Assembly: GCA_001600175.1 (NCBI GenBank)
Contig: BCJC01000001.1
Location: 1,978,877 to 2,026,732, forward strand
Direction: 5' to 3'
Source: Erythrobasidium yunnanense
Lineage: Eukaryota > Basidiomycota > Cystobasidiomycetes > Erythrobasidiales > Erythrobasidiaceae
Length of the DNA stretch: 47,856 nt
This document shows, piece by piece, positions 1-47,856 of the stretch. Both the position numbers and the translations under genes were made by a program. Below the pieces are notes generated by a model. That model searched no databases, was not told the DNA's origin, and saw nothing but the letters and a program-made list of their open reading frames with translations. Each line of letters begins with the position of its first letter. Position 1 is the stretch's first letter.

Positions 1-95
1 CTGGCCCAGCTCTTCCCTTCCCTATCTTGAGTGCTGGCCCAGCTCTTCCCTTCCCTAGCTTGAGTGCTGGCCCAGCTCTTCCCTTCCCTATCTTG
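1..95. repeat. 33-bp tandem repeat, three copies, at the left edge
   Basis: Three head-to-tail copies start at 1, 34 and 67. Each begins CTGGCCCAGCTCTTCCCTTC; they differ at one position (CTATC versus CTAGC), and the third is cut short at about 95. The array may continue outside the window. It is pyrimidine-rich with no convincing open frame, so it is most likely a non-coding minisatellite. Confidence 0.9.
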
Positions 96-1726
96 CTCCC
101 AGTCCCCCTGCTGGCTCAATTCATAGTAGTCAATAAAGTCAGTGTCCTCGCGAACGGGCTTTGGCGTATATATCAAGCTTGTACGTATGCCTCTTATCTG
201 TAGAGGAAAGGCTATGATGGGTATAGTTACAAGACATGTAGGACATGGTATATGCAGTTCCATCGCGTTTATTGCGATATTGTCTGTACGTGATGATAGT
301 CCGCTTGACTGCTACCCACGCAACCGGTATCTCCCGCGCCTTCTGGCTAGACATGCTCTTCCGATACTCATGCGATGCATTCGCAATACGTCATTCTGAT
401 ACCGATGATGATGGCGGCTAGAAGACAGCTCTTGTTGACAATCAGCAGCAAAAATATGCACACACAAGGAGAGCACTATTGACTTTATGTGATGGTTTGT
501 CGGGAAATCTTGAAGGGGCACTATAATTGAGCTGTCGAAGTGCATGAGCGCCACTATAAGAGACACGAAGCATGTTAGCGAGAAGTTCGGCTTCGCTATC
601 TAATCGAGACGGCACTACCTTGTCGACTTCACAGGGTAGCCTATCCGTTTCTGACTTCTCCTCACCTTTGCCGAGTCCTACCCTGCGATCCCAGCATATC
701 TTCCATTGCGACTCCGCAAGTCGGCCTGCTGCTTCTTGGTATATTGAGCCAAAAGCTAGCTTGGCATGAGGAAGGACATCGTCGCGCCAAGCCAGCATCG
801 GAAGCAATCAGATTGAGAAGAGATGACGTGCGAACGATGGGTACGATCTTATGAGGACCGGGTTGAGCTGGTAGCTTGATTCGAGGGAGAGAGGCGTAAT
901 GAAGAACAGGCGATTGCTTCACGATCTGAAGAGATGTGGAAACCTATCGCGATAATGAATAAGCTTGAGGTTGCAGAGTCTCTTTACTCTTAAGATGGCT
1001 TCTTCTCCGAAGTATACGGTCTCGTGAAGATGTCTTGACCGCTTGTATAGATCGACCTGCATATTCTCGCACCGGTGTTCGATGTGAGATACCGCGATAA
1101 CGTCGTAGTGTAGATGGCGGCCTAGTTGACGGCACAATGGTCAGCGTAAGTTGCCAGACTACGGCTTCTCACACGACTGAATATTTAGAAGACGGTAGGC
1201 TGGGTCAGGAATGCATAATGGACCATTTGGTGCTTTGATTATACCATACAATGATCAGATGATAGTATTGTTACAGATTGACAGCGGAGTCGCCGAGTGC
1301 ATGATACGGAACCAGAGCGCTGGAAACGACTGGCTTGGCAGCTGAGGTCTTGTAGTGCATTGATGTTGATTATATTAGCTACTACTGCTGGAAAAGCCCT
1401 TGTTGTTCGCCGTCGTCTGTAGAGCCTCGTGACCAGCAATGCAGGCGTTGCTGCAAGCGTAGCCAGTCGCCCTAGCGGCTAGACCTAGCTCCTGTAGAGC
1501 TACCTGATCCTGTATATGATGCTGAGCAGACTGTAGCTCAGCTGACACCATCGTTGTAGGGGCAAAGCTTCATAACCCGTCAGCGCTTAGCAGCAGCAGA
1601 CTCGACACTATACGAAGCAAGACTGCGAGCTATAAACTCGTAAACAATCACATACCTCGTAACTAGCTTCTGAACTCTTCTGCCTATCCGTGTCCGTATC
1701 TGTGCCCGAAGAATCTATGAGACCAG
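96..1726. other. Stretch without a supported gene
   Basis: No recognisable family. Two minus-strand frames (919-1137 and 442-807) have protein-like composition and could be exons of one unrecognised minus-strand gene. I could not find a clean splice pair joining them, and no motif supports them. No tRNA-like or rRNA-like sequence was noticed. Confidence 0.4.
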
Positions 1727-1756
1727 GCTGAGCTCCCTTGCGGGGACTACGAAGCC
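1727..1756 (-). repeat. Dispersed element encoding GFVVPARELS (copy 1)
   Basis: Read on the minus strand this 30-bp segment encodes GFVVPARELS. Near-identical segments lie at 2695-2724 (GFVVPERELS) and 35523-35552 (GYAVPERELS), both on the plus strand. The DNA match is about 25 of 30 bases or better and the frame is kept, so it looks like a conserved protein segment of a repeated gene family. Here it lies just past the stop of the 1773-2415 gene and one frame away from it. A fragment of that gene's ancestral C-terminus is the simplest reading. Confidence 0.6.
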
Positions 1757-1772
1757 GGAGAATTCGAGTGTA

Positions 1773-2415
1773 TCATATATCCTGCTCTTGAGTCGTTTTG
1801 CCGAACGCTTTGTCAAGCGCTTCTCGAAAGGCTGGGGATTTCCAGGTCGATACGGTCTTGTGCCATGAATCAGCTAAAGGAATAGAACGAAACTCATATG
1901 AATCAGCGTACAGAGTTTGTGTAGCAGCATCGTTCTATCTTGATGCCATACCTTGTGTGTCCAAGCGACGGTCTTGAAGCCTTTCATCCACATACTCCCG
2001 CTGCCTGCTGATGGCCTCAAGCTGCTCTTGGCTAATGCCTTGCTGTGCAATCCTGGTAGAGATGAGTCGCCTGATTGCTACCTTGGAACGAGCAGCTTCC
2101 TTGAAGACTGGATCCTGAGAAACATCCATCCTCGACCGCTGCTCGGGCTGCATGGATGCCTGATCCTGCTCGTCTTCTGCACGTTGTTCATGTTGCGGCA
2201 GCTGCTGCGACAACTCGTGAGTGACTACTGATCCTACTACAATAACAAGCTTCTATTACCTCTTTCGATGTACTTTGCTCCTTCTCTGCAGCTCTCCTCT
2301 CCTTCTCGGCTGCGTTGACGCGCGGCTTGCGAGCATTGTGCTTCTTCTTCTTCCTCTTGGGAGGCTCTGTGTCGTCATGATGTGCTTGATTGCAACGCTC
2401 GTCTTCGTCATCCAT
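1773..2415 (-). CDS. Small basic protein of unknown function, three exons
   Basis: Not recognised. Gene model on the minus strand: exons 2260-2415, 1952-2204 and 1773-1873, with introns 2205-2259 (GTAATA...TCGCAG) and 1874-1951 (GTATGG...CTTTAG). Phases agree and give about 169 residues. The start MDDEDERC is the first Met of a frame that stays open through the first donor. The N-terminus has an acidic patch then a lysine run (KRKKKK), a likely nuclear signal, followed by a charged, probably helical region. The C-terminus reads as a compact segment (SWHKTVSTWKSPAF). A few bases beyond the stop, one frame off, sequence encoding GFVVPARELS continues. The present stop may therefore result from a frameshift that removed a conserved tail. 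Function unknown. Confidence 0.5.
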
Positions 2416-2617
2416 GTTGTCCAAGAGTAGAAGCAAGAAGGATTTCGGACTTGCGCATCTCCTGCAGATCTTGCCTTTTGACGAGTAACCCAAAAGCACT
2501 TCGAGAAGCTATATATACAGCACGATACGACGATAAGCAGTGTATCTACGACCTAGTAAGTCGCGATCTGCGAACGATCAGCGTATCAAGCTGAACATAC
2601 TGACCCTCCATTTACAG

Positions 2618-2776
2618 CTATAAGACGCAATAACCCATCTGGCCTCGATACGACATTGGCGGACCTTCAATACATTGTATCTTTACACAGAACAGGCTTC
2701 GTAGTCCCCGAAAGGGAGCTCAGTCAAACTGTCGAGATTGGATTAGGGATACAGATTCATTCGGGCAAGACAATCG
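2618..2776 (+). other. Coding-like segment with GFVVPERELS (copy 2)
   Basis: An open, protein-like segment begins after a good acceptor (CTGAC...TTTACAG at 2617) and could end at a GTATCA donor at 2777. It contains GFVVPERELS at 2695-2724. It lies upstream of the helicase in the same orientation, and another acceptor (TTGCAG) sits at 2879-2884. However, the splice phases of the two segments do not match in the simplest joining, so I do not include it in the helicase. It is either a 5' exon joined in a way I could not resolve or a relic of the repeated family seen at 1727 and 35523. Confidence 0.4.
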
Positions 2777-2905
2777 GTATCAGTCAGTCTCTCGGCATTG
2801 ACTCCTGACTTCTGTGCCTACTGACCTTGAAGCTGATGGTTCTGCTTGCCCGTCTAAAGTCCTCGTTTACCTCTATCGTTGCAGTCGGCGACTCCGAACC
2901 TCACT

Positions 2906-5900
2906 ATGCAGAATCAAGCACGCCTGCTTCAAGCTCAAGGTCGCTTGCTCGATACTACGTTGCTCAAGCGCTACTATAAGCGAGATGGAACGCATCGAAA
3001 CCTGAATGGATATGCAGAACTTCTGGCGACTCCATGTACGGCTATTCGCGAGATGGTTTTGGACATGCCTCTGCACTTGATGTTCCCTGGCAAGGACTCC
3101 ATGGACTTCGTTCCCTTTCCTTTAGCACGAAGAGCTACCGAGAATGCGAGTGCTATCTCCGACTGGCCAGAATTCGTACTGCGACATAATGCCTGCATTA
3201 TCAACGAGGCATACGTCAGCCTAGAGAAGCAGTGCATAGATGCTCTGGAATGGCACTGCCGTCAGTCTGGTCCAAGTCGTCTCCCTGATACTTCGGTCGA
3301 GAGATTGGCCAGTATGCCTGCCGTCCGATGGATACGGGTTGATCGCGCTCGAGGACCTGAACCGGAACCAGCTTCGGTCGTGACGAATGACAGCCTGTCT
3401 TCTTCCGAGATTTGGCTTCGTTGCGAGTTCAAATTTGACCAGCATGCCATCCAGAGCGCTTGGAATCGCACGATGACTCCTCATACGGTCTTGATGCTCT
3501 TCTTTTGCGACAAGGAGCCTAAGCGGCATTACGTATTGCTAGCCTATACTGTCCCAAGCGCGCAGGAAACTGCCACCAGTACAGGACCAGTCGCAATCGA
3601 GAACGATCTTCTGCAAAACGTAAATCGGTCTATCTCGGTCAGAATATCTCCAACTTACTATCGCATGATCTGCAAGAAAGGAGGATCCATTGAAAGAGGC
3701 TCATTCGACTACCTTGACGCCGTCACCAGCGAGACCGATGTTATCACGATGATGGACACAATGGGCGTATGTGGCTCGACAATGCATGCTATCAGATTAG
3801 ATGGAGTGTTGATGCAAGAGTATTCAATGTCGTCGTTGATGGCAATGCCCCTGAACAAGGGCGTTGCTCTGATGGCGCCGGAGAAGCAGGCATGGAGCTT
3901 GAACTGGGACTCCTCCCTGTCCGTGGACGCTGCCGATGCCATCTTTGATGACTTTGGAAATGTCATTCGTCGGTACATTCAGTATCCGCTTGCGCCGCAG
4001 CAGCAGCGATATTGTCTTACCTGGATTCTTCATCTCTGGAAAATTACGCTCGGCGAGACCAAGACTCCCTTTACCATGGGGGCTCTCGCTGGACCTCCCG
4101 GAACCGGCAAGACAGCTACCATCATGACTGCTCTCCTCCTCTCTCGCTTACCTGATGTCCTGCGCAAGACATTCACTCTCGTTTCTCTACATTCTGGACA
4201 GCCTATTGCAGAGGATCAAGTAGCTGGTCTGGTCGAGCGCGTGCTGGCTCTGCGTATCGTATATACAGCTCCTACAAATCAAGCTGTAGACACTGGAACT
4301 ACAATGCTATCGCAAATCGTCGAATATTGTGCTCGTTCGGAGCCTACAATCTCTGTCACGCTCCGTGTCGTGCGCAACTGCGACTTTGAGAAGATTGCAG
4401 ACAGGCCCGATGTGCTTCCGCTGCATAGCCGCCTTCAAGGTGCCTCTCGCTTGAAGGAGCAGCTCTACGAAGAAGAAGATAAAATCAACGCAAGCTTCCG
4501 ATCGCACTATACGAACGAGGCGTGGAGAAGGCATGACAAGGATCGAGCAAGAATGGACTGGATTGTGCGTTATCAGCGCGTTTGGCATCGCAAAGACCCT
4601 ATTTCCGCGCAAGCAGAAAGGGAGTGGGACCGTACGATCGACCGCAGGTTTCCTGTTCTTACTGAAGACGAAAGAGAGAATCTTAACAGGCGGCTGAATT
4701 CGCTGCGGAGCGATGTGCGCAAGCTTCGGGACTTTCAGCGCGACCCTCGCGGCCATCCGCTTGTTTTCAGGCTGGCTCAGCAGTGCGATGGATTCGAGGG
4801 CGTCATCCAAGATAATCCTGCCAATGTATGCTGCTTTACCGCTGGCTATGTCAATCCCTATCACAACAGACCTTCGCCGATACATCCCGGTATCACCCTT
4901 AGCCCATGCACTGGGTCCGTAGTCATACTGGACGAAGCGAGTCAATGCAGCTTCCCTCATCTCTTGGTCCTCGTCAAAGAAGCTTCTTCGCTAGTGATGT
5001 GTGGTGACACCGCGCAATTGGGTGCTGTACTAAAAGGTCCTATGCATGGCAATATGGATTTGAAGCAGCCCTTGATGGCTAGGATGGTCGAAAGCACGAT
5101 TCCACTTACTCTATGCTGGAGGCTGCCTGTCGAGATGACTCGCTTCTTGAGTGAGCGGGTTTATTCCGAAGCTGGGCTATACTCGCAGACTGGACAGAAC
5201 ATCATTCGATCCTCCCCTCTTCACAACCACAAGCTCTTTCCTCCTACTGTCATTATCGACATCAGAGACTCGATCGCCTACCGACCTGCAGGTTCTACCT
5301 CGAAAATAAACGACGAAGAAGCTAGAGCGGTACATGTCTATCTGAACATGTTCTCGAATACCATGCACTGCTATCATCAAGATCCCATTAAAGCTGCGCT
5401 GGTCTCTCCGTTTACTGCACAGGCAGGTATATTGCAGGCAATAGCAGATGATTATGCCGGCGATCCGATCTTTGCTTCAATCACTGCGGGGACCATTGAG
5501 AGTATACAGGGTGTCACTACGGACCTTTGCATATGTTCAGCAACGATGGCAGGATCGCCCGAGTCTTCCCGGGTGAAAGCAGACTTTCTGACAGATGAGC
5601 GCTTAAATGTGGCAATTTCAAGAGCCAAGACTCATTGTGTCATGGTATGCGATGTCGAAGCACTGCAGCGCGGCTTAGCCGGGCAGCCCGATCACCTCAT
5701 ACACGCCTTCCTCGCCCACTTCCCTATCATCCAACTCGATCGACGCTGGGACGACATGGCTCTGGACACCTTCAAGGCAGCTACACGTCGAAATACAGCA
5801 GCTGCGATGTTGGCGGTCGACATCATCACACCCTGTACAGCTCCGTATTCACCTTCACAGAGCAAGCTACGAGATCCAGGCGAGCCTTACGATAAGGAGC

Positions 5901-6025
5901 AGCTCAGAAATACGTTGGAACAGGCGATGCAGATGTTTTCGGACAATGTGAGCTTCTCGAATTGTGTCCATTACTTTCGAACGTCCACTGACGATTCTAG
6001 TCAGCTTGATCGGATGGCAGGATGA
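2906..6025 (+). CDS. UPF1-like superfamily 1 RNA/DNA helicase
   Basis: A single uninterrupted frame of about 1039 residues from the ATG at 2906, striking in an intron-rich region. The C-terminal half has the ordered SF1B motifs: Walker A GPPGTGKT near residue 396, Ia APTNQAVD, Walker B ILDEASQ near 674, III GDTAQLGAV, a WRLP motif, V TIESIQG, and VI NVAISRAK near 901. A charged insertion separates motifs Ia and II, as in UPF1/SEN1/ZNFX1-type proteins. Family members unwind nucleic acid using ATP in RNA decay, termination or silencing. The N-terminal 390 residues match no domain I recognise and show no cysteine cluster. A better start could lie in an upstream exon, since an acceptor-like TTGCAG directly precedes the frame. 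The helicase call is firm; the cellular role is unknown. Confidence 0.9.
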   Translation: MQNQARLLQAQGRLLDTTLLKRYYKRDGTHRNLNGYAELLATPCTAIREMVLDMPLHLMFPGKDSMDFVPFPLARRATENASAISDWPEFVLRHNACIINEAYVSLEKQCIDALEWHCRQSGPSRLPDTSVERLASMPAVRWIRVDRARGPEPEPASVVTNDSLSSSEIWLRCEFKFDQHAIQSAWNRTMTPHTVLMLFFCDKEPKRHYVLLAYTVPSAQETATSTGPVAIENDLLQNVNRSISVRISPTYYRMICKKGGSIERGSFDYLDAVTSETDVITMMDTMGVCGSTMHAIRLDGVLMQEYSMSSLMAMPLNKGVALMAPEKQAWSLNWDSSLSVDAADAIFDDFGNVIRRYIQYPLAPQQQRYCLTWILHLWKITLGETKTPFTMGALAGPPGTGKTATIMTALLLSRLPDVLRKTFTLVSLHSGQPIAEDQVAGLVERVLALRIVYTAPTNQAVDTGTTMLSQIVEYCARSEPTISVTLRVVRNCDFEKIADRPDVLPLHSRLQGASRLKEQLYEEEDKINASFRSHYTNEAWRRHDKDRARMDWIVRYQRVWHRKDPISAQAEREWDRTIDRRFPVLTEDERENLNRRLNSLRSDVRKLRDFQRDPRGHPLVFRLAQQCDGFEGVIQDNPANVCCFTAGYVNPYHNRPSPIHPGITLSPCTGSVVILDEASQCSFPHLLVLVKEASSLVMCGDTAQLGAVLKGPMHGNMDLKQPLMARMVESTIPLTLCWRLPVEMTRFLSERVYSEAGLYSQTGQNIIRSSPLHNHKLFPPTVIIDIRDSIAYRPAGSTSKINDEEARAVHVYLNMFSNTMHCYHQDPIKAALVSPFTAQAGILQAIADDYAGDPIFASITAGTIESIQGVTTDLCICSATMAGSPESSRVKADFLTDERLNVAISRAKTHCVMVCDVEALQRGLAGQPDHLIHAFLAHFPIIQLDRRWDDMALDTFKAATRRNTAAAMLAVDIITPCTAPYSPSQSKLRDPGEPYDKEQLRNTLEQAMQMFSDNVSFSNCVHYFRTSTDDSSQLDRMAG

Positions 6026-7041
6026 ACACGGCTAATCAACTCAAGACACTGAAGATCCGTACGACTCGTAGGTTACGGCTCTTCCAGAGCGCAAGTCCAG
6101 CGGCTGAGTCTTGGAATTGAGTGTCGAGTCCAGGCTAACATCACCCGCTGCCGTATCACAAGCTATTGCGTGCCGAGCATAGTATACCTATGTAAGGTGG
6201 GCCTTGTGCTCGCATACCTTTTCCTTATGTTCACACTGGGTCCTAATGTTGCAGCCTCTCCACCAGACAAGAGCGATACGACGGCATCAGCAGCAGAGTC
6301 GATCCTCTTCGAACCTTACCTATCAGAAATGCTCATTCAGACCTATCTCAATCGTCTGCTTACATACGACTACAATCGCCTGCTTCCTATCTCAATCCCC
6401 TGCCAGCGCCCTATCTGGTGGGTCCGCCAACGCTGAGCGGCTCGAAACTTGCCTGAGATGCAGCTCCCAACCAATCATCTCTTTACCTTCACAACATGAA
6501 CCGGATTCGTGTGCTCGGGAGAAAGGATGCATAGGATCACGCAGTAGAAGAAGTGGCAGCCAAAGAAGATACCCTAAACTCTGTACAATATGGATGGCAA
6601 ATGGCTTTCGTATAATAGCGGAACAGGCTAGACCAGAGTACTGTACCATAGCGTGCCTTTATTTTCTTTGATACAATTGATTATGCAAGTTACTCGTCAG
6701 GCTGGAAGAATTCGTACCGATGCCGAGTAAATAGGCATGGGGAAGAAGCTGTGAGTATCAGGTATACCTGTTTTCCGTTACGATTCGATGGCTGCTTCTT
6801 TTTGCCAAATGTCCTTGTAGAGATGCGCTGATCAGGTCGAATCCAATGAAGTCTTCGGCGAAAGTGGTAGCATAACACCAATGCAAGCTACTGGCGGGCT
6901 TAAGAGCTAATACGGACAACCACATCGCGCGAGCTGACAACATTCCGGATATATCGAATACTGCGATCCTCCTGTACCGATCCTGTCTGTCTCCTGCTCA
7001 TCATCCAGCAGGCAACAGCCTTTGAGCCTTCAGTACTATGC
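6026..7041. other. About 1 kb without a supported gene
   Basis: Nothing convincing. A plus-strand frame at 6170-6436 begins with a hydrophobic stretch resembling a signal peptide, but it overlaps a longer frame (6204-6671) of equally poor quality. Neither has splice signals or a recognisable domain. Confidence 0.4.
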
Positions 7042-7598
7042 TCACTCCTGCATCTCGTCATCGTCTTGCCCGAGTGCGCCCTCTAAGCTGGCGTTGTCCC
7101 AGCTTCCATTTGCTCCTGCTGCTTTAGCCTCGTCCTCGACAAGCGGCATCTCTGTATCAGAGTCTCTTGACATAGCCTCGTTGAAGCGAATCTGCTCAGG
7201 GTTCAGCCAAGCTGGAGGATAATTCTTCCACTGGCTGTCGACGGGCTCGATGCGAATGCTGGGATCTACGTCGTCCCATTGCGAGTCTGCTTCTTGCTTG
7301 GACCTGATCCGTTCGGCCTCATAAGCTTCAATGTCTTTCTTGGGCCAAGCGCTTTGGCTTTCGCAAGCTCCCCATGAATCGTCGTTGTCTGGGACGGGTT
7401 GTGGGAAGGTGTGCATAGATTCCATGCCATTGATGATAGCCATCATGTCGGTATCTGCTATCTCCTCCTTGTGCTGCGGAGTGTCACTGGAGGATGCACT
7501 GTTCATGGGAATGTTGCTCTGCGAGTCTCGAGTCAGCAGAGCATTCCTAGGGGATACGAAGAAAGAAGAAGATGGCAAATGCTTACAGAGCTGTTCAT
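7042..7598 (-). CDS. Acidic protein of unknown function, two exons
   Basis: Not recognised. The model starts at ATG 7598 with a four-codon first exon (7587-7598, MNSS). A 68-nt intron follows (7519-7586, GTAAGC...CTCGCAG with a CTGACT branch point), then exon 7042-7518. The product is 162 residues, rich in Asp, Glu, Ser and Trp, with repeated short W-D and D-S-W patterns and no cysteine motif, signal peptide or membrane segment. The frame also runs open upstream of 7598 but without an ATG, and the tiny first exon has excellent splice signals. Most likely a disordered cytoplasmic or nuclear protein. Confidence 0.5.
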
Positions 7599-8249
7599 GA
7601 TGTCTGCTTGGGCTTATGATGATGGCTTCTGGGTTCGCCCGCAGAAGGCAATTCTCGAGGCCGATAGTTGGTAGGAAGACAAGACTACTTCCCTTCAGGA
7701 CGTGACTTCCAGACACCTTCCAGTACCTCTATTATACACACATCGACTGACGACGCACGCGCGACGGTACTACGTCTGCATCTTCCAGGCGCGTGTGAGA
7801 CACGCGCCTTCGTTGGCCTTCTCGGACTACAAGAGCGAGAAGAACGCAGAATAATCTAGAAAGCTAAGCACGCTTTTGAATGCTGCAAAGTTTGCGTACC
7901 GGCTAGCTTGGCACGCCCGCTAGGACCACATGTTTAAGTATATCAAAGGCTTTCCGAGACCATAGTACGGGTAGATAGGTGTCTTTAGATCTCGAGCGTA
8001 CTACGCGAAGTCCATATACCACGAGTCTATTGCTGGTAGATCGGTGGGAAGGTCGAAATCGCGGCCATTTGGTCCGAATTCGCTCTCAACATTATCGTCG
8101 CGCTCTTATACTTGACGAGTCTGTACTAGGCCACTGGTTTGCCAGGCGGCGCATCCGATGTCGTGGGTCTCCGAACTGCGCTGACATTCAGTCAATCAGG
8201 AGCAATGCTTATCATACAAGGTCATGTCAGTACGCGTCGATAATATCGG
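7599..8249. other. Intergenic, no supported gene
   Basis: It lies between the start of the acidic-protein gene and the 3' end of the DOT1-type gene, both on the minus strand, so it holds the promoter of the former and the terminator of the latter. A GC-rich inverted sequence, GGCGCGTGTGAGACACGCGCC, spans about 7788-7808 and could form a hairpin. No coding signal was recognised. Confidence 0.45.
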
Positions 8250-9370
8250 CTATACTCTATTACAACCTATGCATTTACAGGCTACAGACTCACATGAGCT
8301 ATCGCTTGAAGCGGCCAAGATTTCCGTTTGATAGAAGAAAGGTCTGCTAGACCAAGAGAAGAGGAAGGGAGACTGTATAGAAGCATGGTGTTTACCAATC
8401 ACTTTCCTGCAATTGGCCAAAAGGTGCAAAGGGTCATGAGGTTGTCGAACGTTCGACCTCTTTTGATGACAGCCAGTGACCGGCAAGCAAGTGAGGATCT
8501 TGCATCCAGGGCTTCCATTCTCACAGATTGTCTTGATCAAGAATTGGCGGAGCGTCGCGTCAAACTTTTCATCGACGATGAGGACGATGGTGGCCTTCTG
8601 GACCAGGGACGCAAGCTCTTTCTGCTTTGGCAGATCATACAGATCTCCCTCTCTCAGAGACATCTTCCCAATTTTGCGCTTGTCTGCTCTGGCATAACGA
8701 CTGACTTCTGCCAGCATGTCTCGTCCTGCCTCGACCAGATCGCTTCGAAGCTCGATGCCGTCGGCCTGGCATCCGAACAGCAAGGATACTGTAGCCAAGG
8801 TGTTTCCAACGCCTGCTCCGAGGTCTAGAAAGCGGTCGTCGGAACCAGCTTCGAGTGAAAGCAGAATCTCCGCCAGTCCGCCAAAAGATACAAAGCCATA
8901 CGTCTGATCTCCTACCGGAGCAACATACAGGCGTCTGAGATTGACCTTGCTATTCCATGCAGCATCCAGAATGGCCAAGCCAGACGCGAAGGGATCATGA
9001 TGAGAGCTCGAAGATGAAGGGATGGATGAGGATGCTAGAGCGGGTGGGGCGAGAGCTATATATGTTGTTAGCCAGGAGAAGGAATCGTCACTGGACATTC
9101 CAGCTCACCACTCGAGCTTCGGGCCAACTTGTTTCCTGCACTCGCAACGCGTCTCTTGGCTCGCACGGCCTCCAGGTCGTCTAGGCAGGCTTGTCGCTGA
9201 TCAGGAGTTAAGTCGCCATCATGCTTATACAAGAGGTGGTTTGCCTTGTCGCCAGCATAGTGTTCCGCTCGCTTGTGACACAGCTTGCAGAAAAGCTTCT
9301 TGTGCTTTCGTCCTCTCTGAGGTGTCTGGAGCTCGAAGAAGTCTTCTATAGTGTAGTTGATTTGGAGCAT
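8250..9370 (-). CDS. BED zinc finger fused to a DOT1-type methyltransferase domain
   Basis: Two exons, 9109-9370 and 8250-9055, joined across a 53-nt intron (GTGAGC, CTAAC branch, ATATAG) with matching phase, giving about 355 residues. Residues 8-80 form a BED finger with spacing C-x2-C-x13-H-x4-H (CKLC...H...H). From about residue 130 follows a DOT1-like fold: YGF near 140, SAM-binding DLGAGVGN near 165, a GIEL acidic-loop motif, a GDL strand and the typical C-terminal SWSSRPFFYQTEI. DOT1 enzymes methylate histone H3 Lys79 on nucleosomes. Two hallmark motifs are changed: YGE reads YGF, and the NNFAF loop reads VDEKF. Activity or substrate may therefore differ, or be lost. The start MLQINY is supported by the diverged copy at 44564, which begins the same way. 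It is divergent from the SET gene. Confidence 0.8.
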
Positions 9371-9641
9371 GATACGGAACCGGTTGGTAGACTATCAAGA
9401 GTGGTCAAACGTCCAAGTCGGACAACCCTGCCCATTCCCGGCTCTGACCCGATCAACGGAATGTCAAGATTCCTCGAGGCCATCATGCATCTTCTCAGTC
9501 ACGCTTCTTCGACATTCACGAAAGGCCGTCTTACAGTACAACGCCTTCGAGCCCGAGCCTCCTACCCTTGACTGACGGCTGACATCATTCGAAGACTTCT
9601 TACCCTTCTCTTTCTCCCCAACATCTGCCTTCTTATCAAAT
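9371..9641. promoter_or_regulatory. 271-bp bidirectional promoter between DOT1-type and SET genes
   Basis: The start codons of the two methyltransferase-like genes face away from each other across 271 bp, so both must be driven from here. The side next to the SET gene is a long pyrimidine run (CTTACCCTTCTCTTTCTCCC) ending in ATCAAAT before ATG, a common fungal core-promoter pattern. No TATA box and none of the CGG arrays found in the aromatic cluster were seen. Confidence 0.6.
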
Positions 9642-10478
9642 ATGCCTCTGGACATCTACGCTAAATACTTAGGTTGGCAATTCCAAGGCGGCGACGTGGA
9701 TGTAGCACAGACAGCATGGGGGAGTCTTAGAGGCCGATTCCTGCAGGACGAGACTTGCTTGGAAGCTCTTTATAATCCGCAGACAAGCTTAAACGATCTG
9801 AACGACATGCTCTCGAGGACCATGACGAAGGCGCACAAGCATCGTTCTGGGAAGCAAAAGATGTCCACTCTCAGATCAAAGATAGAACATGCGCAGCGCT
9901 TCTTGAAGACTCTGTACACCTTCCGAGATACCTATGCTGTGTTCAAGAGCGGAAAGCAGTTGGGCATCCGTCTGCAAATGGGTGTTACACCGGATATCCT
10001 CCTGGATCCTGTACATCACTTCGTCTCCGTCATACCTGGCTACGTAGCTACGGTCTCATCTAGAATGAGCATGCAAGAGCGCTGGAAGCTGCCCCCCTCC
10101 GATGCGCGGCATCCGGAGGGCTGAGACGATGATGATACGAGGAGCAGCGTCATATATGGACCTATGTCCTTGGTCAATCATGTATGCAATCAAGGCAATC
10201 CAAAGGAATTTCCAGGCTCTTTCAGCTTTCACAAAGCGGAGACGGAGCAGCGAAGCCATAGGCAAGGCGGCGGCATGGAGCAAAAGATTGAATGGATGGT
10301 GCATATGGTGGATGTGGACTTTGATCCTGATACCAGAGAGATCCGATACTCGTATGGTCCAAAACCTGGCCTGATGTGTCCTTGCGATTGTAGGCATTGG
10401 TGAGCAGCATATTACGGGATTTAACGCGATATGTTCTGATACAAATATATACACAGCCGAAAGACTTCTGCATCGTAG
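9642..10478 (+). pseudogene. SET-domain (SUV4-20-like) protein with one in-frame TGA
   Basis: Exon 9642-10399 and exon 10457-10478 are joined across a 57-nt intron (GTGAGC...ACACAG), about 259 codons. After a helical N-terminus come SET-like elements: IPGYVATVS (beta-sheet entry), GPMSLVNHVCN near codons 173-183 (the catalytic-core NH-C motif), IRYSYGPKPG, and CPCDC completed across the intron by a third cysteine (CPCDCRHC), like a post-SET zinc site. The order and spacing resemble SUV4-20/Set9 lysine methyltransferases of histone H4. A TGA at 10122-10124 (codon 161) falls between the first half and the NH-C motif, and the frame is open on both sides. I found no GT-AG intron that removes it with correct phase; a GC-AG intron would be possible but deletes expected residues. 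Either a recent nonsense change, a sequence error or unusual splicing. Confidence 0.6.
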
Positions 10479-11145
10479 CTTTCACCTCCTTCCCTTTCGT
10501 CTACGCTGTATCGAAAGCGCCTGGCCTTCCTGACTTCCCACCGACTTGCAAGTCTGTGACCTTTGTTTGCAGTACCCTATAGTGGACGTTGTGCTTACAG
10601 TCGACGTTTTCATCGATGTCTACTTGCAAAATATGATACTCCTTCGTCGTGACGCCCGTTCCTGTCTGCCTACCTCATGGGAAAGGTAAGATGCCCACAG
10701 GGAAATCAGGATTGAGTTCAAGTCACATAGTCGTCGGACCCTAACAGAATGATCTGTACCTTGAAGACTCGCACGCCAAGCGCTCCGAGGGCGCAAATAA
10801 AGACCAATCGTGCCGGAAGATCAGGCGCGATCGAGGGCTATATCCAAGGCAATCGCGATGCACCGATATCGGTTGCTGTAGTGTATTCATACTCTGTATA
10901 ACGCTGTACGATTGTGCGCAGGTGCGATGCAATCATGGGGAGTAGCCAGGCTCTGCTGCTACAACTTGCGCTGACTACATCGCCGTAAAGACGCATCAAG
11001 CCCATGGGCATTTAAGTAATATAATTCAGCTCGTTGTGATCGGTAAAAGTTATGCGACTCTGCGTGCGTCCACAGAGCAACCGACGCATCAAAAAGAAAA
11101 GAAACTGCGAGGCAATTGCTCCCAAGCTTGTTGCCGCCTGGAACT
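10479..11145. other. Intergenic, no supported gene
   Basis: Between the SET gene and the aromatic cluster. A minus-strand frame of 180 codons (10959-11501) runs over the enol-lactonase promoter and start codon and has biased, repetitive composition; I take it as chance. Otherwise nothing is seen. Confidence 0.45.
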
Positions 11146-11169
11146 CGGAGGTCGGAAGTCGGGCAACGG
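11146..11169 (+). promoter_or_regulatory. Four CGG triplets at 7-bp period, upstream of enol-lactonase
   Basis: CGG occurs at 11146, 11153, 11160 and 11167, with four-base spacers AGGT, AAGT and GCAA. It lies about 320 bp upstream of the enol-lactone hydrolase start. CGG is the half-site of fungal Zn2Cys6 regulators. Similar arrays lie at 15722, 16132 and 20530 in the same cluster, and the core CGGAGGTCGGA is shared with two of them. Confidence 0.65.
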
Positions 11170-11490
11170 GCTCCAGGAAGGGTCACATGCTGCAATGTGA
11201 GAACGAGGCCTGGAAGTCGACTAGGGTCATGCAGGTGGATGAGTGGACCGCGAGATTGATCTAGTCTCCGTCCTGAGCTGCCATTATAGCGATCCGGCCT
11301 CCAGGCAGTCTTCGGGCTGGAAGAGAGTCGCATCCCGTGCTCATCTCTCGTAAGAGCAGCGGGAGACGGACGAGGGGCACTGCTGCGTAGCACAAGCTTG
11401 CAGAGCTCGTTCTTGGTAGGCCACGCGCTTGTCGCTCTCGACCACCCGTTTTTCTGAGCCGCATAATCCAACCCGGTTCGCAAGGTCACA

Positions 11491-12547
11491 ATGCTCGACA
11501 TGATGGATGTGGGCCATAATCAGAACGACTCCAACAACCTCACATCGCACGTAGTAGAGCTCGCGACATCCGGAAGAAAGGTTCATTACCTCAAGGCCAC
11601 TTTCGGACAGGGAAGCGTCGTGCCTGTGATCGCCCTGCACGGGCTCGGCGGGTATGTTTCTTCACTCCGTCAAAGAGGCCATCGCCATTCCAGCACGATG
11701 CGCAAGATGCTAAGCTGACTGTCTTGATGCCTCTGCGCTCGCGGCTGCCATACGTGGTTTTCCGGAATGACAGGTCATCCGCATACTGGCTTTCTTCTAT
11801 CAAAGCTGCAGCATTGGAGCATAGCCGAACTGTACTTGCACTCGACTGGGACGGCCATGGCCAAACTGCCTTCTCCGGACGGGATGATCTCTCGATGGAA
11901 GACTTGGTTTCCGATCTCCTGGACTTCTTGCAGACTTTGGGCATCCAGAAAGTCATCCTGCTGGCGCATTCCATGTCAGCCGTGGGTGCCATCGCGTGCT
12001 GGTCGCTGAGTAGGGCCTTAGCTGAATTTTCCGTAAGCAGATGGTTTCGACCATTTTTGCGGAGCGCTTTCCGGAGCGCGTAATGCTGCTCATATTGCTC
12101 AATCCTGTTCGCAATTTGTCTAGAGCGGTCAGAGATGGATTGCTGCAACGAGTGGCTCTTGCCAAGAAGGGGACAGAGGGAATGGCGACCATAGCCGAGG
12201 CCATAGCAACATCCGCGGTCTCAGTATATACAGGTTCCAGCAACCCAGCAGCCGTGCAAAGAATACGAAAAATGGTGCGCAATACTGGAGCTCGAGGATA
12301 CGCAGCTGCCGCTATAGCATTGCAACAGTCTCAAACCCTGGACGTAAGCACTGTAACATGTGACACCGTTCTGATAGGCGGGCAGGAAGATTACCTTGCT
12401 AGCAGCGACCTGGTTCGGGCTTGGGCGGCAGAGCTGCCACCAGAAAGCACGGGTGTGCATATCTTGGAGGATGTGGGTCACTGGGCGGCTGTTGAAGCGC
12501 CCGCGCGCGTTGGCAAGCTTCTTCGCACGGCTCTGGATCACCGGTGA
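11491..12547 (+). CDS. Alpha/beta hydrolase, probable 3-oxoadipate enol-lactone hydrolase
   Basis: Three exons: 11491-11651, 11774-11981 and 12041-12547, in phase, about 291 residues. Introns start GTATGT and GTGGGT. The protein has the fold's landmarks in order: ALHGLGGSSAYW (oxyanion loop), the LALDWDGHGQT strand, nucleophile elbow LAHSMSA (Ser), FAERFPERV after it, GGQEDY (acid region) and VGHWAAVEAP (His). This is the layout of 3-oxoadipate enol-lactonase and close relatives, which hydrolyse the enol-lactone to 3-oxoadipate. Substrate is inferred from the neighbours: it is followed after 66 bp by the carboxymuconate cyclase on the same strand. Another alpha/beta hydrolase activity cannot be excluded. 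The four-CGG array at 11146 lies in its promoter. Confidence 0.8.
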
Positions 12548-12613
12548 GAATCTGACGTTCAGCCTTATCGGGTGGAAGATGGTTGCTGACAACGTCCAAG
12601 TCCGTTCTTCCTG

Positions 12614-13974
12614 ATGGTCGCCGCTTTCCGCAGTCCTCAGATCTTCACGCTATCCTTCTGTCCCCTCACGTCTGAGACCGCTCTGCTGGCCGTCAATGAT
12701 GCTGAATGTGGTCATTCTTGGCTAGATCTTTCTGACAATAAAACCACGCTTTATGCCACAGACTGGTCGACACCTCCCTCTATATCCTCTTTCTGCATCA
12801 TCCCTCCATCCTCGGCGACGCCATTTCCAACCATCGCTCAACGATCTCAAGCCCCTAGTGAACACTTATCCGGCTACGTTTGTAGCAATGACAAAGCGGT
12901 GTACTCTGCTTGTGGTCCGCAGGTGGATGTCTTCCTTCTTGATCGCAAGTTGCAGTCTCTGCAATCACGCGAGGCTGCACAGAGTTTGTCGCTTGTCGGG
13001 AAATCCGGAGTCCGTGCTTGTAATGGCGAGGGTGATTTTGGAGGCTTAAGGCATGGGGGCCATGTGAGCATGTTCTGCTGCTAGCAAAGGCATAGATCAC
13101 TGACGGCCTGTGCAATCACGCAGAGTGCCGACCTCTCGCCAGATGGCACCAGATTATACGTGGCAGACATGTATGCTACTCCAAGCCTGTTCGAGTGATG
13201 CGGGCGCTGAAGCTCATAATTATGCGCAGTGGACGCAACTGTATATGGCTATACGAGGTTGACCCTGAATCAGGTCTACTCACCCTCTTATCTCAAAACA
13301 TAGCCAAACGGCTAAATGATGGACCGCGACATGTTTGGCCCCATCCAAATGGTCGGATTGTATATTCCCTGCAAGAGCATTCATCTGTAGGTGTTTGCCG
13401 CAGAACAGCTTGCCACTTGATCTCATTCCGCGATTGGCAGTATGTTGATGTGCTGGCGCTATCTGAGGATGGAAAAATCTTGGAATGGATGCAAGGTGTC
13501 AATATTCTCCCGGAAGGAACACCCTGTGATAAATTCTGGGCGGATGGTATGGTGCGCCCCAGCTGCCGTGGCCTATCCTGACTGACCGACCTGGACTTGC
13601 CACCTATTGATAACATAGAGGTCCGGCTTTCGCCAAATTGCGATACACTCTTCGCATCAACTAGAGGTCTGCAAGCGGACACAAAAGGCTACGTGGCAGC
13701 ATGGCCTCTTCTCCCATCGGGCCATCTATCCTCTGTCACCTACGAACATGCTCATCGCTTCCAAACGCTTACCTCAGGCGGCTGGGCAAACGCGATTGCT
13801 ATATGTCCAGACTACGGCCCACACGGAGAAACGTTCTTGACATTGACAGACAGCGAGGAAGGCTTCGTGCAGATCTTGTCTCATGATAGAGTGTCAGGTT
13901 TCAGAGTGCTAAGCCATACGCCGCTTAGCATATCTGCGTTACGAATCCAAGCCAGCGTGGCCGTGTGGCTATAG
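12614..13974 (+). CDS. Carboxy-cis,cis-muconate cyclase (seven-bladed propeller lactonase)
   Basis: Five exons in phase: 12614-13063, 13124-13170, 13230-13386, 13441-13546 and 13619-13974, giving 371 residues. Propeller-blade signatures recur: SADLSPDGTRLYVADIGRN, IWLYEVDPESGLL, DGPRHVWPHPNGRIVYSL, VRLSPNCDTLFAS, and the C-terminal VAVWL typical of fungal carboxymuconate cyclases. Known members convert 3-carboxy-cis,cis-muconate to the lactone in the fungal 3-oxoadipate pathway. They act in the cytosol, and no signal peptide is seen here. It follows the enol-lactonase by 66 bp, and no CGG array was found in that short gap, so it may depend on the upstream promoter or on elements inside the neighbour. 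The relation to 6-phosphogluconolactonase-like propellers makes the exact substrate an inference. Confidence 0.85.
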
Positions 13975-14457
13975 AATCTGTTCCATCGTTGTAGATCAAG
14001 GCAGAACCGGCAGAAGCGCTTCTTAGTGTGCGAGCGAGACTCTTGCTACGCTGCTACTTTGCTTGTCCTTCGCCCATTGACATAAGCAATTTACCCACCC
14101 TGACATGCTGCAACTCGCCAGCAATCCAGCCCGCCATCCTGGACAGTCACCTTAGGTAATCGACTGTGAGGGTCGAGTAGCTAGAGATGCAGAAGTGCAT
14201 GACACGCAGCACGGGTCGCGAGGGGTCAACGAAGTGGCTCGATGTACAGTGGCCACACGCAAGAGTGTGGAAGGTTGAGCCGAGAACCTCACATTGGATA
14301 CTGAGCGCTTGTAACGTCAGGTCAGTTGATAGCGTCAAATCTGGCCGTTCTTGCAGACAGCGGCAGCTTTGATTACAACAATGATGTACACACAAGCTTC
14401 CCAAAGACAATGTCGTGCCCTGTTGCCTTCCTCTACTACCGCCTACTCGTGTTGCAG
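13975..14457. other. Convergent intergenic region
   Basis: Between the 3' ends of the cyclase (plus) and the transporter (minus). It presumably holds both terminators. No gene recognised. Confidence 0.5.
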
Positions 14458-15593
14458 TCACTGCTGCTTCTTCTCCTTCTTGAGATAGAGGCTAGACAAA
14501 TCGAAGATTGGAAGATTGATGTGAGAGCCAACGGAAGCCATTGTGAGATGGATTGTCAGCCATATGGCAGCCTGGATCGGTCGATGCAAACTTTCAGTAC
14601 TTGCGATACTCTCGCTAATAAGAGAGAAAGGGGGAAAACTAAACGCACCAACGATGAGACAATGCCGAAACCTCCGCCAACATGCTGCTCGATATTGGAC
14701 CTAGCTAGATTTCCGCTGCCGATATGGTATTGACTGGCCGAAACGAGACCAAAGAAGAACGTGAGACCGAGGAGAAGGATGACATTGAGGACGTTCGTTC
14801 GGCAAGCCGCTATTGTGAAAATACCGGACATGATGCAGAAGGGCTGAAAACCAGTACTTTGTGTCAGCCGAAGACATCGAGATACGTCAGAGCATGCATG
14901 GCTCAGCCTTACAATCAAGAGGATCGAAATGGCCCGTACAAAAGGAGCGGCTTGTACAGCCGCGCCAATCGCTGCGATGCCAGTGTCCTGACCATTGCTC
15001 AGAAGTCCTCCGACAGTTGCGTAGATGTCGCTCAGTGGGTTGTACAAATACCACAGTAAACCAGAAAAGCCACCTGTTACAGACGAGCACCGCGCGGGAT
15101 GAAAGTGAGGAGAAAGCGTTGTAAAAGCCTGCTTAGCAACCTCCGAGCGAGTTCTGGGTAGCAAGTTACCGTATGTGAAGAAGAGATAGCAAGGAAAGGT
15201 CAAGCCTTGTACCCAGGAGAAGATGGCTGCACTGATGAGCAGGACCTGCTCGTGCGGCATTTCAGTCAGTATTTAGTACAGCTTTCTGAAGTCGGAAGTA
15301 TTGCCTACAAATCCTACAAAGATGAAGCCAGGAGCGAGCACAAACAGCGAAGCGGCATTGGTGCCTCCCAGCTCGCACATCGCCAGACTCCAGGGCAGAA
15401 TGACTAAGACCAGAGCAATGGTGCCGATGCCAACTGGATTGGCGAAGGTTCCTGTGACTGGCGCAGGCGGTCGAGCATCCTTAGGAGTGAGGAAGAGGCT
15501 CTCGTATTCCTTGGCGGAAAGGGTAATCATGGTCGTGGTTGGTTTTCCTCCTTCCAGGTCATCGCGCACATGGTCCGCAGGACTGTGAGACAT
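14458..15593 (-). CDS. GPR1/FUN34/YaaH family membrane transporter
   Basis: Five exons on the minus strand, all phases consistent: 15309-15593, 15170-15245, 14913-15073, 14649-14843 and 14458-14571, 276 residues. The family entry motif appears as FANPVGIG, followed by about six hydrophobic segments (GTIALVLVILPWSLAMCELG, VLLISAAIFSWVQGLTFP, then FCIMSGIFTIAACRTNVLNV and later ones) and a short charged tail ending KKEKKQQ. Members move acetate, ammonium or related small monocarboxylates. Length matches the family (about 250-300). The N-terminal cytosolic tail of some 50 residues is usual in fungi. Divergent from the esterase gene, it sits inside the aromatic cluster, so import or export of an aromatic acid or acetate is plausible but unproven. 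A three-CGG array lies about 130 bp upstream. Confidence 0.85.
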
Positions 15594-15721
15594 TCTGACT
15601 GATTCGTCAATAGAGATGGAGACTGGATTCAGACAGGAAAGCTGCGATGGACAACTTCGTGCTCAAGGCTATATCGCCCGGTATACGCCACCGCAACCTC
15701 CCTCCCGGCACCCGCATGGCT

Positions 15722-15738
15722 CCGCCTTCCGACCTCCG
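15722..15738 (-). promoter_or_regulatory. Three CGG triplets at 7-bp period, upstream of the transporter
   Basis: On the plus strand CCG lies at 15722, 15729 and 15736. Read on the minus strand these are CGG with spacers AGGT and AAGG. The array sits 129-145 bp upstream of the transporter start and shares CGGAGGTCGGA with the arrays at 11146 and 20530. Confidence 0.65.
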
Positions 15739-16131
15739 CAACTGCCCCACTGGCCCATGTACCGACTAGCTCGGCAGGCTGTTTCAAGGCAAGTGTGGAA
15801 GATCCGGAGAGCCCAGGCCAGCCGTCCTTGAATGTACTACGCGCGGACTGCTATATCGGAATTTTTGCAAAGTGCAGCTCATCCGTCTGATCTCACAGCG
15901 AGCTTGGGTGCCTGAATCAATCTGTCTTGAACCTCTAGAAGCCAGTCTGAATATGTTTTTTGACTGCTGTAGACAATCTCAGGATTGCGGAAACATGCAC
16001 CAAGAGCCGGATACAGCGGATGGCGCATGCGCTGCAGAAGAGGACTTCTCGCAGAGAGTCCCGTCGCTAGAGCTGCCTCGCGTAGCCGGTCTCTTCAGGC
16101 CAGCTTCTTGCCCCTGGCACATGACCTTGAG

Positions 16132-16155
16132 CGGAACTCGGGATGCGGGAGTCGG
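16132..16155 (+). promoter_or_regulatory. Four CGG triplets at 7-bp period, upstream of the esterase
   Basis: CGG occurs at 16132, 16139, 16146 and 16153 with spacers AACT, GATG and GAGT, about 180 bp upstream of the esterase ATG. The spacers differ from the other arrays while the CGG period is exact, pointing to the triplets themselves as the contacted bases. Confidence 0.65.
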
Positions 16156-16335
16156 AGGATAGGTTGTCTCCGCAACGAAGGGCATTCTTCGCAATACCAT
16201 GGGAAGCATGCGATAGCGGAATCAGCCGCTTGATGGCCGAGGAAACACGCTGCGGTACCATCTAGTTGGACCTCCAGCTAATCCTGACCGTCCTGCCTCA
16301 TCCAACCGTTGTCTTGCGAAATACACGCGTTCACG

Positions 16336-17878
16336 ATGTCCAGCGAGACCACCGGCACTCTCTCGTACACTCCAGAGTGGAACGATCTTGTCAAGAACGT
16401 CTTTGGCGGAAACGCTCCTCTGTTCCTCGGAACTGGAGAGCAACTGAAAGGAGCTGCCGATGGCTTCACTGCAGCCTTTATCACGCCGCTACTGTCGAAG
16501 TTCAGCGAGACTGTCGACACAAGCGAAGGTCACTACAAAGCTGGTGACGGAAGCTCGCAACGATGGCGCAAATATCAGCCTCGTCGGAACCTCTACAAGG
16601 ACGCGGTCGTGGTTTTCTTTCATGGAGGAGGTGAGATGAATCGCGGTCGTCAGTAGCCACCATTCTACATTACATGCTGAAAAGTCTGGTACTGTGATAC
16701 TCTTGGCCTGGAACAGGTTAATGTTTGCGGCAAGTTAATTAGGAGCGAGCTGCGCCCTGCGTGAATTTCAGGAAGACCGAAGTAGCTGAGTCTGCGGGCT
16801 ATGCAGGCTCCGTTGACCTGGATGCATACGATGCCTCGACCATCGCTGAAGCCGGCGTTACGTGGTAAGCTTCTTCTCCCTTGTTGTTACAGTGAAGAGC
16901 ACGAAACGCTTAGGCCAGTTTTTGCCGCCTCTTCCGCTGGTGATTGCATGCATTCGTAGCATAAGTTTCGACTATCGGCTAGCACCTGTGAATGACCATA
17001 CACACGAACTGTATCTGCCCGTCTGATCGCTCAACGATACTCAAGGAACACGCTTTTCCCGCTGCACACGCTGACGCGTGGGCCGCTTATCAATGGGTAC
17101 GTCTTCTACGTTGGTTGGGATTTGGTCGAGATCAGGACTGACCTTCTCGAGTCGTCTCGCAGGCTAAGTCGGAGTACAAGGATTGCAGGATCGTACTAGC
17201 TGGCTCCTCCGCCGGGGCAACACTCGCAGCTTCCGTAGCAGCCCAAGCTCGTGATGCGAAAGACGCGCAGGTCATAGGTCAACTCTTGATGTGCCCTCCT
17301 TTGGCGCCGCCCGGAAAGCTTCCTGGAGTCGGCCTGTCGTGAGTCCAACTCTGCCACCATAACACCCCAAGATCATGGCATGCTTACTTTATATTGCGTT
17401 GCGCAGCGCCTCCTATAAGCGAGCCGAAGACGCCCACATCGTGAATCGAGCCTGCATGGAGTATTTCAACAAGCTCTACAATTTCATCTACCGATCTCTT
17501 GTCCATGGTAACCCTAGCTGACTACGGTCTGGGCCGTCTAGTCCGCAAGGTTTGGAGAACTCTCGCTTGTTCCCCCTTCTGGCCAAAAGTTTCGCAGGTC
17601 TACCCAAGACAGCCCTGCTGGCACCGGAGCATGACCCGAATATCGACGAGAACGGAGCATACGCTGCCGAGTTGCAGAAGGAAGCTATTGGGTCCGCTTT
17701 CACGTGGATTACGGCCTCCCTCACGCACACTGGTAAGCATGAAATTGCTTCTCCCAGGCTTTGCTTGTCCCACAGCTTACACAGCTGTTCCTTCAGGCTT
17801 GCCAACTTCGCCGGCCAGGCAGGTCAGGCCCACGCAAAACGGGTGGGCGAGCAGACAGAATGGTTGTTGGGCGCCTAG
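16336..17878 (+). CDS. Alpha/beta-hydrolase fold-3 (hormone-sensitive-lipase-type) esterase
   Basis: A multi-exon gene starting at ATG 16336. Successive exons read VVVFFHGG with a G completed across the intron (HGGG oxyanion motif), GSVDLDAYDASTIAEAGVT, ISFDYRLAP, EHAFPAAHADAWAAYQW, LAGSSAGATLA (GxSxG nucleophile), LLMCPPLAPPG and LLAPEHDPN (acid region). The catalytic His and the last exon are less certain: the final donor GTAAGC at about 17732 and the best acceptors differ in phase, so the C-terminus (GEQTEWLLGA) may need correction. The family hydrolyses carboxylic esters of short acyl or aromatic substrates. No signal peptide, so probably cytosolic. Lying between transporter and dioxygenase, with a four-CGG array upstream, it likely supplies aromatic substrate by ester cleavage. 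About seven introns of 40-190 nt. Confidence 0.8.
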
Positions 17879-18909
17879 GTGCGAGGCTGTGCATCGCTTT
17901 AGCACTTCCATACATGCCGCCAGCACGAACTCTTGTACAAATTTACACAATGTACCTATCTACCTATCTATCTACTGAATCAAACGACTTTCAATGCACA
18001 TCTTCACTTGCACGAGTGCGGCCAGTTTATCTTCTGCGCTGTCCTGCATTGTTCACCACGGGCCATCAAGGCCGGCTTCCCTTCCTCTTAATCCAAAGGC
18101 AATTAGCGCTCAGACCCTCTGTGCACTGTGACGAGTATGTTCTAATACCTCTCCTGATGGGCTGTCCCAATGCTCTCACTGCTCGTAGCGGTCCTGACTT
18201 CCCGCCTGCACGGCCATAGGCATGTCTATCTCGACAATCCCGGATGGTATTCAGAAGTTCATCGCATCCTTCTATTCTGCGAGTGATGTCGGACCGACTG
18301 GTCACCACAAATGCCTCCTTCACTTTCTTCCCTCAGCATCCTCATAATGGGTCCGACTCGGTACGATAGCCACGAAGGGATTCGACGTTTCCGCGAGACG
18401 GCATGGGACAAGGTTGCTACGCGCAAGCACGTACGGTGCATCATGATGCAGGCCCATAAGTCATGCTTCATGGGACTGTCGACTTTGGCTCCAAAGACGG
18501 CAGTCAGAAGAAAGGCGTCCAATGGGCCGCAAGAATGGTTTAGCAAGGTGGCAAGAAGGGACCATACAGACTTCTCTACTACCAGGTCTATGTTGTCCGT
18601 TACACAGCTGGCCTGAACTGTCTCGAAAATGTTAACGAATTATCCCCACCCAGCGATAAGCCTGCATGTGCGCCTCAAGGCATGATAGCATGCCACTGGC
18701 ATGCCATGGTGCGGTGTATACTGTGAGTGTGTTCCAGTCTGTACTCTCAGAGATCTGCTATGGGCGAGTCGCTACAGTAGGCAAGAAAGGAACGGTCATG
18801 ATCACGGTATGCCAGACTCCACTAATATAAAAGGTTCGCCATACGTCTCCAGTGCCTCTTCTGTAATACAGCTAGCATTGCAAGGAACCCGAGTTTGTCT
18901 GCAGCCTGA
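17879..18909. other. Convergent intergenic region of about 1 kb
   Basis: Between the 3' ends of the esterase (plus) and dioxygenase (minus). Short open frames on both strands (for example 18259-18616) overlap each other and have no splice signals or domains. A (CTAT)n-like run, ACCTATCTACCTATCTATCT, lies near 17952. Nothing else seen. Confidence 0.45.
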
Positions 18910-20306
18910 CTACTGACCAGATACCTCAACCGAGGAGCCCAACAACGGCCCAGTGATTTCGACTTCGTTCTTTTCTGCTGCTTTAGCCAGGTAAAAGTTC
19001 TGCTCCAGCTCATAGACCACCTTGTCCTGTAGCTCGCTCTCAACAGCCCGGTAGTCCTTGCTGACTGGCTTGAAGTCGATTACGAGCTTGTCCTTGACGG
19101 CAAAAACACTGTCGTCGGTCAAATCTGGTTATGTATAGAACCGGTAACGCGAGATCATCAGTCACAACACTCGGGTAATGAAAACACGAAGCTGACTCAC
19201 ACTTGCTGTCCTTGTCAAATAGCTGAGTTACCAGGGTCTTGTGGCCTTCTGCCTCAATCCAGAACTGCCGGTGCGTCAAGCACACGTCAGCAATGGCTTC
19301 TGTGGAAGGTGTCGCGCATTGGTCTTACGTGTAGATGCGCTGGTCGGAATGGGTGACGGTCCATGAGGTTGAGGAGATGGCCAGCTTGGTCTTAATGAGT
19401 AATGGAGGGGTATCAGCTGAGGACAAGAGCAAAACAGGGAGTAACGTGAGCTACTCACGGTCGAACGGAATAGGATAAGGAGTTGGGCGCAGGCAAACTG
19501 TGGCATAATTGCCCTGTGAGTCTGTGGTGAAGCGGCCTCGACAATGATAGTCTGGCTTCTCTGGGGACTGAGCGTCGTAACGACCATCCGGAGCGTCGTG
19601 CCAGACGTCTACGAGAGCGTTCTGCAGCGGTTTACCGTCAAAGCCGTAGACAGTGCCGAAAAGGTGACAGTAGGGCGCATCTTCCGGGACTCGTAGGATA
19701 GTGGTTCCGTTGGGCTGCACAGGCACTCCGCTTCGGTAGAAGGGTCCTAGGATGGCTGAATAGGTGGGATCGCTGAGATTTGCAGGCGTTCCAGCATCTT
19801 TGGTCTGTCCAGCGGCGCGTTGAGCTCTGGTCTGGTCCAGAGTATCTGGCGCGTAGAGTAAATTTAGCTTGTTATGGAGACGGGGGCGGTGGCCTCCCCG
19901 AGTTTTCCTTACCGACAAGTGATTCGATGCCGAAGATGTCTGTGACGAGCACTACCTCGTTACGCTGCTCATTGGAGACCTTGCCTGCCTGGACCATCAG
20001 GTTGCAAGCTGACATCCACTCCTCGACGGATACGTCCGCCTCGATAAGAAATTCATGAATCTTCCGAATCATGATTGGAAATGCCTGCAGACAGTTTTCG
20101 TGTAAGGAGGTCTTCTTTGGTAAGCTAGAGCCCCCGCCTGTGGGAGCGGGCTCGCAACGTACCTGCTTAACACGCGGGCTGGCTTTGGCACCGATGGCAT
20201 TGATTCTGGAAACTACCAATTAGAGGCTTGGAATTATAGTAAACATAGCCCAAGCATCCGCTCACACTGTTTCGGTGTAAGTGCTGAAGTCAAATGGGGT
20301 GCCCAT
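18910..20306 (-). CDS. Intradiol ring-cleavage dioxygenase (catechol / hydroxyquinol 1,2-dioxygenase)
   Basis: A minus-strand gene of about seven exons from ATG 20306 (MGTPFDFSTYTETV) to the stop at 18910. N-terminal helical linker domain: SPRVKQ, FPIMIRKIHEFLIEADVS, EWMSACN. Catalytic domain: YSAILGPFYR, ALVDVWHDAPDGRYD, CRGRFTTDSQGNY, RHPFRPAHLHFW, LVTQLFDKDSKY, DDSVFAVKDKL. The non-haem Fe(III) ligands expected in the family (two Tyr, two His) are present in GRYD and the RPAHLH region. The enzyme opens the ring between two hydroxyls to give a cis,cis-muconate or maleylacetate. The DVWHDAPDGRYDAQ stretch looks nearer to the hydroxyquinol type than to bacterial catechol enzymes, but the substrate cannot be fixed by eye. 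It shares a 437-bp divergent promoter with the phenol hydroxylase. Confidence 0.9.
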
Positions 20307-20529
20307 GTCAGTAAGTGCGAGGAGGAGGCAGGGAAGAGGTTGTCGGCTATGATTGATGGATGTGAGAGGTTGCGTAGGCTGGCGAGTAGTGAAGCGAGAA
20401 GCGCACGGAGTCAAGATGTCTATACGCAGAAGCTTTCGCGCCTATATGTTAGCACAATGTGGCAATGGTGCAGTTTATTTATCCGCTCAGGAGGCTCGTC
20501 GAGCTGTCTCTTCCCCGCCCCCTTTCCTT

Positions 20530-20546
20530 CCGACCTCCGACCTCCG
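20530..20546 (-). promoter_or_regulatory. Three CGG triplets at 7-bp period in the dioxygenase/hydroxylase promoter
   Basis: CCG lies at 20530, 20537 and 20544 on the plus strand, that is CGG on the minus strand with both spacers AGGT. This is the most regular array in the window. It lies midway in the 20307-20743 divergent promoter, about 225 bp from the dioxygenase start and 200 bp from the hydroxylase start, so one site could control both genes. Confidence 0.7.
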
Positions 20547-20743
20547 CACCCGTTCCGATCGCCCTGAGAGGGTTGATTGACAGCTGGTGGAGACAGGCAG
20601 GGGACCACGGGACCCCGGAGCTATCCGACATCGATGCGGACGAGCTGACAGCTGGCCCTCTGACTCTGGTGAATTTGCAAGCAGACCACCGCTCCTTGAC
20701 ATTTCGAAGGCCTCAACTACCAGGCGCAAGAAAAATAGCAAAC

Positions 20744-24233
<3,490 letters not shown>

Positions 24234-24539
24234 ATGGCAGCTGTCTGTGCAGGTTGTCCTTGAGATTCTCATCGTATTAGCGCCTTTCTTGGATAGGTGA
24301 ACTCGTCACTGTACTACTGTAAGCTGCCTCCGTGTGTTTGATGTTCAGAACATATCGCCGTCCAGACATCTCTCGCGTCGCAGAACCTCGCACGATTCGC
24401 CCGCTACATGTATGTTGTCCTTGCATTGCTCCCAGCAGCTTTACTGACTGTACGGCACACTGACCAGGCGAACAGTCAGAAATCGCCCTGATAAGCCAGA
24501 CCTTGAGACGCGGCGAACTCTTGCATCATTGCGGTCAGG

Positions 24540-25505
24540 CTCTTTCGAGCGACCTTCCAACCTTGCGGCCCTTTGTTTTGGGCCTTTCATGCAGTATTAG
24601 AGTACCTGAGATCGCTAGTGGCCTCGCGGTACAGTCCTGCTGAACGCTCGCCCCAATGGCAATTCCGTATGCCTGACCTAGCCCGTAATACGCATAGTTA
24701 TACCGCATTCCGATCTTTCCGGACTGCATGTCCACCTGGTCTAATCGTAGCAGACCACGCGCCACATTACCGACCGCGCTGCCATCGGGCAACAGTGCCT
24801 CCAGAGGATTCTTATCAATGGGCTCTTTTGGCAGCCAAAACAGCTTTGTTGGACAACTGCTTGTTGACAATCTTTAGAAAAGACAGCAGTAGTCCATCTG
24901 GCGATTTAACAGCCACGGCAAGATCTGATCCACACCCGTCTTTGCGATCTCCGGAGCTGACAGCATCCACAAAGACATAGTCACTAGAGAGTGTTAAAGA
25001 TGCTTCTGAGACTGTGGCGCTTGTCATGATGCTGTCATGCTGCAGACAGATCTGCCGAGATCGATCAGCCTACATTTGTCATCTCGATGCCAGTTGCACC
25101 TTGAAATTCGTCTCTCCCATATCTATACAGAGGTGAGGTGCATGGTGGATGCCCAAGACGCCAGCCTTCTGAAGCCCCAGACAGAATGCCAAATAGACTT
25201 TGGCTGCATTATGTGCCCAAGTCTGTCGAGCGTACCAGCTGGATTTGGGATCATCACGGTTGCCACATTCGCTAAGAGTAGTAGACATCCGAGCTAGTCG
25301 AACAAGCCACATCAGCTATACGTCTATTGCAGGTGGACTTGCGTACCTGAGTAAACAGAGCCCTCGCCCCGCCAAAGAGGTTGCGCGACACAGGCATTGT
25401 CTTTGTCGCTGAAGCCACTTCTTCTCTTTCTCCAAGCAGCGGAGAAGCTTCGTCAGACCGGGTATCGGCGCTAGTCGATGGATTCCGGAGGGTCGCAGGA
25501 GTCAT
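24540..25505 (-). CDS. Multi-exon protein of unknown function, possible membrane protein
   Basis: Not recognised. From ATG 25505 a 53-codon exon (25347-25505, MTPATLRN... with DEASPLLGE, an acidic-dileucine-like sorting motif) ends at a perfect GTACGC donor. One in-phase continuation after the acceptor TCGACTAG is hydrophobic (LGCLLLLANVATVMIPNP). A later exon (ICLQHDSIMTSATV...) carries SLTLSSDYVFVDAV. A final frame runs to 24540. Phases of the last junctions were not resolved, so boundaries are approximate. It could be a vacuolar or endosomal membrane protein. It lies next to the phenol hydroxylase, tail to tail, without an obvious metabolic link. Confidence 0.4.
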
Positions 25506-25842
25506 CGGAGAGTCTCGATTAGCACGATGGGCAGACCTTGCGATAAGAAGAAGGCCGAGATGCGAACCGGCATGTCTAGCATTCAGCCAGATCACCTATG
25601 CTTATTAGGCTTTTGTCGGGGTTCAGACGAATACACTGCTCAATGAGGGGGACGAGATGCGTTGATTGCAGCTGTCCTGCCTCTCAAGAATCAATGATGT
25701 GTTTCTTCTTCTCTCAAGCATGGACCAGTCGTATACCATCCCGTTCCCAACAACGCCGCAGATTCACATGCATTCAAGCAGAACAGATCTAGGGCCTATC
25801 TAACTTGTAATATCACGAAGTGCGTTCTTTTGGCTCTCACAG

Positions 25843-27708
25843 GAACGCGGGGTCACTGACTGTTCGCCGAGTAGCTCTCGAGATCTGGGACAACTCAAGC
25901 GCGACTACAAAGACGAGCAGGTTGACACGCGCTTTTATAGCACCCTGCCGTATTCAGTAGTGAAGTACTCAGGATACAGGTACTGGAAGCCGACCTGTGA
26001 ACTTTACCGAGAACGCACCATGGCTCTGCAGGTAAAGGTACAGGGGCGATATAAGCTGTGCTTAATTACTCATGTGCTCTTTTCTCCTAGATGAAAGTAG
26101 ACATACTGGAAGCGGATATAGGGAAGCACTTTCACGAAGCAAAGAGATCACTCCGCCGAGACCAGGCAGCGAATGATCTACGTGATGCAACATTGAAGGC
26201 TTGGCATGCGGCATGTGACTATGTCGAAGAGAACTTTGACTTCGACAGGAACCACAACAGAAACCTGGCAATGTACGTGATTCTGCCCTCGAATATGCTG
26301 CCCAGCTGACCAAGGCTACCGAGCCAGGTTTTTGCACTTCATGCGAGACACAAGTTTTCATCCGAACGATTTGATTGTATTCTTTCACTGTATGCCCAAG
26401 ATCGACAACTATGTTGGCGGTGAATTTTCTTACCCGGACTGGGTTGTGGGTCCCCAATTGAGCTAGCTGCAAATGTAGCTGAACAGCAATACTTCTCAGG
26501 CTTCTGACGCGATCATCTTTGATCATGTCAGCGCACGACGCGAAGTAGACAGTCGCCCTGGGCTCTTCCAAAAGATACAGGACTTCCGCTTGGATTACGA
26601 GCGGTATGCGAAGGAAGAACCGACACGTTCGCGCATCGAGGGCTTCTTGCAACTTACTCTGACCGAGAATACCGGCAAAATACGGCAACCCTGGATCATG
26701 AGCTTCGAACATCACCTGGCGGATCTGCTTCGCCTGCCTGGTCTCGGCGCTATCGCGAATAGTATACAGACCGGAGAATCGCGAGATCGTACACTGCAGC
26801 TTTGGAAGGCCACCCGAAGCACCGTATGTAGGGAAGTAGTGAGCCTCCAAGATCAATGTCAGCTTCTCGGGACAGCATCAGCTTCCAGATCGGCTGAAAG
26901 GGCCTGCTCTGGTCCAGGGGTTCGCGAAGTCTGGCATTCAGTCGATCCGAAGGTAAGACTCCCTTTTCCAGGCATTAGGAAGGCTAATCTGCTCTTGTCC
27001 TAGATACACTCTCGCCAAAGCCCCATGGCATCCCTCCCGCACGAATCGGAGCTTGTAGCATTCGCTTTCTCGTGCAGGAGATGCAATTCCAAGTATTTGT
27101 TCTATCCAGAAATCTTTTCGCACAGCTGTTTCACGTAAGTACTCCACCTCGTCACCCTCGGTGAATGGTCGCTTATGCTGTGATGAGCGTGCAGTAAGCT
27201 CGCAGACAGCCCCGACTACAGCGATGAGCTCTGGCGCTCCATTTGGACCGAGAAGACTCGTTCATCACCTCTTGACCTGAAGCATCTGAAGTACGAAGAA
27301 GTCACTACTCTCAAGCTGAGGGTCGTTTTAGCAGCAGCACATCGCGAGTCAGAGCTACCTAATGGCTTTCCAGCTTTACAAGGTCTTCACGGAAATTTCC
27401 AATGCATGGACTGTTCTGAGCATGATGCGAAGGACGACCGAGATCGATATGATATGCGAACGGGGGAGATCATCCACCTTCCCGCTCCTAGGTTGGACTT
27501 GAGCAGGATGTCCTGGAAGCAAGCTGCCATGCACGTTTTGGAGGTCACTACACATGGGCATCGTAAGGGTAAAATACAGGTGCTTTCACACGCGAATTTG
27601 CTATACAGTACAGACCGAGGACCTGACAAGGACGATTACGAGGATGGGAACACTGGCACGGCATCTGAAGGGGGAACAAGCGATGAATCCGATGAAGAAT
27701 GGTGGTAG
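25843..27708 (+). CDS. Large protein of unknown function with two cysteine-rich sites
   Basis: Not recognised. After the acceptor at 25842 exons join in phase: SRDLGQLKRDYKDEQ..., MALQ|MKVDILEADIGKHF..., LAM|FLHFMRDTSFHPND, GEFSYPDWV|ASDAIIFDHVSARR (donor GTGGGT), a long exon through HSVDPK, then IHSRQSPM...FSCRRCNSKYLF..HSC (C-x2-C with a following H-x3-C region), and a last exon ending in an acidic tail EEWW. The FQCMDC near the end adds another C-x2-C. The cysteine pairs suggest zinc binding; the rest is predicted helical. The 5' end before 25843 was not found, so the model is N-terminally incomplete. A substrate adaptor such as an F-box protein is possible, but no F-box is visible. Confidence 0.5.
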
Positions 27709-28151
27709 TCTCGCCGATATATATGTGTACATGCTCTACACTGGTAGAAATGAAACCTCAATCCTTAACGACATCACAGACATCCAGAAGGTACTAGCCT
27801 GTCTTTGTATGCTCTTAGTCGCGCAGATGAACAACCCTATAACTGTTCGCTGTGCGAGGACACGCCGCCGCGAGATAGTCCACCTCATAGCCGATCGGCC
27901 TACGCGTCTCGTACGAGCGTACTGCGGGAGAACTTGCATGAACGCCAGCATAGCTTGAGATGCCGCATATGGACGATGCGAGTCTGAAGATCGCAGGCTG
28001 GCGCTTGTTCGTGCTGACTGTGTTGTAGTTTACTGTGACAGGTGGGATTGAAGATCTGTCACAGCCTTGTCCAAGCCACCAATAAATCGCTTGAAATCGA
28101 CTGTTGCACCCAGATTTCGATGCGCTTGCCTATCTCATATCTCAGTCATGG

Positions 28152-28740
28152 TCAAACAGGTAATGGATGTGTAGTCGCCTCACAGATATGGCCTGTATTG
28201 AGACAGCTCTCAGAGGTAGGGTATTCCGCTTTCAGCGTCATTGCTTGCGCCAGTCTATTCAGCATGGCAGCGGCCTCCCCTTTCGACAACTGCGACTTAT
28301 TGATCGACGAAGTAGGATGATCGTTATTCTTGAGGTCGACATACTTGACATTGGCGGAATGAGCCAGCATCTTTTCTTCGTTTACGTAATAATTGGAGGA
28401 GCGACCTCAATCAAGTAACGGCCAGGTTGAGGAAGGACTTGAAGAGTGCCTTCAGTAATAATAACCGGAAATGCTAGAGATAAAGGCACCTAAAAATAAC
28501 GACAACGCGGTATTCACAGAGAAGCTGAGATGCAGCCTTCCTCCCTACTGTATACCGACTACGTGACTGCAAGCCACATTGAAAGAAGTAGCACAAGCAA
28601 ATCTTCGTATACCGAGTGACGTGTGCCCAACTGTCTGATGGCGACTTGCTTGTTATCCGCGCTGAAGCATTACGACGTTTGCAGGTACCCGATGCTGATC
28701 GTGAAGTCTGGTCTCCTTCCATCTAGCTGACCTCAAAACT
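28152..28740 (-). CDS. Possible small gene of unknown function
   Basis: Two protein-like stretches on the minus strand: one reading PVIITEGTLQVLPQPGRYLI around 28400-28470 and one reading VDLKNNDHPTSSINKSQLSK through 28152. A GTAAAC donor lies between them, but the joining phase does not fit any acceptor I could see. It lies directly downstream of the transcription-factor gene on the same strand. It may be a real gene with an unresolved junction or a decayed one. Confidence 0.25.
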
Positions 28741-28774
28741 CGCGTGCAACCTCTTCAAGACGTGCTCTGAAGGG

Positions 28775-30900
28775 TCATTGCGACGCCAGCAAGACTACAT
28801 ACGTTATTGTACGCTTGCTTCGATATTCTTCGTGGTGACAGGAGTAAAGATGGCGAGTAGCGTCGACTGCAGATCAGCAAAATATCAGCTTGCATGGGTT
28901 GACTTTTAGTTTCTTACGAACAGGTAGACCGTATGGATCGAATGAAACGCTGCAACTCATGGCACACGGGAAGTGCACACCGCCTCTGCTCGTCAACGCG
29001 CCAGCGCCAGAGCCAGCCTGTTCACGCTGAATGTTGACTTCAAGATTGACTTCAAACCTTTCAGACGCTTCCAGGGCAGGGAGCACGCCCTTTGCGTAAG
29101 CCTCCCAATACTCCAGGAAGGATTCTGGCGATAGAAGCTAGATACAAGAGTAGGTTCAGTACCATCATGGATCCGATGTGCCGAACGCGGTCTACCTCGT
29201 AGATTGCCATCCTCCCGTTGCGGAGTTTTGCCGGACTCAGTCCCGTAAATGTAGAAAGTTTCTGATTACTCTGCATTCACAAGACCTGGTAATCAGTACC
29301 ACCCTGGTACGGGGATCAACAGCCCTGCGGCCGAAATTGCCCGAGAGAATCTCTTCACTCACTGCTTGGATTTGACCAGTACGTCTGAACAGGCACGCTG
29401 GGAGAGGCAGTGCCTCCAAGAAACTTGCCCATGCGTGTATCGCTTGTTTGAACTGCTTTTCAACGAGCACTTGCTGCTCGTCTGTATACACTGCGAGGCG
29501 CGAATGCAGCAGGGGCCGGAAGCTCGCTGTTGCTGCAGAAAGACGCTTTTGCAGATGTTGAGGTCTAAGCATCTGAGTGAGCTGTGGCGTTTCTCAGCCA
29601 TTGAGAGCTAGCACGAAATGACTCACTGGCTTGCGATGTGTTTGGCAACTAGCGCGTAACCATATGTATAATCTAAGTAGAGGTAAGGCTTAGCAAAAAT
29701 TGTATATATCTGGAAACCAGTTTCGACTTGCTGCTGCAATCGCATTCGAATTCAAAAGGGCAGAGGCAGGGGCGTATCAGTCCGGTAGCCTAGGTAGGGT
29801 GTCACAGCGCTTTGGGAAATCCTCACTATGGCTGAATGTCATCCAGTGCATCATTGAATGTTAGGAGAGCGGGTGCAGCTGGACGGATCTCCACTTCGCC
29901 GACATCCATACCGTTGTAGCTCTTTCCAAGGACCTGAGCAGCCGTGGCACCATTTCCGCCAGGATTGACAGTAATGGAGGACGTAGAAGAGTGCGATGGT
30001 GACGCGGCTTGCGCGAACGGGGCCGCATAATGCTCCCAGCTAACAGCTTGATCGGCTGGTGTACCATCTTGCAGTGAAAGTACGCGAGAGGAGTGTGGCA
30101 AGCCACTCAATTGCTGATTGTTGTTTGAGGTAGACGTCGTGTTAGTTGATCCAGCTTGTACACTACGAAATATGTAGTCCATCAGGGGGTCTGTGACGGG
30201 ATCCTGCCACTCCGTGAATGCGTCGGTTTGCCCGGAGATGCTCTGCTCCAAATCTTGATCCAGCTGTGCGCTGATAGGCAGGGAGTGTCCCAGACTGCTG
30301 CAGAATTCTGATGACCGACTGTCGGGCAGATTGGGCGCCAAGAAGCCGGATTGACTGGTAGCTTCGCTTGACGATTCCAGGGCTGCCAATATGGATTCCC
30401 AAGAACGAGGAGGAGACAATCGCTCCACCGTCTTCAAAGGAGCGTCCACACCAAGTGAGCCTGATGTGGACTGTTTGGCAGAGACGAGCCGAGGAGCTTG
30501 ACCTGGACGCGAATATGCATCTAGTATGTCTAGCTGCAAAGCATCCGGAGTGCAGAGATGTCCTATATTACGTTTTACGCTATTGTGATACCCCGATTTG
30601 GGATCAAAAGTCAGGTTTGCGCGGTGTGAGTGAGGTGGAGGGGTGAGGGGTGAGGGGTGAGGGGGCCCAGCAGTGGTCCGTTGGTCAGCTTACAGTGCAT
30701 TGATAGGCTAGCAACGCTGTCCTCACCATCTCTGACATGGTCTGTCATTGTCGCAAGCCGTCCGGCTCTTGCGGCAGAATGCGCATGCCTGAATAAATAA
30801 GAAGGTCGGCAAACAGTTCAGCAAGGAGGACCTCGATGGGTAGCTACCGTATTGCATGGTAGCTGATTCCTCACCTCTTTGCATTTGGCTCGCTCTACAT
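28775..30900 (-). CDS. Zn2Cys6 transcription factor with PAS domain, ERT1/RDS2/AcuK type
   Basis: The binuclear zinc cluster spans an intron: exon 30727-30788 gives ACAFCRKSRTACDNDRPCQR, and after the 30580-30726 intron CVKRNIGHLC follows, completing the six cysteines. A Ser/Gln-rich middle follows (frame 29826-30579), containing PLMDYIF. The C-terminal half matches the ERT1/AcuK family: KPYLYLDYTYGYALVAKHIA, the spliced HLQKRLSAATASFRPLL (intron GTGAGT...GCTTAG), QVLVEKQFKQAI, and a PAS domain LPLPACLFRRTGQIQA, NQKLSTFTGLSPAKLRNGRM, ESFLEYWEAYAKG, CSVSFDPYGLPV. Relatives control gluconeogenesis and growth on non-fermentable carbon. The start upstream of 30875 and the junction near 29830 are unresolved. 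It is the nearest Zn2Cys6 gene to the CGG arrays; a link is conjecture. Confidence 0.85.
30637..30664. repeat. (GGGGTGA)n microsatellite inside the zinc-cluster intron
   Basis: About three and a half copies of GGGGTGA end in a run of five G. They lie in the 147-nt intron that splits the Zn2Cys6 motif, between its fourth-fifth and sixth cysteines. On the transcribed sense (minus) strand it is a (CCCCTCA) tract; the plus strand has G-runs able to form a quadruplex. Confidence 0.8.
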
Positions 30901-31497
30901 CAGTATGTGATGCAGCGTCAGCCACCGTCCAACAGCTATTTGCCGCAACTGACTGCGGGGCAGGTTGTCCAGTAGTCCGGCGACCTCGTCCAGATACTTA
31001 TATGTCTGTATCTTGTTACTCTTGCTGCTGCTGCTGCTACCTCCGTCGTCGATGTGTGTCTCGTGCATCATGATTAAGGCGATTGTGCTGTCGGGTATTG
31101 CGATTCCGGTAGATCGAGAGGTTTTGGGCTCGATGAAAAAGATCTGCAGCCTGCTGTACGACGTGCCGGTCGATTTCAAAATGACCTGCCTTGTTGTGAC
31201 CGTGCTGGCTGGGATACTGCTTCGTTTGTCGACGGCACTTGATCATGCGGTACAGGGCAAAGAGCCGTGCCGCGTCGAACTGCCAGGTGGGTTGCCGCCC
31301 CATCCCCGCTCGGTGGCGACGGGTGGGAAAGATGCGGGGTATTTGCTGAATCGCTAAAGCCAATCAACTTTGGGGCACAATCCACTTCCAGGGCACCGGA
31401 GACGATGCTGCACTGACTCACAGCTCATGCTGGCATGATCCTTACACGCAGAAACCCCCTTTTCGCATCTTTTTGTGATGCTCAGCCATGAGGAGAT

Positions 31498-31921
31498 ATG
31501 ATGGCGATTGACAACGGTTTCACTATTTCAAGCGAGCTTAATGCTCAAACATCCACCTCTGCCAATATCTAGCGTCATCCTGCAGCCTCACCATGTTTGC
31601 TGCATTAGCAGCACAAGTTTCAAACGGTGCTGGAACTGAGCCGACGAGATGCTCGTATAATACATATATCCCGTGTCAGCTAATCTTACTGACATAGCTC
31701 TGAGTTGGGACACCTTTCACAGCCAATTTCTATCAAATTTGAGATCGTGCCAAATCTGCAGGCATCAGGGTAAGTACCCACCTTCACAGGGTCGACGTCG
31801 TGCAAGGCTGACTCGGTTCTCCGTTCCAGATGATCTACAGTATCGAGTTGCTTTGAAAGCAAAGGACCGGGCGCAAATTACAACGAAGCCTGGCTGGATA
31901 TACTGTGAATTTACAAAGTAA
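31498..31921 (+). CDS. Possible small C-x2-C protein
   Basis: A protein-like exon (from about 31680) reads TDIALSWDTFHSQFLSNLRS and CQICRHQ, then joins in phase across a good intron (GTAAGT...CGTTCCAG) to DDLQYRVALKAKDRAQITTK, ending EFTK at 31921. A start MMAIDN at 31498 fits through a weak GTTTCA donor. The gene would be under 80 residues, with one C-x2-C. It may be a fragment of a larger zinc-finger gene. No function assigned. Confidence 0.3.
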
Positions 31922-32205
31922 AGAACTTGGCCTTTGCCCTGAGGAGGCTCATTGCGAGACTCCTGCACAGCAGGCTGTATCTCTACAGCAGCTGCATAAT
32001 GCAAGTTTCTTTGTTACGCATCCAGTACGGATCGCCCCATTTCCGCCGTAGGATGCCGAGAAAGCCAGCCTCGACCCCTCCTCATAGTACAGACTGTCAC
32101 CATGCACCACGGAAACAGCAAGACCCGCCAAAACAACGACATCACCCTCCCCCAAAATCGTCCAAGGAGCATTCTCGTTGCCGGGAGTACACCTGACGAT
32201 GACAA

Positions 32206-35055
32206 TTAGACGACAATGTCCTCTCGCAGGCTCTCTTTTGGATCCAGAACCACAAGAATGTCAGCAGCTTCCCTCTCTCGCGCTTGCTTCTCCCTTATTG
32301 CGCATCTCCTGGCCATCTCCTCTGCTCGCATCTCTATAGCTGCCCTTTCGCCAGTCTATCTGCCTGCTGCTTTCTCATGCGTAGAGTGGATGCAAGGCTG
32401 TTCCAAGCTGCTCAACAAGGTCATTCGCCTTCAAGCAGAGCGTGAAAAGCTGCGAGGAAGTAAGTATATCAGGAGTAATAGTGAGGTCATCCGGTGATAC
32501 ATTAACGAGCGTAACAACATATGATTGCGGTACACGACTGAGCACCGAGACTGAAGCGCCTAACGTCAAGAAGTCTGCCCTGATCCCGAACGCTTCGCTC
32601 TTCCCGTCTTGCCTCCCTTACCACTCTCTTCGTTTCCCGCAATGCACAATGTCACTAGACACAGAGATTCGATAAGGTGCAGGGGAACTTCTTGATCTCC
32701 TGCCTTGTATTTGGCCCTCGAGCGTAGAGTCTTGGCCACCTCGATCATGTCGTTCCTCTTCTCGAGCAGAGCAAATTCTTCCGCAGTCGCTCCCAGCTCA
32801 TGATGGTATAGAGTAATGTAGGATTGAAGTGGCTGCGCTGGACACAGCCAGCCATACTTGTCGCATACGCTTCGCACGAGTGACAGCCTCGAGATGTGCT
32901 GCTCCGTCAAGAGCCGCTGGTAATATGCCGAGAATAAGCGTTGTCGACGGCTGTAGGCTGTTTTGTAGTCCTCAGCAGGAAGAGCGACGAGTAGAGGTTG
33001 TATGAGAAGAGGAGCAAATAGAAGCAGAGCGCAAAGCTCCCAAAGTCCGTTCGGCGGATGGGCTGATGATACAGAAGCTTCAGCATGTAACAATATAGCA
33101 ATATGCCGGAAAAAATGCTTACGCGATAGTTGCTCTACGGCCTTAGTATCAGGAATGCGAGCGTCGAAGATCTTGGCGACTACTCGCGTGGTCTCAGGAT
33201 GGTCCGCATTGGTAGTTACGCTCCCAAATGCGCTTTCAAGCAGCTTCGTCTTGAGCATCAAGGAAAGGCTTGCGGTAGATAGAAAGTGCCCTCCGATCAC
33301 GATGGAATCTTGAGGCGTGCACACGGCATGTATGTAAGAAGCTGGCATGACCATGATAGTGCCTGGTACAAGGATAAAGTAGTGATACTCGATGGAAGCA
33401 TCAGCCGGGAAGTCCCCGCCATGTTTCGAGAAGTGCTTGACGCAGTCTTCAGGCTTATTGCTGGTTGCTCGACCGAGTATCCATATCTTGCAGCCTCCAG
33501 AGATAGACAGACAAGTGCCTAGACCATCTCCGTCATGATGCCAACGTGACAGACTTCCCGCAGAACTCATGAGTGCCCATCCTGTCGTTCCAGACAATTT
33601 GTCTTGGTCACCAAGAGAGCGCAGCATGTCGGCAGTACTGTGACAAGTCAGTTAGCGACGAGATTCGCAGAGGAGATCGCGGAATCATTTACTGTGCAGC
33701 CTGGGTGAAAGGCAGCTTTGCGCGTCCTCGGGCCGAAAGGCCGACTTCCAGGCCATTAAGAGCTCCGTCCACCATGATATCGCGTTGATGAATAGCGTGC
33801 TCAACCTCTCCAATAGTATCGTAGAATTTGTGATGGATAGTAGAAATAGGCTCCAACGATTCTTGGTCTGCCTCAGCCGATGACGGTGCTTCATATTCGT
33901 AGTCTGAGTATGAAGTGATTAGCGTCAACTTGCATTGCGGGAGATGACAAGCCTACACTGCACGTCAAATGTTCCGTCTTCGCGCTTGGAGATACAGTCC
34001 TCTGCAAGACTACCCCAGGTCACTCGAGGAAGATCCGATCCAATGTTGTAGATGAGGGTGGGATGTAGCTTTTCCATGGAAGCACTTTGTACTTCGCCGA
34101 TAGCAGCATCTTCCCAGCTTGCACCACCAGCATCGTGGCACCAGGACGACGGTGCTGGTCTGGCTCGCTGTAGAATTTCGCTGAGCTCCTTATTAATGTC
34201 GGCCTAGACTAGCATCAGCGCTATTAGAGTCCGAAATGCGAACGATATCGCTCACCGTGGGCTGATGCGAGCTCATAAGCGGCATCTCGACCTGGACTCC
34301 TCCCATCAGAGTGACTAGACTGGCAGCTAGAGGCGCATCGCCAGTAGCTTGCACAATGATGGAGCCATCTTCGGGGTGAACGAGGATGTTGCGATGCTGA
34401 CTTCCCAACCAAGCAGACTGATAGCTCGCATGCTCTTCAACCGCCTTCGTCAAGAATCAGCATCGATCAAGACTCTGATGACGGACGAAAGTCTCACATG
34501 CTAAATAGCAGGTGTCCCCTCTGCAACATCCCCTGTGGGAAGTGGAGAAGCCGGATGATAGACGTCTGACGACGGTGGAACTCCAGCTTCCGTCGGATGG
34601 CTTAGATTATGCTCTTGAAGAGGATCCAGCTGCTGCTTACGGCGCGATGCCTTATCAGATGTCTTCGCGCGTTTCCGAACATTGTTCTCGTCCAAGTTTC
34701 TGTGCTTCCGCTTCTTGACGTTTCCGACTAGACATGCAGGGAGTTCCTCTTGTTTAGGACATTCGTAGAGATGGGAGACTTTGTTTCTGTTGATGTTCGG
34801 GACCTCCGTAAAGCATTTCTTGCACCGCGCCTCGTAAGGATCGCCTTTGGCCCGCTGAAAGCGTTCAAAGCAGTCATCTACAGCGATTCTATCTTCCCTA
34901 GGAGCCCAGTTGGGCGTCTTGTTCCTTCTTCTCGCTGTCGTCGCATGCGGTAGGGTCAGATGCGACTCTTGCAGATCATCAGGAAACGAGATGCGGGAGG
35001 ATGAAGAAGGAGGTGCAAGAGCAGAAGTGCTAGCTATTTGGCTGAGGAGATCCAT
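32206..35055 (-). CDS. BED zinc finger fused to a JmjC-domain dioxygenase
   Basis: Minus-strand exons: BED exon from ATG 35055 (MDLLSQIASTSALAPP), then from about 34447 to 34256, 33957-34203, 33693-33903, 32622-33637, and probably 32417-32574 and 32206-32355. The middle phases agree exactly; the first junction (near 34450-34530) is unresolved. The BED finger is C-x2-C-x13-H-x3-C (CKKC...H...C), preceded by FERFQRAKGDPYEAR and followed by basic KKRKH and RKRAK stretches (nuclear signals). The JmjC core reads SLSRWHHDGDGLGTCL (Fe ligands H and D of HxD), GCKIWILGR, FILVPGTIMVMPASYIHAVCT (second Fe His) and DSIVIGGHFL. This matches KDM2/JHDM1-like Fe(II)/2-oxoglutarate demethylases. All three iron ligands are kept, so activity is plausible. 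A helical C-terminus ends LREDIVV. Confidence 0.8.
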
Positions 35056-35522
35056 TGTAAGAGTGCAATCCTCGTGGTACAGAGAGGGAGAGCCTGCAAG
35101 AAACCAATTCACGTGCTCAACTCTGTGCGACATTTGCGCGAATTATGTGCGACTTCTGTATGCATCATGCAGCAATTTGTATGATACGCGCTCCTAAAGC
35201 CTGACACGAGAAAGCGTTTGATACGAACTGTCTACTACACGACGCAGAAGCACAAGACTGGATTTTGAGAGACTTGATTCCTCCTGCGACGTAAGCAGGA
35301 CAAAATCGCAGCATGTAGCGTCGACGCGAGCGAGAGATAGAGATATATGTTTAGTGATGTCAATAACCAGGTCATCATTGGTTCAGATGCTGCTACTACT
35401 GATAATACTGACCCTGACCGCCTCGCTGCTTCGACTTTGCCTTCTTACGCATACCTCAAACCGAAACACCAGAATCGCAAGATGAACAGCAAGATACGGG
35501 GATATACTATACTACCAAAGAA
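35056..35522. other. Upstream region of the JmjC gene, no gene seen
   Basis: Contains the promoter of the BED-JmjC gene. A second in-frame ATG at 35133 would lengthen that protein by 26 residues. From about 35347 a plus-strand frame leads into the GYAVPERELS segment; one reading just before it is SQDEQQDTGIYYTTKE. Confidence 0.4.
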
Positions 35523-35552
35523 GGCTATGCAGTCCCCGAAAGGGAGCTCAGT
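35523..35552 (+). repeat. Dispersed element encoding GYAVPERELS (copy 3)
   Basis: Closely matches 2695-2724; the last 22 bases (GTCCCCGAAAGGGAGCTCAG and neighbours) are nearly identical. The preceding residues EQQDTGIYYTTKE resemble the frame-shifted residues before copy 1 (QEQD..YDTLEFS), and the frame closes two codons after the element in both. This supports a shared C-terminal tail of a dispersed family. Confidence 0.6.
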
Positions 35553-35829
35553 TATTCTTAGAGATTTCATGGGCTCAGATGGTGATAGGCTAAGAAGGAC
35601 AGATAGAGGGAACCGTAAGTCTCGTATGGCCTTTGCTACAGATATATGAAGAATCGTTGTACTTCTTGGGCGCTCGCATGGATAGGCGCTCGCTCCAGGA
35701 GGCTGGATCATGCGCCAGACCCGCCAGCTACATCCGCCAGCATGCGTCAAGCTGAAGCAGGACCTTGATATCTGCATAGAAGAGGTGTCAAGATGTACAG
35801 CGAGTACGCATACCGCAAGATTAGCGCCG

Positions 35830-37110
35830 AAAGGCGGGCTGCTTCGACAAGCACCCATCCAGCGAGATTGAGCGAGATAGGCTGATAGAAGCGGCGTTGT
35901 CGAGATAGGAGAAACAGCATACAGTGCAATACACCACCATCATCACCAGCACCAAGTCTCGCTGCCTGTTCCAGCTCAATCCCTCCCGCAGCTCCCGTCT
36001 CAGTATAGCTCATCCAAGCATCCTCCACCAACAGCACCATCCACTGCTTCTCCTCTTCTATGGTACCAGCAGATGACTTTCCTCTATCTATGGCTCCCTC
36101 CGTCATTCCTCTTTCTCCACCCTGCTTCACTCTCTGCTGGCCGCCGGACTTGGCTAGATACGACTCGGCAGGCAGCAAAAAGTCTATAGCGCTACAGAAA
36201 CAAGATGGGCAAGGATATCGCAAAAACAGCTTCTACATGCTTGCCGGTCTCCTCCGCCGCTGCACCGACAGCAAGCTCGCTAGTTTCTGGACAACTTCCA
36301 GCATTTCCACATTTTCACGACCCCTCTTCACCGCGAACAGCTCGCAAAAGCTTATAAACAACATCAGCAGTCAGGAAGAGCAGGAGAAGGACAGCTGCGA
36401 AGGTACATAGCGCGGGACCAGCGACGAAGTACGAGCTGCTCGATAAGCGCCCATCCAGTGAGAACAGGCGAAACGAGCTGGCAAAGGCAGCGCACAAGAG
36501 AATCAGCATGTAACGCGAGACACCACCATCATCGCCAATAACGAGCCTTTTCGCCTGTTCCAGCCGGCTCTCTCTCCCGCGGCCCCCATCCTAGCAGTAC
36601 TCAGTCAAGCATCCTCCTCAGCAGCATCATCCAATCTCCTGTCCTCTTTATGGTGCCGGCACAAGACTTTTATCAGCCTACGTCTCCCTCCTTTATCCTT
36701 CCCCTTCGACCCTTCTATCGACCGTCGACTGTGCTTGGCTATGACTTGGTAGCAAAACTCTCTAGCGACATAGATAGAAGGTGGGCAGGGATACAGCATG
36801 AACGGATATTCAGTGCATACTGTCCTTCTTCATCGCCTCAACGATGACAAGCTCGCTCTTTCCGGACGATATTCTCGCCCTCCACGCTTAGACAATCTGT
36901 CTACACCAAGCTTGTCGCAGATCTCAGAACATCAGTAGACGACATCGGAAAGGGAAAGTCATTTGCGAGAGCCTGCGGCTGATCGACGCAGGAGGACGGG
37001 CTATTTGTGTCAAGACCCTGTCTAGTGAGGAGAGGCGTAGTAGGACGGAAGCAGCAGCGTGGCCCAAAGAGGAAGTATAACGCACATTACAAGGCATCAC
37101 AGTCACCACC
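35830..37110 (+). repeat. Three diverged tandem units of about 570-600 bp
   Basis: Similar blocks recur in order. A plus-strand peptide of the form DK-x-PSSE-x2-R lies near 35843 (DKHPSSEIERDRL), 36441 (DKRPSSENRRNEL) and 37009 (VKTLSSEERRSRT). Each is followed by CACCACCATCATC-like sequence, a CCTGTTCCAGC-like block and a CTCCTCTTTATGGTGCC-like block. Spacing is about 598 and 568 bp. Divergence is high and open frames do not span a unit on either strand, so I read this as an old tandem duplication of a gene, or part of one, now decayed. No transposase or reverse-transcriptase motif was recognised. Confidence 0.55.
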
Positions 37111-38065
37111 AGCATAAGGCCTGGTCACCTTTTCCCTCCCGAAGATCTCGTTCCAGCAGCCTCCATTCGCAGCATTCCTTATTCGAAGCATACTCCGCCG
37201 CCTGTCCTCTATCACGGTACTAGCGGCCGACACTCCCGATACCACACCTCATCCGTCTTCTCATGGTTCGCGCTGGTCCACTCTTCATACTTATCGACGC
37301 TCGCTGGCTACGGCTAAGCAGGAAGCAAGACCTCGCTAGGGACGCAAACACGACATAAGGCAGGGTTCCCGCATTATCGGCTATTGCGCGCTTTTCGACC
37401 ATTTGCCGCTGGCTCTTTCTTATCGATGCCTCATTTGGAGGAAGCCAGCGACAATTCCGAATACTTCGAGCTATTGTTCTTCCTATCATGCGAAATCGAT
37501 GGCCATACGCCGGATTATCACGATCTTGAAATGCTGAAGCTAGACGAAACCGACGATGGTAAATAAGATACAACAGGCTATCAACAGGACTATAATTCCT
37601 ATTGTCCTCCTCGTATGGTAAGAATTTCGTGCCGCTCTGTTGATGCTGTCTACACAGGTTCAAGCATTCTCTTGGTTCGGCCGAGCTTCAGCACACCCTT
37701 TGAGATGGACGGCACAGCTTCACCCAAGCGTTTCGAGGTGAGATCAAGCTTCAAGAAGGCTATATGTATAAGGCGGCACCGGAAACAGCAGCTAGTCAGC
37801 CTAAGGCAGCAATACCCATCGGAAAGCACCACCTGTCAAATAGAATGACTCGAAATGGATGCTTGAACTGGTAGATCAGTAGGGCGAGAAGGAGTCAGCG
37901 CCTGTGGCACCATCACTATCATGTCCGTTGTCCAGATCCATGTAGCTTGTAGTTATAAACGCAAAAGCCTGATTTGCAAAGAGAATGCCTTTGCAACGAT
38001 GTCTACTTTGCCGCGTCCTGCTGATGACTGCCGTTTCGCTTTTTCCTACGATCGCCGCTGGAAGC

Positions 38066-38205
38066 AAGAAGAGCAAAGCCTATACCCAAGATCAAGAAGA
38101 AGAGCAAAGCCTATACTCAAGATCAAGAAGAAGAGCAAAGCCTATACCCAAGATCAAGAAGAAGAGCAAAGCCTATACTCAAGGACAAGAAGAAGGGCAA
38201 ATGCC
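38066..38205 (+). repeat. 31-bp tandem repeat, four and a half copies
   Basis: GAGCAAAGCCTATAC starts at 38071, 38102, 38133 and 38164, an exact 31-bp period, with a degraded fifth copy. Adjacent copies alternate CCAAG and TCAAG. Because 31 is not a multiple of three, a single frame runs through all three phases of the unit, giving EEQSLYPRSR, then RRAKPILKIK, then KKSKAYTQDQ, and then EEEQSLYSR, with no stop in any phase. Two open frames cross the array but neither has a recognisable flank. Confidence 0.85.
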
Positions 38206-38423
38206 CAAGCAACAAGCAGTCTGAGCCAGACCAAAGGATATGGCATCCGAGGCACCAGGTGCAACCAAGGAGTGGAACAGACGAGATAACCCTGTAGGAG
38301 AATACACTCGTTAGCGGCGTCAGCAGCTGGCCAGGCCATCTGAATCAAGCCACGGGTTGGATAGATTGGGTCGCAGAGAGACATGTAGTATAGTATTAGA
38401 ATCTCTGGCTGAAGGGGATACTC

Positions 38424-39053
38424 TTATAACATGTACTTCCTCGCCATTCGCGCTTCTAAAGCTTCGCGTCTCGATGTTTTGCCCGAAGTGGGATGCTCAT
38501 GTATCGACTGTGACAAGGAAGCGTATCTCTTCCTTCGCAGGAGCATCATCTGCGACTGTGTCTGATTGCAACGTACCCAGACTGTCCCCCTTCCGACTGC
38601 TTTTCCTGGCCATGTCAAAATAGCACGCTTCGGCATGATGTTCTCAACTGCGCTTGCTCTCTCCACCGCCCGCAAGACATGGCGTTTCGCTGACTTCTCG
38701 AGTAGAATGTACACATCACGCACCAAGCACGCCATGCATCGACACCCAGTCTTCCTCGTCCACTCGTCTTCCTGGATCTCCGACTTGGCCGCAAGAAAGA
38801 AATCGGGATACTGCGAGAGCCGGCGTCGCCATAGCAAGGAAGTTGGTACTAGATGGTAGTCTACAAGATCAGAAAGACATGATATGGAAATGCCTTCGTC
38901 GGCTGCTCGCGGTAAGTCATGCCGAAGCATCGCCCGAGACTGGGTGCACCAACTGATGCTGCGATATCTCACAGCGTACTCAATCAACCAGAAGACGTAG
39001 ATGCGTCTAGTGGGCTTACTGCCCTCATCGGACGACTTCGGACGTATCCGCAT
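38424..39053 (-). CDS. Possible intronless protein of unknown function
   Basis: A 209-codon open frame on the minus strand from ATG 39053. The stretch DEWTRKTGCRCMACLVRDVY has a C-x-C-x2-C cluster, and the following region is basic and helical (LLEKSAKRHVLRAVERAS). A GTACGT donor-like site lies inside near 38571. The opposite strand also has protein-like segments further on, so strand choice is tentative. Not recognised. Confidence 0.35.
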   Translation of the reverse strand: MRIRPKSSDEGSKPTRRIYVFWLIEYAVRYRSISWCTQSRAMLRHDLPRAADEGISISCLSDLVDYHLVPTSLLWRRRLSQYPDFFLAAKSEIQEDEWTRKTGCRCMACLVRDVYILLEKSAKRHVLRAVERASAVENIMPKRAILTWPGKAVGRGTVWVRCNQTQSQMMLLRRKRYASLSQSIHEHPTSGKTSRREALEARMARKYML

Positions 39054-40363
39054 AGTTTCGACCAGGATGTCCGATCACTCTGGCCGAAGCATCCCGACAT
39101 CGTTCGCCGCTCACGCTATATAGAGCCTCAGCCTCAGACGACGTTGTGCGAGTACCACCTGCCGGTATCCTCTTCACTGGGTTCGACTTGTGGCCTATCT
39201 CGATCAGGATGTCAGCGACACTTCTGTTAATGGGGTTGCAGCTGTCCAGCTAAACAGCAAGTCAATGACGCTCGTCGAGCGCACATCAGCACAGGATGCG
39301 CTGCTCGCGCAGAACGACCTCCTCACCACGAAAGATTCAAAGACGGCTCGCACTACATGAATCCTGCTGATCCCGTGCTGTTTGATGATTGAAAGGGTTC
39401 TGGACGGTGAACAGACACCTGTCTATATCTTATCGGGGCCGGGGATTCGCTAGCTTCGACGAAGATTGAAGACCGCCCACCACCCTTGAAGCCCAAATTA
39501 TCGAACAGAGCTGTGTTTCAGCCGGATGAAGCGAACGGCGCCGAACGTACATGCTTCATGCAACGTACCTCGCCTCCCTAAGAAACTAACAAACATCAGG
39601 CTTCCTACGCGATGTCAGCAAGAAGTCCGGTCTCGCCCATTCAAGCAAGCAATGTCGCCGACTCAAAGCCTTGAACAACCAACTCTGACGTCAAACATCG
39701 TCCGCCGGATCCGTATTGCCCAGCCAAGACGGTCGTTAAGTATGTTCGCGTGTCCCAAACCCAATGGAGGCCATACATTCTAGAGACTAGGAGACTCTCT
39801 TTCAGCATCTCAAGGCTGTGTAATAAGAGACCGTATTGCATTGTGCTGCACCAACGTGCAATGAAAATTGAGACTATAGTGATTGCGGAAATTGCCCTTG
39901 CCAGGGACACCGCACAAGATCTGCAGTAGCTGCTACAACGCTGACTGAGTCTGTCTGAACAGCTTTGCCGCTCACTTTCGGCGTTATATCGCGCAGAGGC
40001 CGCCCTAGGCTACCTGGTCTTTGGAGGTTCTTCCTTCGGCTCTGGTGGACCTACGGACTTGTAAGCAGGCTTGTCTTGCTCGTCTTGACACGGCTGACAG
40101 GCTTCCTGTGTTAGACTGTCTTTCCATAGTGGTTTTTCTGGCTGGCGACTTCTAGGTGCGCCAGATATGCCTCTGCTCCTGTTCGCCGGATAGGCTGACA
40201 CTCCCCGTCTGTTCTAGTTCTTCAAGAAGCAGCTCTATACAAGCACTTTTCACGGCCCCATCCATAGGCGATGTACACGGATCTCAAGCAAAGAGTTGAG
40301 ACGAGAGTACGCAAGAAGCAGGCTATTACATTGAATCGAGAGAAGCAAAATGTCTATTGTACA
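39054..40363. other. Coding-like fragments, no complete gene
   Basis: On the plus strand several stretches have protein character: YPHSFDQDVRSLWPKHPDIV near 39043-39110, one ending NPADPVLFDD at about 39391, and LASTKIEDRPPPLKPKLSNR near 39451-39520 with its stop at about 39581. On the minus strand 40010-40201 reads QPEKPLWKDSLTQEACQPC. These do not join into one model with matching splice phases. They may be remains of several genes. Confidence 0.35.
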
Positions 40364-41440
40364 TCACATCATCCAATCATACAATTTCTTGATCTCGAGC
40401 TTCTGGAGAGCAGCCTGCCCATCGACCTTGAAGGAGACGACGGCGACAGGCAAGACCTGCTCGGAAGTGCGGACACACTGTAGCAGGGGCAAATCAGATG
40501 GAGCTGTGACGCATTGTGGAGAGCTTACAGTCATGCCCAGCAGATTGTAGGCATCGTACTCGTTGTGTCCGACTTCTCTTGCGGAACTCTGCAGATCTGC
40601 ACTATTATGAGTAGTGCGACCGAGAAGAACTCGACAAACAAGTAGCTTGTTGTCGCCCTCGCAATCTTTGAGACTGTCAGCCGGATTTAGGTAGAAGGCA
40701 GGGCGAGACGGACAGGGAGCAGCTACGAATGGAGCCGCGTGGAGATAGACACCCCTTCCAAAGGTGGTGCCCTTGTCAGTACCAGGAGGTGTGGACTTCA
40801 AGCCATTCTCAAGGATGGCGTAATGATTCTGCATACGCGTTCCATGAAAGAGGCTGCGAGCATCTCAGTACGCGATAAGGGGACTCGGAAAACCTTATGT
40901 ACAGTGTCTCATCCACAGATCTGCCCTGTGCTTTCAGAGCTTGCTTCGCTGCCTCGAATCGGCCCTCCAGCTTAGCGGAAACCTTGGGAAATTTGACTGC
41001 CGCTTGACTCAGTACAAAAGCTGGGGCATAGCATCAATTGCTCTCACTCTTCTCAATTTCCAGGCAACCGAGCCCAAAAGGGCTGGCGGTGAAGGCATGT
41101 CTGACTGCTTCCTCTGTGGTGATCATTATAAGATGTTTAGTGTAGAACAGAAGGGGAGTAAGGCAGTATAAAGAGGAAAGACCAGCAGTATGCTGCACTA
41201 CCTATGCTCGCATAGGCGATCCGTTCTTCACAGTGCGCCAGAAGTTGTCTGACAGAAAGCTCGGTGCCCGGGCAGAATCCGAAATTTCCGACAAGGATCT
41301 CATGGGTTAACTTCATCTGAGGTGCTACGGGCCATTCGAGTTCCGTCTTGGTTACCAGAGAATGAGATGAGATGCGGAGGCCGTCGCGGGAGCTCGCTGG
41401 AAGTACCGGATCAGCGGTCGCAAACTGTCTTCTTAAAAAT
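40364..41440 (-). CDS. PARP-like ADP-ribosyltransferase
   Basis: Minus-strand exons with consistent phases: about 41202-41440, 41048-41113, 40872-41002 and 40364-40828, split by introns of 43-88 nt. The last exon is a PARP catalytic domain: HYAILENGLKSTPPG, TTFGRGVYLH (the NAD-contacting Tyr), a LLVCRVLLGR strand, and EQVLPVAVVSF. The domain transfers ADP-ribose from NAD. Of the H-Y-E triad the Tyr is clear. The usual His position falls in a spliced RFSESPYR and does not read HG, and the position of the catalytic Glu (eight residues before QVLP) appears to be Leu. This points to mono-ADP-ribosylation or loss of activity. N-terminal sequence (KLTHEILVGNFGFCPGTELS) is not recognised. The 5' end is unresolved; exons may extend beyond 41440. 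Confidence 0.7.
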
Positions 41441-41672
41441 TTCGTTCAAAGGGTCTTCTTGATACTTTCTGAATTTTCTTGCACACACTGATCTTGCACA
41501 ATCATGTCTGCGAAAGTCGTGTTCAATGAAAGGGTCATCCTGGCTCTCGTGCAAGATCCGCACATCAACGGTCTTCTGGGCCGCAAGAATGAACAGCTCT
41601 TCCACAGTACGGAACAAATCGTTCTGACTGCGACGAACAGCTAATCCGAGTTTACTAGTCGCGGGAGTTCTG

Positions 41673-41885
41673 ATGGATCTGGACTATGCCATTTCAGTCC
41701 GGGGTATTGACAAGCACATGCCAAAGATGGGGTTAGCTTCGAAGGATTCGAAAATCTTCAAGCGGGTATGATGAAGTTGAATGGATGTATGGATCCAGCC
41801 TGACGATATATTGCAGTTCGAGGCTATCATCATAGCAGAGAAAGCGGCCGAAGCTGCTAGAGCTGAAAGCAGGAAAGGCTCGTAA
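41673..41885 (+). CDS. Possible 53-residue product, antisense to PARP-gene flank
   Basis: ATG 41673 opens a 31-codon exon (MDLDYAISVRGIDKHMPKMG) that joins in phase across a textbook 51-nt intron (41766-41816, GTATGA, CTGAC branch, TTGCAG) to a 23-codon Ala/Glu-rich exon ending RAESRKGS. The splice signals are good but the opposite strand is also open here. It may be a 3' fragment of a larger gene; GVLMDLDYA resembles the metal-binding loop of fungal kinases, but no other kinase motif is visible. Confidence 0.3.
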
Positions 41886-42044
41886 GCGTTTACTTCTGCT
41901 GTATCAATGATGGCAAGTCTCATGACACTGCCATTAGGCAGGGCAACTGGGATAATATAGATCGCTTGTTCTTAGCGGAGGATCTCGCAGGATGGCGCGG
42001 CTGAGATGTGTGTCGCCGTTGTAACCTGAGTGATGCAATATACA

Positions 42045-42410
42045 TCAGCTCGAGCCGTATGGCAATCCGTTGGGAATCGAAGTATGCGTGGGTCGGAGTT
42101 TGTTCGATAGAAGGAGGAAGTGCATAGCCAAGGTCATGAGCAAATTGTCTTTCTGTCTTGGCGAGTATTTAGTCTGTACCAATATCAACGCTCTCTATGC
42201 ACGACTTTCGCATCCATCAGTACGTACGAGCATCACAGCTGGACGCGACAGCGGACCTCTTGAACCAGCTCGACTGCGACAAACTCTTTCCAGCGACAGG
42301 GCTTCCAACAGCATATGCTCATTTTGAAGCGCAGTAATATCCAGCCCACGAGCTGTTGCGAAGCTACGCAAGCTGGAGAATAGGCGGAGCAAGATTCGGC
42401 CCAGCGACAT
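42045..42410 (-). CDS. Possible small two-exon protein of unknown function
   Basis: Exon 42228-42410 (MSLGRILLRLFSSLRSFATA...) and exon 42045-42173 (TKYSPRQKDNLLMTLAMHFL...) join in phase across a 54-nt intron (GTACGT...GGTACAG), 103 residues. It lies upstream of the PARP-like gene on the same strand and could be its true N-terminus, but no splice link was found. The N-terminus is basic and amphipathic, as in mitochondrial presequences, but no mature domain is recognised. Confidence 0.35.
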
Positions 42411-44563
42411 GGACGGCAAAGATACGCAGCGAAACAGCTCGTTATATGTTAGAACCAGGGTGGAGCAATGCAAGATGCATTGCAGCACAAGCGCCATCGC
42501 TGCCGGCCTTCTTGCAGCGTCCCCAGAAGCCGCGACCGCCTTGGACTGACCGCCTGTTGCATCCTCTGCAGCCTTCTAGAAGCTGGCGCTTCCTTGGGCG
42601 CTAACACCGGCAAGATTTACAAGCAGCTGCGAACGGACTGCTTCCTTCTGGCCTCCTAATACTCCATTTCTTGGTCATCCTCCTTCCCAGGCGGACTTTG
42701 GTCATGAAGCTCTTCGGTCTGGCGCGCGCGCGGCCGGAAGTGTGGTTTAGGCAGCAAAGACGGATGCTGTATGCTTACAACTACTACTTTCTGCGAATCT
42801 GCTGACATTCCAAGTCTTCTACGCAGGGCCGCTCAGGCAGAATGTGGACTCTCAACACCGCGCCTATTCCGCCCCTGCGGCTGTTCTATCAGCAGCAATC
42901 ACCAAGGCTACACACCGGCAAACTTTGCGAAGCCGGAAACCCCTCCCTTTCGAAACATCAAGGTACTTACGCCTGAAATCTTCCAAGTCTTGGTGACATT
43001 AGCTAATCGCCTTTGTATTTCTTTCAGCTTAGATCGTATACATTGAACGGCTCTATCTAATAAGCCTACTTTCGGCTGGATCTGATGCTCGACACCTTTC
43101 CACGTTAAAGCTGGCTACCTCTCCGTACGGCGCATCCACCGATAGAGGATGTAGATCTACCTTTCCACCCTCTAATCGAACTCACTCCGATGAACATGCA
43201 AGTCAGCCCTTTATCTCGCGCTTACACCAAGCTGTTCTCTTGGTTGACCTGCAGTCGATGAGTTTTTCGCTGTACACGCAGTACTCGACCAAAAACTGAT
43301 ACTTAATGCTTCTTCAGACTGATTACGGCATACAAACAAGCCTCGATCACCCATACGATGGCCTCCTTCATTGTTGTGCTGTTTTGCGGACAGATCGAAG
43401 TCCGCCCCATCTGTCAAGTGTGGGCACGCAGCGACAGCAAGAAGCACATGCATTCCGGACTGTCGACGTACTCTGGCCGTTCCAGCAGCGAATCTTCACT
43501 ATCCTTGATATTCTGGTGTACAAGTCGCAAGTGCTCGACCAATATCGAGTAGCAGTCATAGCAGCTAAAGTTGGAGACAGACAGTAAGTGTACTAAGGTG
43601 CTGACATATGTGAATCTGGCGGAAACCGATGGCTGCATAAGCATTCGCAAAGGTGAGCTGGTAGATCCCAAGCAGTTGCAGTCTGGCAGTGTGACACTAA
43701 TGCAAATGCTATTGTTACAGTAGATATTCAACTTCACGATGACTCACGCGAGCTGCCGAAACTCTACATGCCGATTTTCTGGCGCCAGCGTGAACACGTC
43801 TGGCGGCCAAGCTAGCACTCCTTGGCCCCTGACCTGTTCGAAAGATTTATTCCTCCACCTCCAACATCTACTCCCAGCTTCATGGTCCTTCCTGAATGTC
43901 TGCCATAAGATCTAGTTTGATCTTCTGCTAAAATCCGCTGACGAACCCTACCCTTTCGCCGGGTAATGTATACACAGCATCGTTAAGCGGTGTCAATCAA
44001 CTAATCAAGGCCACGCCAAGCTGTCTCGAAGAGTACAAGCTACGTCAATTCAGCCATGCCTGCCGATCTCGCCTTCATACTGTGAAGGCGGTATATCGGG
44101 ACTGCCTTCAACAAGTACACACAAGAGATGACTCGTATGCAAAGCTGGCAGCGGATTACGTACACAGCTGCCCTCTAGCACACGGCTGCCCTCTAGCAGA
44201 ACTTCTGCCTGTTTGGCTGGTTGAGCTCGGCAACTGTTCAGAGCACTCGAGCAGCTGTGTGGAATATGTACAATGTCGGTGTTGGATGTCTCCATTGCGC
44301 GGAATATCAGCGCCTGCAGTCAGACTTCCTTCGGAACATGCCTAACTCGACTTTGCCCAAAGCAAGGCTTTACTTATGCTTTTCTCGATTATAAAGCTAC
44401 TCAGATTGATCAGACTGACCTTCTGAGCCATCACAGACAGAGCTTATGGTCAATGCCTTGAAAGCTAATGACATTCCTGGCGCCGGGTCAGAGCCGAGAA
44501 TCCCAACGGCGCCCGGTCTCTCCGTCTGACAGCGCTTGAGACTTTACCAGCTTCTTCGAACCA
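42411..44563. other. Gene-poor stretch
   Basis: Only fragments: plus-strand WPFQQRIFTILDILVYKSQV near 43480-43540 and HTVKAVYRDCLQQVHTRDD near 44079-44140 look protein-like but have no matching splice partners. No RNA gene or transposon end was identified. Confidence 0.35.
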
Positions 44564-44810
44564 ATGCTTCAGGGAGAATACAGCATAGAGGACTTCTTCG
44601 GGCTCAAGACACCTGAGAGAGGACGATAGCACAAGAAGCTCTTCTGCAAGCTATGTATGGAACGGGCAAAAGACTATGCCGCCGATAAAGCAAATTATCT
44701 CTCAAACAAGCACGATAGAGAGTTGACTGCTGATCAGCGACATGAATGCCTTGATGATCTGGAGGCCGTGCGAGCCAAATCATCCTTTCCAGCTGACGTA
44801 TCTGGCTCTG
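44564..44810 (+). pseudogene. Broken copy of the BED-finger exon of the DOT1-type gene
   Basis: Begins MLQGEYSIEDFFGLKTPERG and aligns without gaps to the first exon of the 9370-8250 gene, including HKKLFCKLC, ADKAN, LTADQR and CLDDLEAVRAK. A TAG at 44627-44629 replaces the Lys after RGR, and the third zinc ligand His is Tyr (KANYLSNKH). Similarity ends near the point where the intact gene has its donor. The methyltransferase exon is not found downstream: the following sequence is TCATCTCATCT-like simple repeat. An exon-sized relic, from duplication or from a common transposon source. Confidence 0.75.
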
Positions 44811-45897
44811 TAGGCGTTGGTTTTCCGCAAGCACCCTCTTTTTCATCTCATCTCATCTGGATCTTCATCTCAATCTCATCTCTTTTCGGCTCGACTTTCT
44901 TCATCTCGTTCGAACTCGACACGGAACGACAATGCCGGGACCGTGCACTGAAACACCACGCGAGGTCAAGCCAGCACAAACAGATCTTCGTTGTCGACGA
45001 GCCCGTTCCGTGTTCTGAAACACACGGAGGCCGAGCTCGGGCCGCCCAAACCTAGTGAACGCACACAAGGCACCATCTCATACTCTTGAAGCGAGACATC
45101 AAGATGAGAATCCCCGTGCGTATCCAACAGCTAGCGCAATCGAGGGACACAAATACATGATGCGACACCTCCTTTTCTGGATCTTCTTGTCCCTTCTTTT
45201 TCTTCTCTTCCTGGTCGTCTCGCTCGCAAAGTGCAGGACTGAATCTGGCTGCTGCTCGAAGGAAGAGAAGAATTAAGCGAGTGTCTGGACGTGCATAGTA
45301 TGAATAGATGCATGACTATCATGCTCCTCCTCCTCCTCTTCCACCGCACCTGACCGACATGACTGACCTCTCTTTGTCTGCTGCAGCCGTCTACTATCGC
45401 ATCATCTACCTCATATTCGCTTTCGTATAACACTCCTCTTGATCAAACGGGCAAAGGCTTGAAAAGGAATCGGTCGAGCTTACGATCCTCTCACACTCAG
45501 CCTTCGTCTTCTGCAGAGTCGGTTCGTAAAGTCAGATTGAGGCTGGTAGGAGGAGTCTAGGTGAAAGATACGCAGGATCTGGTGCGAATACTACCCCATT
45601 TCTTCTCAACGTCCGACGTACCTCAAAGTGGTCGATCTTCACGGACCTATCTTCGATCTGTCTGCACAACCCTTCGACTTCTTCTCTGTTCTCTGCTTCT
45701 TTCCCCTTCGACCTCGTGTCCTATCCTACGTACCTCTATATCAAGAAGGCACGCTTTGGCCGTTGCTACACCGACATTGCGACCAAAGGCAGTCGTAAAA
45801 AAGGCATTCAGCATTGGAGAAGAAGGCACATAGGTCGAGAAGCAGTCGGAAAGCGAGTTCTGCCTGATACAAGCTCCGCTTCTACTCGCTCTGAAGC
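44811..45897. other. Pyrimidine-rich stretch without a supported gene
   Basis: TCATCTCATCT-type simple sequence near 44846-44885, then several CT-rich runs. Short open frames (for example 45055-45276 with a hydrophobic run, 45561-45833) lack recognisable motifs. The right part is probably the promoter of the 45898 gene. Confidence 0.4.
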
Positions 45898-47483
45898 ATG
45901 AGAACCTTCACACCCAAGCCTCGAGCTGGGTTGTGGGTCGCTCCGCTGCTCTCACGCAAGAAGAAGAACAGAGTGGAGAAGCGACACTATTCCTCTCTTC
46001 TGTCCGCTTCTCTTCCTGATGCGACCATCCTATGTCTCCTCCTACTGGTTTCGCTTCTTCTCTTAAGCCCTGGCGCAGTCGCTTTCGCTTCACTCGATAT
46101 TATCATCTCTTTGATTTTCTTAGAATGGGTAAATAGCTTGACATTCTTTCTTGAGCCTGCTTTTGAAAACTTTGAACTGACCTAGTCGGTTTCTGTATCG
46201 TGCAGCTCGTCTCTGTCACTTCGTTTCCTACTACCCTTCTTCTATTCTCCTTCCAGCTCCTACCTGTGGTCAAAGCAGCTGGATCGGCTTCTGGTAGATC
46301 TGCCCGCTCTCCGTCACTTGACATACCTATCGTTATCGCATCAGCTGCCGCCGGAGGGAAGATTGCGGCTGCCTTTCGAAAAAGAAAGCACGAATCTCCA
46401 GAGGACAAAGACAATACGCAAGATACACAGCCTCCGCCGGCTGGACAACTGGCAGCAAAGAGGATAAAGACAAAGCAGCAGACACCTCCCGCGAGAGCCC
46501 CTCCTTCATTACCTTCGACTACCGTCATTAATCCCTCTCTTACACGACTACCTCCGCAACTCTCGACGCCAGCGGTCGCAGCTTCCAGAACAACAGCTCA
46601 TCGTGTCGCTCGTAGCAGCAATGATGCGTCGACAAGCAAGAAACGCAAGGATGATGAAGGAAAGAGTGGAACAGATGGAGGCTCTCAGATGAAGAAGAAG
46701 GTGGCCACGGCAGGAATACAGAACCGAACGAAGCATCAGGATCATCTGGAGAGCAACAATTCGCATGTTGCGGGAACGGCTTATCTGAATCAAAGGAAGG
46801 AAAAGTATATCATGATAGATCCTGAGAAGACCAGTATATGGATCAACCCGAAGCTCTCCCGAGAAGAGGAGGTATCCGCGCTACAAGCTCGTCTCGATCA
46901 AGTCAAGAGGGAGATTTCAAAGGAGAAGTGTCTGAGGAATGCCTCGGCGCGTTCATCCGTTACTTCTGCAGTCGATAGCAACGGAGAGAAGATCATTGCC
47001 GAACACTTCCGAGGTGCTGTATCCCCATCCTCGCCTGACTTCTCTGGATCTTCTCCATACCTCCAGAACGCTTCATCTATGTCTTCTTTCACTTCGTATG
47101 ACTCTCGTCAAAAATCAGAAGGCTTGACTATGCCTTCAGATCTTGTAGAAGACGCGCAGCCCGCTGCTGCATCTCCTCGATCAAACCTATTCCTGACAAC
47201 GGTAGCCAAAGCTCCCAGTTTTGCCTCACTTCTCCATACATCAATATCCAAAATCGTCTCTACCCCACGCAACCCTGTAGAAGTCGCAACAGCAAAAGCT
47301 CGTACGCACTCTCCATCAAGTAGCTCCGGCGACTACGTCGGAACATCCTCCTCCCTGCCATCTCCTTCTTTACTTGGTGCAGCAGCTTCGAAGAATCATT
47401 CAAGGCTTCTCGTAGCAGTTTCGCAGCCTCTTGGACCTGCCGAAGCCTGCAATCTAGGGACCTGTGCCTGTCTCGCGGCCTAG
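45898..47483 (+). CDS. Low-complexity protein with N-terminal membrane segments
   Basis: Two exons, 45898-46128 and 46206-47483, in phase across a 77-nt intron (GTAAAT...GTGCAG), 502 residues. The N-terminal 110 residues hold two or three hydrophobic segments (ILCLLLLVSLLLLSPGAVAF, ASLDIIISLIFLEW, LLLFSFQLLPVV). The remainder is Ser/Pro/Ala/Lys-rich and likely disordered, with basic clusters (FRKRKHE, KKRKDDE, MKKKV), one short charged helix (EEEVSALQARLDQVKREISK) and a Cys pair near the end. No enzyme motif. The start MRTFTPKP is the first ATG of the open frame after a CT-rich stretch. A membrane-tethered scaffold is possible; function unknown. Confidence 0.55.
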
Positions 47484-47856
47484 CACGATACGTAAGAGCT
47501 GCAGTCCATTGCTATGAACGAGTCTATGATCTGTGGAGCATAAACACACGTCTGTAACTTGCTTCAGCGAAGCAAAGTATTGCCTACATCGGGAGGCCGT
47601 GCGGATTTTTTTTTTTTGTGTATATAGTCGCGTTGTACAAGTTAATCTATACAGCGAATGAATATGTGTGTTATACACTTGAAATGAGTTTATGGAGATG
47701 CGGGTGCTGCATCAAGACTAATCTGATCGGTCAATTTATCTATGTCTTTCTCTGTGATATCAGGAAGGGGATTGCGACTGAGACGTCGACTTCTGATGAA
47801 TTTGAATAAGTGATGGATGGCCGAAGCGCGTCCGTAAAGCATGCCCATATCGTCTG
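47484..47856. other. 3' flank with T-tract
   Basis: Downstream of the last gene. A run of about 13 T at 47607-47620 could belong to a terminator or polyadenylation region. No gene seen to the window edge. Confidence 0.4.

Follow-up and report, generated by a model that had tools for sequence, protein, structure and literature searches.

In Erythrobasidium yunnanense, a cluster of phenol and catechol genes carries arrays of three or four CGG triplets that follow each other at exact 7-bp steps, and five of the six cluster genes have such an array upstream. Nowhere else in the 20.9-Mb genome are these arrays so concentrated. Judging from their sequence and position, they likely constitute a putative operator private to the cluster, read by a single activator of the Zn2Cys6 type that would be encoded elsewhere in the genome. 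Sites with direct CGG repeats are already known from Tac1 and TerR; what is unusual here is that every regulatory promoter of the cluster has three or four half-sites in phase.

The cluster lies in a window of 47,856 nucleotides, which is the whole stretch of DNA analysed here. Gene A (11491..12547, + strand) codes for an alpha/beta hydrolase (PF00561, PF12697), from its context probably a 3-oxoadipate enol-lactonase, and is followed after 66 bp by gene B (12614..13974, +; start approximate, stop read from the sequence), a member of the 7-bladed lactonase family of the muconate-cycloisomerase type (PF10282; 1jof, carboxy-cis,cis-muconate cyclase). Gene C (14556..15593, -; 3' end approximate) belongs to the acetate-type transporters of the Gpr1/Fun34/YaaH family (PF01184), gene D (16336..17978, +) to the alpha/beta hydrolases of fold 3 (PF07859), gene E (18910..20306, -; 3' end approximate, from sequence) to the intradiol ring-cleavage dioxygenases of the catechol or hydroxyquinol type (PF04444, PF00775), and gene F (20744..24233, +) encodes a phenol 2-monooxygenase (PF07976, PF01494; 1pn0, E 8.2e-129), the exon models of genes A, D and F being approximate. 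The predicted enzyme families of these neighbours agree with a single pathway. The arrays are 322-345 bp away from the predicted start of gene A, 129-145 bp from that of gene C, 181-204 bp from gene D, 224-240 bp from gene E, and 198-214 bp from gene F, which is practically the range of 130-345 bp given in the original prediction. The statement that every divergent or leading promoter of the cluster is marked went a little too far, since gene B follows gene A without carrying an array.

All four arrays are found exactly at the coordinates, and with the strict 7-bp steps, that had been claimed for them. Array 1 (11146..11169, +) consists of four CGG (11146/53/60/67: CGGAGGT CGGAAGT CGGGCAA CGG) and is directed toward gene A, array 2 (15722..15738, -) of three (CCG at 15722/29/36) toward gene C, array 3 (16132..16155, +) of four with divergent spacers (16132/39/46/53) toward gene D, and array 4 (20530..20546, -) of three (CCG at 20530/37/44: CGGAGGT CGGAGGT CGG) between the divergent genes E and F. 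Pattern matching also detected a lone CGGN4CGG pair in the promoter of gene A (11360..11369, +) and an additional pair adjoining array 2 (15705..15714, -), with which this array forms a row of five CCG at left-to-right steps of 7, 10, 7 and 7. No further CGG-N4 triples and no CGG-N5 triples were found in the window. Arrays 1, 2 and 3 point at the nearer gene and array 4 at the slightly farther one of E and F, but polarity is weak evidence, because between divergent genes either orientation faces a gene. Array 1 is spanned by an antisense open frame of 180 codons (10959-11501, -) without Pfam match, and in the survey of long open frames arrays 1 and 4 lie in frames of 186 and 152 codons; codon scores do not tell true exons and antisense frames apart in this DNA.

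In the four arrays, each of the ten inter-triplet steps joins CGG in direct repeat across 4 bp, the invariance of the triplets being built into the search pattern. If the bases 3' of each last triplet are counted, all 14 units have A or G directly after the triplet, and nine have G at the third spacer position. CGGAGGTCGGA occurs in arrays 1, 2 and 4 (with two copies in array 4) and is absent from array 3, so that the core claimed to be common to three arrays does exist; array 3, however, had been thought to keep nothing but the triplets, and as it matches the purine-rich form CGGRRGTCGGRRG, it retains more than that. Its spacers vary between units, and its triplets keep the phase nevertheless.

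Locally, the arrays are in statistical excess. Within 14 kb around the cluster, CGG triples occur six times at gap 4, once at gap 6, and not at all at the remaining gaps between 0 and 20. An order-3 Markov null for 9.8 kb of the cluster region gave a mean of 0.07 independent arrays, and four were reached in none of 2000 runs. CGG at N4 also ranked first among 672 trinucleotide-by-gap tests on the region, and none of 150 simulations, in which the choice of the motif is allowed for, was as extreme. The three promoter stretches of the cluster contain 12 CGGN4CGG pairs (overlapping and hence not independent) in 1.77 kb, where the remainder of the window would lead one to expect 0.36, and none of the other CGG pair arrangements, 63 having been tested in all, is as strong; gaps 11 and 18 are likewise high, and both fit multiples of the 7-bp step.

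In the whole genome, triple CGG-N4 gives 56 hits that represent 53 independent arrays, and the control patterns are commoner (113 for the reversed and 66 for the N5 pattern), so the genome-wide frequency above controls that the original prediction implied is not found. Four of the 53 arrays are inside 9.4 kb at the cluster, and any other 10-kb stretch has at most two; when 53 arrays were placed at random, 25 of 200,000 trials had four inside such a stretch of 9.4 kb, a figure that applies to this motif without correction for motif choice. Two of the three quadruple CGG-N4 hits of the genome are at the cluster as well. At the second densest locus (C5:17.9-18.8 kb), the DNA is rich in repeats and contains perfect copies of a 7-mer. 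Outside the cluster, 46 of the 50 triple hits were examined, all but three on C8 and one on C9 that had no locus, and 26 of them lie within open frames of at least 150 codons; as arrays 1 and 4 do so too, this overlap is uninformative. Among 30 open frames near non-cluster arrays or CGGAGGTCGGA sites, which the author selected from a longer list, 12 had a match in a Pfam scan and 18 had none. The matches include a FAD_binding_3 protein that we take to be COQ6-like, a frame with Abhydrolase_3, which is also the family of gene D, and Peptidase_S9 matches (L063), and an enoyl-CoA hydratase (L023); the remaining matched frames show no tie to the aromatic pathway. As far as examined, the other arrays do not gather at aromatic-catabolism genes.

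The local concentration, the exact phase, the spacers that vary while the phase is kept, and the placement in front of all cluster genes but gene B together argue for a shared operator, and with one shared operator, one regulator is the most economical reading. Such an activator would recognise successive CGG half-sites as direct repeats, the 4-bp spacers starting with purines (CGGRRGT-like), and it would switch on the phenol-to-3-oxoadipate genes jointly, with an inducer that is probably phenolic or muconate-type. Overlapping CGGN4CGG dimer sites, two or three per array, may result in a multivalent, high-affinity and possibly cooperative binding. Protein binding, the Zn2Cys6 class, a single protein, activation and the inducer are what we infer in this proposal. 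As in Zn2Cys6 direct-repeat elements in general, the CGG triplets have the same orientation and a fixed spacing and are enriched at functionally linked promoters.

That Zn2Cys6 regulators contact CGG half-sites was taken for established in the original prediction, and binding to direct CGG repeats is published for Tac1 with N4 and for TerR with N5. Tac1 of Candida albicans binds CGGN4CGG in the promoters of the genes it controls, its DNA-binding domain first as monomer and then as dimer (PMC10370356, PMC8211738). The Tac1 element is like the arrays a direct CGG repeat with exactly 4 bp in between (7-bp step), but as described in the cited text it has two CGG, an ATAT spacer and an AT-rich tail (PMC10370356), whereas the arrays have three or four CGG, purine-led spacers and no AT-rich tail, and Tac1 controls drug-efflux genes and not aromatic catabolism. 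TerR of the Aspergillus terreus terrein cluster has the site TCGGHHWYHCGG, with CGGN5CGG in most promoters of the cluster, and the second half-site recruits a second monomer (PMC4360782). The similarity lies in the direct CGG repeats across most promoters of one gene cluster and in the T preceding CGG, which aids TerR binding and is present in eight of the 14 units here. The TerR sites differ by their 5-bp spacer, compared with 4 bp in all four arrays, by being pairs (terA has three separate motifs), and by belonging to a secondary-metabolite and not a catabolic cluster; a 4-bp spacer is reportedly not recognised by TerR (PMC4360782).

Among regulators of aromatic catabolism, of which few are known in fungi according to one review (PMC12388069), Zcf25 of C. 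albicans and Otf1/Gtf1 of C. parapsilosis are Zn2Cys6 regulators of catechol, 3-oxoadipate and gentisate clusters (PMC12625712, PMC8929692). They resemble the proposed activator in their control over clustered aromatic-catabolism genes, but their own genes are inside their clusters, whereas none was matched in the window, and the sites of Otf1/Gtf1 are inverted (GGRN10WCC and GGAN7TCC) and absent from the 1.77 kb of cluster promoters (0 and 0 matches, versus 2.77 and 0.41 expected). As TerR reportedly does not recognise the 4-bp spacer, and as the inverted Otf1/Gtf1 sites are missing here, no site of an aromatic regulator that we encountered fits the arrays. The nearest functional lead is Rss1 of Ustilago maydis, a Zn2Cys6 activator that responds to salicylate and anthranilate; a muconate cycloisomerase acting downstream of catechol is among its targets (PMC5082525). 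For its target promoters, inverted and direct CGG repeats are stated, and in the cited text the authors left the binding motif open (PMC5082525); rss1 and its target srg1 are divergently arranged, in contrast to the window, which has no such regulator match. In the open-licence literature, no aromatic-cluster precedent was found for CGGN4CGG (also as CGG-N4-CGG), for CGGNNNNCGG, CGGAGGTCGG or CCGNNNNCCG, or for a triple CGG with zinc-cluster proteins, these being the forms of the motif covered.

The arrays need not be occupied by Zn2Cys6 dimers, and another class of CGG reader (e.g. C2H2) or monomers bound independently in a row are conceivable, though unlikely. Monomeric binding is reported for AlcR and suspected for Zcf2, TerR monomers are reportedly recruited stepwise, and three or four units are more than a dimer needs; then again, Zn2Cys6 proteins are described as typically reading pairs of CGG triplets, and there are 27 PF00172 matches in the genome. 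It is similarly doubtful that the arrays, instead of being overlapping dimer sites, form a track on which three or four Zn2Cys6 subunits line up head to tail as a cooperative chain. The subunits would then wind round the helix, as a 7-bp step corresponds to a turn of about 240 degrees and places every fourth half-site on the same face, and the number of triplets would set the response of each gene in a dedicated catechol-pathway regulon.

A mutational origin without function, by slippage that duplicates 7 bp in tandem or by a copied promoter fragment, is rather improbable. Arrays 1 and 4 do score weakly as 7-bp tandem repeats (32 and 36), CGGAGGTCGGA is common to three arrays, and the second densest locus is repetitive, but arrays 2 and 3 are undetected in the same test, so that slippage cannot account for all four, and the varying spacers of array 3 with its triplets in phase, as well as the occurrence of arrays on both strands, speak against such an origin. 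Even less probable is a chance clustering of CGG in intergenic DNA that caught the eye of a pattern-seeking reader: the pattern was picked after viewing the sequence, triple arrays have no genome-wide excess, and the density of CGG is slightly higher within the cluster (0.0281 per base) than in the window (0.0246), but the Markov runs, the simulations allowing for motif choice and the random placements given above stand against it. A G-quadruplex or other DNA structure instead of a protein site has in its favour the GG runs at a fixed step on the G-rich strand, but it is similarly improbable: most of these runs are only two G long, and at gap 4 CGG leads (7.9e-7), GGA follows far behind (1.8e-4), and AGG, TGG and GGG are outside the ten best of the 672 tests.

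As to the preferred reading of a shared operator with one activator, a six-frame search of the window, which intron-split domains can escape, gave no Zn2Cys6 or Fungal_trans match. The genome has 27 PF00172 and 42 Fungal_trans exon-wise matches, the closest Fungal_trans match on the same contig being about 268 kb away from the window, and a triple array is present at none of ten PF00172 loci (3-kb loci, covering 10 of the 27 matches). A wider aromatic regulon was considered and rejected, as all 56 triple hits lie at least 15 kb away from each of the 11 other pathway-type loci (5 intradiol dioxygenase, 4 Phe_hydrox_dim and 2 CoA-transferase); the closest pair of locus and array, C3:792238 and C3:807461, is about 15 kb apart. 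In upstream DNA of six of these loci (predicted starts; all but the four Phe_hydrox_dim promoters and the dioxygenase at C7:1712160), a single CGGN4CGG pair was found at one (L078). The missing match in the window, the arrayless gene B, the lack of triples near the 11 loci and the poor fit of the aromatic regulators' sites encountered count against the operator reading. Other known patterns were sought in the cluster promoters, where QA-1F and PDRE had 0 matches, FarA-type 1 (0.46 expected), AmyR-type 2 (0.72) and Hap1-type 1 (0.77).

Rss1 is the sole basidiomycete regulator of such kind that we encountered, and a sharp cluster-private operator in a 20.9-Mb genome would make the question of the regulator directly testable. 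If chains of at least three subunits form, this would broaden the rule of CGG pairs as the target of zinc-cluster proteins. The array could double as an aromatic-inducible promoter element.

The four arrays of CGG triplets at 7-bp steps (CGGN4 units; window 11146-20546) lie exactly at the positions that the original prediction had claimed for them, as found by a pattern search of the window, and they stand beside six predicted genes, A to F. According to approximate spliced models and Pfam, gene A encodes an alpha/beta hydrolase, B a lactonase-family propeller (single solved-structure match 1jof, carboxy-cis,cis-muconate cyclase, E 9.7e-06), C a Gpr1/Fun34/YaaH transporter, D an alpha/beta hydrolase fold 3 protein, E an intradiol dioxygenase with both Pfam domains (window 18910-20306, minus strand), and F a phenol 2-monooxygenase, the best solved-structure match of which is 1pn0 ('Phenol 2-monooxygenase', E 8.2e-129), a protein from the basidiomycete yeast Trichosporon cutaneum. 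By these predicted identities, genes A-F look like a phenol-to-3-oxoadipate cluster. The best solved-structure matches of gene E include several of the hydroxyquinol type, with those named catechol 1,2-dioxygenase ranking lower; its nearest structures are hydroxyquinol-type and related enzymes, whereas the neighbour genes suggest the catechol branch instead.

Read in CGG orientation, array 1 (CGGAGGT-CGGAAGT-CGGGCAA-CGG) precedes gene A, arrays 2 (CGGAGGT-CGGAAGG-CGG) and 3 (CGGAACT-CGGGATG-CGGGAGT-CGG) are both placed between the divergent genes C and D and point in each case at the closer of the two, and array 4 (CGGAGGT-CGGAGGT-CGG), between the divergent genes E and F, points at E although F is closer by 26 bp. 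No array belongs to gene B, which starts 66 bp after A. If the final triplet of every array is counted together with the bases behind it, there are 14 units. Their CGG is invariant because the search required it, the base after it is a purine in all 14 (10 A, 4 G), position 6 is G in nine, and position 7 is T in seven. Array 3 had been described as keeping only the triplets, which proved too strict, as it still matches CGGRRGTCGGRRG. Beside array 2, an extra CGGN4CGG pair results in five CCG at window 15705-15738 with left-to-right steps of 7, 10, 7 and 7, the array 2 group and the added pair being about one helical turn apart. Array 1 is covered by a putative antisense open frame of 180 codons without Pfam match (window 10959-11501, minus strand) that also overlaps the start of gene A.

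In the 14 kb around the cluster there are six CGG triples at gap 4, one at gap 6 and none at the other gaps from 0 to 20, and simulation with an order-3 Markov model fitted to this region yielded 0.07 independent arrays on average, with none of 2000 runs reaching four. Allowing for the freedom of choice in the original prediction, all 32 trinucleotide classes were tested at 21 gaps (672 tests), and CGG at gap 4 ranked first (nominal 7.9e-7, as small a value being found in 0 of 150 simulated regions), followed by GGA at gap 4, which is visible in arrays 1, 2 and 4. The 1.77 kb of cluster promoter contain 12 CGGN4CGG pairs, compared with the 0.36 that the remainder of the window would predict, and the excess of CGG pairs at gaps 11 and 18 is due to the 7-bp step. 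The array observation is confirmed, and its statistical backing is strong.

The window is C1:1978877-2026732 of a genome of 20.9 Mb (10 contigs), which its intron-rich genes and its Zn2Cys6 and Fungal_trans domain matches indicate to be fungal. Genome-wide, the quadruple pattern matches three times, twice in the cluster, and the triple pattern 56 times (six in the cluster), merging to 53 arrays, four of them in the cluster. Such arrays are not in excess overall, the backwards pattern having 113 matches. With 66 versus 126 matches for triples with 5-bp spacers and 157 versus 310 for those with 3-bp spacers, the 4-bp spacer is not favoured genome-wide. Likewise, the core CGGAGGTCGGA has 10 matches (four in the cluster) versus 10 for its reversed control, and CGGRRGTCGGRRG has 11 (five in the cluster) versus 12. 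The genome-wide frequency thus equals expectation, the outcome that the original prediction had named as speaking against it, and the claim therefore survives solely as one about the cluster locus. Every other 10-kb stretch of the genome holds at most two arrays, and when the 53 arrays were placed at random, 25 of 200,000 trials put four of them inside 9.4 kb, a figure not corrected for motif choice. An expected concentration at aromatic genes elsewhere was not found among the loci examined: no triple array comes closer than about 15 kb to any of 11 further loci matching intradiol dioxygenase, Phe_hydrox_dim or CoA-transferase, and of 30 frames beside other matches, 18 were without match in a Pfam scan and only two of the other 12 belong to cluster-type families (L042, FAD_binding_3; L063, Abhydrolase_3/Peptidase_S9). 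The putative operator looks private to the phenol cluster. To the left of the cluster, window 2858-9104 carries a Sen1-like frame with AAA_11/AAA_12 helicase domains and another that encodes a DOT1 histone methylation protein, which are probably the chromatin genes said to lack arrays, and indeed no CGG N4 triple lies near them.

As to an origin by simple repeat expansion, Tandem Repeats Finder, with the minimum score set to 30, picks up arrays 1 and 4 as weak 7-bp repeats (scoring 32 and 36) but neither array 2 nor array 3. In array 3, the spacers vary and the triplets stay in phase, a pattern to be expected under selection on the triplets, though this is no proof, the triplets being the search key. 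The sole other site with two arrays inside 10 kb (C5:17.9-18.8 kb) seems to be of a different nature, because it abounds in tandem repeats and a nearby frame has an SH3-like domain of the retroviral-polymerase type.

The arrays most likely work like a zinc-cluster direct-repeat operator. Zn2Cys6 proteins are described as typically reading CGG triplets in pairs, which may be inverted, direct or everted repeats (PMC5559640). A spacing identical to that of the arrays is found in the Tac1 element of Candida albicans, named as CGGN4CGG (PMC8211738, PMC12248020), and the Tac1 DNA-binding domain is reported to show first a monomer and then a dimer band with its element (PMC10370356). TerR of Aspergillus terreus is described as binding CGGN5CGG in most promoters of its own cluster, one monomer occupying the first half-site and the second half-site recruiting another; in that account, a T preceding CGG helps and a 4-bp spacer is not recognised (PMC4360782). 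The arrays resemble a direct-repeat site of the Tac1/TerR type extended to two or three overlapping copies, on which one activator probably binds with added affinity. As a variant on the known direct-repeat elements, each array has three or four half-sites in phase, every regulatory promoter of the one catabolic cluster has such an array, and they gather nowhere else in the genome.

Among regulators of aromatic catabolism, Rss1 of Ustilago maydis is the closest lead by function, as it is reported to respond to salicylate and anthranilate and to have a muconate cycloisomerase among its targets; for the target promoters, the same source states inverted and direct CGG repeats, with the motif not determined there (PMC5082525). 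Zcf25 of C. albicans is assigned a regulator role for catechol (PMC12625712). The sites of Otf1 and Gtf1 of Candida parapsilosis are given as inverted GG-type (PMC8929692), and such sites are absent from the cluster promoters here. Membership in the Tac1, TerR or Otf1/Gtf1 elements fails in each case on at least one feature.

A Zn2Cys6/Fungal_trans domain search of the window gave no match to such a regulator. A second aromatic-type group within 6 kb (C5:998272-1003870) comprises an intradiol dioxygenase (minus strand), an FAD_binding_3 monooxygenase (plus strand) and a Fungal_trans regulator-like match (minus strand), and is a candidate locus for a regulator of aromatic catabolism; the 1 kb upstream of its dioxygenase (L079) contains no CGGN4CGG. 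Some 0.6 kb upstream of another intradiol dioxygenase match (C9:411154, a match position and not a start codon) stands a CGG triple spaced by 5 bp as in the TerR site (C9:410546-410564), and as one of 66 N5 matches in the genome it may be chance. Isolated CGGAGGTCGGA sites are found at C1:4896079 (L039), adjoining a frame that we read as short-chain-dehydrogenase-like, the one frame scanned there being without Pfam match, and at C5:1605378 (L042), beside or inside the FAD_binding_3, COQ6-like gene.
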